Assembly (NCBI RefSeq): GCF_018616375.1
Contig: NZ_JAEQBB010000001.1
Span: 124,001 to 188,000, forward strand
From: Exiguobacterium sp. J17977
Lineage (GTDB): Bacteria; Bacillota; Bacilli; Exiguobacteriales; Exiguobacteriaceae
DNA length: 64,000 nt
Direction: 5' to 3'
Every line of letters begins with the position of its first letter. The first letter of the stretch is position 1. Below the pieces are notes generated by a model. The model saw only the letters and a list, made by a program, of their open reading frames with translations. It was not told the DNA's origin and made no database searches. Positions 1 through 64,000 of this stretch are shown here, in pieces. The position numbers and the translations under genes were made by a program.

Positions 1-551
1 TCACATCGAGTTCGGCGCTTACGATGATTTTCATGTTCTTATTCAGTTTGAACGGTCCGATTAACAACGTTCTCGTCAGCCTTGGGTTTCTTGAGGCACC
101 TGTCAACTTTATCAACGAGACCGACTTTGCGCTCACGACCATCATGGTCATGAACATCTGGTCGACGGTCCCGTTCTTCATGACCATCTATTTGGCGGGA
201 CTGCAAGACATTCCGTCGTCACTCTATGAAGCGGCATCCCTCGATGGGGCGAACGCGTGGCAGAAATTGATGAAAATCACGGTGCCGAACTTGACGCCGG
301 TCACAAACTACGTCTTATTGATGGGAATTATCGGTTGCTTCCAACTGTTCGATCAGGCGTATATCATCTCCGGAGGGACCGGGGGACCGAACAATGCGAC
401 GCTCACCTTCTCGCTCATCATCTATCAATACGCGTTCAAGACGATTGGGACGATGGGTTATGCGTCAGCGCTCGCCATCATCTTGACGGTCATCATCTTC
501 GCGGTGTCGATGCTTGCCCGTAAGTTGAACAAGGAAGAATCCAACTATTAA
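1..551 (+). CDS. Sugar ABC transporter permease, MalF type (5' end outside window)
   Basis: Inner-membrane permease of a carbohydrate ABC importer; only the C-terminal ~183 residues are in the window and the frame is open to the left edge. Several hydrophobic segments are visible, and the cytoplasmic EAA loop that docks on the ATPase is recognisable (EAASLDGANAWQ followed by a Pro). The next gene is a second permease of the MalG type, so the two form a heterodimer. Downstream beta-phosphoglucomutase and a GH13 glucosidase suggest a maltose, isomalto- or other alpha-glucoside substrate. This substrate is inferred from context only. The binding protein and probably a phosphorylase should lie to the left. 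Confidence 0.9.
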   Translation, partial: TSSSALTMIFMFLFSLNGPINNVLVSLGFLEAPVNFINETDFALTTIMVMNIWSTVPFFMTIYLAGLQDIPSSLYEAASLDGANAWQKLMKITVPNLTPVTNYVLLMGIIGCFQLFDQAYIISGGTGGPNNATLTFSLIIYQYAFKTIGTMGYASALAIILTVIIFAVSMLARKLNKEESNY

Positions 552-563
552 GGAGGAATGGAT

Positions 564-1388
564 ATGAAAAAGAAAACATGGCCGCGTATCGTGATGTATG
601 TCATTCTCATCTCCTATGCGCTCGTCACACTGTATCCATTCCTATGGGCAGTGCTCGCCTCGTTCAAACCGTATAGTGAGATTGTGGCCGGGGGACTGAC
701 GCTTTGGCCGGAAAACCCGACGCTCGCCAACTTTGAACATATCTTTACGAAAGACCCGTTGTTCCCGCGTTGGATCATGAACTCGTTTCTGATTGCGACG
801 GTCGGGACAATCGTGAACGTCATCTTCAACACGATGGCGGGTTATTCACTCGCACGGCTTCGGTTCCCAGGACGGAACTACTTATTCCTCTTGATTCTCG
901 CCGTCATGATGGTACCGGGACAGATTTTGCTCATCCCGAACTATTTGATTATGCGCTCGCTCGGGATTCTCGATACGTATTCCGCCTTGATTATTCCCGG
1001 GGCAATCAACTTCGCGTACATCTTCTTGATGCGACAGTTCTTCATCAACTTCCCACGCGAAGTCGAAGAAGCGGCACAAGTCGATGGGCTCAACCGGTTC
1101 CAGACGTTTTGGCGCATCGTTTTCCCGATGGCGAAAGCCTCGGTCGCGACGCAAGCCGTCTTCGTATTCCTTGGCTTCTGGAACGAGTTCTTAAAACCGC
1201 TCCTCTACATCACATCGCCTGAGAAATACACACTGACGCTCGGGCTGCAGTCGTTCCAAAGTCAAAACGCAACACAGTGGAACTACATCATGGCGGCCTC
1301 GGTTGTCAGTATCATTCCAATCATCATTTTGTATATCTTGCTGAATAAGTACTTCATGCAAGGATTGCGAATCGGTGGGGACAAATAA
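564..1388 (+). CDS. Sugar ABC transporter permease, MalG type
   Basis: Second permease of the alpha-glucoside-type ABC importer, about 274 residues with six predicted membrane spans. The EAA loop reads EEAAQVDGLNRFQTFWRIV. The ATG at 564 is preferred over the one at 558 because GGAGG at 552-556 then sits 7 nt away rather than 1 nt. It starts 12 nt after the upstream permease and is followed within 11 nt by pgmB, so all are probably one transcript. No ATPase gene is present here; such systems commonly share an MsmX-type ATPase encoded elsewhere. Confidence 0.92.
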   Translation: MKKKTWPRIVMYVILISYALVTLYPFLWAVLASFKPYSEIVAGGLTLWPENPTLANFEHIFTKDPLFPRWIMNSFLIATVGTIVNVIFNTMAGYSLARLRFPGRNYLFLLILAVMMVPGQILLIPNYLIMRSLGILDTYSALIIPGAINFAYIFLMRQFFINFPREVEEAAQVDGLNRFQTFWRIVFPMAKASVATQAVFVFLGFWNEFLKPLLYITSPEKYTLTLGLQSFQSQNATQWNYIMAASVVSIIPIIILYILLNKYFMQGLRIGGDK

Positions 1389-1399
1389 GGAGATTGACG

Positions 1400-2050
1400 A
1401 TGAAAGCTTTCATTTTTGATTTAGACGGTGTCATCACCGATAGTGCCGAATATCATTATTTGGCTTGGAAGGCACTCGGCGAAGACCTCGGTATCCCGTT
1501 TGACCGTGAATTCAATGAGACGCTCAAAGGAGTCAGTCGGACCGAGTCACTTGAACGAATCCTTCGTCACGGAGGTCGGGAGAACGATTTTTCGTCCGAA
1601 GAGAAGGAGCAACTCGCTACGAAAAAGAATGAACATTATGTAACGCTCATTTCAAAGATTACGAGTGATGATATTTTGCCTGGAATTGAGGCGTTGTTGA
1701 GCGAACTCAAAGAAGCAGGCTATAAGGTCGGGATGGCGTCGGCGTCAAAGAATGCACATATGGTGACACGCCAACTCGGTTTGCTCCATGCGTTTGACCA
1801 TATCGTCGATGCGGCAACCGTCGTAGACTCGAAACCACATCCAGAAGTGTTCTTGAAAGCAGCCGAAGCGTTAGCTGTCGATCCGAAAGACTGTGTCGGT
1901 GTCGAGGATGCGGTCGCGGGAGTTGAAGCAATCCATGCGGCAGGCATGTTCGCCGTCGGTATCGGCGATCCGCTTGTATTGACCGAAGCGGACATTGTCT
2001 TCACGGATACGACCGGTCTCACGCTCGACAACGTCTTGACGCGGATTTGA
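1400..2050 (+). CDS. pgmB: Beta-phosphoglucomutase
   Basis: HAD-superfamily enzyme converting beta-glucose 1-phosphate to glucose 6-phosphate in the cytosol. The N-terminal catalytic loop FDLDGVITD carries the nucleophile and acid/base aspartates (D8 and D10 by the chosen start). The AEYHYLAWKAL cap segment and the VEDAVAGVEA acidic motif near the C-terminus are typical of PgmB. About 216 residues, normal for the family. The ATG at 1400 is chosen because AAGGAG lies 7 nt upstream; the longer frame starts at a TTG. PgmB normally consumes the product of a GH65 maltose or trehalose phosphorylase, which is not in the window and may be upstream. Confidence 0.93.
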   Translation: MKAFIFDLDGVITDSAEYHYLAWKALGEDLGIPFDREFNETLKGVSRTESLERILRHGGRENDFSSEEKEQLATKKNEHYVTLISKITSDDILPGIEALLSELKEAGYKVGMASASKNAHMVTRQLGLLHAFDHIVDAATVVDSKPHPEVFLKAAEALAVDPKDCVGVEDAVAGVEAIHAAGMFAVGIGDPLVLTEADIVFTDTTGLTLDNVLTRI

Positions 2051-2057
2051 AAACAAA

Positions 2058-2087
2058 GCCTCGAGTGGTGACGCTCGAGGCATTTTT
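2058..2087 (+). terminator. Intrinsic terminator or attenuator after pgmB
   Basis: Perfect 8-bp stem GCCTCGAG/CTCGAGGC with an 8-nt loop and a following ATTTTT. It lies inside an otherwise tight gene run, so it may only lower expression of the downstream glucosidase. Confidence 0.8.
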
Positions 2088-2104
2088 AATGAGGAGGAGA
2101 TTGG

Positions 2105-3718
2105 ATGAAACGAACGTGGTGGAAAGAGGCCGTCGTCTATCAAGTATACTGGCGGAGCTTCCTCGATACGAACGGGGATGGCTACGGTGATTTAGAAGGG
2201 GTGCGCCGAAAGTTGCCGTACATCAAAGAACTCGGGGCGGACGTCGTATGGTTGAACCCGTTCTATGTCTCCCCGGACAAGGACAACGGCTATGATATCG
2301 CCGACTATTACCGGGTCATGGACAAGGCGGGCACGATGGAGGACTTCGAGCGATTGTTGGAAGAAGCGCACGCGATTGGGCTCAAAGTCATCCTCGACCT
2401 CGTCGTCAATCATACATCTGACCAACATCCGTGGTTTTTAGAGGCGAAAGCATCGGCCGACTCACCCAAACGAGACTATTACATCTGGCATGACCCGGTA
2501 GACGGGAAAGCACCAAACAACTGGCGCTCGTACTTTGCACCGTCCTGCTGGGAGTATGAGGCGGGAAGCGAACAGTATTACTATCACTCGTTCGCCGTCG
2601 AGCAACCGGATCTCAACTGGGAAAATGAAGCGTTGCGGCACGAGATTTACCGCATGATGCGCTTCTGGCTCGACAAAGGCATCGACGGATTCCGGATGGA
2701 CGTCATCAATTTGCTCGCAAAACGGAAGGACTTGTCAGATGTGGCCAACCCGTATGACTTGAGTTATTTGGCGAACAATCCCGGCATCCATGACTATCTG
2801 CAAGAGATGCATGACCAAGTGCTACAACATTATGATTGTATGACGGTCGGCGAAATCCCGTTCGTGACGCCGGCCGAGGGTGCGCTCTATGTCGATGAGT
2901 CGCGTCGTGAACTCGACACGTTGTTCCATTTCCAAATCGCCGACGAGATGCCGACGTGGGACATGTTGCGGTTCAAAGCGATTCAACGTGATTGGCATGA
3001 AGGGTTGAAAGGGCGGGGCTGGAACTCACAGTTCTTGAACAATCACGATCATACGCGCCAAGTGACTCGATATGGCAATGACGGGGAACATCGCGTCGCT
3101 TCGGCGAAGCTGCTCGCCACGCTCACGCACACGCTTCCGGGCATGCCATACATCTATCAGGGCGAGGAGATTGGGATGACCGGCGTCACGTTCGACTCGA
3201 TTGATGAGTATCAGGATATCGCGATGCGGAATCGGTACGACGAAGAAGTGGCGAAAGGCAGAGATGCGAAAGAAGTATTGGCGAGCCTGCAACTGCTCAG
3301 TCGCGACAATTCACGGACCCCTATTCAGTGGAACGGTCATGCGGAAGGGGGCTTCACTGGAGGAAAACCATGGATGACCGTCAATCCGAATTACGTCGAG
3401 CTGAACGTCGAGGCGGACTTAGAGCGAGAGGATTCTATATTCCGTTATTATCAACAGCTGATTCAACTGCGGAAATCACATGAGGCGCTCGTTTACGGCG
3501 ACTTTACAGATTTACTTCCGCAAGACGAGTCGTTGCATATGTATGAACGGACGTTAGGAGACGAGCGGTTCATCATCGTCTTGAATCATTCAGATACTGA
3601 ACAAGACTTACCAATCCATGTGGACGGTTTGCAACTCGTCTTACAAAACGTGTCAAATGAGACGAAACGCTTATTCCCTCATGAAGCAAGAATTTATAGC
3701 GACCAATCGATTCAATGA
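2105..3718 (+). CDS. GH13 alpha-glucosidase, oligo-1,6-glucosidase-like
   Basis: Cytosolic glycoside hydrolase of family 13 (about 537 residues) expected to release glucose from imported malto- or isomalto-oligosaccharides. Catalytic residues are visible: nucleophile D199 in GFRMDVIN, acid/base E250 in VGEIPF, and transition-state D315 in NNHDH. The N-terminal VVYQVYWRSF and NPFY segments are typical of the GH13_31 group. The residue after the nucleophile is Val, which in this group usually marks alpha-1,6 preference (or trehalose-6-phosphate hydrolase), whereas alpha-1,4 enzymes have Ala or Thr. It is slightly shorter than the ~555-residue norm. Strong GAGGAG site before the ATG. Confidence 0.9.
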   Translation: MKRTWWKEAVVYQVYWRSFLDTNGDGYGDLEGVRRKLPYIKELGADVVWLNPFYVSPDKDNGYDIADYYRVMDKAGTMEDFERLLEEAHAIGLKVILDLVVNHTSDQHPWFLEAKASADSPKRDYYIWHDPVDGKAPNNWRSYFAPSCWEYEAGSEQYYYHSFAVEQPDLNWENEALRHEIYRMMRFWLDKGIDGFRMDVINLLAKRKDLSDVANPYDLSYLANNPGIHDYLQEMHDQVLQHYDCMTVGEIPFVTPAEGALYVDESRRELDTLFHFQIADEMPTWDMLRFKAIQRDWHEGLKGRGWNSQFLNNHDHTRQVTRYGNDGEHRVASAKLLATLTHTLPGMPYIYQGEEIGMTGVTFDSIDEYQDIAMRNRYDEEVAKGRDAKEVLASLQLLSRDNSRTPIQWNGHAEGGFTGGKPWMTVNPNYVELNVEADLEREDSIFRYYQQLIQLRKSHEALVYGDFTDLLPQDESLHMYERTLGDERFIIVLNHSDTEQDLPIHVDGLQLVLQNVSNETKRLFPHEARIYSDQSIQ

Positions 3719-3766
3719 GAAATAGGTCACGCACAGCAAGACTCGCTGCGCGTGACCTATTTCTCA
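3716..3766. terminator. Bidirectional terminator between glucosidase and kinase-like gene
   Basis: A 17-bp perfect stem (TGAGAAATAGGTCACGC and its complement) around a 17-nt loop. The left arm includes the glucosidase stop codon, and the convergent gene ends 13 nt beyond the right arm. Confidence 0.8.
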
Positions 3767-3779
3767 TGATGTGGGCAAA

Positions 3780-4889
3780 TTATCGGTCAGGCTCATCATG
3801 AATGTTGTTCATATTCATCACATCAATCGGATGCATATCAACAAGACGTGTCGTCCCTTCGCCGTATATCGATTCGACGTGAATGCCCCAACCATGGGCT
3901 TCCACAATTTGTTTACAGAACAAGAGACCAAGTTCCGCTTGATCGAGTCCGTTCGCGTCGAACAAACGTGGCAACGAGTGAGGTGGGATGCCAAGACCGG
4001 AATCTTGGACACTGAGGATGATTGTCTCGTCTGCGTCCGTCAAGCTGAGATGGATGCCCCCGCCTTCTGGCGAGTGGCGGATGGCGTTACCAATCAAATT
4101 GTGTAACAGCTGTAAGACGCTTTGGACATCTGCTTGGATGACGACTGGTTTTGGTGCGGAAAGTGTGATGTCGTGAAACGGGGATAGGGTCGTATAGTGG
4201 GCGCATAGGTTGTGTAAAATTGGATTGAGTAGGAACGTCGTCACCGTCAATTTCCCATGCGTCGTGTGTTGATGATAGTCTAAAAAGCTGGTGAGCAAAT
4301 GCTCCAATCGTTCCGTCTCCCGACGGACGACGTGCAGCAAGTCTTGTGCCGATGGGTCGAGGTCCCGGTGTTCTGACAGTCGTTCGGCATAGCTTGAAAT
4401 CAATGTCAGCGGATGCTGTACTTCTCGCGTGAATTCCTCGAGAAAAGCGTGCTGCTGTTCCAGTTGTCTCACTTCGGCGGTCGTGTCGCGCCAGACGACG
4501 AACACACCGGTCCGCGGATGGATGAAGTACAACGAGAGGGCCATCGAGCGTTCGCCGATTGTCAACGTCCGTTCGCCTGCATGGAACGGAGTGATGTGCT
4601 GTGCGGCGACGACCGATTCCCATAATGCGGCCGCCTGGTCGGCAGGACACCCATACCGATGCAACGTCGTTTGAAGGTGATTCGCGAGTGCCAATCGGGT
4701 AGGGAACGAGGAAGATTGAAGCGTCGGGAAGAACGTTTGGAGGCGGTCGTTCGCATAAAAATGATTCGTCGTGAAGTCGATATAACATACCGCATCGATG
4801 GCTTGATCGATGAAGGGGAATGTGGGGGTCGTGTCGACAATCATGTCATCGGCCGACCGCTCGTTCGAATCAAAATGCCGCTCGGTCAT
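3780..4889 (-). CDS. Degenerate PAS-type histidine kinase paralogue (probable pseudokinase)
   Basis: Soluble, ~369 residues, no membrane segments. It aligns along its length with the intact kinase encoded at 6528-7694: AVCYID near residue 33, VVWRD near 131, then HisKA and HATPase regions. In the H-box the intact paralogue has ELSHEFRSPL but this protein has EFTREVQHPL, so the phospho-accepting His is Arg155. The N-box (NLIGNAIRHS) and the DSGLGIP box are kept, but the F-box and the glycine-rich GTGLGL lid have decayed to DANGLDQAELGLL. It probably cannot autophosphorylate; it may be a regulatory partner or be decaying. Start ATG 4889 has AAAGGAG 8 nt upstream; the longer TTG start overlaps that site. 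Confidence 0.8.
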   Translation of the reverse strand: MTERHFDSNERSADDMIVDTTPTFPFIDQAIDAVCYIDFTTNHFYANDRLQTFFPTLQSSSFPTRLALANHLQTTLHRYGCPADQAAALWESVVAAQHITPFHAGERTLTIGERSMALSLYFIHPRTGVFVVWRDTTAEVRQLEQQHAFLEEFTREVQHPLTLISSYAERLSEHRDLDPSAQDLLHVVRRETERLEHLLTSFLDYHQHTTHGKLTVTTFLLNPILHNLCAHYTTLSPFHDITLSAPKPVVIQADVQSVLQLLHNLIGNAIRHSPEGGGIHLSLTDADETIILSVQDSGLGIPPHSLPRLFDANGLDQAELGLLFCKQIVEAHGWGIHVESIYGEGTTRLVDMHPIDVMNMNNIHDEPDR

Positions 4890-5076
4890 CGTGCGGTCTC
4901 CTTTCAGCAAAAGATGTCCAAGACATAAATGGTTTGATTAGTAGGCAGATATATGTGTGATTGTTATATATGTTTATAGTTCAGGTCCAATAAGCATAGC
5001 GTGCTCCACGCTTCAGTTGTTATCGAAAATCAGTCGAATTCTTGCCTATTTTGCTCAATTCGAGAAATGAAACGGA

Positions 5077-5103
5077 TTGTTTCTAATCTTGATACAGTAT
5101 ACT
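5077..5103 (+). promoter_or_regulatory. Putative promoter of the AraC gene
   Basis: TATACT at 5098-5103 with a TTGTTT-like -35 at 5077-5082 (short 15-nt spacing). The rest of the ~235-nt divergent gap 4890-5125 holds no ORF; it must also contain the leftward promoter of the kinase-like gene. The string GTATACTGA recurs before the paralogous AraC gene at 22288. Confidence 0.4.
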
Positions 5104-5125
5104 GAGAGAAATCACATGAAGGAGC

Positions 5126-6022
5126 GTGAACGTTATCGAACCATCCATCCAAAACATGATTGACGTGGTCCAACGGTCAATCACAGATGATGGGATTCAC
5201 CAGATGGCAGTCCCCTCGCTGTATTTCATTCACCAGTCCTTCGTAGCACCTCCAATTTCTCGCGTGAACAAGCCGTCGTTCTGTCTCGTTTTGCAAGGTG
5301 AGAAAGAAGTGTTGCTCGGTGACGAAACATTCATTTATCGAGGCGGCAACAGCGTCGTGGCCTCGGTCGATTTGCCGGTCATCGGTCAAGTGACGGTGGC
5401 GACGGAAGTAGCGCCGTATATCGCCATCATGGTCGAATTTACTTTGGATGATTTGATTGATGCGGTCGGACATTCGACCGAGCGAATCTTGGAGGGAGAG
5501 GACGAGCGACGCGCCTTGTTCGTCGGGGAGAGCGACGAGGCGTTACGGGATGTGACGCTACGATTGGCGAAGCTCGTCGAACGACCAGAACACATCGATA
5601 CACTGGCACCTCTATATAAGAAAGAGTTGCTGTATCTATTGGCGAACGGCCCGTTCGGCGATGTGTTGACGCAGCTATCTTATGAAGGGAGTCGAGCCTT
5701 CCAAATCAAAGGCGTCATCGACCACATCATGCGTCACTTTTCAAAAGTGCTCCGAAATGAAGAATTGGCTCAAATCGGGAGCATGAGCGTGTCGTCGCTC
5801 CATCGACACTTCAAAGAAGTGACGACGATGAGTCCGCTGCAATATCAGAAACAACTCCGTCTGCAGGAGGCAAGGCGTCTGTTGTTGATGCAGTCGGCAG
5901 ATATCGGGGAGGCGGCGTTCCAAGTCGGGTATGAAAGCCCATCTCAATTCAGCCGTGAATATGCGCGCCTGTTCGGCATGTCCCCACGTGCGGACATTCG
6001 GCAGCAACGAACAGGAGGATAA
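5126..6022 (+). CDS. AraC-family regulator with AraC_N cupin domain
   Basis: Transcription factor of ~298 residues. An N-terminal AraC_N (PF06719-type) ligand domain covers roughly residues 20-170, with SRVNKPSFCLVLQG at its start. A C-terminal double HTH follows, with NEELAQIGSMSVSSLHRHFKE and the second-helix signature IGEAAFQVGYESPSQFSREY. It is highly similar to the product of 22288-23169. This architecture is that of YqhC-like regulators that control aldehyde-related aldo/keto reductases; here no such enzyme is adjacent, only two sensor-kinase-like genes. The GTG start leaves just 1 nt between AAGGAG and the codon; the paralogue has the same odd arrangement, so the true start is uncertain. 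Confidence 0.88.
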   Translation: MNVIEPSIQNMIDVVQRSITDDGIHQMAVPSLYFIHQSFVAPPISRVNKPSFCLVLQGEKEVLLGDETFIYRGGNSVVASVDLPVIGQVTVATEVAPYIAIMVEFTLDDLIDAVGHSTERILEGEDERRALFVGESDEALRDVTLRLAKLVERPEHIDTLAPLYKKELLYLLANGPFGDVLTQLSYEGSRAFQIKGVIDHIMRHFSKVLRNEELAQIGSMSVSSLHRHFKEVTTMSPLQYQKQLRLQEARRLLLMQSADIGEAAFQVGYESPSQFSREYARLFGMSPRADIRQQRTGG

Positions 6023-6025
6023 GCG

Positions 6026-6071
6026 ACACCCCCGAACCGATGGAATGAAGATTCCGTCCGGTCGGGGGTGT
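6026..6071. terminator. Bidirectional terminator after AraC gene
   Basis: ACACCCCCGA pairs with TCGGGGGTGT, with further imperfect pairing inside. It sits between two convergent stop codons (6022 and 6076). Confidence 0.75.
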
Positions 6072-6075
6072 TCGT

Positions 6076-6240
6076 CTAGTTTGAATGATCGACTTTCTTT
6101 GGCGGGTCACTAAACGCGAAATACAATCCGACACCGATTGCAAGCCCAATCAAATAGTTGTCGAGGGCGATGGCAGTTGAGACACCGATCGCCAGGGCAA
6201 GCGGAAAGGCGTAGCTGCCGGTCGTCTGTTTGTTAGACAT
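6076..6240 (-). CDS. Small two-helix membrane protein (54 aa)
   Basis: Unrecognised microprotein. The sequence begins MSNKQTTGSYAF; a hydrophobic stretch near residues 13-25, the motif LDNYLIGLAIGVGLYFAF, and a charged tail follow. ATG 6240 lies 7 nt after a strong AAAGGAGG; an alternative ATG at 6246 is only 1 nt from it. The D-N-aromatic-x-x-G-L-x-I-G-x-G core is shared with the neighbouring product of 6290-6436 and, more loosely, with that of 18868-19041. The layout recalls LiaI/LiaF-type membrane helices, but I cannot assign a family. Confidence 0.7.
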   Translation of the reverse strand: MSNKQTTGSYAFPLALAIGVSTAIALDNYLIGLAIGVGLYFAFSDPPKKVDHSN

Positions 6241-6289
6241 GGACATGCCTCCTTTGCCCTGTTTCTACGACTGTCACCTCAAAAAAGTT

Positions 6290-6436
6290 TCACGCCTTCT
6301 TCTTCGTCCCTTGGAATGCGAAGAACATCGCGATGCCGATGCCGAGTCCGAGCCACCAGTTATCGAACAGCAGCCCGAAGATGAGGATAAAGGCGACGGC
6401 GACCGGGAGTGCCAAAAAACCACGTTGACGTTTCAT
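6290..6436 (-). CDS. Small two-helix membrane protein (48 aa)
   Basis: Unrecognised microprotein starting MKRQRGFLALPVAVAF, with a second helix around FDNWWLGLGIGIAMFFAF and a basic KKK end. AAAGGA precedes the ATG. It is similar to the product of 6076-6240, with which it probably forms an operon (49-nt gap). Both are transcribed leftward after the intact kinase gene, though a terminator separates them from it. Confidence 0.7.
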   Translation of the reverse strand: MKRQRGFLALPVAVAFILIFGLLFDNWWLGLGIGIAMFFAFQGTKKKA

Positions 6437-6498
6437 TCAAATCATCCTTTCTACGTCTCTCTTCTCGTCTGTTCCCGGTTTGAAGACGATTCAGTCAA

Positions 6499-6524
6499 CA
6501 AAAAAGACCGGCGCGTGGCCAGTC
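6499..6524 (-). terminator. Terminator of the 6528-7694 kinase gene
   Basis: Reading leftward, GACTGGC and GCCGGTC pair around a short loop (one G-T pair) and are followed by six T. Confidence 0.8.
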
Positions 6525-6527
6525 CTG

Positions 6528-7694
6528 TCAGTCGGACGTCTCTCGCTCGGCGAATGACGCCGCATGTATTGAACCGTTGGGATATAGATGGATGGAGAAC
6601 GTCGTGCCTTCGCCGTACACCGAGTCGGCATGGATGCCCCAGCCGTGCGCCTCGGCGATGCGTTTACAGATCCGCAGACCGAGACCCGTCCCTTTGATTG
6701 GCCGGTGGGCATCGGAGTCGACCCGGTAATACTCGTCGAACACGTACGGGATGGCGTCGCTCGGGATTCCGATCCCGGTGTCACGGACCGACAGGACAGA
6801 CGTGTCGCCCTCGGTCGTCAGGTCGACGTAGACGGTGCCGCCGTTCGGTGAATACTTGATGGCGTTGCCGATCAAGTTATGGAGCAGCTGCAACAGCTTC
6901 TCCTGATCAGCCTCGATGGTCAGGTCAACCGCGGATAAGATGACGTCATGCTGCGGTGCCGTTGCTTCATAGTGCGCGACGACGTCTTCAAGCAGAGGAC
7001 GCAATTGGAGCGTCGACAGTGTCAAACATTCCACAGAGTAGTTCACGCGCTGATAGTCGAGGAAGTTATCGACGAGGCGCTCGAGGCGCTCGGCCTCCCG
7101 TTTGACGAGCGTCAACATCCCGTGCGTCTTCTCATCGTCGCCATGTTGGTACATGAGCAACTCCGCGTAGCCGTTGATGGCCGTGAGCGGGGAACGGAAC
7201 TCGTGGGACAGCTCGGCGAGGAACGCGTCTTTCTGCTCCTCAAAGCGAATCGCATCCGTGATGTCCCGCCACATGATAAAGACACCGCGCGGCGTGTGCG
7301 TGAAGTTAAAAATCAACTGCAACGTCCGCTCACCGATGCGGAGCGAGGTCGCGTCCATGCTCGGATGACGACCGACCCGGTTCGTCATGAGCTCGTCCCA
7401 AAACGATGTCACATCAGTCATGTCCGCCCCGTTCCGCTCGAACGCATCCATGAAGAAACGGGTCATGTCTTCCGGGCGTGAGAAGCGCTGGGTGACCATC
7501 GACGGGCAGATGGCACGGAGCTCATCGTTCGTATAGAGGTGATTGCGAGTGAGATCAATATAACAGACCGCATCCTGAGCTTCTTCGACGATGGAATGAA
7601 TCGGAATGGTATGTGGCGTGTGAATCCGATTCGGACGTTTGAGTGGTGAGTGCCGATAGAATCGGCGAGCTGGATAGAATGACTTTCGCTTCAT
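6528..7694 (-). CDS. Cytosolic PAS-type sensor histidine kinase, orphan
   Basis: About 388 residues without membrane spans. An N-terminal PAS-like region (AVCYIDLTRNHLY, GVFIMWRDIT) is followed by HisKA with phospho-acceptor H164 (ELSHEFRSPL) and a complete HATPase domain: N-box NLIGNAIKYSPNGG, DTGIGIP, F-box VFDEYYR and GTGLGL. It should autophosphorylate and pass phosphate to a response regulator, but none is encoded nearby. The degenerate paralogue at 3780-4889 and the AraC gene between them suggest a local duplication. ATG 7694 has AAGGGAGG ~8 nt upstream; the longer GTG start is less likely. Confidence 0.9.
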   Translation of the reverse strand: MKRKSFYPARRFYRHSPLKRPNRIHTPHTIPIHSIVEEAQDAVCYIDLTRNHLYTNDELRAICPSMVTQRFSRPEDMTRFFMDAFERNGADMTDVTSFWDELMTNRVGRHPSMDATSLRIGERTLQLIFNFTHTPRGVFIMWRDITDAIRFEEQKDAFLAELSHEFRSPLTAINGYAELLMYQHGDDEKTHGMLTLVKREAERLERLVDNFLDYQRVNYSVECLTLSTLQLRPLLEDVVAHYEATAPQHDVILSAVDLTIEADQEKLLQLLHNLIGNAIKYSPNGGTVYVDLTTEGDTSVLSVRDTGIGIPSDAIPYVFDEYYRVDSDAHRPIKGTGLGLRICKRIAEAHGWGIHADSVYGEGTTFSIHLYPNGSIHAASFAERETSD

Positions 7695-7856
7695 CAGGAG
7701 AACCTCCCTTCCGTACACAGCTATATATAAACAAAAGTAGTATTCGACATACTCTTTTATTATACGACATTCGATGACGATTCCCTATACCCCCCATAGA
7801 CCTAGCTAGGAACGGTGCCTAATCGGGATTGTCGGACGGATTGCGCAAGATTCTAG

Positions 7857-7892
7857 GAAAAAACACCTTCCTCATGGATGGGAGGAAGGTGT
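7857..7892 (-). terminator. Terminator of the M23 peptidase gene
   Basis: Leftward 11-bp stem ACACCTTCCTC/GAGGAAGGTGT followed by seven T. Between this and the kinase start at 7694 lie ~160 nt without an ORF, presumably holding the kinase promoter. Confidence 0.85.
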
Positions 7893-7897
7893 CAGGA

Positions 7898-8587
7898 TTA
7901 GAACAACGTGTACGGGTTGACGCTATTCGCAGCCGTCGAGCTACTGTAGACATACTTATTTTTGTGAATCTCGAAATGGAGATGGCTTCCGAACGAGTTG
8001 CCGGTGTTGCCGACCGTTCCGATGTTCGCGCCTTTGGCAATCGTCTGTCCTTTGACGACGTTCAAGCGGTCCATGTGGGCGTAGACGCTCGTGTACGCTT
8101 GACCGTTGATCGTATGCGAAATCATGACGTGGTTGCCGTACGCACCGTAATTGCGGGCGACGATGACTTGTCCAGTTGCTGCTGCTTGGACTGGCGTACC
8201 TTTCGCGGCCGCCAAATCAATGCCATTATGGAATGTGTAGCCGTACTTGCCGTTCGCTGGCCCGTAGCCTTGCGTCAACGTGCCTTTCGTCGGCATGATG
8301 AAAGGAGCGCTATATTTTTTTACATATGTACTTGCGACGTATTTGGTGCTGCCGTTATAACTGATTTTTGTCCATGAACCGGTCGCGCCTAGATACTTGA
8401 ACGTTTGGCCGAGTGTGGCGCTACCGACTTTTTGATAAGTCGTCGCAGGCCCGGTACGGACGTTCAAAACATTCGTCGTGACTTTGACTTTATACGATGT
8501 CGAAGCCTCTACCGGTGTCGAGGCAGGAAGTGTCAAGCCGGAAACGAGAAGAGCGCCTAATGTGATCGTCATAAGTTGTTTTTTCAT
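7898..8587 (-). CDS. Secreted SH3b-M23 peptidoglycan endopeptidase
   Basis: Exported protein of ~229 residues. Signal peptide residues 1-30 (MKKQLMTITLGALL with an A-x-A-type end), a bacterial SH3 domain about residues 33-90 (NVLNVRTGPATTYQKVG), and a LytM/M23 metallopeptidase domain with zinc ligands in HNGID and HLHFE. It is expected to cut cell-wall cross-bridges outside the cell. The ATG at 8587 has AAAGGA upstream; the longer frame adds residues that do not look like a signal peptide. Transcribed alone, with its own terminator. Confidence 0.92.
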   Translation of the reverse strand: MKKQLMTITLGALLVSGLTLPASTPVEASTSYKVKVTTNVLNVRTGPATTYQKVGSATLGQTFKYLGATGSWTKISYNGSTKYVASTYVKKYSAPFIMPTKGTLTQGYGPANGKYGYTFHNGIDLAAAKGTPVQAAATGQVIVARNYGAYGNHVMISHTINGQAYTSVYAHMDRLNVVKGQTIAKGANIGTVGNTGNSFGSHLHFEIHKNKYVYSSSTAANSVNPYTLF

Positions 8588-8680
8588 GGTATGGTAAATC
8601 CTTTCAATTATGTAACAATGCGACAAAACAATGATAATTACCTTACAAAAAAATTTTACCATCAAAAAATAGTTTCAAAT

Positions 8681-8709
8681 ATGTCATTTATATTTCAAAA
8701 AAGTATAAT
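8681..8709 (+). promoter_or_regulatory. Putative orphan promoter
   Basis: ATGTCA at 8681-8686, 17-nt spacing, perfect TATAAT at 8704-8709. No ORF follows on this strand before the hairpin at 8878. It may drive a small RNA. Confidence 0.4.
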
Positions 8710-8715
8710 CGTTAT

Positions 8716-8908
8716 GAAAACGATTATGTACTAGTGAAAATCTAGTCATATCAACGGGTGTGAGACTCGAAACGTTTTGTTGGTAAAAGGATATATGCCT
8801 AAAATTCAAAAAAACTCCGTTTTCTCGTAGTTTAGCTTTTGAAAAACAGGGTAATTTAAGTTAGTTTAGCCTAAATCAAAAAGGGGTCGATGAGAATCAA
8901 CCCCTTTT
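8716..8908 (+). ncRNA. Candidate small RNA in a gene-free gap
   Basis: The 8588-9014 gap (about 430 nt) has no plausible gene on either strand. A good sigma-A-like promoter is followed ~170 nt later by a terminator-like hairpin (8878-8908: AAAAGGGGT pairs with AACCCCTTTT, then TTTTG). The inner part is AT-rich with no strong start plus ribosome site. This is inference from promoter plus hairpin only; the hairpin could instead be a second terminator for leftward transcription, since it also has five T on the other side. Confidence 0.25.
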
Positions 8909-8938
8909 GTCAGTTGCTTCCTTGAAATGCTTCGTCCC

Positions 8939-8976
8939 ATACATAAGAAAAACCGAGGCATGTGCCCCGGTTTAGC
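8939..8976 (-). terminator. Terminator of the YdhK-MCO unit; copy 1 of a repeated sequence
   Basis: Stem AAACCGAGGCA/TGCCCCGGTTT (one mismatch); leftward it ends in five T. The same ~38-nt stretch including flanks (ATACATAAG before, AGC after) recurs at 18835-18873. Confidence 0.8.
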
Positions 8977-9014
8977 TTGCCTGTTCTTACTGAGAAAGTG
9001 TGACCACGTTTCAA

Positions 9015-9596
9015 TTAAGGTGCCGACAATTCTTCCTCGGTGACCCATTTGTGGTTGGTCACTTCTTCACCGGATTCTAACGTGAAGTCGACCATATAGA
9101 CAGTCGTCTCTTCGACAGAATCGATGGTAGCAGTCGTGCCGCCCATACCGCTCATATGCTCGGCATTGACTTCCACCTCATCACCGACCTCATAAGGGTC
9201 GTTCTGTGCACCTTCAATCTCTTCATGAATGATCCATTTATGGTCTTTGACGCGCTCGCCCCCGTGCATCGGGTCGTACGAGATACTGTAGGCGACCGTA
9301 TCGTAGGCACCGACGATGGTCGCTTTCTCGCCTTCCATGCCTGGCATATGGGCCTCTGTGATGACGGCGGTGTCGCCGACCGCGAACGTCGGGTTCTCTG
9401 CTGACTTCAAGCCTTCGGGGACGTCACCAGACCCGGACATGTCCATTCCTGAATGGTCGTTCCCGTCCATCGTCTCTTCCATTTGATCATTCATGTTCGT
9501 ATCAGTATTCGTCGTGTTGTCTTCACCACAAGCGACGAGTAAACCGCTCAGTGAGAGTGCCATCGTCATCATGCCAAGTTTCTTATTCCATTTCAT
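9015..9596 (-). CDS. YdhK-like lipoprotein with two DUF1541 repeats
   Basis: Surface lipoprotein of ~193 residues. Lipobox LLVAC near residue 23, a Met/His/Asp-rich linker (DHSGMDMSG), then two DUF1541 repeats, each containing an H-M-x-G-M motif and a T(V/N)HKW-like end (DHKWIIHEE, NHKWVTEEE). Methionine/histidine-rich segments fit copper handling, as does its place 26 nt after the multicopper oxidase gene. ATG 9596 follows TTGGAGGGA. The exact role of DUF1541 proteins is not known. Confidence 0.88.
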   Translation of the reverse strand: MKWNKKLGMMTMALSLSGLLVACGEDNTTNTDTNMNDQMEETMDGNDHSGMDMSGSGDVPEGLKSAENPTFAVGDTAVITEAHMPGMEGEKATIVGAYDTVAYSISYDPMHGGERVKDHKWIIHEEIEGAQNDPYEVGDEVEVNAEHMSGMGGTTATIDSVEETTVYMVDFTLESGEEVTNHKWVTEEELSAP

Positions 9597-9622
9597 TCGT
9601 AGTCCCTCCAAGTTAAGTGTGA

Positions 9623-11122
9623 TTAGTCTACTTTCAACTGTCCCATCATCCCGTTTTCTTCATGCTCCAGGATGTGGCAGTGGTACATGAACGTTCCTGT
9701 CTCTCGAAACGTCATCTCAATTTTTACTTTTTCCCCCGGTGCAACGGCGAAGGTATCTTTCCGGCCACGTTCGTTTTCAGGCGGGAGTTTCCCGTCCCGT
9801 TCAAGTATCCGGAATTGGACGCCATGGACGTGGAACGGGTGGGTCATCCCGCCCATCATGTCTTCTCGGTTATAAATTTCCCACACCTCGGTCGAGCCTT
9901 GCCGGACGTTGATGTCAATCCGGTCAGGGTCGAACTGTTTGCCGTCAATCGTCACCATATTGCCCATCCCGAACAACGTGAGCTGGCGATCGGCCTCGCT
10001 CGACTCGTTAGCGACAGGGGCCTCCGTAAAAGATTCCGTCCAATCACCGTCTTGCTCGATTTGGTCCCGCACCGTGAATGTCGTGAACGGGATCCCGTCA
10101 GCTTGAAGAGCGAGATCGTCACCGAGCGACAAGTCGGAAAAGTCGATTAAAATCTCGGCCCGTTCGCTAGGTGTGAGCGTCAACGTCTCAAGTGAAACCG
10201 GTCGATCGAGCAATCCGCCGTCGGTCGCGATTTGAGTGAACGCCTCCCCGTTCGATAGGGAGAAGTCGAGATTCCGGGCGTTAGAACCGTTGACGAGACG
10301 GACACGCAATAAATTCGTCGTCACGTCGAACGTTGTATTGATCGCTCCGTTCGCAATCAACGTATCACCTGCCGTCCCATCGACGTTCATCTGGCGGTCA
10401 TAGTCGAGCTGCCCGTTATCCGTGAACAGACGGTCTTGGACGATGAGCGGGATGTCATCAACACCGTATTCATTCGGCAACCCGGTCTCCGCTTGATCCG
10501 TCACGTACAAGAGTCCGGCCAAACCAAGGTATACTTGTTCGGCCGTCGCGCCCATCGGATGCGGGTGGAACCAGAGCGTGCCCGGTTCTTGGTCGATATC
10601 GAGACGGACTTGTCTCTGCTCACCCGGATCGAGTGAGTGATGTGGCCCGCCGTCCTCGGCTCCCGGGATGACGAGACCGTGCCAATGGAACGAGGTCGGT
10701 TCATCGAGTTGATTGATCGTAGTGATATAGACGGTCTTTCCAGTCGGCAATTCAATCATCGGTCCGAGCAAGCTTCCGTTATAGCCAAGCGTCTCGCTAC
10801 TGACACCTTGATCGAAGAACCGGTGCTCGCCACGTTCGGTCCGCACCGTATAATAGAGCGCTTCGTCCGTCACACGGTCGGGTTGTAGCCGTTCCGGGAT
10901 GGGGAGTCGTTGATTCGGTTCGTTCGACGCGACGAGCTCGACGGTGCCTCCACGTCCCATGCTGTTGTTGCCATGCATCATACCACCATCGTGTCGATCC
11001 CCCATGAATGAACCGTTGCCCATCATCCAGTTTCCAGGAGCAAATGTGAACAAAAGCAAGAACAATCCAATTACGATACTGACTATACCCATCCCGATGA
11101 CCCATTTCGTTACGCGGTTCAT
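9623..11122 (-). CDS. Multicopper oxidase, CueO/CotA-like
   Basis: Extracytoplasmic copper oxidase of ~499 residues with an N-terminal membrane anchor (residues 7-29) and a Met/His/Gly-rich stretch after it (GMMHGNNSMGRGG). All four copper-binding motifs are present: HWHG, HPHPMG, HPFHVHG and HCHILEHEENGMMG. Expected to oxidise Cu(I) or organic substrates with O2 as acceptor. First gene of a leftward pair with the YdhK lipoprotein and divergent from the CopB-type ATPase. ATG start with AAAGGATG. Confidence 0.93.
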   Translation of the reverse strand: MNRVTKWVIGMGIVSIVIGLFLLLFTFAPGNWMMGNGSFMGDRHDGGMMHGNNSMGRGGTVELVASNEPNQRLPIPERLQPDRVTDEALYYTVRTERGEHRFFDQGVSSETLGYNGSLLGPMIELPTGKTVYITTINQLDEPTSFHWHGLVIPGAEDGGPHHSLDPGEQRQVRLDIDQEPGTLWFHPHPMGATAEQVYLGLAGLLYVTDQAETGLPNEYGVDDIPLIVQDRLFTDNGQLDYDRQMNVDGTAGDTLIANGAINTTFDVTTNLLRVRLVNGSNARNLDFSLSNGEAFTQIATDGGLLDRPVSLETLTLTPSERAEILIDFSDLSLGDDLALQADGIPFTTFTVRDQIEQDGDWTESFTEAPVANESSEADRQLTLFGMGNMVTIDGKQFDPDRIDINVRQGSTEVWEIYNREDMMGGMTHPFHVHGVQFRILERDGKLPPENERGRKDTFAVAPGEKVKIEMTFRETGTFMYHCHILEHEENGMMGQLKVD

Positions 11123-11255
11123 AAGGCATCATCCTTTCAGTTAAAAACGAGAGCCTATTTAGTTATACCAACAAGTTATGAAATATTTGTTAAACGATAA
11201 AATAAGTTTTTATATACTATATAGGGGTATATGGTATACATAGGAGGTGGTCAAC
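11123..11255. promoter_or_regulatory. Divergent control region of the copper genes
   Basis: AT-rich gap between the oxidase and ATPase starts. It contains ATACTATATAGGGGTATAT (11215-11233), one half of which (GGGGTAT) matches the G-tract/TAT arrangement of CsoR-type copper operators while the other half is degenerate. A strong AGGAGG precedes the ATPase. The operator call is inference. Confidence 0.4.
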
Positions 11256-13262
11256 GTGGAACATTCACACCACGCGTCATCTCATCATGAACACGGGGAA
11301 GTGCATGACTCGCATGCCGGCGGACATGAAGGGATGATTGAAGAGTATAAGCGTCGATTTTTCGTCTCGTTAGGGCTGACAATCCCGATTCTCATCTTGT
11401 CAGATATGATTCAAGAGTGGGCCGGTTTCGAACTCACGTTTCCTTATGAAAAGGAGACGTTATTCGTGTTGGCGACAATTGTGTACGTCTACGGAGGGTG
11501 GCCGTTTTTGAAAGGTAGCATCGACGAATTGCGTCAACGAAATCCGGGGATGATGATGCTGATTGGACTCGCCATCAGCGTCGCGTATTTCTATAGTGTC
11601 GCCATCGTGTTCGGGTATGGGCATGGACATGACTTCTTTTGGGAGTTGGCGACGTTAATCGTCATCATGTTGCTCGGGCACTGGATTGAGATGCGCTCGA
11701 TCATGGGTGCGTCGAACGCGTTGCAACAGCTCGTTCGTCTATTACCGAGCGTGGCACACCGCATCAACGGGAGTGACATCGAGGACGTTCCCGTCTCGGC
11801 GCTCGCTGTCGGGGATTTGATTCTCGTCAAACCGGGCGAGCAGATTCCTGTCGACGGGGAGCTGCTGAAAGGGCGGACGACGGTTGATGAGTCGATGTTG
11901 ACCGGTGAATCGATTCCTGTCGAAAAAGAGACAGGAGATGTCGTCATCGCCGGATCAATCAACCAAGAAGGTAGCATGACGATTTCGACGACGAGCACGG
12001 GAGAGAGCACATACTTGGCGAAAGTCATCGACTTGGTCAAAGAAGCGCAGGAATCCAAATCGAAAACGCAAAACCTAGCCAATCGGGCCGCCAAGCTCTT
12101 GTTTTATGTCGCCGTCGGAGCGGGGGTGCTGACGTTCGTCATCTGGATGGCCCTCGGTTACCCGGTCAGCATGGCCGTCGAACGGATGGTCACCGTCATG
12201 GTCATCTCATGTCCGCACGCGCTTGGTCTCGCGTCTCCGCTCGTCGTGGCGGTCTCGACAGCCCTGTCGGCGAAACGCGGACTGTTGATTCGGAATCGGA
12301 CCCAATTCGAAGAGGCGCGTCGTCTCGATGCGGTCATTTTCGATAAGACGGGCACGTTGACGCAAGGCGATTTCGGGGTGACGGATATTGAAGCCGCATC
12401 TTCTCATACAGAAGAGGACGTGTTACGTCTGGCCGCCGCGGTCGAGACGGCCTCTCAGCATCCGCTCGCACGAGGCATTCTTCGGGAAGCGGAAGCACGC
12501 AAGTTGACGTTGCCTGAAGTCGTCGATTTCGCTTCGATTACGGGTGTCGGATTAGAAGGACAGGTAGAGGGAGGTCACGTTCAAGTCGTCAGCCCCCGTT
12601 ATATTCGGGAGCATGAGCTCTCAATTGACGAAACGGCGTTCGACCGGCTATCCGCCGCCGGGAAGACCGTCGTCTTCACGATTCGAGACGGGGACTTGGT
12701 CGGGATGATCGCCTTGGCGGATATGGTTCGCGATGAAGCGAAAGAGACGGTCCAAGCGTTGAAAGACCGGGGCGTCCGCTCCATCATGCTCACTGGTGAC
12801 AATCGAAAAGTGGCTGACTGGGTGGCGTCGCAACTTCATATCGAGGAAGTGTACGCCGAAGTGTTGCCGGACGATAAATCACGGCAAGTGCAAACCGTCC
12901 AAGCCGACGGCAGCAAAGTGGCGATGGTCGGGGACGGCATCAATGATGCACCGGCTTTGGCCCAAGCGGACGTCGGCATTGCCATCGGGAGCGGCACCGA
13001 CGTCGCCGTCGAGACGGCCGATATCGTCCTCGTCCGGAGCAACCCGAAAGACGTGCTGTCGATTCTCGACTTGTCTCGCAACACATACAACAAGATGATT
13101 CAGAATCTGTGGTGGGCCGCTGGCTATAACATCGTCGCCATCCCGCTCGCGGCCGGTGTGCTGGCACCGCTTGGCATCATCTTGTCACCGGCGGTTGGTG
13201 CCGTGCTCATGAGTCTCAGTACCGTCATCGTCGCGCTCAATGCGCGGACGCTCAAGCTTTAA
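11256..13262 (+). CDS. copB: Copper-translocating P1B-3 ATPase, CopB type
   Basis: Membrane ATPase of ~668 residues exporting copper from the cytosol. The N-terminus is His-rich ([13 protein letters not shown]) instead of carrying a CxxC metal domain. Key sites: TGES near residue 216, the membrane metal site CPH near 319 (Cys-Pro-His marks the CopB subgroup rather than CPC CopA), DKTGT with phospho-accepting Asp about 363, and GDGIND near 559. GTG 11256 lies 8 nt after AGGAGG; the longer start at 11247 overlaps it. Adjacent oxidase, YdhK and lipoprotein genes support copper detoxification. Confidence 0.93.
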
Positions 13263-13322
13263 CAAGTTTTTCATCTTTGGTCTCTATAATGAGGAAGATG
13301 CTAAAGATGGAGGGACTCTATA

Positions 13323-14279
13323 ATGAAACAAACATTACTCATACCGACGCTCATAATGACAGTATTCCTTGCCTCGTGTGGGGGCGCGACACCAGCGAGC
13401 GAGTCGACGGAACCGGTCACGGAAGAAAAAGAGACATCGACGGAACAGGTGCCGGACCGCTGGACAGCGACAAAAACAGGCACCGCGGTCTCCCATATTC
13501 ACGGTGCCGGCTTTTGGCCAGACGGGCGTCCGGTCATCGCGACGCATACGGGACTGATGGAATTCAGAGAAGACGGCTGGTACGAATTGTCGTCGAACCG
13601 ACACGACTATATGGGCTTCGAGCTCGTCGCAGACGGATTCTATGCGAGCGGTCACCCGGCACAGGATTCACCGTATAAAAATCCGCTCGGTGTCGTCCGC
13701 GGGACCGATAAAGGGGAGACGCTCGAGATTCGCTCGCTAGAGGGCGAGGCTGATTTTCACTACATGAGTGCGGGCTTCGAATCCGAGAGCCTTTACGTGT
13801 ATTTAGAAACGGCGACGAGTGAACTCGAACCAGGTTTTTATCGGTCGCTCGACGGTGGTACGTCGTTTGAGCCGATGAAGATGGACGGGATCGAAGGTCG
13901 AGGCATCGCCGGCATCACGGCCGATGCGAGCGAACCGAAACGCGTCTTCGTCTATGGCCCGGACGGCATCCTCGTCTCGAGCGACGGGGGAGACATGTTC
14001 GAGGCGTTCAACGATCAAGGAAATATCGTCATGATGGCCACAGCAAAGGGGCAACTGGCGTATATCGCTAAAACAGGTACCTCGTTCAATCTGGTGGTCT
14101 CGGATTTGACCGACGAGACGGAGACGACCATTGAGCTGCCATCGCTGAACGCGGACAGCGTCCCAGTCGAACTGGTCTTCCAAGACGAACGACTGTTGCT
14201 AGCGACATCGGACAACAGTGTATACGTCTATGAAGACGACGAATGGACACAACTGTTGCAAGCAGGGAAAGTGAACTGA
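13323..14279 (+). CDS. Lipoprotein with BNR/sialidase-like repeats
   Basis: Exported lipoprotein of ~318 residues with lipobox LASC at residues 16-19. The rest resembles the F510_1955-type glycosyl hydrolase-like (BNR) proteins: repeats such as RSLDGGTSF and VSSDGGDMF. The initial IHGAGFWPDGRPVIATHTGL block is typical of that family, which is often encoded beside copper genes in Bacillota. No catalytic site could be confirmed. TATAAT at 13285-13290 suggests its own promoter; GGAGGG precedes the ATG. Confidence 0.8.
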   Translation: MKQTLLIPTLIMTVFLASCGGATPASESTEPVTEEKETSTEQVPDRWTATKTGTAVSHIHGAGFWPDGRPVIATHTGLMEFREDGWYELSSNRHDYMGFELVADGFYASGHPAQDSPYKNPLGVVRGTDKGETLEIRSLEGEADFHYMSAGFESESLYVYLETATSELEPGFYRSLDGGTSFEPMKMDGIEGRGIAGITADASEPKRVFVYGPDGILVSSDGGDMFEAFNDQGNIVMMATAKGQLAYIAKTGTSFNLVVSDLTDETETTIELPSLNADSVPVELVFQDERLLLATSDNSVYVYEDDEWTQLLQAGKVN

Positions 14280-14280
14280 A

Positions 14281-14319
14281 AAAGTATCCGGCGCCTGAGT
14301 CAGGCGCCGGATACTTTTT
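14281..14319. terminator. Bidirectional terminator
   Basis: AAAGTATCCGGCGCCTGA pairs with its exact complement; T/A runs on both sides. Its right end overlaps the stop codon of the convergent kinase gene. Confidence 0.92.
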
Positions 14320-15712
14320 AGTGGAGCGGAAGCGTGATGGTGAACGTCGTCCCGGATGAATCAGAGGCGACGGTCAACGTCCCATCGTGCAACCGGATGA
14401 TTTGATGGGCGATGGCAAGCCCAAGCCCGCTGCCACCCGTACGGCGGGAGCGTGATTTTTCGACCCGGTACAGGCGATCGAAGATGTAAGGCAGGTCTTC
14501 TTGAGGAATGCCTTTCCCGTCGTCTTGAATCGTGAAGTGGAGCGTCTCCTCGGCAAGCTGCATATCGAATTGGACATGAGCGGCTTCGCTATGCTGAATC
14601 GCATTGTGGGCGATGGAGCGGAACACTTGTAAGATGCGATGTCGATCTAACTGTAAGACGACGTCTTTGGAGGAACAGTCGGTGTTGCTGGCGAACGCAA
14701 TCGGTGTCACTCGAAACATCGTATCGAGTACTCTTCGTAAATCCTCGCATAGCTCATTTGCCGCCACGGGTTCGCGATGCAACGTGAACGTGTTCTCGTC
14801 CAACTGGGCGAGCTGGAACGCGTTCTCGACGAGCTCGGTCAACGCTTGGCTCTCCTCGAGAATCGTCTGAATCGACTGCGCTTTTAACGGCTCTGGCGTC
14901 TGTGGCTTCGAGGCAATCTCGGCATATCCCTGCAGATACGTGAGCGGCGTCTTAATCTCGTGGGCGAGGTCGGACAAGAACTGGTTCCGTTCTTTTCGGA
15001 GACGAGCCAGTTCAAGCGACATCGCTTCAATCGAGCGGGCCAATTCGCCGATTTCATCCTCTCGGGACGTCGGCAGTGTCAACGTCTCAGGATTCGTCAA
15101 CACATCCTCGGTCGCTCGGCGCAACAGCTGAATCGGATTTGAAATCAAGCGGCTCAGCAGGACGAACGTCATGATGGTGATGACGAGGGCGATGCCGGTG
15201 ATATACAGAAACCGGAGCTGGAGCCGATGACTGATGCCATGGATAATCTCGGTCGGTAGAAACATATATACATACCCGTAACGGGTGTCATTTTCCATCG
15301 CATCAATCGGGGTCCGTACCGCGAGATACGGTTCGTTCTCCCAATCGTCTTCGAGGATGGTCGTCACATCGGCATCCCCTCGCTCTGCTTCCGCTTGGAC
15401 GAGCATCGAGAGCGGATCGGGGAAGCGGTTGGATGTCTGTAGAATCGAGTGGTCGGGAGCGGTGATGGCGACTTTCGTGTCGGTCTCGCTCTCCATCGTC
15501 GCGACGTGATCGATCGTCTCCTCGTTAAAACTCATCGCCAGTACGCTCGCATGGCTTTCCGCCCTCGATTCGAGTCGGTTAATCTCTTCGACGACACGTT
15601 CACCGAGGAGCGTATGGTAGAGCAATAAGAACAAGACCCCTTCAATCAATAACGTCGTCAATAAAAAGATCAGACTGATCCGGAACGGAAGGCTGTTGCG
15701 TCGGAATGTCAT
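14318..15712 (-). CDS. Membrane sensor histidine kinase
   Basis: About 464 residues: TM1 ~9-33, extracellular sensor ~34-167, TM2 ~168-192, HAMP ~193-243, HisKA with phospho-acceptor H251 (DLAHEIKTPL), and HATPase with HNAIQHSE, DDGKGIP, FDRLYR and GGSGLGLAI. It pairs with the response regulator whose stop codon it overlaps by 4 nt (ATGA), which fixes the start at 15712. Position inside the copper/metal block suggests envelope or metal stress sensing, but the sensor domain has no recognisable metal motif, so the signal is unknown. Confidence 0.93.
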   Translation of the reverse strand: MTFRRNSLPFRISLIFLLTTLLIEGVLFLLLYHTLLGERVVEEINRLESRAESHASVLAMSFNEETIDHVATMESETDTKVAITAPDHSILQTSNRFPDPLSMLVQAEAERGDADVTTILEDDWENEPYLAVRTPIDAMENDTRYGYVYMFLPTEIIHGISHRLQLRFLYITGIALVITIMTFVLLSRLISNPIQLLRRATEDVLTNPETLTLPTSREDEIGELARSIEAMSLELARLRKERNQFLSDLAHEIKTPLTYLQGYAEIASKPQTPEPLKAQSIQTILEESQALTELVENAFQLAQLDENTFTLHREPVAANELCEDLRRVLDTMFRVTPIAFASNTDCSSKDVVLQLDRHRILQVFRSIAHNAIQHSEAAHVQFDMQLAEETLHFTIQDDGKGIPQEDLPYIFDRLYRVEKSRSRRTGGSGLGLAIAHQIIRLHDGTLTVASDSSGTTFTITLPLH

Positions 15713-16386
15713 GTGTCCGACCGCTCCTCGGTCCAGCGATAGCCGCGCCCCCACACCGTCTTCAAATAATCGTCAATCGGGAAGCCAGCCTCGCCGAGTT
15801 TGTCGCGAATCATGCGGATATGGGCATCGACCGTGCGCGGATCCGACTCGGACGAGTAGGGCCACACCAAGTCGTATAAATCCATGCGATTGTATAGCCG
15901 GTTCGGATGTTGCAAAAACAGTTTCAAGATGGCCGTCGCTTTCGGCGTCATGACGACTTCTTGTTCTTGATAGAGGATCCGTCCGCTCGCTTCGTCATAG
16001 CGCAACTGTCCATAGTTCACATTGGTGACACGGCTCCGTCGCAACACCGCGCGAATCCGTGCCAGGAGCACATTTCCTTCGAACGGCTTCGTGACATAGT
16101 CGTCGGCGCCTGCGTCCAACCCGCGAATCGTCGTCTCACTGTCCGACCGAGCCGTCAGCAAGACGACGGGTAGTTCGGCATCGAGCACCTTGATTTGGCG
16201 GCACAATGTGATGCCGTCGACACCGGGCATCATGATGTCTAACATGACCAAGTCCGGACGCTCGGAAAGCAACTCCATCGCTTCTCGTCCGTCAGCTGCC
16301 TCGATACAGGTGTAGCCGTCGCCTTCTAAGAATAGACGGAGCAACCGTCTCATCTTCATTTCGTCATCGACAATCAAAATTTTCAT
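15709..16386 (-). CDS. OmpR/PhoB-family response regulator
   Basis: About 225 residues. Receiver domain with VDDE (acidic pocket), phospho-acceptor in LVMLDIMMPG, and K in DYVTKPFEG; then a winged-helix DNA-binding domain ending in VDAHIRMIRDKL and TVWGRGYRW. Transcribed first and translationally coupled to the downstream kinase. ATG 16386 has GGAGG 8 nt upstream; the longer start lacks a site. Confidence 0.95.
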   Translation of the reverse strand: MKILIVDDEMKMRRLLRLFLEGDGYTCIEAADGREAMELLSERPDLVMLDIMMPGVDGITLCRQIKVLDAELPVVLLTARSDSETTIRGLDAGADDYVTKPFEGNVLLARIRAVLRRSRVTNVNYGQLRYDEASGRILYQEQEVVMTPKATAILKLFLQHPNRLYNRMDLYDLVWPYSSESDPRTVDAHIRMIRDKLGEAGFPIDDYLKTVWGRGYRWTEERSDT

Positions 16387-16462
16387 ATGTGGTCCTCCTA
16401 TGATACTGAGCCGTCTCATCTACGTAACGGTTTCGAGAGACGGTGAACGTTCTCCTTGTCCT

Positions 16463-17917
16463 TCAGGGCAGTTTAGGCGATTGAAGAAACCGTCGGACGA
16501 GTGCGGGTTCGTCGAACGGTACGGCCTCGTCTCCGATGCGCTCGACGCGGTCATGTCCCTTTCCGAATATGACGCCACAATCATATCCCGCCAGCTGGTC
16601 ACAGAAGAACCGGATGGCTGCTTCACGTTCAGCGAATTGGACCAGTTCGGCAAATGACCCGGCCGCCAAATCGTCGAGGATGCGTTGCGGATCTTCGTGC
16701 CGTGGGTCATGGACCGTCAAAATGACATCCGCGCCTGAAGCAGCGACGACCTCGGTCATGATGCTGCGCTTCATGCGGTCACGTTCACCGGCAGCACTGA
16801 GCAACACGAGCACACGAGGATAGCGGGCCGTCAATGCCGTCATGACTTGTTTGATGGCGTCCGGCGTATGTCCATAGTCGATATAGACCGATTGTTCGAT
16901 TCTGGTCACGCGTTCAAGGCGTCCGCTCGGCAACGTCAACTTTTTAATATGAGGCAGTATCTCTGCCAACGGAACTCCGGTTTGCAGGACGATGCTGATG
17001 GCGCACAACGTGTTATCGAGATTATAGTCCTCATGGAACGGAAGGGGCGATTGCGCCACCTCGTCGCCTAACTGGAGCATGAACTGCTCGTCTTTTCGAT
17101 GCCCGACCAAATTCGCGGCAGTCGACTGACGGCTGAATAAAAAAGAGTCGGCGGCGGACGGTGCCAGCGACAGCATGAGCGCGTGATGCGAATCGTCGGC
17201 ATTGACGATGCCACACCCTGAATCCCTCAACTGGGCAAACAACTGGGCTTTCGTGTAGGCGTACGTCACCATCGTCCCATGATAGTCCAGATGGTCATGG
17301 GACAGATTGAGGAACGAAGTCGTCTCGAACTCCAAGCCGGAAATCCGTGCCTCCGCGATAGCCTGAGACGAGACTTCCATCAGACAGTCGGTGACACCTG
17401 CTTCGACCATGGCATGGAGGTGGCGATTGATCGTCAACGGGTCAGGTGTCGTGTTCGGCGTCTCAAACGTCTTCCCGGCGTACGTGATGCCGAGGGTGCC
17501 GATGAGTCCGGCTGACATCCCGATATGTTCAAACAATTGATGGGCGAGCGCGGTCGTCGTCGTTTTTCCGTTCGTCCCGGTGACGCCATGCAGACGAAGT
17601 CGCGTCGATGGATGATTATAAAACGCATTGGCGAGCTCGGCCAGGGCATGTTTCGTGTCTTTACAATAGATGACAGGCACCCGGGCCTCGATCGGACGTT
17701 CGGCGACGATGGCGACCGCGCCGTTATGAATCGCCTCGCTCACGTAATCATGGCCGTCGTGGCGATAGCCCGAGATACAGACAAATAAAAAAATTTGTTT
17801 GATTTCTTTAGAAGAGAAGGAAATGCCCTCAATCATCGTTTCGGCAGGATTGTCTAAATACGTCCATGTGACGAGCTGTTTCAGCTCCGTCAACAGGTCT
17901 TGCAAGGTTTTCAACAC
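16463..17917 (-). CDS. MurE-like UDP-MurNAc-tripeptide ligase (probable second copy)
   Basis: Mur ligase of ~484 residues; MurE adds the third residue to the UDP-MurNAc dipeptide in the cytosol. The three Mur domains are visible: N-terminal LFVCISGYRHDGHDY, central P-loop GVTGTNGKTTT near residues 111-122, NTTPDPLT and HDHLDYHGTM, and C-terminal YGHTPDAI. The residue-3 specificity loop reads HDPRHEDP instead of DNPRSEDP of DAP-type MurE, and the late motif is GKGHDRVE. No other dcw genes are near, so it may be an accessory copy. GTG 17917 lies 9 nt after AAAGGAG; an upstream in-frame extension to 18049 looks non-coding. Confidence 0.8.
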   Translation of the reverse strand: MLKTLQDLLTELKQLVTWTYLDNPAETMIEGISFSSKEIKQIFLFVCISGYRHDGHDYVSEAIHNGAVAIVAERPIEARVPVIYCKDTKHALAELANAFYNHPSTRLRLHGVTGTNGKTTTTALAHQLFEHIGMSAGLIGTLGITYAGKTFETPNTTPDPLTINRHLHAMVEAGVTDCLMEVSSQAIAEARISGLEFETTSFLNLSHDHLDYHGTMVTYAYTKAQLFAQLRDSGCGIVNADDSHHALMLSLAPSAADSFLFSRQSTAANLVGHRKDEQFMLQLGDEVAQSPLPFHEDYNLDNTLCAISIVLQTGVPLAEILPHIKKLTLPSGRLERVTRIEQSVYIDYGHTPDAIKQVMTALTARYPRVLVLLSAAGERDRMKRSIMTEVVAASGADVILTVHDPRHEDPQRILDDLAAGSFAELVQFAEREAAIRFFCDQLAGYDCGVIFGKGHDRVERIGDEAVPFDEPALVRRFLQSPKLP

Positions 17918-18090
17918 TTCGAATTTCTCCTTTGTTGGCAAAGTCCATTTTGACAGTATAGCCGTCGTTTGTGAAAAAGAAGTGAAATGAGGAAGAGGGG
18001 GCATGTCGCGAGCGCTTCTTCGACGTTTCAACGAATTTGGTTTAGGCAATCAATGGTTTAGACAGACCATCAGAAAAGGAGGAGTAGACG

Positions 18091-18588
18091 ATGAAACCTT
18101 ACGCAAAATTCGGAGTGATGATTCTCGTGTCGACATTCCTCATGTATTGGCTCATGTATTTGAACGTGTTCCAACTCGACCACGTCTTCTTCAGTCAGAC
18201 ACGCCTGTATATGGCGCTCATCATGGGCTCGGTCATGGCGTTCGTCATGTTGCTGTTCATGTGGGGCATGTACAAAAACAAGAAGCTGAACACCATCATC
18301 TTAGGTGTGAGCGCGCTCGTGTTCGGGCTCTCGCTATGGCTCGTTCGGAGCCAGACGACGGTCGATGACGTTAGTTGGATGAAGGCGATGATTCCGCACC
18401 ACTCGATCGCCATTTTGACGAGCGAGCGGGCGGAGATTGAGGATCCGCGCGTGAAACAGTTGTCAGAAGACATCATCGAAGCACAACGACGTGAAATCGA
18501 AGAGATGAAGCGATTGATTGAAGAGTTAGAAAAAGAAGAAGAGGAAGCAGCAAAAGAAGCTAAATCGACAACAACAGCGACCGAGTGA
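18091..18588 (+). CDS. DUF305-type membrane protein
   Basis: About 165 residues with three predicted membrane helices in the first 90 residues, then a DUF305-like segment (WMKAMIPHHSIAILTSERA) and a Glu/Lys-rich coiled tail. The MIPHH motif is the hallmark of DUF305, whose members often occur beside copper or other metal resistance genes; function unknown. Divergent from the MurE-like gene across ~170 nt. GGAGGAG precedes the ATG. Confidence 0.85.
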   Translation: MKPYAKFGVMILVSTFLMYWLMYLNVFQLDHVFFSQTRLYMALIMGSVMAFVMLLFMWGMYKNKKLNTIILGVSALVFGLSLWLVRSQTTVDDVSWMKAMIPHHSIAILTSERAEIEDPRVKQLSEDIIEAQRREIEEMKRLIEELEKEEEEAAKEAKSTTTATE

Positions 18589-18603
18589 ATCGGTCGCTGT
18601 TGT
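18571..18603. terminator. Bidirectional terminator
   Basis: ACAACAGCGACCGA pairs with TCGGTCGCTGTTGT; the DUF305 stop codon is in the loop and the convergent gene's stop begins at the right arm. Confidence 0.85.
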
Positions 18604-18806
18604 CATGTGTCAGAATGAAGTTGGGCCTCTATCAATGCGACGGCAATCGTCAGCGCGTGAATGCGCCGTTTCGCCAGTGTCAGTTGTGATTTATAGCGGG
18701 TAGGCTCTTCTTTCGCCTCGAGCGTCGTCACCGTCTCGTTCAGTTTGTGGAGAATCGAGTCGATTTGTCGTTTCGCCTCCGTCAGTTCTGTCGTTGAATA
18801 ATCCAT
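18603..18806 (-). CDS. Conserved small helical protein (67 aa)
   Basis: Predicted all-helical cytosolic protein: EAKRQIDSILHKLNETV and then KSQLTLAKRRIHALTIAVALI, with a likely two-helix hairpin. I recognise a similar short hypothetical protein in other Bacillales but no function. GGAGGA stands 4 nt before the ATG, which supports expression. Confidence 0.75.
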   Translation of the reverse strand: MDYSTTELTEAKRQIDSILHKLNETVTTLEAKEEPTRYKSQLTLAKRRIHALTIAVALIEAQLHSDT

Positions 18807-18834
18807 ATATCCTCCTCAAACCTTTCCTCCAGTA

Positions 18835-18873
18835 TACATAAGAAAAAACCGAGGCGTGCGCCCCGGTTTAGCG
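18835..18873 (-). terminator. Terminator; copy 2 of the repeated sequence at 8939
   Basis: Stem AAACCGAGGCG/CGCCCCGGTTT; leftward it ends in a run of T. It shares ATACATAAGAAAAA and GGTTTAGC flanks with the 8939 copy. The stop codon of the 57-aa gene falls inside the right arm. Confidence 0.8.
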
Positions 18874-19041
18874 TATCTGAGGTATATATTTTCTAGTACG
18901 GCGGTTTGTCGAGCGCGGTGCGACGAGGAAGAAGATTCCTAACATCACGCCGACTCCAAGTCCCCAAAGACTGTTGAAAAAAAGCGTCAACACGATCCCG
19001 AAGACGAGTCCAATACTCACATCACCCATACGGTCAAACAT
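18868..19041 (-). CDS. Small membrane protein (57 aa)
   Basis: Unrecognised microprotein: MFDRMGDVSIGLVFGIVL, then LFFNSLWGLGVGVMLGIFFLV and a basic tail (RSTNRRTRK). AAGGTGG precedes the ATG. It shares the N-x-x-W-G-L-G-V-G core with the microproteins at 6076-6240 and 6290-6436. It sits downstream of terC in the same direction with ~90 nt between. Confidence 0.7.
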   Translation of the reverse strand: MFDRMGDVSIGLVFGIVLTLFFNSLWGLGVGVMLGIFFLVAPRSTNRRTRKYIPQIR

Positions 19042-19131
19042 TTGTAACCACCTTTTCTGTGTTTGCTAGACTAAAGGTTTACCCACAATTGAGAAGTGAT
19101 ACACCTGGGAGGCTAGCACGTCTCCTTTTTG

Positions 19132-20052
19132 TTATACGTGATTTTTCTGACCAGGTTTCGTTTTATAGAAACTATAGACGACACTGATCAAGATGACGAG
19201 GACGATTGCGCCAAGTGACATCCAAATCGGCATTTTGTATACGTCGCCCAATACCATCTTCGCTCCGATGAAGACGAGCATGAAGCTGAGCCCGTGCTTC
19301 AAGTAGTAGAAGCGATCAATCAAGTTGGCGAGGACGAAGTAGAGGCTACGGAGTCCAAGAATCGCCATGATGTTTGCGTAGAAGATGATATACGGGTCAC
19401 GCGAGTAGGCGAAGCTGGCCGCGACTGAGTCGACGGCGAAGACGATATCCGACAGCTCGATGAAGATGAGCGCGATGAACAGCGGTGTGAAGAACAGTTT
19501 GCCGTTGATGCGTTTCGTGAACTTACCAGACGAGATGTCTTGCGTGATCGGCAAGCGGCGCTCGAGCCAACGGATCGTCTTGTTCTCTTCGAGCGATTCG
19601 TCCTTGCCGATGTTTTTGAACATCATCCATCCTGTATAGATGAGGAAGGCACCGAACACGTAATAGACCCAACCGAAGTTCTCTAACAACGACACCCCGG
19701 CGACGATGAAGACGGCCCGGAAGAAGATTGCCCCGAGAATGCCCCAGAACAACACCTTATGCTGATACTTGAGCGGAATCGCGAAGTAGGCGAATACGAG
19801 CGAGAAGACGAACACGTTATCGATGGCGAGTGCTTTCTCGATGAAGTAGACGCTCGCATATTCTGTCGCGACCGTGCTGCCTTGCGAGTAGAACAACCAA
19901 CCGCCGAACGCGATGGCAATCCCGATCCAGACGAACGTCCATGTCCATGCCTCACGGAGCGAGACTTCGTGTGCCTTGCGGTGGAACACCCCGAGGTCAA
20001 GCGCGAGCATGAAGACGACGAGTGCCAAAAAGGCGATGAGTAGGGTCAACAA
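19132..20052 (-). CDS. TerC-family integral membrane protein
   Basis: About 306 residues with eight to nine predicted spans. TerC signatures: FDLGVFH-like start (LALDLGVFHRK), SLREAW, IEKALAIDNVFVFSLVF and IELSDIVFAVDSV with conserved acidic residues in the membrane. Relatives export manganese during metalation of secreted enzymes or belong to tellurite-resistance loci; here manganese or metal efflux is the better guess. A yybP-ykoY manganese riboswitch is not seen upstream. Starts at TTG 20052 with AGGAGG; a second TTG follows directly. Confidence 0.9.
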   Translation of the reverse strand: MLTLLIAFLALVVFMLALDLGVFHRKAHEVSLREAWTWTFVWIGIAIAFGGWLFYSQGSTVATEYASVYFIEKALAIDNVFVFSLVFAYFAIPLKYQHKVLFWGILGAIFFRAVFIVAGVSLLENFGWVYYVFGAFLIYTGWMMFKNIGKDESLEENKTIRWLERRLPITQDISSGKFTKRINGKLFFTPLFIALIFIELSDIVFAVDSVAASFAYSRDPYIIFYANIMAILGLRSLYFVLANLIDRFYYLKHGLSFMLVFIGAKMVLGDVYKMPIWMSLGAIVLVILISVVYSFYKTKPGQKNHV

Positions 20053-20067
20053 TAATTCCTCCTTTTA

Positions 20068-20081
20068 AGTTCATGTGAACT
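20068..20081. promoter_or_regulatory. Palindromic operator candidate before terC
   Basis: Dyad AGTTCA-TG-TGAACT between the terC ribosome site and a leftward promoter region (TATAT-rich). A partial GAGTTC copy lies ~30 nt further upstream. No regulator is assigned. Confidence 0.4.
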
Positions 20082-20141
20082 CTATATAATCAATTTAAGG
20101 TCATAAGAACTCAAAGTCAAGAGGAAAAACTGCGATTCCGC

Positions 20142-20172
20142 AAAAAAACACTCCGAATCGATTTCGGAGTGT
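20142..20172 (-). terminator. Terminator of the DedA gene
   Basis: Leftward stem ACACTCCGAA/TTCGGAGTGT followed by seven T. Confidence 0.9.
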
Positions 20173-20178
20173 GCAAAC

Positions 20179-20802
20179 TTAACGCTGTTCAGAGCGACGT
20201 GACCAAATGACCCGGACGATGAAAGCGCCTAGTCCGAGCAGGATGACGGCGAGGACGCCATACATGACATGCGAATACGTCTCGATATGGCCAAGCCACA
20301 CTTGCCAATTCTCCCCGACGTAAACGCCGACAAAGATGAGCACCGTGTTCCAAATTAGCGTTCCGAGTGTCGTCAGCATCAAAAATTTGACGAACGGCAT
20401 GTTCGACATGCCGGCCGGAATCGAGATGAGGCTGCGGACGACGGGAACGAAGCGACCAAAGAAGACGAGTTTTGGTCCGAAGCGGTCGAACCAGCGATCG
20501 GCCATACGGACGTCGTCGACTTTCAAATAAAGACGTTTGCCATAACGCGCGACCCATGACTCCAGACGTTCCTCGTCGAAGAATAGACCGACGCTATACA
20601 AGACGATGGCCCCAATGACGGCACCGACCGTCGCCGCGAGAATCATCCCGATTGGGGACAGTCCCGTCGTCGTCGTGAAGAAACCGCCGAATATTAAAAT
20701 GAGCTCGGACGGGATAGGGGGGAAGACGTTCTCGATAAAGATTAGGAAGAGCACGCCCCAATAACCGAACTGCTCAATCATTTGTTGAATCCATTGTTCC
20801 AT
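20179..20802 (-). CDS. DedA-family membrane protein
   Basis: About 207 residues with the DedA (VTT/SNARE-associated) pattern: FIENVFPPIPSELIL, the GxxxGxxxxY-like stretch in the second block, FGRFVPVVRSLISIPAGM, and three to four C-terminal helices. DedA proteins act in lipid-carrier recycling (undecaprenyl phosphate or phospholipid flipping) and envelope homeostasis. Monocistronic, with its own terminator downstream. Confidence 0.92.
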   Translation of the reverse strand: MEQWIQQMIEQFGYWGVLFLIFIENVFPPIPSELILIFGGFFTTTTGLSPIGMILAATVGAVIGAIVLYSVGLFFDEERLESWVARYGKRLYLKVDDVRMADRWFDRFGPKLVFFGRFVPVVRSLISIPAGMSNMPFVKFLMLTTLGTLIWNTVLIFVGVYVGENWQVWLGHIETYSHVMYGVLAVILLGLGAFIVRVIWSRRSEQR

Positions 20803-20891
20803 GAATCGGTTCTCCTTGCGTATATGACATCTCTGTCTACTTTACCCGACGGCAAGGAGCACGCCTATACGACTTGAGGTTGAATTTCGAC

Positions 20892-21872
20892 TCAAATCGC
20901 GCCGACGACCGCGTGCGGGACGTACGGTTCTTCGAGCGAAGCAATCTCTTCTTTTGTCAACGTGACGGCCAGCGCACCGGCCGCCTCGTCCAAATGACGC
21001 TGCTTCGTGGCACCAACGATTGGCGAGGTGACCGTGTCTTGTTGCAAGAGCCAGGCGAGGGCGACCTGTGTCCGGGTAATTCCCCGCGTCTCAGCGATGG
21101 CGGCGACCCGATCGATGATGAGCCGGTCGGCGTCCATCGTCGCGTCATACTTCGAACGTTGAATCACGTCCGTCTCGGAGCGGTGGGTCACGGTCGACAC
21201 GTCGCGTGTCAGGCGCCCCGAGGCGAGCGGACTGTACGGTGTGATCCCGATTTTCTCTTCCCGGCAGAGCGGCAGCATCTCACGCTCTTCTTCCCGATAA
21301 ATCAAATTCAAATGGTTTTGCATCGACACGAACCGGGTCCAGTTGTTTCGTTCCGCCACGTGGAGCGCTTTTTGGAACTGCCAGGCGTACATTGCCGATG
21401 CACCGATATAGCGGGCCTTCCCGGATTTGACGACGTCATGGAGCGCCTCCATCGTCTCTTCGATTGGTGTGTCATAGTCCCAGCGGTGGATGATATACAG
21501 GTCGACGTAATCGGTCCCGAGCCGTTTCAAACTATGGTCGATTTCTGACAGAATCGCCTTCCGCGACAAGCCGCCACCGTTCGGACCATCGTGCATTCGA
21601 CCGTGAACTTTCGTCGCGAGTACGATCTCGTCCCGATTCGCATAATCCCGAAGCGCACGTCCGACGTATTCCTCGCTCGTGCCTTTCGAGTAGATGTTCG
21701 CCGTGTCAAAAAAGTTGATACCGAGGTCGAGTGCTTGTTTAATGATCGGGCGGGTCGCCGCTTCATCAAGCACCCAGTCATGAATCCATCGGTTCGCGTC
21801 ACCAAAGCCCATACAGCCGAGACAGAGCCTTGAGACATCGAGTCCCGTATTGCCAAGTTTTACGTATTCCAT
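20892..21872 (-). CDS. Aldo/keto reductase, YajO-like
   Basis: NADPH-dependent oxidoreductase of ~326 residues with the (beta/alpha)8 AKR pattern. Conserved: NFFDTANIYSKG (catalytic Asp and Tyr), VLATKV (Lys), YIIHRWDYDTPIEE (His) and SPLASGRLTR near the cofactor site. It resembles E. coli YajO throughout, including LCLGCMGFG and PYVPHAVVG at the ends. The gene begins 14 nt after the HPr-like gene, on one transcript divergent from an AraC_N regulator, an arrangement known from aldehyde-responsive loci. ATG 21872 has AAGGAGG; the longer frame extends into the upstream gene. Confidence 0.9.
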   Translation of the reverse strand: MEYVKLGNTGLDVSRLCLGCMGFGDANRWIHDWVLDEAATRPIIKQALDLGINFFDTANIYSKGTSEEYVGRALRDYANRDEIVLATKVHGRMHDGPNGGGLSRKAILSEIDHSLKRLGTDYVDLYIIHRWDYDTPIEETMEALHDVVKSGKARYIGASAMYAWQFQKALHVAERNNWTRFVSMQNHLNLIYREEEREMLPLCREEKIGITPYSPLASGRLTRDVSTVTHRSETDVIQRSKYDATMDADRLIIDRVAAIAETRGITRTQVALAWLLQQDTVTSPIVGATKQRHLDEAAGALAVTLTKEEIASLEEPYVPHAVVGAI

Positions 21873-21885
21873 GAAAATGCCTCCT

Positions 21886-22131
21886 TCAAAGTTGATACGT
21901 GGAGAGGAACCGTTCGAACTCATCCACGCTACTGTCATCGTTGATGGTCAATCGTAATTCGGTATGGGTGCCAAGCGGAAGCGCTAGCGCCTCGACAAGT
22001 GCCTCTGGTGTCGGTTCGAGTCGGAATGAATCGAGCCGAATCGCCACGTTATGGGCAAGCGCGTAATGCGCACAACGGGTGAGCAATGTCGCGAAGCCAC
22101 GTTCGACCGTCACGTGATACGTCTTTTCCAT
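21886..22131 (-). CDS. HPr-like small protein lacking the active-site His
   Basis: 81-residue protein whose length and strand pattern follow HPr: EKTYHVTVERGF, a helix where HPr has the active site, a central ETPEALVEALALPLGTHTEL-like region, and a last helix DEFERFLSTY. Where HPr has G-I-H-A-R-P-A it reads GFATLLTR, so His15 is absent, and no Ser46 counterpart is clear. It would therefore not carry PTS phosphate. The family call is tentative. GGAGGGG precedes the ATG; translated just before the aldo/keto reductase. Confidence 0.6.
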   Translation of the reverse strand: MEKTYHVTVERGFATLLTRCAHYALAHNVAIRLDSFRLEPTPEALVEALALPLGTHTELRLTINDDSSVDEFERFLSTYQL

Positions 22132-22287
22132 GTCGTTTCCCCTCCTTTGCCACCAGTATGACGCGAGATGTGGGGCGAGCGTTAGCGCGTTCATGTCGTG
22201 TTTTTGCCTAATCCTCTCAACAGGGTGGACAGGCCTCGTCCAAGAAAACGATCTACCGTATACTGAAGGGGAGAATATAGAGGGAGG

Positions 22288-23169
22288 GTGAACGACATCG
22301 AGACACGACTGCAACTGATTGACGTCATCACACGACACATACCGGGGGACGGGGTGCATCCGACAATCGTCCCGGCGATGACGTTCATTCATGAATCGAT
22401 GGTGACCGAACCAATCACTCGCGTCAATGAACCATCATTTTGCCTAATCCTGCAGGGGGGGAAAGAGATGTTGTTCGGTGACGAACGGCTCGTCTACGAG
22501 GGTGGACATTACCTCGTCGCCTCGGTCGACTTGCCTGTGACGGGACAAGTGACGAAAGCGAGCGCAGACGTCCCATACGTGGCGTTGAAACTCGAGTTGA
22601 CGATTGACGATTTGATTGATGCCGTCGGGCACGTCGAACTGACCGAGCCGCGTGAACCGAAGCGGGGCATGTATATCGCCGATGCCGACGAGGCGCTGTT
22701 CGATGTCGCGCTACGTCTCGCCCGTCTTGTCGACACACCGGATCACGTGGCACTCGCGCCTCTCTATAAGCGCGAACTCCTGTATTGGGTGGCGCAAGGG
22801 TCGAACGGGGAGATGCTGCGACAGTTGGCGTTCGAGGGGAGTCAGGCGTTCCGGATCAAGCGCGTCATCGACCACATCATCGCGAACTTCAACGAGACGA
22901 TTCGGAGTGAAGAGTTGGCCCGCGTCGCCAATATGAGCGTCTCGACGCTCCATCGTCATTTCAAGGAAGTGACGGCGATGAGCCCGCTCCAATTCCAAAA
23001 GCAGTTACGGCTTCAAGAGGCGAGACGGCTGTTGCTCATGCAGGCGACGGACGTGGGCGAGGCGGCGTTCCAGGTCGGCTACGAGAGTCCATCGCAGTTC
23101 AGCCGCGAGTATGCCCGGTTGTTCGGGCTGTCGCCACGGGCCGACGTGCGGCAACAACGACAGCTTTGA
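22288..23169 (+). CDS. AraC-family regulator with AraC_N domain (paralogue of 5126-6022)
   Basis: About 293 residues, strongly similar to the earlier AraC protein from the first codon on (SRVNEPSF-type core here TRVNEPSFCLILQG, and the C-terminal VGEAAFQVGYESPSQFSREY). N-terminal ligand domain, C-terminal double HTH. Divergent from the HPr-like/aldo-keto reductase pair with ~155 nt between, so it is the likely regulator of that pair, perhaps in response to reactive carbonyls (inference from the YqhC family). The GTG start lies unusually close to GGGAGG. The region upstream holds CCGTATACTGA as in the paralogue's promoter. Confidence 0.9.
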   Translation: MNDIETRLQLIDVITRHIPGDGVHPTIVPAMTFIHESMVTEPITRVNEPSFCLILQGGKEMLFGDERLVYEGGHYLVASVDLPVTGQVTKASADVPYVALKLELTIDDLIDAVGHVELTEPREPKRGMYIADADEALFDVALRLARLVDTPDHVALAPLYKRELLYWVAQGSNGEMLRQLAFEGSQAFRIKRVIDHIIANFNETIRSEELARVANMSVSTLHRHFKEVTAMSPLQFQKQLRLQEARRLLLMQATDVGEAAFQVGYESPSQFSREYARLFGLSPRADVRQQRQL

Positions 23170-23241
23170 CAAAGGAAATGCGCGAGCGGTATGCTTGAGG
23201 GGAAAATAGTATACATCAGGATTGTTACTGAATCATCAGGC

Positions 23242-23285
23242 AAAACCTAAATTGGGCGCACGTGTTGCGTCTGGTTTAGGTTTTT
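23242..23285 (+). terminator. Terminator of the AraC gene
   Basis: AAAACCTAAA pairs with TTTAGGTTTT around a 23-nt loop that can form a small inner CGCA/TGCG hairpin; TTTTT follows. Confidence 0.8.
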
Positions 23286-23315
23286 CTTGTTTTCAGGACA
23301 AAAGAGGAGGATATT

Positions 23316-24152
23316 ATGCAACACATCATCTTTCTAGACGTCGACGGCACGCTCGTCGATGACCATGGCAACATCCCGGAATCGGCCAAAGAGTCCGTCC
23401 GGCAGGCGCGACAGAACGGCCATCTCGTCTTCTTATCGACCGGGCGCTCGAAGGCCGAGCTGTTCTCGGATATTCTCGACGTCGGCTTTGACGGCATCAT
23501 CGGGGCAGCCGGAGGCTACATCGAGCTCGAGGAGGAAGTGTTGTACCACCAACAAGTCTCCGTCGATGATTTGAGTCACCTCATCTCGTTCTTCACCGAA
23601 CACGGCATCGATTTCTATCTCGAGTCGAACGACGGCCTGTTCGCCGGCGGCAACGCCAAGGCACGGGTGGCGACGATGATTGATGAATTGATGGCGAACA
23701 ATCCGGAGGCGAGTGCGACGATCGAGCGCGGTTTGAAGCCGTTCCATGACGCGATGATGGAAGGGGTCGACCTCGTTCGTCCCGACGTGAACAAAATCTC
23801 GTTCCTCGGCTCATCCGTCCCGCTCGACGTCATCCAACAAGAGTTCGCATCCCGCTTCACCGTCATCCCGAGCACGGTCGCCGTATTCGGGGCCAACAGC
23901 GGGGAGCTGTCCATCCCGGGCGTCAACAAAGCGACGGCGATTGCGACACTGCTCGAACATCTAGGGCTCGAGCGAGCGCAGACGTTCGCCTACGGGGACG
24001 GGTTGAATGACCTCGAGATGCTTGAATACGTCAAGGTCGGTGTCGCCATGGGCAACGCCAAACCCGAGGTCAAGCGCGTCGCCGACGACGTGACGGACGC
24101 CTGTGATCAAGACGGGCTTGCGAACAGTTTCAAGAAATATGGGCTCGTTTGA
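23316..24152 (+). CDS. Cof-type HAD phosphatase
   Basis: Cytosolic hydrolase of ~278 residues: motif I FLDVDGTLVDD, motif II FLSTGR, a large C2B cap, then K in the GVNKATAI segment and motif IV YGDGLNDLEML. Cof-like enzymes dephosphorylate sugar phosphates or nucleotides such as FMN precursors; the substrate cannot be told. AGGAGG stands before the ATG. Confidence 0.9.
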   Translation: MQHIIFLDVDGTLVDDHGNIPESAKESVRQARQNGHLVFLSTGRSKAELFSDILDVGFDGIIGAAGGYIELEEEVLYHQQVSVDDLSHLISFFTEHGIDFYLESNDGLFAGGNAKARVATMIDELMANNPEASATIERGLKPFHDAMMEGVDLVRPDVNKISFLGSSVPLDVIQQEFASRFTVIPSTVAVFGANSGELSIPGVNKATAIATLLEHLGLERAQTFAYGDGLNDLEMLEYVKVGVAMGNAKPEVKRVADDVTDACDQDGLANSFKKYGLV

Positions 24153-24227
24153 ACAGCGCGTTTCAGAGGTTATGAATGTGACGTGTCCGGGAACAGTACC
24201 GGGTGAACGAAAAAGGAGGAAGAAGAC

Positions 24228-25094
24228 ATGAAATACTTAATCACAGGTGCAACCGGGAAACTCGGTTCGAAAATTGTCGATGTGTTACTCAAGTCGATAC
24301 CCGCAAGTGAACTCGCGGTCAGCGTCCGCAATCCGGAGAAAGCGGAAGCACTGAAAGCGAAAGGTGTCGATGTGCGACATGGGGACTTCGACAAGCCTGA
24401 GACGCTCGATGAAGCGTTCAAAGGCGTCGAACGACTGCTCATCATTTCGGCGGACGGGGACAACGACACGCGCATCCGTCAACATGCGAACGCCGTCGAG
24501 GCGGCCGAGCGCGCAGGCGTATCGTTCATCGCCTATACGAGTCTCGCCGACGCGACAGAGAGCCAAAACTTGATGGCACCGCCACATGTCGAGACCGAAG
24601 GCGCAATCGAGCGGACGGGGATCCCGCATGCGTTCTTGCGCAACAATTGGTACTTAGAAAACGAACTTGGTAGCATTCAAGGCGTGCTTGCCGGCGCCCC
24701 TTGGGTGACGGCGGCACGTGACGGCAAAGTCGGTTGGGCGCTACAAGAAGATTACGCTGAAGCGGCGGCGAACGTGTTGCTCGCGGACGATTTCGAACAG
24801 GACATTTTTGAACTGTCAGGTCCGCTTCATACGCAAGCCGAACTCGTCGAGGCGCTCAGTGAAGTGCTCGGGCGTGAGGTGCCGCTCCAAGAAGTAAGCT
24901 TGGACGCGTACGCTGGCGTCATGCGCGGCGCGGGGGTGCCAGAAGGTGCGATTCCAATCGTCGTCGGCATTCAAGACAGCATCCGCAACGGCTCACTTGA
25001 AGTCGAGTCGAACGATTTCGAGTTGGTACTCGGTCGTCCGGTGACACCGCTTCGCGACGCATTATCAAAACTCGTTCATGAACTTGAATCATAA
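24228..25094 (+). CDS. NAD(P)-binding NmrA/QorB-type reductase
   Basis: About 288 residues. Rossmann start YLITGATGKLGSKIV, VSVRNPEKAEAL, then FIAYTSLADA and FLRNNWYLEN. These match the atypical SDR family that contains NAD(P)H:quinone oxidoreductase QOR2 (YtfG). Likely reduces quinones or acts as a redox-sensing NmrA-like protein. Single gene with a strong GGAGG site and its own terminator. Confidence 0.88.
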   Translation: MKYLITGATGKLGSKIVDVLLKSIPASELAVSVRNPEKAEALKAKGVDVRHGDFDKPETLDEAFKGVERLLIISADGDNDTRIRQHANAVEAAERAGVSFIAYTSLADATESQNLMAPPHVETEGAIERTGIPHAFLRNNWYLENELGSIQGVLAGAPWVTAARDGKVGWALQEDYAEAAANVLLADDFEQDIFELSGPLHTQAELVEALSEVLGREVPLQEVSLDAYAGVMRGAGVPEGAIPIVVGIQDSIRNGSLEVESNDFELVLGRPVTPLRDALSKLVHELES

Positions 25095-25101
25095 GGAAAA
25101 T

Positions 25102-25125
25102 GATGACTTCGGTCATCTTTTTTTT
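25102..25125 (+). terminator. Terminator of the reductase gene
   Basis: GATGAC-TTCG-GTCATC hairpin with a stable UUCG tetraloop followed by about eight T. From here to ~25370 there is no gene or recognised element. Confidence 0.92.
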
Positions 25126-25372
25126 ATGGATTCAGTTGGGATGATCAGTCTTGTTTCAAGGTCAAATCCACTTGAAATGATGAAGCGTAACTGCTCAGAA
25201 CAAGGGACTGGACCAAGCCGATGGTTGTCTACCGGAATCTCAAGTTGATTAAAAAAGCTCTAAAAAGTCAAAAAATGATTGGTAAAAAAGTTATGGTTAA
25301 TCATATTTCGAGCGAATGTGATGTTTGGAAAAATCTGATAATTTGAATGGGCAAAAAAAAATAAAAATCATA

Positions 25373-25428
25373 TTTACATCGATTTTCAATCGGCGTAATA
25401 TCCATTTCATCAACCAAATACGTATTTG
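25373..25428 (+). promoter_or_regulatory. kdp promoter with downstream palindrome
   Basis: TTTACA at 25373-25378, 17-nt spacer, TAATAT at 25396-25401. About 7 nt past the expected start lies the perfect 14-bp palindrome CAAATACGTATTTG (25415-25428), which could be a repressor operator or a 5' hairpin. The leader then runs ~275 nt to the first ORF. Confidence 0.5.
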
Positions 25429-25441
25429 TTGAAAAATCTTT

Positions 25442-25628
25442 TTCGCCGAGTTCCAGAGATGGAAGCGGGGGACCCACTGTCCAGTTCGGACTGGGGTGAA
25501 TCCTCTTTGAGGTAGGGCCAACTCCTAGGCAGGCCCGAATCCGACAGCTAACCTCGCAGGCGTTTTAGGGGGATCCGACTCATGCTGTGACTTGTCACGG
25601 GGGCCGCTTCTTGCCTCGTGGCTTTTTT
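25442..25628 (+). promoter_or_regulatory. c-di-AMP riboswitch (ydaO/yuaA type) with terminator
   Basis: The leader contains the conserved strings of the ydaO-yuaA class: GCGGGGGACCCA, GGGGTGAATCC, GGTAGGGC and CCGAATCCGACAGCTAACCT, closed by CGCC/GGCG ends (aptamer about 25442-25565). They match the B. subtilis ydaO leader nearly word for word. A terminator follows at 25596-25628: CACGGGG pairs with CCTCGTG (one G-T pair), then GCTTTTTTG. The class binds cyclic di-AMP and switches genes off when it is high. Placed before kdp, it would stop potassium-pump synthesis when potassium, and so c-di-AMP, is high. Confidence 0.93.
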
Positions 25629-25680
25629 GCGCTTTTAAAACCAAAAAATTACTTATTTTTCTTAAAAAGGGGATTTTATT

Positions 25681-25782
25681 TTGTTCGATGCGCTCGCGAT
25701 CATCATATTGATTGGCTTACTGGCTTTGATGCAAGGTTTGGTCCGTGTCTTAGATACATCGGAATGGAACGAGAAGAGGTGA
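25681..25782 (+). CDS. 33-aa membrane micro-ORF at the head of the kdp operon
   Basis: Starts at TTG behind AAAAAGGGGA and encodes one hydrophobic helix (FDALAIIILIGLLALMQGLV) with a polar end (DTSEWNEKR). Its stop is 4 nt before the kdpF start. Similar unannotated one-helix ORFs often precede kdpF in other bacteria; function not known. Support is the ribosome site, the clean helix and the tight spacing. Confidence 0.6.
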   Translation: MFDALAIIILIGLLALMQGLVRVLDTSEWNEKR

Positions 25783-25786
25783 ATCA

Positions 25787-25867
25787 ATGACTATATTGCT
25801 TCTCTTGGTCGGTGTCGGATATATGCTCTATCTATTCTACGCGTTACTTATCCCGGAACGATTTTAA
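25787..25867 (+). CDS. kdpF: KdpF-like small subunit (26 aa)
   Basis: Single membrane helix MTILLLLVGVGYMLYLFYALL ending IPERF, the length and pattern of KdpF, which packs against KdpA and stabilises the KdpFABC potassium pump. Overlooked by ordinary gene finders because of its size. GAGAAGAGG stands just upstream; kdpA starts 25 nt later. Confidence 0.8.
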   Translation: MTILLLLVGVGYMLYLFYALLIPERF

Positions 25868-25892
25868 ATTATTTTGTTAGAGGAGAATGGTT

Positions 25893-27530
25893 ATGTGGTC
25901 AACATTTATAGTGGCACTTGGTTTGTTGCTACTTGTCACGACCGTCACGAGTGTCATGCTCGGACGATATATCGGGGTACGATTTAAACCTGTCGCAGAG
26001 CGTCCAGATTATTTCATGAAACACACAGAAACGAAATGGCTAAAGCGGCTTCGTCTTGACGAACGCGGCAGTCAATCATGGGTGGGGTACGCCCGGGACT
26101 TTTTAATTCTGAACACATTCTTTTTGTTGTTCGGGTATGGCTTGCTTCGCTTTCAAGGGATGCTGCCGCTTAATCCGAACGGCGCTGACAACTTGGAGTG
26201 GCATGTGGCGCTTCACACGATTGTCAGCTTCATGACGAATACCGACCAGCAACATTACGCAGGGGAGGCACTCTCCCATTTGTCACAAACGTTCGTTTTG
26301 ACGACAGTGATGTTCGTCGCACCGACGATGGCCATGACGATGTCGCTCGCTTTTATTCGCGGGATTTTGAATAAACCGATTGGTGTGTTTTTCGCTGACT
26401 TCATTCGATTGATTGTACATGTCCTGCTGCCGATCAGTCTGTTCTTCGGACTGTTGTTCATCAGCCTTGGAGTTCCTCAGACGTTTAGTGCAAATGTTAA
26501 CGTCACGACGTTAGAAGGCGCGATACAAGTCATTCAGCGCGGACCAGTCGCCTCGTTTGAAGTCATCAAACAGTTAGGGAACAACGGAGGCGGTTACTTT
26601 GCAACGAACGCCGCACACCCGTTTGAAAACCCGAACGAGTGGACGAACTATATTCAAATGTTCTTGATGTTGCTGTTGCCGATGTCCATGCCGTTCATCT
26701 ATGGGCAAATCTCAGGGCGTCGTCGTCAAGGCTTCCTATATTTTGGGGTCATGCTCAGTCTCTTTTTAATCGGCACGGTGGCGATGTTCGCGGTGCTCCA
26801 TTCGACTCCTTCACTCCATGGACAAGAGGTACGGTTCGGGATCGTTGGGACAGCGCTGTATAGCGCGATTACGACAGCTGCCGAGACGGGGGCGGTCAAT
26901 GCGATGCACGACTCCTTGCCGTCACTTGCCGGTCTGATTCTGATGGGGAACATGATGCTCAACGTCGTCTTCGGTGGAGCGGGTGCCGGATTTATGAACT
27001 TTATGATTTATGTCATCATCACCATTTTCGTGGCGGCGCTACTCATCGGTCATACACCTAGCTTGCTCGGTAAAAAGGTTGAGGCGCGTGAGATGAAGTT
27101 GGTCGCGTTGACATTGATTGTGTCGCCATTACTCATTCTCGTCTTTTCAGGAGTCGCGCTGTTCATGCCAGAGGGACGTGACGCGATTACTAATAGTGGT
27201 GCCCATGGTATCTCTCAAATTTTGTATGAATATACATCCGCGGTCGCCAATAACGGTTCAGGATTCGAAGGGTTGCTAGATGGGACGGTGTTTTGGAATA
27301 TCACGACGACGTTCGCCATGTTCTTCGGACGGTATGTCCCTTTGTTGCTCATGCTTGCGATTGCGGGTAGTTTCCAATCTAAACCGATGATTCATTCGGA
27401 AGAGGCGCTCCGGACAGATACTGGCTTATTCGCTGTCGTCTTGATCGGGATTATCTTGATTGTCGGGGCATTGACGTTTTTACCGGTACTCGTGTTAGGG
27501 CCGCTCACTGAATGGCTCACTTTACAATAA
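25893..27530 (+). CDS. kdpA: Potassium-transporting ATPase subunit A
   Basis: Channel-like membrane subunit of the Kdp high-affinity potassium pump, ~545 residues with about ten spans. The four selectivity-filter-like regions are recognisable: TNTDQQHY, GNNGGGYFATNAAHPFENP, TAAETGAVNAMHDS and SAVANNGSGFEGL. ATG 25893 lies 7 nt after AGAGGAG; the ATG at 25887 is too close. First large gene of kdpFABCD. Confidence 0.96.
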   Translation: MWSTFIVALGLLLLVTTVTSVMLGRYIGVRFKPVAERPDYFMKHTETKWLKRLRLDERGSQSWVGYARDFLILNTFFLLFGYGLLRFQGMLPLNPNGADNLEWHVALHTIVSFMTNTDQQHYAGEALSHLSQTFVLTTVMFVAPTMAMTMSLAFIRGILNKPIGVFFADFIRLIVHVLLPISLFFGLLFISLGVPQTFSANVNVTTLEGAIQVIQRGPVASFEVIKQLGNNGGGYFATNAAHPFENPNEWTNYIQMFLMLLLPMSMPFIYGQISGRRRQGFLYFGVMLSLFLIGTVAMFAVLHSTPSLHGQEVRFGIVGTALYSAITTAAETGAVNAMHDSLPSLAGLILMGNMMLNVVFGGAGAGFMNFMIYVIITIFVAALLIGHTPSLLGKKVEAREMKLVALTLIVSPLLILVFSGVALFMPEGRDAITNSGAHGISQILYEYTSAVANNGSGFEGLLDGTVFWNITTTFAMFFGRYVPLLLMLAIAGSFQSKPMIHSEEALRTDTGLFAVVLIGIILIVGALTFLPVLVLGPLTEWLTLQ

Positions 27531-27546
27531 TTGAGGAGATAATGTG

Positions 27547-29568
27547 ATGAATGATTCAAATTCAACAGCGCGCGGGATTGATGCCGCGCTAATTCGCTCC
27601 GCTTCGGTGGAAGGAATCCGGAAACTCAATCCGATAGCGATGGTTAAACAACCGGTATTATTTTTAGTCTTTGGCGGATTCATTTTGTCTGCTCTATATA
27701 CACTTGTCTCAGATGAAATGCGTGGGTTTAATCTTGCCGTCAGTTTGATTTTACTGGTCACGCTTTGGTTCGCAAATTTCGCGGAAGCGATTGCGGAAGG
27801 ACGAGGGAAAGCACAGGCTGCCACGTTGCGTGCATCGAAGAATGATGTCATGGCACGTCGGAAATCGAAACGCGGTGTCGAAGAGGTCGCGTCGTCGGTA
27901 TTGCGAAAAGGAGATATCGTAATCGTCCGGGCAGGGGATTACGTCCCTGGTGATGGGGAAATCATCTCTGGTCTTGCCTCGATCGATGAGTCCGCTATTA
28001 CAGGCGAGTCGGCGCCGGTTATCAAAGAGTCCGGCGGAGATTTTTCTTCGGTAATCGGCGGGACGCTCGTCGTGAGTGATGAGATTGAAGTTCGAATTAC
28101 GAGCGATCCCGGGGAGTCATTTCTCGACCAGATGATTGTCCTCGTCGAGGGATCGTCGCGTCAAAAGACACCGAACGAGATTGCGTTATCGCTCTTCCTC
28201 GTCTCGCTCAGTCTCATCTTCTTGCTTGTCGTCATGACGTTGCCTGCCTTCACGGCTTATCTCGGATTTACATTGTCCCCGCCCGTGTTGATTGCACTGC
28301 TCGTCTGTTTGATTCCGACGACGATCGGTGGATTGCTCTCAGCAATCGGGATTGCTGGTATGGACCGTGTCACGCGTTTTAATGTGATTGCTATGAGCGG
28401 GAAGGCGGTAGAAGCCGCAGGTGACGTGCGGACCATCATTTTAGATAAGACGGGCACGATCACGTTCGGTAATCGCATGGCCTATGAGGTGCTTCCAGTC
28501 GAGGGTGTTAGTGCGTCGCAAGCACTCGGCGTTGCCGTGTTGACATCGCTTGCTGATGAGACGCCGGAAGGCAGATCGGTCATCACATTGGCGAAAGAGG
28601 CCTGGAGCGACGTAGACACCTCCCCTAAAGACGGGGCCGAGGTCATCCCGTTTCAGGCAGAAACACGGATGTCAGGCCTTGACTTGACAGACGGCCGCCG
28701 TGTTCGAAAAGGGGCTGCGAGCGCTATCATGCAGTGGATCACTTCGCTCGGAGGACATGTGCCGGAAGACGTTGCATCGATTGTCGAACAAATCTCGATG
28801 TCTGGGGGGACACCACTCGTCATTGCTGAGAATGAACGGATTGTTGGGGTCATTCATTTGAAGGACACGGTCAAGCCGGGTATGCGTGAACGATTCGATC
28901 GCCTGCGCAAGATGGGTATTAAAACCGTGATGTGTACCGGGGACAACCCGCTCACTGCCGCAACGATTGCCAAAGAAGCAGGCGTCGATGCGTTCGTGGC
29001 CGAATGTACACCAGAGGATAAAATTCGAATCATCCGTGAAGAGCAAAAGGCAGGACACCTTGTCGCTATGACTGGAGACGGAACAAACGATGCACCCGCT
29101 CTCGCACAAGCGGATGTGGGTCTGGCGATGAACAGCGGAACGCAGGCAGCGAAAGAGGCGGCAAATATGATTGACTTGGATTCCAATCCGACGAAAATCA
29201 TCGAAGTGGTGGAAATCGGTAAGCAACTGCTCATGACGCGCGGTGCGTTGACGACGTTCTCTATCTCCAATGATGTGGCGAAATATTTCGCGATTTTACC
29301 GGCGATGTTCGTTGCGGGCATCCCGGAGATGGACTGGCTGAACGTGATGCGGCTCGGATCGCCGGAATCTGCCATCTTGGCGGCGTTGTTATTCAACGCG
29401 ATCATCATTCCGCTATTGATTCCGATTGCGATGAAAGGAGTGCGTTACGAAGCGGTCGGGTCAGAACGTCTGTTGCGACGAAACTTACTCATTTATGGGG
29501 TTGGTGGCATGATGATCCCGTTCATCGGGATTAAAGCACTCGATTTACTATTAAATCTATGGATGTGA
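27547..29568 (+). CDS. kdpB: Potassium-transporting ATPase subunit B
   Basis: Catalytic P-type ATPase subunit of ~673 residues. Actuator TGES near residue 152, phosphorylation site DKTGT with Asp about 300, and hinge [15 protein letters not shown] near 511; [15 protein letters not shown] forms the membrane region. ATP hydrolysis drives potassium entry through KdpA. ATG 27547 has GGAG 8 nt upstream, preferred to GTG 27544. Confidence 0.97.
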
Positions 29569-29577
29569 GGAATGGAC

Positions 29578-30075
29578 ATGAGAAAAGAATGGGGCCAAGC
29601 AGGAATCGTCGCGGGGTTGACGACTGTATTATGCGGCGTACTGTTTCCGAGTTTCTTACTAGTGACAGGGCAATTATTTTTTGACGACCGGGCGCAGGGC
29701 TCGCTCGTCGAACGAGAAGGGGAATGGGTTGGATCTATGTTGATTGCACAGCCGTTCACGTCAGACAATTACTTTCACGGTCGTCCGTCAGCCGTCGACC
29801 AACTGACGGGACAATCGGGTGGAGATAATTTGGCTGAGAGTCACCCCGATAGACCGGCGTATGATTCGACCATGCCGGGAGCGGTCGAGACGTCCGGTTC
29901 GGGTCTTGATCCCCATATCTCGCTTGAACATGCCACGGCGCAAGTGGAACGGGTCGCTGAGGCGCGCGGGCTTCAACCAGATGCGGTACGAGCAGTCATC
30001 GAAGACGTCTCTAACGGAGGGACGTACGTGAACGTGTTACGTCTCAATCTGCAACTAGATGAGAGCGGTCAATGA
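29578..30075 (+). CDS. kdpC: Potassium-transporting ATPase subunit C
   Basis: Single-span subunit of ~165 residues needed for complex stability. N-terminal helix ~12-32, then the KdpC core: FTSDNYFHGRPSA and the HISLEHATAQVERVA and VNVLRLN blocks. ATG 29578 sits 7 nt from GAGG; its stop overlaps the kdpD start by 4 nt. Confidence 0.95.
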   Translation: MRKEWGQAGIVAGLTTVLCGVLFPSFLLVTGQLFFDDRAQGSLVEREGEWVGSMLIAQPFTSDNYFHGRPSAVDQLTGQSGGDNLAESHPDRPAYDSTMPGAVETSGSGLDPHISLEHATAQVERVAEARGLQPDAVRAVIEDVSNGGTYVNVLRLNLQLDESGQ

Positions 30076-31154
30076 AGCGGGGTCACCTCCGCCTGTATAT
30101 CGGGGCCGCCCCAGGTGTCGGCAAGACGTATAAAATGCTGGCGGATGCCCACGGTCTTGTCCGAGAAGGGAAAGCCGTGTACATCGGATTGATTGAGACG
30201 CATGGCCGTCATGAAACAGAGGCGATGATTGGTGATTTACCCATCATTCCTCTGCTTACTATCGACTATAAAGGACATTCGTTCGAAGAAGTAAACGTCG
30301 ATGCCATTGTCGCCTTACGACCCGATGTCGTTTTAATCGATGAGTTAGCCCATACAAATGCACCTGGATCGTTACGGGCCAAACGTTATCAAGATGTGCA
30401 AGTGATTTTAGAGCACGGGATTGATGTGTATGCGGCGGTCAACATTCAGCATTTTGAAAGCTTATTGATGATGGTCAAGGGTATCACGGGGGTCGAGGTC
30501 AGGGAACGAATCCCCGATTTATTTCTTAGCCAGGCGGATGAGATTCTATTGGTCGATGTGACACCTCAGACACTTCAAGAACGAATGAAACAAGGAAAAA
30601 TCTATCGCAAAGACAAAATCGAGCAGAGCTTGAACTCGTTCTTCACATTGACGAATTTATCGAGTCTGCGGGAAGTGGCGTTACGACAGGTCGCTGACGA
30701 GGTCGATGAACAAGTGTATCGCGCCACGAAGAACGTCGTCGAAGATCCGACGCGACTGCAAGAGCGCATCATGGTATGCGTCAAATTGAACGGGAACGCC
30801 CGAAAATTGATGTATCGCGGCTTTCGCATGGCGAGCCGTCTAAAAGCGAAACTGTATATCATGACAATCCTTGATCGAGACGAAGCCAGACTGTCGAAGC
30901 AGGAAGCCGAAGTGTTGCGGGTCATCCGTGAGAGCGGGACATCGTTCCAGGCTGAGGTGTTAATCGTACAAACGTCGAAGCAACGGCTCGACAAGCGCAT
31001 CACGGAAATCGCCAATGAGAAGCGGATCACACAGCTCATCTTAGGTCAATCCGCCAGAACGCGCTGGCAAGAGGTCAGGCGAGGCTCCATCGTCAATGCC
31101 ATCATGCGCGATACGAAAAACCTTGATATCCACGTCGTGTCTGACGACATTTAA
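30072..31154 (+). CDS. kdpD: Short KdpD: sensor and USP domains only, no kinase
   Basis: About 360 residues against ~890 in full KdpD. The N-terminal KdpD domain is intact: P-loop GAAPGVGKTYKML (11-23), ETHGRHET and LIDELAHTNAPGS. A universal-stress-type domain follows (about 231-360, with VCVKLNGNARKL and LILGQSARTRWQE). It then stops, lacking the membrane helices, GAF, HisKA and HATPase, and no kdpE follows. The end is natural: a stop codon then a strong terminator, with no remnant beyond. In other Firmicutes the KdpD USP domain binds c-di-AMP, so it may regulate the pump directly rather than transcription. Confidence 0.92.
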   Translation: MKRGHLRLYIGAAPGVGKTYKMLADAHGLVREGKAVYIGLIETHGRHETEAMIGDLPIIPLLTIDYKGHSFEEVNVDAIVALRPDVVLIDELAHTNAPGSLRAKRYQDVQVILEHGIDVYAAVNIQHFESLLMMVKGITGVEVRERIPDLFLSQADEILLVDVTPQTLQERMKQGKIYRKDKIEQSLNSFFTLTNLSSLREVALRQVADEVDEQVYRATKNVVEDPTRLQERIMVCVKLNGNARKLMYRGFRMASRLKAKLYIMTILDRDEARLSKQEAEVLRVIRESGTSFQAEVLIVQTSKQRLDKRITEIANEKRITQLILGQSARTRWQEVRRGSIVNAIMRDTKNLDIHVVSDDI

Positions 31155-31156
31155 AG

Positions 31157-31201
31157 AAAACCCGCCGCATTCGTTATCAGGTAACGAATACGGCGGGTTT
31201 T
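31157..31201. terminator. Bidirectional terminator after kdp operon
   Basis: AAAACCCGCCG pairs with CGGCGGGTTTT; an inner ATTCGTTA/TAACGAAT stem extends it. Confidence 0.9.
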
Positions 31202-32732
31202 AACGTGTCTCGCTTCTAGTTTCGAGCTGACGGGTCACGTCTTCTAACGTGCTCGCGGTAGAAGCGAGCCGGTCCGACATGTGGCTCAACTCTTTTTGGA
31301 TGGCGACTTGTTCCTCGGTCGCGGCGGCGACGTGCTGAATCTGTTGTTGGAGTTCGCTCGCCGATCGTTTTGTCGTCGCGAGGCGCGTCTCGAGTGTCTC
31401 CATCTGCGACGTCACGCGTTGCCGCGTCTCTTGAATCGAGCTGATTTGCCCATCGATTTCAGACACGTCCTCGGTCAAACGATGGAAGACGGCCGTCACA
31501 TCGGCCGAGACGGTTTGACAGTTCTCGGTCGCGCGTTTGAATAACTGTGCCGAATCGCGGACGATGATTGTGTCATCCATCAGTCCACCTAGAACGCGGG
31601 TCATCTCGGCTGCATAATCTCGGGACTGGACGGCGAGCTTTCCGACTTCAGAAGCGACGACGGCGAAACCACGACCGGCGTCACCCGCCCGTGCGGCTTC
31701 AATCGAGGCGTTCAAGGCCAGCATGTTCGTCTGGTCGCTGATTGTCTCGACGTGCTGCAGGATGGCTTGAATCTCAGTCGACCGGTTCGACATCGTCGTG
31801 ACGACACGCTCGAGTCGTTCCGATTCCCTGATAATTTCCTCTACCTTCGCTTCCATCCGTCGCATGTCTCCGTCCCCGGCAATGGCGTCGGCCGCAATCC
31901 GTGATGAAGCGGCAGCTGTTTGCGCCATCCGTTCTTGGATGAGCGCCGTGAGGGAGCGAATCGATTGAATCTCCTCGGCCCCGTGGTTCATCGACGTCTC
32001 TTGATCCGTCGCGTGCGCGACAATCGGATCGACGGTGACCGCGATTTGTTCGCCTGAGGAGAGGGACTGGTTGGCCGCCGTCTCGAGCTCGGTCGCATGG
32101 GTTTTGAGCGTCATGACGAGTCGGCTCGTTTCGTATACGGCCTGCTGTAACAATCGACGCGTCTCGTCTTCTTGTGCTTTGACAAGTGACGACTCGAGGT
32201 TGCGGTAGTGGATTTGCGCGACGAGCACGGCACTGAGCAAGATGAGATAGACCGCATGGACGAGCAACAAGCTGAACGGATAGTCAGCCGTTCCACAGAT
32301 GATTTCCGGGACGAAGAAATAGCCGGCCAAATGTTGCACGGCGAAAATGACAGTGCTGTAAACGATTAAATCAATGCGGCGCATGAACGAGAGAATCGCC
32401 AGGACGACGAAAATCGAGAAGTGATACTCGACGAGCCCTTGTCCACCAGCGACGGTCGAGATGCTAGCGAACGTGAGCGTGAGCATCATGAGATAGGGGA
32501 AGGCGCGAGGTTTAAATGGGTGGCTCATCATCATCGCGATGAAGAGGACGATGGGGATAGCGAACAATACCCATGTCGCGGTTGGATGTTCATAACCGAC
32601 GACGCCGTTCCGAAGCACAGTGTATGTATAGGCGAAATCGGTGAAGCGGTGGAGTGCATGGACGACAATGGATGTCAAAACAATGATGAACGTGATGACA
32701 AGCATCAAAGGATTACGTTTCGTAGAACTCAT
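31200..32732 (-). CDS. Methyl-accepting chemotaxis protein with multi-span membrane domain
   Basis: About 510 residues. The first ~185 residues form five to six membrane helices with only short loops, so there is no large extracellular ligand domain and no HAMP that I can see. Residues ~190-510 are the MCP signalling coiled coil with the hairpin tip [30 protein letters not shown]. It should signal to CheA/CheW, sensing perhaps a membrane or cytosolic state. ATG 32732 has GAGGAA upstream. Confidence 0.9.
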
Positions 32733-32825
32733 ACTAATTCCTCGCATTCTGGTTGTAGGTCTATATATCTACCCCACTATCGTCCGATTGACACGAATCT
32801 TTACCGGTTTTGCATATTGAGGATG

Positions 32826-32852
32826 AAAAAAAGAGAAGCGAATGTGCTTCTC
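32826..32852 (-). terminator. Terminator of the TVP38 gene
   Basis: Leftward GAGAAGC/GCTTCTC hairpin followed by seven T; overlaps the last base of the stop codon. Confidence 0.88.
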
Positions 32853-33499
32853 TACTCAGAAGTGAGGCCGAGCCAGCGTTTGACCGGTTCGCGGAAGTAG
32901 TAGGTGACGCCGATCAAAGTGACGAAAACGAGGGCGGCGATGACGACCAAGGTGATACTGCCTGAGGCGAGACTCGCACCGAGAAAGCTATAGGCGAGTG
33001 TCCCGGGAATCATGCCGAGCACGGTCGCCAGGATAAACGACCGGAACCGAACCTTAGCAATTCCGCCCGCGTAACTGAGCAAATCGAAGCTGACGAGCGG
33101 GATGAGCCGCAAGACGAACACGTATAGAAAACCGCGTTGCTCCATCTGCGTGAACAGCTTCTCCGACCATGGATAGCTCTCGACCTTGAGCACGGACCTG
33201 CCGAACAGTCGGGCCATGACGTAACCGGTCACGGCCGCCGCCGTCGCCCCGAATAGGATATAGAGGACGCCCGGCCACACCCCGAAGGCGAGACCGGCGC
33301 CGAGCGATAGGACCGACGTCGGTAAGAAGATGATTGGACCGATTGCATAGATGAGGAAAAAGACGACCGGACCCCACCAGCCGAACGACAAGACGATGTC
33401 ACGGACGTCAGACGGACGGAGTTCATAGTGGAAATGAGTGATATAGAAGATACTCCCGAACACGGTGAGCATGAGACTAAGTTTGAGCCAGCGGGGCAC
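32852..33499 (-). CDS. TVP38/TMEM64-family (VTT) membrane protein
   Basis: About 215 residues, six predicted spans. The VTT domain is visible: FLPTSVLSLGAGLAFG, GATAAAVTGYVMARLFGR, then LRLIPLVSFDLLSYAGG. Family members probably scramble or flip lipids, as DedA proteins do. GTG 33499 has AAAGGAGG 8 nt upstream; an in-frame extension to 33631 has no site and is not needed. Confidence 0.9.
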   Translation of the reverse strand: MPRWLKLSLMLTVFGSIFYITHFHYELRPSDVRDIVLSFGWWGPVVFFLIYAIGPIIFLPTSVLSLGAGLAFGVWPGVLYILFGATAAAVTGYVMARLFGRSVLKVESYPWSEKLFTQMEQRGFLYVFVLRLIPLVSFDLLSYAGGIAKVRFRSFILATVLGMIPGTLAYSFLGASLASGSITLVVIAALVFVTLIGVTYYFREPVKRWLGLTSE

Positions 33500-33703
33500 A
33501 GCGGACGCCTCCTTTCCATCAGTTCTTTTGTTTATCGTATCGCATTTTGCCTCCGAATGAAGGGGAGCCAGCCTACAAATGCGTCGGCAATGTGCGATTG
33601 CGTTCATCAGTGTGGCTAAAAATGGAAACATAGGTCAACGCATGTGTAAATACACTTCATTTCAAGCCTCTTACCTACGATAAATCAGGTAGGGGGGATC
33701 ATC

Positions 33704-35413
33704 GTGAAAAATTTGAAGATGTCTAAAAAACTGACAGTATTGATCAGCGTATTCATCGCGACACTCGTTCTCGTCGCCACACTCAGCCACGTCTTCATGG
33801 GACGCATGGCCGATGCGGGAGAATCCATTTACGAGGACCGGTTATTGCCGATTCGCGCACTCGGTCAAATTCGGACGGATAACCGTGCCTTGGACGGGTA
33901 TTTGCTCGAGATGATGCTGACGACGGATGCGTCTCGAAATGAAGAATTGCAGGCGAGCATCACGGAACGACGTGACAGCATCGGCACGAACCTAAAGCTG
34001 TTCAATGAGACGTTCGCTTCGACCGATGGCGAGATGCAAGGACGAGTCGACGACTTGAACACCGAAATTGCGAATTACTTGGAAGGGACGGAGCTTGTGC
34101 TTCAACCTGCGTTACGTGGCGAGAACGCCGCAGCGTATCGTGTCTATTTAAGTGACTTGCGTCCGATTCGTCAAGATCTCGTCGAAACGGCCACGGTCGT
34201 CATGAATGGCATCAATGCAGAAGCCGAGACGGCAAGCACGACGATGCAGAACGAGCGGACAGAATCGGTCACGTTGTTCTGGGTGCTCGTCGCCATCGGG
34301 GCACTCGTCTCAATCGGGCTCGGCGTATACATCACGCGCCTCATCGTCCGTCCGATTCGTGAGTTGAATGGATTAATGAGCCGTGCTGGAGCCGGCGATT
34401 TGACGGTCGACAGCACGTACACGTCGCGTGACGAGATCGGTTCGCTCGCCAATTCGTTCAATGAGATGAAAGACAGTCTTCGCGACTTGATAGGCAACGT
34501 CACCACAACAGCTGGACGCGTCGCAACGTCATCGGACGATTTGAAATCGAACGTCGAAGAGACGACGAAAGCGACAGAGATGGTTGCCGTCACGATGGAG
34601 GAGATCGCCTCCGGTTCGGTCCGTCAATTGACGCGGGTGAAAGAATCGAGCAGCACGCTCACGGAATTGACGAACGGGATTCATCACGTCTCGGACAGTG
34701 CCCAACACATGACCGAACTGTCGGATGGGGCACTCCAAAAAGTCGGGACCGGCAACGAGTTGATTGAGACGCTCGAGTCCCAGCTCGAGGCGATGAATGA
34801 GAAAGTGAAGGCGTTGCAGACGGTCATCGGTCAACTCGACGTCCGCTCGCAAGAAATCGGCAGCATCACCGGTACAATCTCCGGCATTGCCGAACAGACA
34901 AACTTACTTGCCTTAAACGCGGCCATCGAAGCGGCCCGGGCCGGCGACCAAGGGCGTGGATTCGCTGTCGTAGCGTCGGAAGTGCGGAAGCTCGCCGAAG
35001 AATCGGCGATCGCGACGAAACGAATCTCTGGTTTGATTGGAGATACGCAGACAGAGACGAAACAAGCCGTCCAGACGATGCACGTCGTCGAGAACGAGAT
35101 GGGCCACAGCGTCACGAACGTCCAACAGGCTGGGCTAGCGTTCGAGGACATCAAGCGGGCAATCGAAGAGGTCGGAAAAAAAGTAGAGGAAGTGTCTGGG
35201 TCTGTCCAAGAGATGGCGGCTGGAGCGACCGAGATTTTACGATCGGTGAACGAGATTCAAGGCATCACGGAGACGACGGCGACCGACACCGAGAACACCT
35301 CGGCGGCGACGGAAGAACAGATGGCGTCGATGGAAGAAATCACGGCCTCGGCCCAAGAACTGTCGAACATGGCAGATGAGATGCGTCAAATGACGAAGAA
35401 ATTTACGGTATGA
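33704..35413 (+). CDS. Methyl-accepting chemotaxis protein with four-helix sensor
   Basis: About 569 residues: TM1 ~10-31, a ~155-residue extracellular four-helix-bundle (4HB_MCP) sensor, TM2 ~187-208, HAMP ([14 protein letters not shown]) to ~260, then the signalling domain with tip [20 protein letters not shown] and [16 protein letters not shown]. It ends without a CheR/CheB-tethering pentapeptide. GTG start behind AGGGGGG. Single gene with its own terminator. Confidence 0.94.
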
Positions 35414-35419
35414 TTTACG

Positions 35420-35447
35420 GAGTAGAGGATTATCCTCTACTCTTTTT
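35420..35447 (+). terminator. Terminator of the chemoreceptor gene
   Basis: GAGTAGAGGA-TTA-TCCTCTACTC followed by five T. Confidence 0.93.
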
Positions 35448-35528
35448 AATGATTAGACTTAAATTGTTATTTGTAATTGATTGATAAAAACTGTGGGTTA
35501 AAAAATTATCCGGGCGAGGAGAAGGATA

Positions 35529-37289
35529 TTGAATAAGTTTTTGTTACGCATCAATCAACTCCATATAGATTTGATTGAAACGAAAAGAGTGAGGTTTGAT
35601 GACGGAAAGTGGTTTAAAAGACAAAGTGTTAATGACAAATGGATTGAAATGAGAATTTATAAAGACGGACAAGTAGGGATTACTCATACAAATGGAACAA
35701 GCATTACACTTTCACATTTAAAATTTTTGATGGACTACCCTGGTCCCTACACGTTAAGTCAGTTAGTGGATTTTATGTATGAAGGTATTTTTCATAAGTA
35801 TTATGGGTGGATAGGAGGTTTTTGGGATGAGATAACTTTGAAAATGTATTTCGAAAAACTGAAACAAAAATCTGAACCTTTATATGAAAGTTATATCAAA
35901 GAAAAGCATTTGGCATTTAACAAAGCAACTCAGCGACTTCATAAGGGGAGGCACTCCTATCGTTCTTTTCTTTTAGATATGGGTGAAAATCCTGATTTGA
36001 TCAGTAGAAATATGTATATAGGAACATTTTTGAAACAAGGTAAAGAAATAGAGTTTGATATTATAAGAATATTAATCAAGTTTAATGCACCTTTTGAATA
36101 TTCTAAGCGCTTCAGAAGTGGATCTATCCCTGATCTCTATGATAGCCATTCTCATACAGCAATCGATATCAAAAGAAGTATTAAAACCGAAATTGAGAAA
36201 GAAATAATAAAGTATAAGCATGAATTTGATGCTGTCACTGTCATCTATCTTTTAGGAAGTCGAGAGATGATAACGGTTAAGCAAGGTATTCGAAAAATGA
36301 GTATTTATAAATGGTTAAGTCTACAATCCTTCTTTATAAAATTAGAGTTGGAAAAGCAAAATGAAATTATTGGAGAGCTTGATCGAATAGTGAAAAGCAT
36401 TGACGAGAATCAATACAATTCTGATATTCATGAGTATCATAAAATGTTGGTCGAGCAAATTATTGCCTACGATAAACAAGGACTAGATAATCCAACAATT
36501 GCTCAGAAAGTAAATGTTTCTTATAAATATGTAAATATGATTTTGTTAGGAAAAGCGTTGGCTGAATATAGTGGTAGTTATCCATTAAAGTACAAAAAGA
36601 AACAGGAACAGAAAAAACAAAATCATCAAAAAACTACAGAGAAATTAATTGAACTCTTTCACGAGGGTAAGTCCAGTAAAAAAATCGCAAAAGACCTAAA
36701 CATGTCCACAAATATGGTTAATTATCATTTAAGAAATATGAACCTTAATCAAAAGCAAGTAATAAAATTAAGGAATAATAAGATTCATGAAATGCTTTCT
36801 AGTTTTACAGATCATCAAGTCCTGTCTGAAAAATTTAAGTGGGTTGTCGATAGTTTAGTCGATGAACATCCAGAAATTACTTTGAGTATTGTAAAAGGTT
36901 ATTACTATTCAAAATTTGGTGATAAAGAAAATAAAATAAAAATCATCAAAGGGAAAGAGGACTATCGAGTTAAAATAGCTCAGTTGTATCAAGAAGGAAT
37001 GAAGTCGAAAGTTATTGCTGAGACCCTTGAACTGCCTATACAGGGCGTGAGAGCACAGTTGAGAAAAATGAAATTAGGGAAAAAGGACATACTCTTAATT
37101 CGAAATCAAAAATTAAATATGTATTTAAAAAAATATGAAATGACTTCACCACTGAAAGTAAGGTTTCAAAAAGTAGCTGAACAACTTAAACAAGAATATC
37201 CAACCCTAACTACAGAACATGTTAGAACTTATTACTACAATCATTTCAAAAAAAGTGATTTAGAAAGTAAAAAAAGTCAAACCGAGTGA
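35529..37289 (+). CDS. AT-rich orphan: PD-(D/E)XK-like nuclease core with HTH repeats
   Basis: About 586 residues, not recognised as a named family. Composition is visibly far more AT-rich than all neighbours, and it is Lys/Ile/Tyr/Asn-rich, which suggests recent transfer. Residues ~165-245 look like a PD-(D/E)XK fold: KEIEFDIIRIL (helix with Glu), SIPD at 199-202, AIDIKR with D213 and K215, then a helix and TVIYLLG. Downstream, an HTH-like segment (~310-345, NPTIAQKVNVSYKYVNMIL) is followed by two tandem ~95-residue repeats, each HTH (KSSKKIAKDLNMSTNMVNYH; MKSKVIAETLELPIQGVRAQ) plus a YYY-x-x-F end. TTG start with GAGGAGAAGG. Candidates: site-specific or homing-type nuclease, or a defence effector. 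Confidence 0.7.
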   Translation: MNKFLLRINQLHIDLIETKRVRFDDGKWFKRQSVNDKWIEMRIYKDGQVGITHTNGTSITLSHLKFLMDYPGPYTLSQLVDFMYEGIFHKYYGWIGGFWDEITLKMYFEKLKQKSEPLYESYIKEKHLAFNKATQRLHKGRHSYRSFLLDMGENPDLISRNMYIGTFLKQGKEIEFDIIRILIKFNAPFEYSKRFRSGSIPDLYDSHSHTAIDIKRSIKTEIEKEIIKYKHEFDAVTVIYLLGSREMITVKQGIRKMSIYKWLSLQSFFIKLELEKQNEIIGELDRIVKSIDENQYNSDIHEYHKMLVEQIIAYDKQGLDNPTIAQKVNVSYKYVNMILLGKALAEYSGSYPLKYKKKQEQKKQNHQKTTEKLIELFHEGKSSKKIAKDLNMSTNMVNYHLRNMNLNQKQVIKLRNNKIHEMLSSFTDHQVLSEKFKWVVDSLVDEHPEITLSIVKGYYYSKFGDKENKIKIIKGKEDYRVKIAQLYQEGMKSKVIAETLELPIQGVRAQLRKMKLGKKDILLIRNQKLNMYLKKYEMTSPLKVRFQKVAEQLKQEYPTLTTEHVRTYYYNHFKKSDLESKKSQTE

Positions 37290-37304
37290 GGTTTGACTTT
37301 TTTT
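37270..37304. terminator. Bidirectional terminator after the AT-rich gene
   Basis: AAAAAGTCAAACC pairs with GGTTTGACTTTTT; the stop codon of the AT-rich gene lies in the loop and the convergent gene's stop at its edge. Confidence 0.9.
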
Positions 37305-37725
37305 AACGTGATTCGTACGCGGCAATCCATTGCTCTGGTGTCATCTTCGAGACGAGTTCGCCAATCAACTCATATGGGATATGCTTCACATTTTTGAAGC
37401 GGATACAGCTCTTGCCCATGTCGAGCTTCGTCGGCACTTGTGCGGCGTATTCCTCTTCGAACCATCGAAGCAACTCCGGGTCACTATAGACCCCCATATG
37501 ATACACGGCGACGTGATGCTTCTGGGCGATGACGCTCAAAAACGGGAGCGGGGTGCCCGGTGTGACGTGATACCCGGACGGATATGTCGATAGCGGTACG
37601 ACGTAGTGGATGCCGTTCCCATCGCTCGTCTTCTCGAACCCGTCCGGCAAGTTCGCGTCAATCACATCAATCAAACGGATGAAAGCGTCGAGCCGCTTGT
37701 CGTCGACGAGTGTCGTATAGTCCAT
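37303..37725 (-). CDS. DUF1801-domain protein
   Basis: About 140 residues with the DUF1801/YdhG pattern: IHYVVPLSTYPSGYH, PLPFLSVIAQKHHVAVYHMG, MGKSCIRFKN and the final PEQWIAAYES. Cytosolic, function unknown; some relatives are linked to small-molecule or stress responses. Its start codon overlaps the stop of the DUF2200 gene by one base (TGATG). Confidence 0.88.
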   Translation of the reverse strand: MDYTTLVDDKRLDAFIRLIDVIDANLPDGFEKTSDGNGIHYVVPLSTYPSGYHVTPGTPLPFLSVIAQKHHVAVYHMGVYSDPELLRWFEEEYAAQVPTKLDMGKSCIRFKNVKHIPYELIGELVSKMTPEQWIAAYESR

Positions 37726-38081
37726 CAGACGTCGCCTCCTCGTAAAATCTTCGCCATCGCCTTGCCTTTGGCCAGTTCGTCGACGAGTTTGTCCAAGTAA
37801 CGGATTTCGCGCATGAGCGGCTCCTCGACATTCTCGACGCGGACGCCGCAGACGACGCCTTTAATCAAGGCGCGGTCTTCGTTCATCTTGGGTGCAGCGG
37901 CGAAGAATGTGTCAAAGTCGACCTCGGCAGCGAGTTGGCGCTCGAGCCCAGACTCGTCATAACCGGTCAACCAGCGAATAATCGTATCGACTTCGTCTTT
38001 CGTCCGGCCTTTCCGTTCGGCTTTCGCGACGTAAAGCGGATAGACGCTCGCAAAGCTCGTCGTGTAAATACGGTGTGCCAT
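37725..38081 (-). CDS. DUF2200-family protein
   Basis: 118 residues: [24 protein letters not shown]-type start, [13 protein letters not shown], then [33 protein letters not shown]. Conserved in many bacteria but of unknown function. Translationally coupled to the DUF1801 gene. Divergent from the MarR-type regulator, so the dyads between may control both. Confidence 0.88.
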
Positions 38082-38152
38082 GAAATCCCCTCGTTTCGTG
38101 GAATGATACCTTCATTTTCTCACATAATCAAAGCCCATATCCAAAATACTTT

Positions 38153-38209
38153 TTGTTGCAAATGCAACTAAACGGATTATACTGAACGTAACGTATTGTA
38201 AATACAACA
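38153..38209. promoter_or_regulatory. Promoter with two MarR-type operators
   Basis: TTGCAA (38156-38161) and TATACT (38178-38183) form a rightward promoter with 16-nt spacing. Dyad 1 GTTGCA-AA-TGCAAC (38155-38168) covers the -35; dyad 2 TTGTA-AA-TACAA (38196-38207) lies at the start of transcription. Both fit TTGYAAATRCAA, a MarR-like pattern, so autoregulation is likely. Confidence 0.65.
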
Positions 38210-38223
38210 ATCAGGAGGATTGT

Positions 38224-38676
38224 ATGAGAGACCATTTGCGTGAAATCGGGATGATTGCCCGTGCCCTCGATTCGATCAGCAATATCGAGTTCAAAGAGCT
38301 CGAGCTGACGAAAGGGCAATATTTATATTTGGTCCGGATTTGTGAGGAGCCGGGTATCATTCAAGAGAAGCTCGCCGAATTGATCAAAGTCGATCGGACG
38401 ACGGCGGCGCGGGCGGTTCAAAAGTTGGAAACGAACGGGTTGATCACGAAGCAGGACGACCCGCACAACAAGAAAATCAAGCGGCTCGTCCCGACTGAAC
38501 GGGGCAAGGCGCTGTACCCGGTCATCATCCGCGAGCATGAGCATTCGACTAACGTCGCGCTCGCCGGGCTGAGCGACCAAGAAGCCGAGCAGCTGCTCCG
38601 GTTGTTGAAGCGGGTCCGCCACAATATTGAAGGGGACTGGGATGCCGTGAAAAAAGGGAAGAAACGAGACTACTAG
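38224..38676 (+). CDS. MarR-family transcriptional regulator
   Basis: About 150 residues of winged-helix MarR type: LTKGQYLYLVRICEEPGI, then IKVDRTTAARAVQKLETNGLITKQ with the DPHNKKIK wing (D-x-R-type). It begins behind AGGAGG and is followed within 12 nt by paiA, so it probably regulates itself and paiA through the two dyads upstream. Ligand unknown. Confidence 0.93.
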   Translation: MRDHLREIGMIARALDSISNIEFKELELTKGQYLYLVRICEEPGIIQEKLAELIKVDRTTAARAVQKLETNGLITKQDDPHNKKIKRLVPTERGKALYPVIIREHEHSTNVALAGLSDQEAEQLLRLLKRVRHNIEGDWDAVKKGKKRDY

Positions 38677-38687
38677 GGGGAACAATC

Positions 38688-39206
38688 ATGATCACTATCA
38701 AAGCTTGTACAATCGAAGACGTTGACGCACTTCGCACCATCAGCATCGAGACGTTCACGGAAACGTTCGAAGCCGAGAATGACCCGGCGCATCTGGCCGC
38801 GTATCTCGAGCGGGCGTACAACGTGGCGCAACTTGAACAGGAGCTTTCGAATCCGGACTCACAGTTCTTTTTCGCCATGCTCGATGGGGAAGTGGCCGGC
38901 TATCTAAAAGTGAACGCCAACAACGCCCAGACCGAGGCCATGGGCGAAGAGGCGTTCGAACTCGAACGAATTTACGTGCGACGTGCCTTCCAAGGAAGCG
39001 GTGTCGGCAAGGCGCTGTACGACCAGGCCATCCGCTGTGCGAACGAACTGAAGAAGCGTGAAATCTGGCTCGGTGTGTGGGAACATAACCACAAGGCACT
39101 CGCCTTTTACCGAAAGCACGGCTTCGTCCAGACCGGGGCGCACACGTTTTATATGGGTGACGACGCTCAAGTCGATTTGATTATGGCCAAGCCGCTTCGT
39201 CCGTGA
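38688..39206 (+). CDS. paiA: PaiA-like GNAT N-acetyltransferase
   Basis: 172 residues, the same length as B. subtilis PaiA and similar throughout: ISIETFTETFEAEN, SNPDSQFFFAML, the acetyl-CoA loop RRAFQGSGVGKALY, EIWLGVWEHNHKALAFYRKHGF and HTFYMGDDAQ. PaiA acetylates polyamines (spermidine/spermine) and affects sporulation and degradative-enzyme genes in Bacillus. Preceded by a MarR gene on the same strand. Its last 26 nt overlap the end of the convergent HAD gene. Confidence 0.9.
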   Translation: MITIKACTIEDVDALRTISIETFTETFEAENDPAHLAAYLERAYNVAQLEQELSNPDSQFFFAMLDGEVAGYLKVNANNAQTEAMGEEAFELERIYVRRAFQGSGVGKALYDQAIRCANELKKREIWLGVWEHNHKALAFYRKHGFVQTGAHTFYMGDDAQVDLIMAKPLRP

Positions 39207-39867
39207 CCCATTCCAGTATGCCTGACAAGTCCTCGTAGACGGCGTCAGGAGCCAGGTCGGGCATATCGACCGGTTTGCCGTCGCGGTTGATCCAAGCCGT
39301 GTGGAACCCGAAGTTCTTCGCACCGGCGATGTCCCAACCGTTCGAGGATAGAAACAGCACCTCGTCCCGCTTCAGTCCGCTGTTTTTGAACCAATGCATG
39401 TAGGCGGCCGGTGACGGCTTGGCCTGTTTGATGCCGTCGATGCTGACGAGTTCATCGAACAGGTCGGTGAACCCGGCGTTATGGATGAGCGCCTCAAGCA
39501 TCGCGTCCGTCCCGTTCGAGAGGACGATGGTCTGTTTATGATGCAGTTGATGTAAGACATCCGCGACCTCTTCATATGGCGACAGGTCGGCGTAAGTGGC
39601 AATCAACGCATCCTCCGTCTCGGTCGTCCACGTCACGTCGGCTGTCGCCAAGGCGTACCGTAAGGCGTCGCGTGTGACGACAGAGAAATCCGTGTAACGC
39701 CCCATGATGTGGCGGGTGAAGAAGTAGTCGAGTTGTTTCGTCCGCCACGTCTGGCTGATTTGGTCACCTTTTCCGGGGAACTGTTCGTCACACGCCGCCT
39801 TTACGGAATGGACATCGAACAAGGTCCCGTAGACATCGAACACGAATGCTTTAACATGTGGTTTCAT
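39181..39867 (-). CDS. Haloacid dehalogenase type II-like hydrolase
   Basis: About 228 residues: motif I AFVFDVYGTLFDVHSV, motif II IVLSNGTDAM, Lys region KPSPAAYMHWFKNSG, and motif III LFLSSNGWDIAGAKNFGF. These are hallmarks of L-2-haloacid dehalogenase-type HADs; the true substrate may differ. It lies head-on between paiA and paiB and overlaps paiA's end by 26 nt. Start 39867 or 39870, both just after GAGGAGG. Confidence 0.88.
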   Translation of the reverse strand: MKPHVKAFVFDVYGTLFDVHSVKAACDEQFPGKGDQISQTWRTKQLDYFFTRHIMGRYTDFSVVTRDALRYALATADVTWTTETEDALIATYADLSPYEEVADVLHQLHHKQTIVLSNGTDAMLEALIHNAGFTDLFDELVSIDGIKQAKPSPAAYMHWFKNSGLKRDEVLFLSSNGWDIAGAKNFGFHTAWINRDGKPVDMPDLAPDAVYEDLSGILEWVTDEAAWP

Positions 39868-39974
39868 CATATCCCTCCTCAATCATTTAGCGTCATCTAC
39901 TCTTTACCCTAGTTGGCGTGAATTATACGGAAGGGTCCAGTCAGTTGAACAACGAACAAGACAGGAGGAATTTG

Positions 39975-40574
39975 ATGTACGTCCCGAAACTATACGCCGT
40001 GAATGACCCGAAAGAAGTCTACGCCTTTCTGAAGGCCCATCCGTTCGGCACCGTCGTCACGCATGACGGACAGAAGCCGATTGCGACGCACGTGCCGCTC
40101 CGTTTCCATGAGGAAGACGGCCGCACCTGGTTCACGACACACATCGCGAAAAATAATCCGCAATGGCAAACGATTGAAGACCAGACCGTCCTCTTGATCG
40201 TCCAAGGCCCAGACGCTTACGTGTCGGCATCGTGGTACGGCCATGAGGACGTATCGACGTGGAACTATCAGGCCGTCCATGCGTATGGGCGGGCGACCAT
40301 CTTGAATGCGGACGAACTCGAGGAAGATCTGGCCGGACTGCTTCAAGACCATGAAGGCGACCGCGAGCACGCCGTCGTCTGGGGGGAACTGTCTGAGCCG
40401 GTGCAACGGCAGAAATATGGCGTCGTCGGGTTCCGCATCGACATTTCGGAGATGCAGGCGGCGTTCAAGCTGAGTCAGAATCGAAACGAGAAGGATTATA
40501 CACGCATCGTCTCCGAGCTCGAGCAGGCAGGGTGCCCGATTGCGGATGTGATGCGCGAGAAACGGCAATCGTAA
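39975..40574 (+). CDS. paiB: PaiB-like FMN-binding protein
   Basis: About 199 residues of the PaiB split-barrel flavin-binding family: MYVPKLYAVNDPKEVYAF start, PIATHVPLRF, ARxNPQW-type HIAKNNPQWQ, YVSASWYG and NYQAVHAYGRATI, ending in KLSQNRN. In B. subtilis paiA and paiB form one operon that represses sporulation and protease genes. Here a convergent HAD gene separates them. ATG 39975 follows ACAGGAGGAA. Confidence 0.92.
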   Translation: MYVPKLYAVNDPKEVYAFLKAHPFGTVVTHDGQKPIATHVPLRFHEEDGRTWFTTHIAKNNPQWQTIEDQTVLLIVQGPDAYVSASWYGHEDVSTWNYQAVHAYGRATILNADELEEDLAGLLQDHEGDREHAVVWGELSEPVQRQKYGVVGFRIDISEMQAAFKLSQNRNEKDYTRIVSELEQAGCPIADVMREKRQS

Positions 40575-40625
40575 GGTGTGGAAATGAGTCGAAACTTAAA
40601 TCTATGACGAAACGAGCGAAAATCA

Positions 40626-41123
40626 ATGAAAATGAAATGGATTGTGCGGGTACTAGGTGGTCTTCTTGTTCTACTAGCCTTGGTCGAGCTGGCGACGGAT
40701 CGAGCCGACCAACCAAACCTACCGATTGAATACGCATTTGAGGAACCGATAGCGTTTCCGTTTGAGATCACGCAGCGCTACAGTGAGGTTGATATCGAAA
40801 ATCCGCACCACATGCATCAATTCGTATTTAACTATGTGAACGAGGAGACGGCACAAGAGTTGCGCTACATCGTCCATAAAGTCGTCGATGAACCTGAAGA
40901 CGTGGAGGACGTCTCGTCGTACGGAGACCAATACGTACTTGCGGACGGGACCTCTGCTTTCTATGATGAGGCGGAATCGACGTCCCAAGGGTTATGGTGG
41001 ATCAACAAAGACGGCTTCACCGCCCGAATCATCTACTACATCGATGGCAACTCCGTCGAACTTGACGACGAGACCCGCTTACCGGTCCAACAACTGATCA
41101 ATTTGGCCAATCAAACGTTATGA
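40626..41123 (+). CDS. Exported or membrane-anchored hypothetical protein
   Basis: 165 residues with one N-terminal hydrophobic segment (~6-21, WIVRVLGGLLVLLALVEL) and an acidic soluble remainder (HMHQFVFNYVNEE, GLWWINKDGF). No lipobox and no family recognised. The ribosome site is weak, so expression level is uncertain, but codon pattern and the terminator directly after support a real gene. Confidence 0.65.
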   Translation: MKMKWIVRVLGGLLVLLALVELATDRADQPNLPIEYAFEEPIAFPFEITQRYSEVDIENPHHMHQFVFNYVNEETAQELRYIVHKVVDEPEDVEDVSSYGDQYVLADGTSAFYDEAESTSQGLWWINKDGFTARIIYYIDGNSVELDDETRLPVQQLINLANQTL

Positions 41124-41126
41124 CGT

Positions 41127-41173
41127 CAGCCCGCTTTCTCACCGGATGAGAGACGCGGGCTGTTTCTATTTTT
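41127..41173 (+). terminator. Terminator
   Basis: CAGCCCGC/GCGGGCTG with a 20-nt loop, followed by TTTCTATTTTT. Confidence 0.82.
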
Positions 41174-41196
41174 CAGAAGATATCTTGAAGTTCAGA

Positions 41197-41247
41197 TTGA
41201 CAGCGTTCGATGATTCGTCCTATACTCATAAATGATAATGATTATCA
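41197..41247 (+). promoter_or_regulatory. Promoter with Fur box
   Basis: Perfect -35 TTGACA (41197-41202), 18-nt spacer, -10 TATACT (41221-41226). A perfect 7-1-7 Fur box TGATAAT-G-ATTATCA (41233-41247) covers the start of transcription. Iron repression of the siderophore uptake operon is the direct reading. Confidence 0.93.
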
Positions 41248-41292
41248 ATGTCGACGTAAAACGTTGTCATAGAGAGAAAAGGGGATTCGAAC

Positions 41293-42327
41293 ATGAACTA
41301 TAAGAAACTGCTACATATGTTCATCATCATGTCTGCTTTCGTGCTCGTGCTCGCAGGATGCGGCTCGAACAATGAAGATGCAGCCACGACAGATGAATCT
41401 GCCGAAACGGCAGAAGGCTATCCAATCACAATCAAACACGCATTAGGCGAGACGGTCATCGACAAGAAGCCAGAACGCGTCGCAACGGTCGGTTGGTCGA
41501 ACCAAGACGTCGCGCTCGCACTCGGCGTCGTCCCAGTCGGTTTCTCGGCTGCGAACTATGGTGTCCAAGACGGCAGCGGCATGTTGCCATGGACGGCTGA
41601 CAAGTTGAAAGACCTCGGTGAAGAAAACCCGAACATCTATCAAGATACGGACGGCCTCGACTTCGAAGCGATCGCCGACTCACAGCCGGACGTCATTCTT
41701 GCCGCCTACTCAGGTATCACGCAAGAAGATTACGACACGTTGACACAAATCGCACCGGTCGTCGCCTATCAAGAGACGCCTTGGGTGTCATCATGGCAGG
41801 ACACGGTTCGTTACGACTCAATCGCCATGGGTATGGAAGCAGAAGGTCAACAGTTGATTGAAGACACTGAGAAACTCATCGCCGACAAGGCTGCTGAAGT
41901 ACCGGAGATGAAAGGGAAGAAAGCGGCATTCGTCGCGCTCAGCCCGGACGATCTCTCGAAGTTCTACATCTACACGACAGGTGACCCACGTGGTGCCTTC
42001 ATCGAAGAACTCGGCATGGAGTATCCTGAGAACATCACGAGCCAAATCAAAGATGAGAACAGCTTCTACCTCGAGCTCAGCTCAGAGAACGCTGACATTT
42101 TGAACGACGTCGACATCTTCGTCGCCTACGGGAACGAAGACACGTTGAAAGCCCTTCAAGCTGACCCGCTCTATAGCAAAGTGCCGGCCATCGAACGCGG
42201 TTCGGTCGTCATGATCGAAGATAACACGCCGCTCGCTGCTGCTGGGACGCCATCACCACTCTCAATCGAATACACGATTGACGACTACGTGAAACTCGTG
42301 TCAGAAGCACTCGCGAAAGTCGAGTAA
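41293..42327 (+). CDS. Iron-siderophore ABC transporter binding lipoprotein
   Basis: Surface lipoprotein of ~344 residues, lipobox LAGC at 19-22. The FepB/FecB-type fold is seen: ITIKHALGET, KPERVATVGWSNQDVALALGV, FEAIADSQPDVILA, and the late SIEYTIDDYV. Delivers ferric siderophore to the two FecCD permeases encoded next. The siderophore type cannot be told. Iron-controlled through the upstream Fur box. Confidence 0.93.
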   Translation: MNYKKLLHMFIIMSAFVLVLAGCGSNNEDAATTDESAETAEGYPITIKHALGETVIDKKPERVATVGWSNQDVALALGVVPVGFSAANYGVQDGSGMLPWTADKLKDLGEENPNIYQDTDGLDFEAIADSQPDVILAAYSGITQEDYDTLTQIAPVVAYQETPWVSSWQDTVRYDSIAMGMEAEGQQLIEDTEKLIADKAAEVPEMKGKKAAFVALSPDDLSKFYIYTTGDPRGAFIEELGMEYPENITSQIKDENSFYLELSSENADILNDVDIFVAYGNEDTLKALQADPLYSKVPAIERGSVVMIEDNTPLAAAGTPSPLSIEYTIDDYVKLVSEALAKVE

Positions 42328-42331
42328 TCAA

Positions 42332-43351
42332 ATGAATATGCCGAAGAAGTTACACACGCCGAGACGGTTCGGGCTCCTCCTCGTAGGGTCGCTCGTCCTG
42401 CTCGTCGTCTGTATGCTCGCTTCGCTTGCTTTCGGCTCACGGACAGTCGGATGGGATGAACTGCTTGACGGTTTATTCCGTCCGGCTGTTCAGTCGTATG
42501 AAGCGGACATCGTCCGGCAACGGGTCGTTCGGACGGTGTTCAGTTTCATGTGCGGGGCGGCGCTCGGTGTCTCGGGCGCATTGATGCAGTCGGTGACACG
42601 TAACCCGATTGCCGACCCGAGCATTCTCGGAGTCAACACGGGAGCGGCGCTGTTCGTCGTCGTCGGGATTGCTTTCTTCAACATCTCGACCGCGAGCGAC
42701 TATATTTGGTTCGCGCTTGTCGGGGCGTTACTCACGGCGACGTTCGTGTTCGGAATCGGCTCGCTCGGGCGGGGCGGTTCGACGCCGCTCAAACTAGTCT
42801 TGGCCGGTGCGGCGACGAGTGCGGCGTTGTCGTCACTCGTCATGGCCATCATGATTCCGCGCTCGAACGTCATGGACCAGTTCCGGTTCTGGCAAGTCGG
42901 TAGCGTCGGGGCCGGGACGATGGATTCGATTATGACGTTCCTGCCGTTCTTTATCGGCGGGATCGTCATCGCCATCTTGGCGGCACCGTCCCTCAACATC
43001 TTGGCGCTCGGGGAAGAGCTCGCCACGGGTCTCGGTGTCCGCATCGGCACGTTGAAACTGATTGCCTCATTCGCAGGTGTGATTTTGTGCGGGGCGGCGA
43101 CGGCACTGGCTGGACCAATCGGCTTTATCGGTCTCTTGGCGCCGCATCTCGTCCGCTTGGTCATTGGAGCGGATGAACGGTATATCATCCCGATGTCGGC
43201 ACTGACGGGCGCGATTTTACTCACGTTCGCCGACGTGGCGGGTCGTCTGCTCGGCAGTCCCGGTGAACTCGAAGTCGGGATTGTCACGGCGTTCGTCGGG
43301 GCCCCGATTTTGATCGCCTTGACGATGAAAGTGAAGGTGCGTGGCGTATGA
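42332..43351 (+). CDS. FecCD-type iron-siderophore permease 1
   Basis: About 339 residues, nine to ten membrane spans. FecCD motifs: GAALGVSGALMQSVTRNPIA (split by a Gly-rich loop), GELATGLG-type LGEELATGLGVRIG that contacts the ATPase, and IGLLAPHLVRL. Starts 4 nt after the binding-protein gene; its own ribosome site is weak, suggesting coupling. Overlaps the next permease by 4 nt. Confidence 0.94.
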   Translation: MNMPKKLHTPRRFGLLLVGSLVLLVVCMLASLAFGSRTVGWDELLDGLFRPAVQSYEADIVRQRVVRTVFSFMCGAALGVSGALMQSVTRNPIADPSILGVNTGAALFVVVGIAFFNISTASDYIWFALVGALLTATFVFGIGSLGRGGSTPLKLVLAGAATSAALSSLVMAIMIPRSNVMDQFRFWQVGSVGAGTMDSIMTFLPFFIGGIVIAILAAPSLNILALGEELATGLGVRIGTLKLIASFAGVILCGAATALAGPIGFIGLLAPHLVRLVIGADERYIIPMSALTGAILLTFADVAGRLLGSPGELEVGIVTAFVGAPILIALTMKVKVRGV

Positions 43352-44367
43352 ATCAACCGATTATCCACAACAGTCGCAAGCGTCGGCAACGGACCGTCTT
43401 CGTGACGCTCGTCTTGTTCGCGCTGGCCCTTACGTTGAGCGCATTGATGCTCATGCTCGGCAACACGATTTACCCGGTCGCAGACATCATCCGCGTCTTG
43501 TTCGGGGAACAAGTCCCGGGAGCCTCGTTCGCCGTCGGCACGATCCGTCTGCCGCGCATGCTCGGTGGTGTCTTCGCCGGACTTGCGTTCGGGATCGCCG
43601 GGACGGTATTTCAGACGATGCTCCGCAACCCGCTCGCCAACCCGAACGTCATCGGCATCACGACCGGGTCGAGTGCGGCGGCCGTGTTCGGCATCGTCGT
43701 CTTACAGGCGAGCGATACGTTCGTCTCCATCATCTCGGTCATCGGCGGACTGTTGACCGTCCTCGCCATCTACTTCTTGTCAAAAGGCGCCGCCTTCTCA
43801 ATTGGCCGGCTCGTGCTGGTCGGAATCGGCATTCAAGCGATGCTCACGGCAGTCATCAACTATCTGTTGCTCATCAGCCGCCAAAACGATGTCGGGACGG
43901 CGATGCGCTGGTTGAGCGGTAGCTTGAACGGGGTGAAGATGGAGACGCTCCCGCCGCTCATTTTTGCGGTCGCGCTCTGCCTCCCGGTCATCCTCCGACT
44001 CAGCCGACAGCTCCAGATTTTAGAGCTCGGGGAGATGACGGCGACGTCGCTCGGCGTCAAGACGAATCAGACGCGCGTCCTGCTCATCGTCGCCTCGGTG
44101 CTCATGCTCGCGCTCGCGACGGCGACGACCGGACCGATCGCCTTCGTCGCGTTTCTGGCGGGACCAATCGCCAAACGGCTCGTCGGGGACGGGCGTTCGA
44201 CGATTATCCCGGCGGCACTCGTCGGCGTCATCTTGGTGCTCGCGGCCGATCTCATCGGCCAGTTCGCCTTCACGGCCCGCTATCCCGTCGGTGTCATCAC
44301 CGGCATGGTCGGGGCGCCGTATTTGATTTATCTCTTGATCCGGATGAACCGGAGAGGGGAGCTATAA
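43348..44367 (+). CDS. FecCD-type iron-siderophore permease 2
   Basis: About 339 residues with the same fold: FGIAGTVFQTMLRNPLANPN, LGEMTATSLGVKTN and FVAFLAGPIAKRLVG. Forms the heterodimer with permease 1. No ATPase gene follows; the operon ends in a strong terminator, so the ATP-binding subunit must be supplied from elsewhere, as YusV does for several siderophore systems of B. subtilis. Confidence 0.94.
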   Translation: MNQPIIHNSRKRRQRTVFVTLVLFALALTLSALMLMLGNTIYPVADIIRVLFGEQVPGASFAVGTIRLPRMLGGVFAGLAFGIAGTVFQTMLRNPLANPNVIGITTGSSAAAVFGIVVLQASDTFVSIISVIGGLLTVLAIYFLSKGAAFSIGRLVLVGIGIQAMLTAVINYLLLISRQNDVGTAMRWLSGSLNGVKMETLPPLIFAVALCLPVILRLSRQLQILELGEMTATSLGVKTNQTRVLLIVASVLMLALATATTGPIAFVAFLAGPIAKRLVGDGRSTIIPAALVGVILVLAADLIGQFAFTARYPVGVITGMVGAPYLIYLLIRMNRRGEL

Positions 44368-44371
44368 CGAG

Positions 44372-44411
44372 AAATGAGCCACATCCTACGCGGGATGTGG
44401 CTCATTTTTTT
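44372..44411. terminator. Bidirectional terminator
   Basis: AAATGAGCCACATCC pairs with GGATGTGGCTCATTT, followed by a T-rich run; the convergent SDR gene ends 3 nt beyond. Confidence 0.92.
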
Positions 44412-44413
44412 GA

Positions 44414-45163
44414 TTAGTAGGCCGTCCAACCACCGTCGATGGCGACGACTTGACCGTTGATGAAACTCGATTCGTCCGAGCCGAGGAAGAGAGCGAGTTG
44501 AGCGATCTCTTCCGGTTGTCCGATGCGTGGGTTGATGGCCATCCCGAGCTGTTGGCGACCGAACCCGGCTTGACTCATGTTCGTCATCGTCGAGCCGATG
44601 TTCGTCGCGACCGCGCCCGGCGCAATCCCGTTACAACGGATGTTTTGGTCGGCATACATGAACGCCGTGTTCTTCGTCAATCCGACGACGGCGTGTTTCG
44701 ACGCCGTGTAGGCCGCGCCGGCTCGAGCTCCATACAAACCCCCGGCCGAGATGTTGTTGACGATGACGCCGTGCCCTTGCTTCGTGAACAAGTCGACGGC
44801 GATGCGCATCGATTTCATGACCGACACTGTGTTGACGGCAAAGATTTTCTCCCAACGCTCGTTAGAAATCTCACCTACCGGCTCCATTCCGTCCATGATG
44901 CCGGCGTTGTTGACGAGGATGTCGACTTGACCGAATGTCTTCACCGTCTCATCGAACAACTGTTGGAGCGCTTCTTCAGACGTCACGTCCGTCTGAATGG
45001 CGATGGCCTCGCCTGAGATATTCTCGGCGACGTGCTTCGCCCCGTCAAGATTCATGTCCGAGACGACGACTTTCGCCCCTTCTTGCGCGTACAACTCTGC
45101 GATCGCTTTTCCCATTCCTGATGCTGCCCCTGTGACAATCGCCACTTTCCCCGATAAGCGCAT
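44414..45163 (-). CDS. Short-chain dehydrogenase/reductase
   Basis: Classical SDR of ~249 residues: cofactor loop VTGAASGMGKAI, NNAG motif in ILVNNAGIMDG, active site with Ser (NNISAGGL), Tyr in AYTASKHAVVG (YxxxK), and PGAVAT. Asp after the second strand (VSDMN) points to NAD. Divergent from a TetR-type gene that likely controls it. AAAGGAGGA before the ATG. Confidence 0.93.
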   Translation of the reverse strand: MRLSGKVAIVTGAASGMGKAIAELYAQEGAKVVVSDMNLDGAKHVAENISGEAIAIQTDVTSEEALQQLFDETVKTFGQVDILVNNAGIMDGMEPVGEISNERWEKIFAVNTVSVMKSMRIAVDLFTKQGHGVIVNNISAGGLYGARAGAAYTASKHAVVGLTKNTAFMYADQNIRCNGIAPGAVATNIGSTMTNMSQAGFGRQQLGMAINPRIGQPEEIAQLALFLGSDESSFINGQVVAIDGGWTAY

Positions 45164-45252
45164 GACTGATTCCTCCTTTTATTGTACATGTGTTCAATAA
45201 CTATTATAATGAACTTTAGAAAGCGCTTACAATAATCAATGAAGAGCGATTC

Positions 45253-45268
45253 TGTTGAGTAATCAACA
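45253..45268. promoter_or_regulatory. TetR-type operator candidate
   Basis: Perfect dyad TGTTGA-GTAA-TCAACA between the divergent SDR and TetR-type genes, 37 nt before the regulator's start. A second CTGTTGAG half-site follows at 45282. Confidence 0.55.
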
Positions 45269-45304
45269 CTTCCAGTCATAACTGTTGAGAGGAATGTGCG
45301 AATC

Positions 45305-45874
45305 ATGAAGCCGGACTTGCGTGTCATCAAAACAAAACGAGCGCTTCATGAGGCGCTCGTCGAATTATTGAGGAATCGTTCGCTCGAACAAGTGACGATT
45401 TCGGAACTTTGTCGTGTGGCAAATGTCAATCGGGGCACGTTTTATTTGCATTATGCGCGGATTGAGGACGTATTTGAGGAGTATTTCCAAGAGATCACGG
45501 CCGACCTCGCCAAATCGTATGAGGAGCCGTATCGTCATGTGAAGCTACTCAATCCGCGCGAACTCGAACCTTCGACGATCCGTATCTTTCACCACGTTCA
45601 GACGTACGTCGATTTCTATCGCATCGTCTTCTCGAAAAATGTACCGCTCGCTTACTACTACATGCTGTTCGCCGAGGTGCGGAAGTTGCTCCTCCGCGAT
45701 ACGGCGGCGCACAAGCAAGACAAGATTGACCATGAGTTATTCTGTTCGTATCAAGCGAACGCCATCGTCGGGATGATCATCCATTGGGCCGAACACGACT
45801 TTGCGGCCACCCCGGACGAGATGAACGAGCAGTTGGCGCACATATTGCGTCTCGATTCCGGCCGCCGTGTTTAG
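45305..45874 (+). CDS. TetR/AcrR-family regulator
   Basis: About 189 residues. HTH region VIKTKRALHEALVELL, QVTISELCRVANVNRGTFYLHY, then a helical TetR_C domain ending in HWAEHDFAATPDEMNEQL. Resembles regulators of dihydroxyacetone or SDR genes. Likely represses the divergent SDR gene and itself. ATG 45305 has AGAGG 12 nt upstream; GTG 45296 is an alternative. Its stop overlaps the convergent LysR gene by 4 nt. Confidence 0.88.
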   Translation: MKPDLRVIKTKRALHEALVELLRNRSLEQVTISELCRVANVNRGTFYLHYARIEDVFEEYFQEITADLAKSYEEPYRHVKLLNPRELEPSTIRIFHHVQTYVDFYRIVFSKNVPLAYYYMLFAEVRKLLLRDTAAHKQDKIDHELFCSYQANAIVGMIIHWAEHDFAATPDEMNEQLAHILRLDSGRRV

Positions 45875-46749
45875 GTGGCCGTTTCCCGTTCATCGAACAG
45901 CTCTAAAAATGTCGAGGCGACGTTCGACAGGCGACTCCCGCTCTTCCAAATCAAATGGACGGAAGACGTGAGCGGGGGATGGAGCTGGACGAACACCAAC
46001 TCGGTCCCTTGCGTGTTGATGATCCCGTCGAGACAGAGCGCGTGCCCGATGCCTTCCCGGACGAGGAGTGAGGCGTTATAGAGCAGGTTATACGTCGCGA
46101 CGACGTCGGCTTCAGACAAATCGACACCGAGTCGGGCCGACAAATGCCGGTCGACGAGCGATTGCTCCGACAAGATGAGCGGCAAGTCGAGAAGATCCCC
46201 GGTCTCAATGGCACTCTTTTGTCCGACATGACTGTCGCGGCGCGTCAAGATGCCCCAACGGTCGACATGGGGGAGCTCGCGCGAGGCGTAAGCGGCCAGA
46301 TTGATTGGTTCGATCACGACCCCGAAGTCGAGGATACCCCGGTCCAACTTGTCGATGACGTCGTCCCCGTTGCCGCTATACAGGCGTAATTTGACGTCGG
46401 GATGAAGCTGTTTCATCTGTCGAAGCGTCTCGATTACTGAGGTGAGCGTCTCCGTCTCGCCACCGCCGATATACAGTTCTCCGCTGACGGGCGTCGCCGT
46501 ATTCAAGTTGACCGAGATTTTATCGGCCAGACGGACCATCTCTTTGGCGTGTTCGGCCAAATAGTAACCCCGTTCGGTCAGCGTGACCCCGCCTTGGCTC
46601 CGTTCGAACAACGGACCGCCGAGACTGTCCTCGAGCTGATGGATTTGCCGAGACAATGCCGGTTGCGACAGCCGTAAGTGTTCGGCCGCGCGCGTAATAT
46701 TCTTCTCGCTCGCGACGGCGAGGAAGTAGCGTAGCTGTTGTAGCTCCAT
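45871..46749 (-). CDS. LysR-family transcriptional regulator
   Basis: About 292 residues: winged HTH MELQQLRYFLAVASEKNITRAAEHL, SQPALSRQIHQLEDSLG, LTERGYYL; C-terminal LysR substrate-binding domain (RLYSGNGDDVIDKLDRGILDFGV). Divergent from an SDR-acetyltransferase-lipoprotein operon across ~100 nt, the usual LysR target layout. ATG 46749 follows GGAGGG; the longer frame has no site. Confidence 0.93.
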   Translation of the reverse strand: MELQQLRYFLAVASEKNITRAAEHLRLSQPALSRQIHQLEDSLGGPLFERSQGGVTLTERGYYLAEHAKEMVRLADKISVNLNTATPVSGELYIGGGETETLTSVIETLRQMKQLHPDVKLRLYSGNGDDVIDKLDRGILDFGVVIEPINLAAYASRELPHVDRWGILTRRDSHVGQKSAIETGDLLDLPLILSEQSLVDRHLSARLGVDLSEADVVATYNLLYNASLLVREGIGHALCLDGIINTQGTELVFVQLHPPLTSSVHLIWKSGSRLSNVASTFLELFDERETAT

Positions 46750-46798
46750 GTCATCCCTCCATGCGTTTTCGTTATGGTTCTTAATCAAATAGTAGCAT

Positions 46799-46827
46799 TA
46801 GACATGATGCTTGTCCGTTCCTATACT
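46799..46827 (+). promoter_or_regulatory. Promoter of the SDR operon
   Basis: TAGACA (46799-46804), 17-nt spacer, TATACT (46822-46827). The -35 overlaps AGCATTAGACATGATGCT, an imperfect dyad that may be the LysR site. Confidence 0.55.
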
Positions 46828-46853
46828 GAAGTCAATCAAAGGAGGAATGGATT

Positions 46854-47585
46854 ATGACCATCAACAAAGTTGTCATCATCATGGGGGCGTCGAGCGGAAT
46901 CGGCGAAGCGACGGCCCATCTATTGGCTGAGCGGGGTGCGAATCTCGTGCTCGCCGCTCGTCGTCTTGACCGGTTGGAAGCCATCCAAGCGAAGCATCCC
47001 GAGGCCGACATCGTCATCCAGCAAGCCGATGTCACGGACTACGCAGCTGTCGAGGCGGTAGTGCAAACTGCACTCGACACGTTCGGGCATATCGATGTCT
47101 TGTTCAACAACGCCGGGATCATGCCGACCGCGCGGCTCGTCGAGGGGCGCCGTGACGAGTGGCAGGCCATGCTCGATGTGAACGTGACCGGGGTATTAAA
47201 CGGGATTGCCGCTGTGCTCCCAATCTTGGAACGTCAACAGTCGGGTCATATCATCGCGACCGATTCGGTGGCCGGGCACGTCGTCTATCCGGAGTCGGCC
47301 GTCTACTGCGGGACGAAGTTCGCGGTCCGCGCCATCATGGAAGGCTTGCGCCAAGAACAGCGAGAGAACAACGTCAAATCGACGATTATCTCGCCGGGAG
47401 CCGTCCAGACCGAGCTGTACAACACAATCAGTGACAAACAAGCCGCCCAGGCGCTCCATGAGGCGCAAACCGAGTGGGGATTGACGAGTGAGGATGTGGC
47501 TGAAGCGGTCGTTTACGCCATCGACACACCGGACCGGGTCTCTGTCAGCAACCTCATCATCCGACCGACGAAACAACAGGTGTGA
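46854..47585 (+). CDS. Short-chain dehydrogenase/reductase
   Basis: Classical SDR of ~243 residues: [27 protein letters not shown] (Arg suggests NADP), [11 protein letters not shown], catalytic Tyr in [14 protein letters not shown] and SPGAVQTEL. First gene of an operon with an acetyltransferase and a cyclophilin-like lipoprotein, controlled probably by the divergent LysR protein. AAAGGAGG before the ATG. Confidence 0.93.
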
Positions 47586-48145
47586 TGATGGGTAGCGGAT
47601 TGAGAGAACGCGTGTCCGGCCGAACAATCGCTGCGGGCGAGGCTGTCTTTGAAGAGATTCATCACATTCAACGAGCCATCGAGCCGACACTCATGCGCCT
47701 GAATTATCAGTACTTGCCGAAAGACGAGTTCCAGCGTACGCTCTCGGAGCTGCTCGGGCAAGACGTCGCGGACTCGGTCACAGTGCTGCCGCCGTTCTAT
47801 ACCGATTTCGGGAAACACATCACACTCGGGAAGAATATCTTCATCAACCGTGGCGTCATGTTCACCGATCTCGGCGGCATCGACATCGAAGACCACGTCT
47901 TGATCGGTCCGTTCGCCAAGCTGTTGACGGTCAACCATCCGACCGACCCGACCGAACGGCGCGGCTTGATTACGAGGCCGATTCGTGTGAAACGGAACGC
48001 CTGGATCGGGGCCGGGGCGACGATTTTGCCGGGTGTCACCATCGGCGAGAACGCCATCGTCGCAGCCAATGCGACGGTGACGAAAGACGTCCCGGACAAT
48101 GTGACGGTCACCGGGACACCGGCTCGTGTCGTTCAGACGTCATGA
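47585..48145 (+). CDS. Left-handed beta-helix acetyltransferase, maltose/galactoside type
   Basis: About 186 residues with hexapeptide repeats ([41 protein letters not shown]) and the catalytic-His region [10 protein letters not shown]. Resembles NodL/LacA/Maa O-acetyltransferases; acceptor unknown. The start ATG overlaps the SDR stop (TGATG), with a second ATG directly after; the ribosome site is weak, so coupling is likely. Confidence 0.88.
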
Positions 48146-48573
48146 TCGTCATCCGACTCGGATTAGTCGCTTCCATGTTGTTTCTCGCTGCGTGTGGGGA
48201 CTACAAGGTGATGGATCCGGAGAATCAGGAAGGAGTGACGTCACAAGTAGACGCAATAAACGTCATAGTACGTTTCGAAAACAACCCGACAGCGAAGGTG
48301 CTCCAAGCCCGACTTCCGCTCACGCTGTCGATGCAGGACTTGCATCAGAACGAGAAATACTTTTATTTCGACGAACCGTTCCCGACGAACCCCGAACGTG
48401 TCGGCTCGATTCGGGCCGGGGATGTCATGCTGTATGGGGATGACTGTCTCGTCTTGTTTTATAAGGACGTCGAGACGAGTTATGCGTATACGCGCATCGG
48501 TCGGGTCGAGGACTTCTCCACGCTTGCACCGCTACTCGGGAGCGGGACGGTCGAGCTGACGTTTCAAAACTGA
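48142..48573 (+). CDS. Cyclophilin-like-fold lipoprotein
   Basis: 143 residues. Lipobox LAAC near residues 15-18, then a single small beta-barrel with [19 protein letters not shown], a YFYFDEPF-type strand, [18 protein letters not shown] and the [14 protein letters not shown] end. This pattern is that of cyclophil_like (TM1367-type) domains, often encoded with oxidoreductases. Overlaps the upstream gene by 4 nt (ATGA). Confidence 0.8.
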
Positions 48574-48603
48574 CACAACAGTGTGACCGCTTTCAAATTT
48601 TCG

Positions 48604-48633
48604 TTGACTTCTCTATCGCTTGAGGTGTATGCT
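48604..48633 (+). promoter_or_regulatory. cdd promoter
   Basis: TTGACT (48604-48609), 18-nt spacer, TATGCT (48628-48633), ~70 nt before the cdd start. Confidence 0.6.
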
Positions 48634-48706
48634 AAAAATCCTGCCCAAAAAAGAGAGGCCGGGAACTGGCATCAGTTCATTTCGAGTCAGAGAGGACAAT
48701 GATCCC

Positions 48707-49105
48707 ATGAACCAACAACAATTAGTCGAGCGTGCCCGCCAAGTGAAAGAGAACGCCTACTCGCCGTATTCAAACTTCCGCGTCGGAGCGGCGCTTCTTA
48801 TGAAGGACGGAACGGTCATCGACGGCGTCAACGTCGAGAACGTCTCGTTCGGTGCGACGAACTGTGCCGAGCGTACGGCCATCTTTACAGCGGTCGCGCA
48901 AGGTTATAAAAAAGGCGATTTCGAAGCCGTCGCGGTGTCAGGCGACACGGTCGACTTCTTGCCGCCATGCAGCATCTGCCGCCAAGTGCTCGTCGAGTTC
49001 GGCGACCCGGACTTCAAAGTGTTGCTCACGAACGGCAACGCCGACGTGAAAGAAGTGACGCTTGAAGAGCTTGTCCCGCTCGCGTTCACAGAACTCGAGA
49101 TGTAA
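48707..49105 (+). CDS. cdd: Cytidine deaminase
   Basis: Homotetrameric zinc enzyme deaminating cytidine and deoxycytidine in pyrimidine salvage; 132 residues, normal length. Zinc and catalytic motifs: NCAERTAIF (Cys, Glu) and PPCSICRQ (two Cys). Start region YSPYSNFRVGAALL is canonical. ATG 48707 follows AGAGAGGAC; the longer frame runs through the promoter. Confidence 0.96.
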   Translation: MNQQQLVERARQVKENAYSPYSNFRVGAALLMKDGTVIDGVNVENVSFGATNCAERTAIFTAVAQGYKKGDFEAVAVSGDTVDFLPPCSICRQVLVEFGDPDFKVLLTNGNADVKEVTLEELVPLAFTELEM

Positions 49106-49109
49106 CAGC

Positions 49110-49144
49110 AATGTCCCCACATCGATTGATGTGGGGACATTTTT
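49110..49144. terminator. Bidirectional terminator
   Basis: AATGTCCCCACATC pairs with GATGTGGGGACATT; T run after and A on the other side. Confidence 0.93.
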
Positions 49145-49146
49145 GA

Positions 49147-50085
49147 TTACCTCCAAAAGTTAAACAAGAGTCGCGGAACGGCAAGTGCGAGTTCAAATAA
49201 AAAGTCAGCGGCCAAGTTCGTGTGATTCGGTAAGTAGGCTGGTTTCGGTCTGATGATTTGACCGCGGACCGGTTTCTTTCTTCCTTTTAGCCGAATTCGA
49301 AGTGAGGTGGCGGATGCCAAGTCAGAACTGTCCATCACTTGAAAGTGAAGGTGCGGTTCAGATGAATCCCCCGAGTTGCCGCAACGGCCGATCAATTGAC
49401 GTGTCTTGACACGGTCTCCGACGTTGACGGCAATCGAACCGGCTTCGAGGTGGGCGAGGAGACTGTACTCGCCGTTGGCATGCTCCAGGATGACGTGATT
49501 GCCGAAAGGGCGACTCGAATCTGGGACGTCAGGTACATCATCGACCACTACCACCACCGTCCCGTCCAACGGTGTGATGATCCGTTCCCCGAACGCATAA
49601 AACGAGTGGTTCCCGGACTTTGTCTTGTTATATGACCAGTTGTTGTTCACTTTTATGAAATCATACGCATATCGTTGCGCGCGTTCCGGATAGTGCCTAT
49701 TCTCACCAGGGTGTGTGCCACCTGATAGGACGAGCCAGTCATCCGTGAACGGGAGGTGGTATGTATGTTTCGTGAAGCGACGGTCACCCCTCGAATCGGG
49801 TTGATGGGGCGTCATAAATAGTTCCTCGATGAGGTCGTCCTGATTGAACGTAACGCTAAGCACGCGTTCTTTTCGGTCATCCATCCAGACGAGATGACGG
49901 CTTCCGTTCAATTTCATGTCATTCACCACCCGATAGCGGCGAACACCTTCATTGAATGAGGTGGCGAGCCGATAGAACGTGTCGAGCGAGGTCTGTTGTT
50001 TGAATGAGTCGGTCGTCTGGCTATAGATTGAATCGAATTGACCATCGAGAAATGATTTAGGAAACGTTCGGCCGTCGAGTTGCAT
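49147..50085 (-). CDS. M23-family metallopeptidase, no signal peptide seen
   Basis: About 312 residues. Residues ~1-100 are like the DUF3887-type domain that precedes some M23 peptidases (FLDGQFDSIYSQ); the peptidase domain follows with NHVILEHANGEYSLLAHL and HLHFQVM. The first zinc ligand region reads RHYPERAQRYAYDF, a variant seen in a subfamily with QRYAYD rather than H-x-x-x-D. No signal peptide or anchor at the N-terminus, though the C-terminus is hydrophobic. ATG 50085 follows AAAGGTGGA. Confidence 0.82.
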   Translation of the reverse strand: MQLDGRTFPKSFLDGQFDSIYSQTTDSFKQQTSLDTFYRLATSFNEGVRRYRVVNDMKLNGSRHLVWMDDRKERVLSVTFNQDDLIEELFMTPHQPDSRGDRRFTKHTYHLPFTDDWLVLSGGTHPGENRHYPERAQRYAYDFIKVNNNWSYNKTKSGNHSFYAFGERIITPLDGTVVVVVDDVPDVPDSSRPFGNHVILEHANGEYSLLAHLEAGSIAVNVGDRVKTRQLIGRCGNSGDSSEPHLHFQVMDSSDLASATSLRIRLKGRKKPVRGQIIRPKPAYLPNHTNLAADFLFELALAVPRLLFNFWR

Positions 50086-50185
50086 GTGGGTTCCACCTTT
50101 GCTAGTTGTTCCTACTGTATACGGCGTCAAGAACATAAAGTTTCGAGCAAACAAAAAGCTGAGCCCAAGTGAACTCAGCATGTGT

Positions 50186-50222
50186 CATTCATTCATTCAT
50201 TCATTCATTCATTCATTCATTC
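50186..50222. repeat. CATT tetranucleotide tandem repeat, nine copies
   Basis: Nine uninterrupted CATT units (GAATG register on the other strand). It covers the last codons and stop of the polysaccharide deacetylase gene and the gap before the M23 gene. On the coding strand every frame meets TGA within a few codons, so copy-number changes barely alter the protein. Confidence 0.97.
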
Positions 50223-50929
50223 GGTTCCCACGGATTGAAAAAGTTGTAAGCGGGATGTACGCCTTCTAGCGTCCTGAACTCATAGTCGCGTTCTTTCGCA
50301 TAACGGATAATCGTATCGAGCGCTTGCGGTGTCATCGAGTGATCGTGTGCCAAGATGATCGAGGCGATATTCATCTCATAATTCGCCTCGAGTCGGTTGA
50401 ACACACGCTGCTCGATTGGGGCGTTGTCTTTCTTATAGATATGGTCGAGACTGCCGACGTTCCAGTCCCAAATCTCGAAACCGGCCTCGTCCATCGCTTG
50501 CCAGTGCGCCGGCGTCATCCCGGCGTCACTACCGTAAATCGTGCGGGCCATGTTCGTATGGATGCCGGTCACGTCATAGATGAGCGTCTGGACTTCTTGC
50601 ATTTGGCGAACGGCCGTCATCGGCGATTCATAAAACTCCTCGCGCACGTGTGTCATCCCATGCAAGGCGATGAGATGGCCATCAGCGACGATACGTCGGA
50701 TGAGGTGCTCATTGCCCTTGATATTCTTCCCAAGGATGAAGAAGGTCGCCTTCACCCGATGTTTTTTCAAGACGTCGAGCAACGCGCCCGTCTTTCGATT
50801 CGGTCCGTCATCGAGCGTCAAATAGATGAGGCTGCGGTCGTTATAGGCTTTCGGTTTCGAAATCGCTGCCTGTGACAGGGAGCTGATCAGCAAAAAAATC
50901 GACATGAGCAAAATGACACGTTTCATCAT
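50213..50929 (-). CDS. Secreted polysaccharide deacetylase
   Basis: NodB-homology protein of ~238 residues with a signal peptide (MKRVILLMSIFLLISSLSQA). Motif 1 TLDDGPN (metal Asp), motif 2 HGMTH (His pair) and late WDWNVGS and ILAHDHS. Removes N-acetyl groups from peptidoglycan or another glycan outside the cell. Its 3' end lies in the CATT repeat. GAGGGAG lies 10-13 nt before the tandem ATGs. Confidence 0.9.
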   Translation of the reverse strand: MMKRVILLMSIFLLISSLSQAAISKPKAYNDRSLIYLTLDDGPNRKTGALLDVLKKHRVKATFFILGKNIKGNEHLIRRIVADGHLIALHGMTHVREEFYESPMTAVRQMQEVQTLIYDVTGIHTNMARTIYGSDAGMTPAHWQAMDEAGFEIWDWNVGSLDHIYKKDNAPIEQRVFNRLEANYEMNIASIILAHDHSMTPQALDTIIRYAKERDYEFRTLEGVHPAYNFFNPWEPNE

Positions 50930-51063
50930 CCAAACAAAACTCCCTCAAGGCAAAAACAGGTGACGTGGTATGGTTTGGAAAATAGAGTACCATACATCTG
51001 ATTCAAATTTGAAGCTAAAAATGCATCTGAAATTGAAAATCAGGGACGGGGATGTGAGTCGGT

Positions 51064-51537
51064 TCATTTCGTTACATCAAGCGCATAAATCTGTTCGTCG
51101 TCTTCCATTGTGATAAAGGTAAAATTCAACTTTTTCAAGAGGGCGATGGACGCCTCGTTCGTCGGAAGGGCACCGGCTTTGATTGTCTCAGCCCCTTGGT
51201 CGGACAAATGACGAATCAATCCGGACACGACTTCGAACGCATAGCCTTGGCGCGCGTGTCGGGGCGAAATCGTATAGCCAACCCAATAAGTCGTCCCGTC
51301 TTGCTGCACATACAAATCGCCAATCAAATCATTCGTCTCTTGATGGATGATGGCGAGTTGCATGCCTTGAGTGATGGCTTGGTCGCCGAGTAAAGAGCGT
51401 TCATATTCTTCAAGCGTTAATCCTTTGAACGATTGGTGCTGCATCCAGTCCAAGTCGTTTCGATACACCATGAACGGTTCAATGTCATCTTGCTCGAATG
51501 GTCGGATGAGGCAGCGGGTCGTCGTGAATGTCATCAT
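51064..51537 (-). CDS. GNAT-family N-acetyltransferase
   Basis: 157 residues of RimJ/RimL-like type: TTTRCLIRPFEQDDIEPFM, VQQDGTTYWVGYTISPRHARQGYAFEVV and ASIALLKKLNFTFI. Likely acetylates a protein N-terminus, an antibiotic or a small molecule; not specified. Two ATGs in tandem after AGGAGGG (51537 and 51534). Confidence 0.88.
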   Translation of the reverse strand: MMTFTTTRCLIRPFEQDDIEPFMVYRNDLDWMQHQSFKGLTLEEYERSLLGDQAITQGMQLAIIHQETNDLIGDLYVQQDGTTYWVGYTISPRHARQGYAFEVVSGLIRHLSDQGAETIKAGALPTNEASIALLKKLNFTFITMEDDEQIYALDVTK

Positions 51538-51595
51538 GAATCCCTCCTGTGTCCTCTTAGTGTACCGTGCATCACCAGCAAGGGATAGTCGTAGA

Positions 51596-51631
51596 AAAGC
51601 CCCTCAATCCTCAGATTGAAGGGCTTGTTTT
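51596..51631. terminator. Terminator between GNAT and small membrane gene
   Basis: AAGCCCCTCAATC/GATTGAAGGGCTT with one mismatch; T run mainly for leftward transcription of the small membrane gene. Confidence 0.75.
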
Positions 51632-51900
51632 TAGTTCGTGACAGACGGTGCTTTGTAGTGCTGGATGAGCTTAATGAGGGTCGATGTAACGAGACCGATG
51701 GCGAGCGGCAACGTGATGACACCAATCCCTTGCTCGGTGACAATCATATTGTCTTCTTCATAATAGCCCTTCAAGTAGAACAGGCCTGAACCGATTGTTT
51801 CGTTCAGTTCGAGCGTTGAGATGTTGAGGTACACCATGATGGCGAATAGCGAGATGACACTGATGGAGACGAACAAAGTGGAGAAAGATAGCTTGGTCAT
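51631..51900 (-). CDS. Small membrane protein (89 aa)
   Basis: Two hydrophobic segments: ~8-27 (LFVSISVISLFAIMVYL) and ~57-77 (GIGVITLPLAIGLVTSTLI) with a short polar loop. AAAGGAG precedes the ATG. Not recognised. Confidence 0.7.
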   Translation of the reverse strand: MTKLSFSTLFVSISVISLFAIMVYLNISTLELNETIGSGLFYLKGYYEEDNMIVTEQGIGVITLPLAIGLVTSTLIKLIQHYKAPSVTN

Positions 51901-51984
51901 GAAAACGCTCCTTTACATATAGCAATATGGACTCATATTACCAGATAAAGACAATTCTTACATGAGGCCAAAGCATCGATTTGA

Positions 51985-52875
51985 TTATCGATACAGGTTC
52001 CATAACCGCGCCGCCTGCTCCCGCATCATCTCCCGCAGTTTAATCGGCTCGATGACCTCGACTTCCGCTCCGGCGGCTAGCAATTGCCGCGACAAGAACG
52101 AAAGCTCGGCTTCCGGTACCTCCCACTCATTCTTTTCGCTGATATCGGGTAATACGTCTTCAAGTAGACGGCGGCCGAGCGTGGTGATGTTGAGCCGGAC
52201 GGTCACGCCGCTTCGTTCGTCACTCGCCTCGAGTAGCGTCGCCAAATCGTCCGCTTCGAACGTGTCATCAAGGAGACGCATCGCTTCAATCCGGTCGATC
52301 CGATATTGGCGCAGCCCGTAATCCGAGAGACCGAATACGTACCATTTCAAATCGAGGAGTGCCATCCCGACCGGTGCGACGGTGAACGTGCGTGATCCTT
52401 TCGTCGTCGCGTACGTCACTTCGATGTTGCGCCGTTGCTCGACTGCTTGAAACACGTCTTTCGTGAACGGGGACGATGGGACGGTCTGATTCCCAAGCCA
52501 AAGGATGTTCTTCTCGAGCCGAGCGATTTTCGTCTCGAGGTCGTGCGGCAACTCGTTCACGTACCAGTCGGACAGTGTGTCGCGTAGTTCACCGAACGGC
52601 ACGTCCGGAATCTGTTCCATCCATTTGAGGGTGAGGTAGAGCGCGACCGCTTCCTGTTCCCGGAGCTGGAGCGGCGGGAGCAATCGGTTCGGCAACATCT
52701 CATAGCCACCGCCTGTGCCGGGTACGCTCCAAATTGGATAGCCGAGTTCTTCGAGCGTCAGCATATCGCGCTGAATCGTCCGGACCGAGGCACCTGTCTC
52801 AGCGGACAGTTCGTCTGCCGTGAACCGACGTCCTCGGTTCAACAGTCGTATCAACTGCAGGTGTCGTTTTTTCAT
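51985..52875 (-). CDS. WYL-domain transcriptional regulator, YafY type
   Basis: About 296 residues: N-terminal HTH (FTADELSAETGASVRTIQRDMLTLEELGYPI), then a WYL domain (WYVFGLSDYGLRQYRIDRIEAMRLL) and a WYL C-terminal extension. Divergent from a RibD_C/DHFR-type reductase gene, which it may control. ATG 52875 is chosen; two in-frame alternatives lie just upstream and no site is strong. Confidence 0.88.
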   Translation of the reverse strand: MKKRHLQLIRLLNRGRRFTADELSAETGASVRTIQRDMLTLEELGYPIWSVPGTGGGYEMLPNRLLPPLQLREQEAVALYLTLKWMEQIPDVPFGELRDTLSDWYVNELPHDLETKIARLEKNILWLGNQTVPSSPFTKDVFQAVEQRRNIEVTYATTKGSRTFTVAPVGMALLDLKWYVFGLSDYGLRQYRIDRIEAMRLLDDTFEADDLATLLEASDERSGVTVRLNITTLGRRLLEDVLPDISEKNEWEVPEAELSFLSRQLLAAGAEVEVIEPIKLREMMREQAARLWNLYR

Positions 52876-52950
52876 TATTCTCATTCCCGTCATGTTTTGT
52901 CGTGTTTATCGATTAAGCTGAATGTATCACGAATCAAGGAGGAATTCATC

Positions 52951-53469
52951 ATGGCAAACGTCGTCTTATATATCGCGACAAGTTTGGATGGAAAAATTGC
53001 GCGCATGAACGACCGACTCGATTGGTTGTTCGCGGTCGAGGGGGAAGGGGACAACGGCTACGCCGACTTTTTCCAGACGGTCGGCGCCGTCATCATGGGA
53101 CGAAAGACGTATGAGGAAGTGCTCGTGCTTGAGCCGAACGGCTATCCATACAAGGATATCCCGAACTATATTTTGACACGCAGTCCGGACCGGGAAGCCG
53201 AGCACGTCACGTTCACGGACGAGCCGATTGAACAGCTCATCGAACGATTGAAGCAAGACGTCGACGGAGACATTTGGATCGTTGGGGGAGGCGAGGTCAT
53301 CAAGGAAGCGATGGCGCATGACTTGATTGACAGCTACGAGATTGCCATCGCCCCGGTCGTATTAGGCGAAGGGATTCCGCTCTTCCCGGAAGGCACGAAA
53401 GAGACGAAGTTGAAATTGACGAGCCAACGCTCGTCGGGACAGTTCGTCATGGTGACGTACGAGCGGTAA
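52951..53469 (+). CDS. Dihydrofolate reductase-like (RibD_C) protein
   Basis: 172 residues: VVLYIATSLDGKIAR, VIMGRKTYEEV, NYILTRS, WIVGGGEVIKEAM and IAPVVLGEGIPLF are the DHFR/RibD_C pattern seen in YwjB-like proteins. NADPH-dependent reductase of unknown substrate. AAGGAGGAA before ATG 52951; the longer frame runs into the regulator promoter. Confidence 0.9.
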   Translation: MANVVLYIATSLDGKIARMNDRLDWLFAVEGEGDNGYADFFQTVGAVIMGRKTYEEVLVLEPNGYPYKDIPNYILTRSPDREAEHVTFTDEPIEQLIERLKQDVDGDIWIVGGGEVIKEAMAHDLIDSYEIAIAPVVLGEGIPLFPEGTKETKLKLTSQRSSGQFVMVTYER

Positions 53470-53471
53470 AT

Positions 53472-53502
53472 AAAAAAGCCGACCTTTGAAAGCGTCGACT
53501 TG
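53472..53502 (-). terminator. Terminator downstream of the 77-aa gene
   Basis: Leftward AAGTCGAC/GTCGGCTT (one mismatch) then six T; also abuts the end of the DHFR-like gene. Confidence 0.7.
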
Positions 53503-53560
53503 GTGTATCAAAGCGTCATGTGTTCGAAGAATTGCATGTGACGTTTCATCATTTCGTGCG

Positions 53561-53794
53561 TTATATAAAATTAACAAGAAACGTGATCGCGACAAATGAC
53601 AGGCCGACCAAGACGAATGCGTATCCCAAGACTTTTGGTCTGAAAAAAGATAGAAACAAACTGAACAAGATTTCAGTTCCGTCTGTCGGTGCGCCGGTCT
53701 CTCCAGACTTTGTCTGATCTTTTGATTTGATGAGCAAAACGCCAAAGAAGATAAAGGGGATTGCCGCAATCAAAGAATCAAGGATGCTATTCAT
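53561..53794 (-). CDS. Small membrane protein (77 aa)
   Basis: Two hydrophobic helices (~8-22, IAAIPFIFFGVLLI; ~56-75, GYAFVLVGLSFVAITFLV) joined by a polar loop (SKDQTKSGETGAPTDG). GAGG before the ATG. Not recognised. Confidence 0.65.
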   Translation of the reverse strand: MNSILDSLIAAIPFIFFGVLLIKSKDQTKSGETGAPTDGTEILFSLFLSFFRPKVLGYAFVLVGLSFVAITFLVNFI

Positions 53795-53911
53795 TCGATT
53801 TTACCTCGTCTCTCATCATTTAGAATGGATTTCTAATCATGAAAAGTATACCATCTCTTTCGCTTGAGGAATCTAACCTAGAAGAAAGATTAATTGCGTT
53901 GATCAATAAAC

Positions 53912-53940
53912 AAGGCCGAGTTCATCATGAACTCGGCCTC
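53912..53940. terminator. Terminator of the gnd-gntP-gntK operon
   Basis: AGGCCGAGTTCAT pairs with ATGAACTCGGCCT almost without a loop; leftward T-rich tail. It lies directly after the gntK stop. Confidence 0.82.
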
Positions 53941-53943
53941 TTC

Positions 53944-55443
53944 TTATACATGCTTCCGTTGAAACGCAGAAATCGCTTCATACTCTTCAGCGAGATGACG
54001 GGAGAGCCGGATATAAATCGGCAGCAACTCCCGGTAAATCGTGGTCGCTTCATGATTTGGCGTATGCTCGTGCGTCACTTGTGGCACAGCCGTGAAGTCG
54101 TCGATATCCCCGAACGCGTACTCCCCGAGCATAACCGCACCGAGACACGAACTCTCATGGCTTTCCGGCACGACGACCGGTGTATCGAAGATGTCGGCCA
54201 TCATTTGGCGCCACAAACTCGACTGGGCGAACCCGCCCGTCGCGTGAATCCGGTTCGGCGCGCCCGTCAACTCGTCGAGCGCCAGCATGACCGTATACAA
54301 GTTGAAGATGACGCCTTCGAGTACTGCGCGGATGAAGTGCTCGCGCTTATGGTGGATACTCAACCCGAAGAACGAACCGCGTGCGTTCGAGTCCCAGAGC
54401 GGGGCCCGTTCACCCATCAAATACGGGTGGAACAACAGCCCGTCCGAGCCCGGCTTGACCGTCTCGGCGATGCGCGTCAACACGTCATACGCGTCCATCC
54501 CGAGCCGTTTCGCCGTCTCGACCTCGCTCGCCGCGAACTCGTCGCGGAGCCAGCGGAGGATGATGCCGCCGTTATTGACCGGTCCACCGATGACCCAATG
54601 TTTGTCGGTCAAGGCGTAACAGAAGATACGTCCTTTCGGGTCCTCGACCGGTTCCCGGACGACCGTGCGGATGGCACCGCTCGTCCCGATCGTGACGGCG
54701 ACGACGCCTTGTTCGAACGCCCCGACACCGAGGTTCGACAATACCCCGTCACTCGCCCCGATGACGAGTGGGAAGTCCCAGCCAAGCGTCTCAACCACAT
54801 CAGATTTAAGCGTCAAAATTTCGGTCGTCGGCACGAGCTCGGACAGTTGATTGGGTGTGACCCCGGCGACGTCGAGCGCCTCTGGATCCCAATCGCAGTT
54901 CTTCAAGTTGAACAGCCCGGTCGCCGAGGCAATCGAATGGTCGATGACGAAGCGACCGGTCAGGCGATAGAAGACGTACTCTTTGATGGAAACGAATTTT
55001 ACGGCTCGAGCGAACACGTCCGCATGCTCGGCTTTCAGCCAACGCAGCTTCGACAGCGGCGCCATCGGATGGACAGGTGTGCCGGTGCGCATATGGAGCG
55101 CACTCGCATCGAAGTCGCGTTTGATTTCTTGCGTATACGGGTTGGCCCGGCTGTCGGCCCACGTGATGCTGTGGGTGAGCGGGCGGCCCGACGCATCGAG
55201 CGCAATCAGGCTGTGCATCGCTGAGCTGAATGAGGCGAAGCGAATCGGACCGTCGGCTTTGGCACGGACGGCGGAAATCGCCTCGAGCACGGCCCCGTAG
55301 ATGACGACCGGGTCTTGCTCGGCCGTCTCCGTGTCCGGGGTGAGGAGCGGGTACAACACGTTATGTACCGCGAGTTGTTGCTGGTTATGGAACAGGACGG
55401 CTTTCGTGCTCGTCGTCCCGATATCGACGCCAATCGTGTACAC
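53944..55443 (-). CDS. gntK: Gluconokinase
   Basis: FGGY-family kinase of ~499 residues phosphorylating gluconate to 6-phosphogluconate. Motifs: N-terminal phosphate loop VDIGTTSTKAVLF, WADSRA, GASDGVLSNLGVG, TIGTSGAIR and the C-terminal ATGGFAQSSLWRQMMADIF. Third gene of the leftward gluconate operon, 17 nt after gntP. GTG 55443 is preferred because AGGAAG is 6 nt upstream and it gives a canonical start; ATG 55449 is possible. Confidence 0.94.
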   Translation of the reverse strand: MYTIGVDIGTTSTKAVLFHNQQQLAVHNVLYPLLTPDTETAEQDPVVIYGAVLEAISAVRAKADGPIRFASFSSAMHSLIALDASGRPLTHSITWADSRANPYTQEIKRDFDASALHMRTGTPVHPMAPLSKLRWLKAEHADVFARAVKFVSIKEYVFYRLTGRFVIDHSIASATGLFNLKNCDWDPEALDVAGVTPNQLSELVPTTEILTLKSDVVETLGWDFPLVIGASDGVLSNLGVGAFEQGVVAVTIGTSGAIRTVVREPVEDPKGRIFCYALTDKHWVIGGPVNNGGIILRWLRDEFAASEVETAKRLGMDAYDVLTRIAETVKPGSDGLLFHPYLMGERAPLWDSNARGSFFGLSIHHKREHFIRAVLEGVIFNLYTVMLALDELTGAPNRIHATGGFAQSSLWRQMMADIFDTPVVVPESHESSCLGAVMLGEYAFGDIDDFTAVPQVTHEHTPNHEATTIYRELLPIYIRLSRHLAEEYEAISAFQRKHV

Positions 55444-55460
55444 ACACATCACTTCCTAAC

Positions 55461-56804
55461 TTAAATGATAAACAAGCTGATCAAGAAGACGACCGCGAAG
55501 CCGGTCAATCCAATAATCGTTTCCATGACGGTCCACGACTTGAGCGTGTCTTTCACGTCGAGCCCGAAGTAGCGGTTGACGAGCCAGAAACCTGAGTCGT
55601 TGACGTGCGAGAGTACCGTCGCACCCGAGGCGATCGAGATGACAATTAGACCGAGCGCGGCACCGGTGATATTTTGAAGTTCGAGAAGCGGCGTGATGAG
55701 TCCTGCCGCCGTGACCATCGAGACGGTCGCCGAACCTTGGGCGACACGGACGACGGCCGCAATCAAGAAGGCGAGCACAATCGCCGGGAGTGCTGACCCG
55801 GCCATCATTTCTCCGAGCACGTCACCGACACCCGAGTCGATCAACACTTGTTTGAACACGCCACCGGCACCCGTGACAAGGATGATAATCCCAGCCGGTT
55901 CGAGTGCTTTCGTCGCAATCTCCTGGACTTCGTCACGCGTATAGCCACGACGTGTGCCGAGGAAGATGAACGTGAGCAATGTCGCGAGCGTCAAGGCGAC
56001 GAACGGGTGACCCATGAACGTGAAGAACGTGCGGATGCCGTTGCCTTCTTCAAGCAAGACGGCGGACAACGTGTTGGCGAGAATCAAGACGAGCGGAATC
56101 GAGATGAGCGAGACGATCATCTTGAAGCTCGGCAGTTCTTTCGACGTATCAATCTCTTCGAACTCCATATAGTCCGGGATATTGACGTGAATCTTTTTGG
56201 CGATATACTTCGCAAAGATTGGCCCGGCGAGAATCGTTGCCGGAATCCCGGCGATGACCCCGAACAAGATGACCCATCCGAGCTCGGCCCCGATCAAGTT
56301 GGCGACGGCAATCGGACCCGGCGTCGGCGGGATGAAACTGTGCGTGACGGCGAGACCCGCGAGGAGCGGAATCCCGTAGTACAAGAGCGAGCGGCCCGTC
56401 TTTTTGGCGAGGCCATAAACGATCGGGACGAGAATGATGAAGCCGACGTCGAAGAAGACCGGGACGGCGACGATGAAGCCGGTGAGGGCGAGCGCCCATT
56501 GCGCCTTGTCCTCACCGAACTTATTGACGAGCGTCTGGGCGAGACGTTCCGCACCACCCGAGACTTCTAACATCTTCCCGAACATGGCACCGAGACCGAC
56601 GACGACGGCGACGAAGCCGAGCGTTCCGCCCATCCCGTTCTGAATCGAGGTGATGACGTCCCCGAGCGGCATACCGGCCGCGACCCCGACGAGCAGACTG
56701 ACGAGGAGAAGTGAGACGAAGGCGTGGAGCTTCGTCCGCATGACCAAGAATAAGAGCAAGAAAATCCCTGCGACTGCGATTAAAATGAGTGTCGAACTCG
56801 ACAT
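55461..56804 (-). CDS. gntP: Gluconate permease, GntP family
   Basis: Gluconate:H+ symporter of ~447 residues with about twelve spans. Family strings: GMGGTLGFVAVVVGLGAMFG near residues 58-77, FFDVGFIILVPI, HSFIPPTPGPIAVANLIGAE and HVNDSGFWLVN. Preceded by its own cre site and a terminator after gnd, so it can be regulated separately from gnd. AAAGGGGG before the ATG. Confidence 0.95.
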   Translation of the reverse strand: MSSSTLILIAVAGIFLLLFLVMRTKLHAFVSLLLVSLLVGVAAGMPLGDVITSIQNGMGGTLGFVAVVVGLGAMFGKMLEVSGGAERLAQTLVNKFGEDKAQWALALTGFIVAVPVFFDVGFIILVPIVYGLAKKTGRSLLYYGIPLLAGLAVTHSFIPPTPGPIAVANLIGAELGWVILFGVIAGIPATILAGPIFAKYIAKKIHVNIPDYMEFEEIDTSKELPSFKMIVSLISIPLVLILANTLSAVLLEEGNGIRTFFTFMGHPFVALTLATLLTFIFLGTRRGYTRDEVQEIATKALEPAGIIILVTGAGGVFKQVLIDSGVGDVLGEMMAGSALPAIVLAFLIAAVVRVAQGSATVSMVTAAGLITPLLELQNITGAALGLIVISIASGATVLSHVNDSGFWLVNRYFGLDVKDTLKSWTVMETIIGLTGFAVVFLISLFII

Positions 56805-56828
56805 ATGTATTTCCCCCTTTACCGTATG

Positions 56829-56842
56829 TGTAACCGTTTACA
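56829..56842 (-). promoter_or_regulatory. cre site (CcpA) before gntP
   Basis: TGTAACCGTTTACA fits the TGTAANCGNTNNCA consensus exactly and lies 25 nt before the gntP start. Implies catabolite control by CcpA. Confidence 0.8.
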
Positions 56843-56852
56843 AATATTTACA

Positions 56853-56882
56853 AAGGAAAAGGCCACCCCTGACCTTTTCCTT
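56853..56882 (-). terminator. Terminator or attenuator between gnd and gntP
   Basis: AAGGAAAAGG pairs with CCTTTTCCTT; leftward a TTTGTAAATATTT tail. Probably partial, setting the gnd to gntP ratio. Confidence 0.7.
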
Positions 56883-56886
56883 GCGG

Positions 56887-57771
<885 letters not shown>

Positions 57772-57788
57772 ATCGTCACCTCTAAATC

Positions 57789-57864
57789 GAATTTTTTTCC
57801 ATCTCTCCACTATAATATCAAATTAAATTCGATTTACAAGTCGAATGACGGAATTTTTTTCGAA
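57789..57864 (-). promoter_or_regulatory. gnd promoter with repeated GAATTTTTTTC elements
   Basis: Leftward promoter TTGTAA/TATTAT (57834-57839 and 57812-57817 on the plus strand, 16-nt spacing). GAATTTTTTTC occurs at 57789-57799 (downstream) and inside CGGAATTTTTTTCGAA at 57849-57864 (upstream). A dyad ATTCGA...TCGAAT (57827-57846) covers the -35. The 16-mer at 57849 is repeated exactly at 60497 by the RpiR gene. Confidence 0.65.
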
Positions 57865-57870
57865 GAACAC

Positions 57871-57905
57871 AAAAAAGCGTCCCGACCTAACGTGTAGGCG
57901 GGACG
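57871..57905 (-). terminator. Terminator of the GGDEF-EAL gene
   Basis: Leftward CGTCCCG/CGGGACG hairpin followed by six T, just before the gnd promoter. Confidence 0.88.
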
Positions 57906-57909
57906 AGGG

Positions 57910-60348
57910 TCAAACACTTTTCTTATATGGATACAGGAACGAGTCGAGTTCTTCGGCCGGCATCGGCTTATTATAATAGTAGCCTTGCGCCTGATTGCAC
58001 TCCTCGGCTTTGAGGAAGGCGACCTGTGCTTTCGTCTCGACGCCTTCGGCGATGACGTTCAACCCGAGCTCGTGTGCCATCCGGATGATCGTCTTGACGA
58101 GAGCGGCGTCCTTCGAGTCGGTCTCGATGTTTTTCGTGAAATGTTGGTCGATTTTCAGCGTGTCGATCGGGAACAGCTTCAAGTAGCTGAGCGACGAGTA
58201 GCCGGTTCCGAAGTCGTCGATTGACAAGTGGACGCCGAGGGCGACGAGCGCCTCCATCGTCTCGATGGCGCTTTGCGCGCTCTGGATGACGGTCTCGGTC
58301 AACTCGAGCTCGAGGTATTCCGGGGCGAGACCGGTCGCCTCGAGCGCCTGGCTGACGATGTCCGGCAAATCTTTTTGTGCGAACTGGAGCGCCGAGATGT
58401 TGACGGCGACGCGGAACGGTGCGATACCCGCGTCCTGCCACGCCTTGTTCTGCCGACACGCCTCGTTCAAGACGTATTCGCCGAGACGGTGGATGCTGCC
58501 GGTCTCTTCGGCAATCGGGATGAACTCGGCCGGCGAGATCATGCCGAGCTCGGGGTGCGTCCAACGCACGAGCGCCTCGACGCCGATGAGCGTCTCCGTC
58601 TCGAGGTGCACTTGCGGCTGATAATGAATCGTAAACTCGCCGCGCCCGATGCCTTTCCGGAGCGCCATCGCGAGCTGTGACTTGCGGGCGACGGACTCGT
58701 TCATCTCGGTCGTGAAGAACTGGAAGCCGTTCTTGCCGTCCTCTTTCGCCCGATACATGGCGATGTCGGCATTTTTCAATAAGTCATCGGCCGTCCGCCC
58801 GTCGGACGGGTAGAGGCTAATCCCAATCGACAGACTCGTGAACACGTCCTCGCCTTCGAGCAGGAACGGTTGGTTCAACGCGTTCGTGATCTCTTGGGCA
58901 CGGTGAGCGGCCAAGTTACTGCCGGTGTTCGGCGACAGGATGACGAACTCGTCCCCGCCGAGACGGGCGAGCGTGTCGCTCTTATTGGTCGTCGTCAACA
59001 GACGGTCCGTCACTTGGCGCAAGAAGACGTCACCTGACGAGTGGCCGAACCGGTCATTGATGACCTTGAAGTTGTCGAGGTCGATATAAAACAGGGAGAA
59101 TGTCGACTCGTTGCCTTGCGCGAGAAGGGCGTCGAGCCGGTCGTTGAACAGGCGTCGGTTCGGCAGGCCGGTCAACGTGTCCAAATAGACGAGGTCGTTG
59201 ATTTGTTCCTCGATTTGTTTCCGTTCACTGATATCGCGGATGATGCTGCTGAAGAAGAGACCCTTCTCCGTCTCCCACGTGCCGAGTGACATCTCGAACG
59301 GGAACTCGGTGCCGTCCTTGCGCAGTCCGACGAGCTCGACCGTGCGGCCGATGACGTTCGCTTCACGGGTCTGACGATAGCGTTTCATGCCTTGTTCGTG
59401 TGCGACTTTAAAGCGCTCGGGCATGATGAGCGTGATCGATTCCCCGAGCACCTCGCTTGCGGCATAACCGAACAGTCGCTCGGCCCCATGATTCCATTGC
59501 ACGATGCGGCGTTTGTCGTCCGCGACGATGATGGCATCGTTCGCCGACTCGATGACGGACTGGAACTTCGTTTCGAGTTCGATCGACTGACGCTCGAGCT
59601 GCTTCTCATTGCGAAGCGAGATGAGCATGAGCACAAACAGCGTCGTGACACTGCCGCCAATCCAAAAGGCGAGGAGCGTGCTGTCCATCGAGAAGCCGGT
59701 CAATGGTTGTGGCGTCGCGAGTGGCGTGAACTCGGCCGCACCCATGCCGATATAGTGCATCCCCGAGACGGCGAGCCCGATCAAGAGAGAGCAGACGAGC
59801 CTCCGCCAATGGAACCGCGACACGTCCGGGAGCGAGAACAACAGATACAGCCCGACGAGCGAGGCGACGAACGCGACGACCGCCGATAACACCCACATGA
59901 ACGGGTCGTATGTCAGGACGGCGTTCATCTGCATCGCTTCCATGCCGACGTAATGCATCGAGACGATACCGATGCTGATGAAGACGGCACTGATGACTAG
60001 ATCGCGCGGTCGTGCCGTCTGCCGACTGACGATGTAAAAGGCGAACCCGGACGAGACGATGGCTGGAATGATGGAGGCGATGACGATACCGATATGGTAG
60101 GATACGTCGGCCTCTAAATGAAAGGCCAACATGCCGATGAAATGCATCGCCCAAATGCCGAGCCCGAGACTGAGGGCTCCGGCGCTCACCCAACGGATGC
60201 GCGACACCCGTTCGGCATATTTGAGCCGACTGCTAATATCGAGTGAGACAAAGGCTGAGAAGACGGCGACGGCGATGGATAACAAGACGAGGGGAAGACT
60301 GTACGTACTATGGAGGTGGTGTTCGATGGGGACCAACCCTTTCTTCAT
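57910..60348 (-). CDS. MHYT-PAS-GGDEF-EAL cyclic-di-GMP protein
   Basis: About 812 residues. Seven membrane helices with three MHYT-type motifs (MHFIGM, MHYVGM, MHYIGM), thought to bind a metal and sense gases such as O2 or NO; PAS ~260-375; GGDEF domain with intact LARLGGDEF; EAL domain with GVEALVRW, DDFGTGYSSL and LKIDQHF. Both halves look catalytically intact, so it could make or degrade c-di-GMP. It lies between the gluconate operon and its RpiR regulator. No ribosome site is clear before ATG 60348, so the start is less certain. Confidence 0.93.
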   Translation of the reverse strand: MKKGLVPIEHHLHSTYSLPLVLLSIAVAVFSAFVSLDISSRLKYAERVSRIRWVSAGALSLGLGIWAMHFIGMLAFHLEADVSYHIGIVIASIIPAIVSSGFAFYIVSRQTARPRDLVISAVFISIGIVSMHYVGMEAMQMNAVLTYDPFMWVLSAVVAFVASLVGLYLLFSLPDVSRFHWRRLVCSLLIGLAVSGMHYIGMGAAEFTPLATPQPLTGFSMDSTLLAFWIGGSVTTLFVLMLISLRNEKQLERQSIELETKFQSVIESANDAIIVADDKRRIVQWNHGAERLFGYAASEVLGESITLIMPERFKVAHEQGMKRYRQTREANVIGRTVELVGLRKDGTEFPFEMSLGTWETEKGLFFSSIIRDISERKQIEEQINDLVYLDTLTGLPNRRLFNDRLDALLAQGNESTFSLFYIDLDNFKVINDRFGHSSGDVFLRQVTDRLLTTTNKSDTLARLGGDEFVILSPNTGSNLAAHRAQEITNALNQPFLLEGEDVFTSLSIGISLYPSDGRTADDLLKNADIAMYRAKEDGKNGFQFFTTEMNESVARKSQLAMALRKGIGRGEFTIHYQPQVHLETETLIGVEALVRWTHPELGMISPAEFIPIAEETGSIHRLGEYVLNEACRQNKAWQDAGIAPFRVAVNISALQFAQKDLPDIVSQALEATGLAPEYLELELTETVIQSAQSAIETMEALVALGVHLSIDDFGTGYSSLSYLKLFPIDTLKIDQHFTKNIETDSKDAALVKTIIRMAHELGLNVIAEGVETKAQVAFLKAEECNQAQGYYYNKPMPAEELDSFLYPYKKSV

Positions 60349-60496
60349 TAAAGTCGGGACAAACGGACGAAAGCTGACAGGTTCTCAAAAATGAGCTTTC
60401 CTAGCTTAGCATATTTGTCTTGACGTGAAGGGAATCTTTTCCACAGTGGGTCAATAGTTTGGCACATTGACAGATAGAACATTCAGTCTTTGATTG

Positions 60497-60512
60497 CGGA
60501 ATTTTTTTCGAA
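60497..60512. promoter_or_regulatory. RpiR operator candidate, copy of the gnd element
   Basis: CGGAATTTTTTTCGAA, identical over 16 nt to 57849-57864, 33 nt before the RpiR start. Confidence 0.65.
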
Positions 60513-60544
60513 ACGGTATCGTAAAAAGAAAAAGGGTGAGACAT

Positions 60545-61393
60545 ATGGAATCGATGAACGGCCTGGCCCGCATCCGTGGTGCCTATACGACACTCGGCAA
60601 GAAAGAGCAACGTATCGCCGATTATATCTTGAAGCAGCCCGAACGCATCATCCATCATACGATTAACCAAGTCGCCGACGACCTCGACGTCGCCGAGTCG
60701 ACCGTATTCCGTTTCTGTCAGCGCGTCGGCTTCAAAGGCTATCAGGCGCTGAAAATTGCGCTCGCCACTGATGTCGTCGCGCCGCTCCAAGACATCCATG
60801 AGGACATCTCGCAAGAAGACACACCGCTTGAGATCGCCGAGAAGATTTTCACGTCGAACGTGAAGACGCTCGAGGCGACGCGGCAAATCTTGGACGGGGC
60901 CTCACTCGACGAGGCTGTCGCGCTTCTCTTGTCGGCCCGCCGCATCGAGTTCTTTGGGAGCGGGGGCTCGGCTGTCATCGCGCTCGACGCGTATCACAAG
61001 TTCGTCCGGAGCGGATTATTCGTCACGGCGAATTTGGAGTCGCATATGCAGCTCATGTCGGCGTCGCAACTGACGACCGACGACGTCGCCGTCCTCATCT
61101 CGCACTCGGGTGCCTCGAAAGACACGCTCGATGTGGCGAAAGTGTTGAACGAGCGTGGCGTCCCGACGATCGCTATCACGAACTACGCGAAGTCGCCGCT
61201 GTCGAAACTGTGTGACGTCGCCCTCTATACCGTGTCGCAAGAGACGGAGTTCCGCTCCGAGGCGCTCGCCTCGCGAATCGCCGAGCTCAGTCTAATAGAC
61301 GCCTTGTTCACCGTCGTCATGATGCGGCGCGGGGAAGAGGGTAGAGAATCGCTCCAAAAAATGCGCGAGGCCATCTCGCTCCGGCGCATGTGA
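60545..61393 (+). CDS. RpiR-family regulator (HTH + SIS)
   Basis: About 282 residues: N-terminal HTH_6 (LGKKEQRIADYILKQPERI, DDLDVAESTVFRFCQRVGFKG) and C-terminal SIS sugar-phosphate domain (IEFFGSGGSAVIALDAY, VLISHSGASKDTLDVAK). Such proteins sense phosphosugars; with gnd-gntP-gntK nearby and matching operator elements, 6-phosphogluconate or a related ester is the likely effector (inference). ATG 60545 follows AGGGTGAG. Confidence 0.93.
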   Translation: MESMNGLARIRGAYTTLGKKEQRIADYILKQPERIIHHTINQVADDLDVAESTVFRFCQRVGFKGYQALKIALATDVVAPLQDIHEDISQEDTPLEIAEKIFTSNVKTLEATRQILDGASLDEAVALLLSARRIEFFGSGGSAVIALDAYHKFVRSGLFVTANLESHMQLMSASQLTTDDVAVLISHSGASKDTLDVAKVLNERGVPTIAITNYAKSPLSKLCDVALYTVSQETEFRSEALASRIAELSLIDALFTVVMMRRGEEGRESLQKMREAISLRRM

Positions 61394-61397
61394 ACGC

Positions 61398-61438
61398 AAA
61401 AAAATCCGTCCCGCTTATAAAAAGCGGACGGATTTTTT
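61398..61438. terminator. Bidirectional terminator
   Basis: AAAATCCGTC-CCGCTT pairs with AAGCGG-ACGGATTTT; A and T runs on both sides. Confidence 0.88.
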
Positions 61439-61442
61439 GTTG

Positions 61443-62516
61443 TTATCGGTTGACCGTGTCATCACGGCGTGCCGTGCTCGAGCCGACAATTCCGGCGATC
61501 GATGTCAAAATCATCGTCAAGATGAGGGCGACGAAGCTCCAAATCGAAACGGTCGACGCGGTTTCAGCCGCTTGTTCCGTTTGGACGCGCAACTCTTCGA
61601 TTTGCGTCTCTAACTCTTGTGACGTCTCTTCGAGTGTCTGTTGGGCGTTAGCGATTTGTTCGCTTGCTTGTGTCGTCGCTTCATTCAAACTGTTCACGAT
61701 GTTTTGTGTGGCTTCTTCCGCTTCCGCTTGTGTCAAATCTGTATTTTGAGCGACCGCATCGGCAATCTCTTGCTCATCGACCGATTGCTCGATTGTTTCG
61801 GCGCGCTCCGTCAACTTGTCACCGAGGTCAGCGACGATTTGGTCAAAGTTTTCGGGGTTCGTCAACGCTTGTTTCCCGGCTTCGGTTGCATCTTCACGGG
61901 CTGCGTCGAGCTGGCCTTGCAAGTATTCCGGCTGCAATTCTTCGATGTCCGTGTCACGTAAAATCTCTTCGACATTGCCTTGCAACTCGTCCGTGTTCAC
62001 GTCCGTGACGTTGTCAGAGATGGCCGTGAATCCGTTCGTAACTGCGTCCGACGCGCCGCTTGCGACCGTGCTGATGCCGCTGCCTGCAGCACTACCGACC
62101 GTCCCGAGGACTGATCCGACCGTTTGGAACGTATTGATCGTCGTGAACGTGAGGAGCGAGAATAGCAAGATGACGCTCGTGGCCCACGTCAAGAATCCGT
62201 GGATGAGTCCGCTCCGGGCCGATGTCACACCGGATACGAATCCAGCGGCGAACAAGGATAGGATGAGCGTGAGAATTCCCCAGATAATCAATCCTGTGCC
62301 GACGCCGTCAAACGGATTGTCAGACGTGACGTCGGTAACGCCAAAACCGATGGCCGATCCGATGAAGCTAAACGTTAAGAGAAGTGCGAAAAAGGTGACG
62401 ACACCTGCGAGGATCGATCCCCAAGATACGTTTTTCCCCGCCGCGTCCGCCTCCGGACGCAAATACTGACTGAAGCGTGTTTGTCTTCTAGTTTCCATGA
62501 TTTTCTTTGTCTCCAT
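61443..62516 (-). CDS. Membrane protein with long acidic coiled-coil insert
   Basis: About 357 residues. Three to four hydrophobic segments in residues ~30-150 (GSILAGVVTFFALLLTFSF, a Gly/Leu-rich block, ILLFSLLTFTTINTF), then an Ala/Gln/Glu/Asp-rich, helical stretch (~170-325) lacking aromatic residues and likely coiled coil, then a last TM (~328-350). Related Bacillota proteins are loosely annotated as CAP-Gly or tail-like membrane proteins; function not known. Start 62516 or 62498; sites are weak. Confidence 0.75.
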   Translation of the reverse strand: METKKIMETRRQTRFSQYLRPEADAAGKNVSWGSILAGVVTFFALLLTFSFIGSAIGFGVTDVTSDNPFDGVGTGLIIWGILTLILSLFAAGFVSGVTSARSGLIHGFLTWATSVILLFSLLTFTTINTFQTVGSVLGTVGSAAGSGISTVASGASDAVTNGFTAISDNVTDVNTDELQGNVEEILRDTDIEELQPEYLQGQLDAAREDATEAGKQALTNPENFDQIVADLGDKLTERAETIEQSVDEQEIADAVAQNTDLTQAEAEEATQNIVNSLNEATTQASEQIANAQQTLEETSQELETQIEELRVQTEQAAETASTVSIWSFVALILTMILTSIAGIVGSSTARRDDTVNR

Positions 62517-62839
62517 TCTCGTGTAAATGTATGAACTGCATCGTCCATGAACGGAATTTACCCGGGAAAGAAAATTACAAACTCATTGATGTGTTGTGTA
62601 AAATTTTATTTCAAGTTCTGAACGAATTATTCGGTAAATTCTCTTCTATAGAAAAAGAAACCGCATGATATCAACAATTATAAGAGTTCAAGTCTCAACT
62701 ATTATAATAAAAAAATATTTAACACATCGAAATTTTTCAAGTTCGTATGAACGGGAATCAACACAACTACCGATTGGTAACAGCGACGAAAAATAGACAC
62801 GTCGCTTAGGCACGACATGATAGAGAAGGAGATAAACGG
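62517..62839. other. AT-rich intergenic region before amaP
   Basis: About 320 nt without ORFs, strongly AT-rich in the middle. It must carry the promoters of the divergent membrane protein and the amaP operon; I found no convincing sigma-B consensus or other named site. Confidence 0.6.
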
Positions 62840-63382
62840 ATGAATGGATTCAATCGAGCCCTCTTGGTCGTAACGGGCGTCATCGGACTGTTGAGCGTAG
62901 CGCTGCTATTGCTCGGCGTGTATGACGTCCCTCAAATCCAAACGTATATTGACCAATGGCAAAACGAAGACTGGTATATGTACACGATCCTCGCAATCGG
63001 CATATTCCTCGCGGTCATCTTCCTGCTCATGCTGATGACAGGGTTGGCCGCCAAAGCAAAACCGAGACGGTACACGATTCAGACGAATGAAGGCCGAATC
63101 ACGGTATCGAAAGACACAATCGAGAAGACGGTCCAGGAATCGCTCAAGCAATTCCAAGGGCTGCGCTCGCCGGACGTGTCCGTCGCCATCGACTCGAAAC
63201 GGGAGCAGGTGCGCGTCCACATCGACTGCGCCGTGTTCAAACAGGACGGGTTGCCGACGCTCGGGAAGACGATTCAAACGCACGTCAAAGAGCGGATCGA
63301 ATCGTTGATCGAAGTGCCAGTGGCCGAAGTGTCACTCAATATCTACGATACGTTGCGCAAGACGTCAGAGCGGGTCGTATAA
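62840..63382 (+). CDS. amaP: Alkaline shock membrane-anchor protein AmaP
   Basis: About 180 residues with two N-terminal spans (~6-28 and ~45-70) and a cytosolic C-terminal Asp23-like part (NEGRITVSKDTIEKTVQESL, VHIDCAVFKQDGLPTLG). AmaP tethers Asp23 at the membrane in cell-envelope stress. First gene of the amaP-DUF2273-asp23 run. AGAAGGAGA before the ATG. Confidence 0.92.
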   Translation: MNGFNRALLVVTGVIGLLSVALLLLGVYDVPQIQTYIDQWQNEDWYMYTILAIGIFLAVIFLLMLMTGLAAKAKPRRYTIQTNEGRITVSKDTIEKTVQESLKQFQGLRSPDVSVAIDSKREQVRVHIDCAVFKQDGLPTLGKTIQTHVKERIESLIEVPVAEVSLNIYDTLRKTSERVV

Positions 63383-63394
63383 GGAGGGACTAGC

Positions 63395-63601
63395 ATGGAT
63401 ACAAAAACAATGTTGTGGCCGTACCGGTTCCGGCTCATCGGAGCGGGGCTCGGCCTCATCATGGCAGTGCTCTTCCTCACGATCGGCTTCGGTCCGACGC
63501 TTCTCATCGTGACGCTCACGTTCATCGGTTTCGTAATCGGCAAGTGGCGTGACGGGGCACTTCGTATGGAAGAATGGGTGGCCTTTTTCACCCGCAACTA
63601 A
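63395..63601 (+). CDS. DUF2273 small membrane protein
   Basis: 68 residues with two helices (LIGAGLGLIMAVLFLTIGF, LIVTLTFIGFVIGKW), the typical DUF2273 partner between amaP and asp23 in Firmicutes. 12 nt after amaP; GGAGGG before the ATG. Confidence 0.92.
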   Translation: MDTKTMLWPYRFRLIGAGLGLIMAVLFLTIGFGPTLLIVTLTFIGFVIGKWRDGALRMEEWVAFFTRN

Positions 63602-63653
63602 CAACGACCTTACCAATCGGTCAAACCAATGAACACAAAAGGAGATTATTGAC

Positions 63654-64000
63654 ATGGCTAACGAAAACGTAAATGTGAATCGAACAGAAGAGACGATCCG
63701 TCAAAACAAATTGACGTTTGAAGAGCAGGTCATCAAGAAAATCGCCGGGCTCGCCACGAGCGAAGTTCAAGGGATTTTGTCGATGAGCGGTGGGTTCATG
63801 AGCGGTCTCACGGACCGTTTCCGGAGCACCGAAGACATCACGAAAGGCATCGACGCCGAGGTCGGCGAACGCCAAGTCGCCCTCGATTTGCGCGTCATCG
63901 TTGAATACGGCAAGAACATCCCAGGCGTCTTCAATGAGACGGTCACGAAAATCAAGGCCGCGATGAGCGAAATGACCGGGCTCGAGGTCGTCGAGGTGAA
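63654..64000 (+). CDS. asp23: Asp23/Gls24 family protein (3' end outside window)
   Basis: The first ~115 residues are present. After a polar start (ANENVNVNRTEE) comes the Asp23 core: LTFEEQVIKKIAGLATSEVQG, GERQVALDLRVIVEYG and TVTKIKAAMSEMTGLEV. A cytosolic, membrane-tethered envelope stress protein. AAAAGGAG before the ATG. Cut by the window edge. Confidence 0.92.
   Translation, partial: MANENVNVNRTEETIRQNKLTFEEQVIKKIAGLATSEVQGILSMSGGFMSGLTDRFRSTEDITKGIDAEVGERQVALDLRVIVEYGKNIPGVFNETVTKIKAAMSEMTGLEVVEV

Follow-up and report, generated by a model that had tools for sequence, protein, structure and literature searches.

RpiR-family control of sugar-acid catabolism is already known from HexR and RccR, as are gluconate repressors of other families, such as GntR. 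HexR of Pseudomonas belongs to the RpiR family and represses zwf, edd and gap-1 (PMC5902321, PMC5489143). The Exiguobacterium gluconate locus described here would share with HexR the combination of HTH_6 and SIS domains, a regulator gene that is transcribed divergently from, or located close to, the sugar-acid genes under its control, palindromic operators, and relief by a sugar-acid phosphate. However, HexR has TTGT-N7/8-ACAA as its operator and KDPG as its effector, whereas the sites here follow GAA-W5-TTC in a 31-bp array, and the genome contains no match to edd or eda. RccR of Pseudomonas is also alike, in that its KDPG contacts are kept in our protein and that it, too, uses a 15-bp A/T-centred palindrome. 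Unlike the present regulator, it has pyruvate and glyoxylate genes as its targets, which it reaches through TGTAGT/ACTACA sites of 15 and 28 bp. The sites at our locus are thus of neither the HexR nor the RccR operator type.

Two further systems offer partial parallels. SpNanR of Streptococcus pneumoniae, another RpiR-family protein, recognizes a near-palindrome with a GAA...TTTC core and forms dimers and tetramers, but it activates sialic acid genes and its effector is ManNAc-6-phosphate. GntR of Pseudomonas is likewise a gluconate regulator, with effector-mediated derepression by gluconate and 6-phosphogluconate, but both regulator and operator are different, and here an RpiR protein does the job. 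Among papers on RpiR and gluconate, the scope of our search, we found no earlier account of gnd-gntP-gntK being repressed by an RpiR protein through GAA-W5-TTC sites phased at 31 bp.

A palindromic element before gnd and rpiR

The window, meaning the whole 64,000-nucleotide stretch of DNA analysed, contains a gnd-gntP-gntK operon and a gene for an RpiR/MurR-family regulator (Table 1), whose sequence is nearest to that of E. chiriqhucha. As the sequence-only reading had placed them, the 16-mer CGGAATTTTTTTCGAA occurs exactly at 57849 (57849-57864) and again at 60497, and the shorter GAATTTTTTTC contained in both copies recurs at 57789. No further match to GAATTTTTTTC with one mismatch or fewer exists in the window. 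These three copies were all that the reading had recognized; it missed a fourth, the degenerate AAATTAAATTC that forms O2. Together, the four copies define the consensus GAA-W5-TTC, three lying in the gnd promoter and one before rpiR. O2 is midway between O1 and O3, with the centres exactly 31 bp apart. Since this spacing corresponds to about three helical turns, O1-O3 should lie on the same face of the DNA. With a matrix built from the gnd sites of relatives, the four operators scored 16.4-17.1, whereas nothing else in the window exceeded 11.8. The hexamers of the rpiR promoter are weak matches that fall below a consensus scan, and that promoter is therefore inferred; the sequence upstream of it diverges among Exiguobacterium loci.

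Table 1. Genes, promoters and predicted operators of the gluconate locus (window coordinates)
Feature	Position	Strand	Description
gntK	53944..55452	-	Gluconokinase; TIGR01314 above cut-off
gntP	55461..56804	-	Gluconate:H+ symporter; TIGR00791 above cut-off
gnd/gntZ	56887..57771	-	6-Phosphogluconate dehydrogenase, first gene of the operon; TIGR00872 above cut-off
Operator O3 (proximal)	57789..57799	-	GAAAAAAATTC, centre 57794; just downstream of inferred transcription start
gnd promoter	57812..57839	-	TTGTAA-16-TATTAT, TG before -10; best promoter match (consensus match only)
Operator O2 (middle)	57820..57830	-	GAATTTAATTT, centre 57825; between gnd -35 and -10; matrix score 16.9
Operator O1 (distal)	57851..57861	-	GAAAAAAATTC on gnd strand, centre 57856; upstream of gnd -35, within shared 16-mer
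MHYT-PAS-GGDEF-EAL gene	57910..60348	-	Between both operator regions; outside the switch
Inferred rpiR promoter	60494..60522	+	TTGCGG-17-TATCGT, encloses OR; kept in nearly all Exiguobacterium rpiR loci
Operator OR	60499..60509	+	GAATTTTTTTC, centre 60504; inside inferred rpiR promoter
rpiR	60545..61393	+	RpiR/MurR-family regulator (HTH_6 + SIS), 282 aa; probable repressor

It is useful to ask how much weight the repeat itself can bear. We counted 30 distinct 16-mers that occur more than once in the window, corresponding to about 14 separate repeats. Ten dinucleotide-shuffled versions of the window gave 0-5 each, with a mean of about two (counts halved, as both strands were listed). The earlier statement that a 16-nt match by chance is unlikely was thus too strong, and we rejected the repeat alone as a statistical argument because such repeats are common, about two being expected by chance per 64-kb window. 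The significance of the element comes from its position and its conservation across species rather than from the 16-mer match.

Genome-wide occurrence was assessed by pattern searches. In the 2.94-Mb genome, the 14-mer GGAATTTTTTTCGA is exact at no place other than the two 16-mer sites, and the strict element SGAAWWWWWTTCS occurs in five places, three of them in the window. The motif search that had been proposed as a check therefore did not reveal a scatter of copies across coding regions. Of the other exact copies in the genome, one precedes an arcA-like gene, one is located where a peptidase-like frame begins and one is next to a penicillin-binding-protein-like gene; a copy with one mismatch falls within an argininosuccinate-lyase-like coding frame. 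We do not assign the other exact copies to RpiR as a wider regulon. The copy before the arginine-deiminase-like (arcA-like) gene, GAATTTTTTTCACA at G000:C24:104179-104189 (L087 3180), resembles a Crp/Fnr-type ArcR site.

Conservation and origin of the sites

Across 19 Exiguobacterium genomes, 41 of the 98 exact copies of GAATTTTTTTC sit just before gnd or rpiR. OR is exact in 15 of the 17 genus genomes encoding this RpiR, and O1 is exact before gnd in 12 genus genomes and also in G007, where it is common to rpiR. A strict pattern of sites paired at 31 bp matched gnd promoters only, in 12 genomes, with 0 control matches in all 19. The array does vary: some species have a degenerate O1 or O3 (G004, G009) or a 32-bp interval in place of one of the 31-bp intervals. 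G005 and G018, which have neither this RpiR nor gntP, carry no array before their remaining gnd. Likewise, a second gnd paralogue, 76% identical and located beyond the window at G000:C1:196471-197349, has no operator array in the upstream regions covered (L026, L030, L058). In some relatives, namely E. profundum PHM 11, E. alkaliphilum, V. halodenitrificans and Bacillus sp. JCM 19034, the gntP or gntK matches are partial or split into two frames (L031, L032, L041, L054), which may reflect sequencing error or decay.

The same array is present in 17 other Bacillaceae genomes in which gnd and rpiR are divergent neighbours. With a matrix trained on Exiguobacterium alone, the spacing of site pairs in these genomes peaks at 31 bp, with a value of 1807.7 against a shuffle mean of 8.0 (>200-fold); the genomes from outside the genus were picked for having this RpiR and are not independent draws. 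Virgibacillus (L035, L037) has the full triple of sites, and Aquisalibacillus (L056) has four phased sites with 30-bp spacing, 54-144 bp before rpiR and between gnd and rpiR. In Sinobaca (L057), gntK rather than gnd adjoins rpiR, and the sites lie before gntK, with none before gnd. The sites before the rpiR-adjacent gntP of L050 are weak. One contig titled Roseburia sp. 1XD42-34 (L039) has an rpiR-gnd pair that resembles the one in Virgibacillus and shares 63-69% identity with the window, and the name of that record may be wrong.

The interval between gnd and rpiR varies within the genus. Most genomes have the EAL gene there, G006 and G014 have other DNA, and G007 has nothing. The EAL gene is not part of the switch, since it had no match in G006, G007 or G014 at the threshold used and the operators are kept in all three. 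In G007, gnd and rpiR diverge over about 135 bp, and one distal site is both O1 and the rpiR operator. In G014, the gnd side still has TTGCGGAATTTTTTTCG followed by GGTATC, apparently a leftover of the rpiR promoter. Given these layouts, the two identical 16-mers are best read as copies of one ancestral shared operator that were split apart by inserted genes. The G007 layout itself may be ancestral or may result from a later deletion between repeats.

The regulator and its probable effector

The N-terminal part of the RpiR protein is an HTH_6 domain (PF01418, 84.9 bits over residues 4-77, cut-off 28.3), and the C-terminal part is a SIS domain (PF01380, 79.2 bits) with a phosphosugar pocket whose residues are conserved. 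Its score of 214 bits against the NCBIfam HexR model (PRK11302) is below the cut-off of 296, and the protein would therefore work like HexR without being filed as HexR. The closest solved structure by sequence is RccR (8ju9, E 3.6e-44). Residues S142, H151, R155, H167, S186, S188, S191 and R274 align with the RccR contacts S139, H148, R152, H164, S183, S185, S188 and K270, so that by sequence alignment the KDPG-type pocket (S, H, R, H, S, S, S, K) retains seven identical residues and one K to R change. All gluconate-linked orthologues keep the eight pocket residues, except for S to T/N at the last two serines and the K to R change. By comparison, Paenibacillus relatives and two paralogues from the same genome differ at the first H position and elsewhere.

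The preserved KDPG-sensor pocket, taken with the missing edd and eda, points to 6-phosphogluconate as the likely effector. Made by GntK and consumed by Gnd, this compound is the best candidate that the sequences suggest. In effect, the pocket and the missing Entner-Doudoroff genes predict that a KDPG-type site here serves to sense 6-phosphogluconate. The genome encodes three other RpiR-family relatives. One is beside MurQ-like and PTS EIIBC-like genes and another beside NanE-like and PTS genes, as judged by sequence rather than by family search; from these neighbours, both examined paralogues probably serve other sugars.

A proposed switch for gluconate use and its alternatives

Predicted sites stand both before the gluconate genes and before the regulator's own gene, as expected for the regulator of a gluconate operon. 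We consider it highly probable that GAA-W5-TTC is the operator of the adjacent RpiR, acting as an autoregulated repressor of gnd-gntP-gntK that is relieved by 6-phosphogluconate. The proposal of the sequence-only reading, that the shared element is the operator of an RpiR regulator of gluconate use, is largely borne out at the level of sequence, through the conservation of the sites, their co-presence with RpiR and the way they follow whichever gnt promoter adjoins rpiR. Because this layout is conserved in related bacteria, the array is probably an on/off switch for gluconate use, and the location of two of the four sites within -35/-10 spacers is as expected for a repressor. Tetramers are documented for the RpiR family (PMC12713135, PMC10810197). 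RpiR tetramers would probably occupy two or three of the gnd operators together, excluding RNA polymerase, and OR, within its own inferred promoter, would provide autorepression of rpiR. On induction, gluconate would enter through GntP and be phosphorylated by GntK to 6-phosphogluconate, which would then bind the SIS pocket and release the repressor.

It is possible to assign the same sites differently. They could be sites of a different regulator that recognizes an A/T-centred palindrome and governs both promoters by coincidence, such as Rex, a Crp/Fnr-type ArcR, CcpA or an RpiR paralogue. Rex-type sites (TTGTGAAW4TTCACAA) look similar, and the remote 11-mer copy before the arcA-like gene, in the context TATGAATTTTTTTCACA, resembles a Crp/Fnr-type site. 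However, the core spacer here is 5 rather than 4 and the flanks are C/G rather than TGT/ACA. The operators also contain no cre core, the cre at 56829 being separate, and the neighbours of the examined paralogues point elsewhere. Moreover, the sites track this RpiR through changes of gene order and are absent where it is absent. We regard control by another regulator as very unlikely.

Activation by RpiR itself seems, if anything, slightly less probable. The pneumococcal RpiR-family NanR is an activator, proposed to act through effector-stabilised tetramers that bridge sites (PMC12713135), but a protein bound at O2 or OR, between the -35 and -10, or at O3, beyond the inferred start, would be placed to block polymerase. 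Least likely of all is that O1 is an A-tract UP element and the other copies are chance A/T runs of promoters. O1 is indeed an A-tract and, about 50 bp ahead of the inferred start, it lies in the region from which UP elements act. However, O3 falls downstream of that start and OR within a spacer, the core is bounded on either side by conserved G and C, and the 31-bp spacing recurs in different genera far more strongly than in shuffles.

The preferred reading, repression by the adjacent RpiR, offers an operator code for gluconate control that is precise and testable, in a group of bacteria in which an RpiR protein seems to take the place of GntR, and its fixed 31-bp phasing makes a clean system for how RpiR tetramers bridge sites. 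A broader proposal, for which we find the case evenly balanced, is that this protein represents a lineage-wide RpiR-type sensor of 6-phosphogluconate in Bacillaceae and Exiguobacterium. Such a sensor would repress through cooperative binding of tetramers to three phased operators (as many as four in Aquisalibacillus) with three-turn spacing, and the insertion of other genes between gnd and rpiR would have left a copy of its shared divergent operator on each side.

Finally, a perfect cre (CcpA site), TGTAACCGTTTACA, is located at 56829-56842 between gnd and gntP and is kept in 11 of the 11 Exiguobacterium loci checked. Since it is both perfect and conserved, CcpA probably also acts on the gnd-gntP-gntK operon. 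Elsewhere in the window, positions 50185-50222 hold a short tandem repeat of ATGA units.
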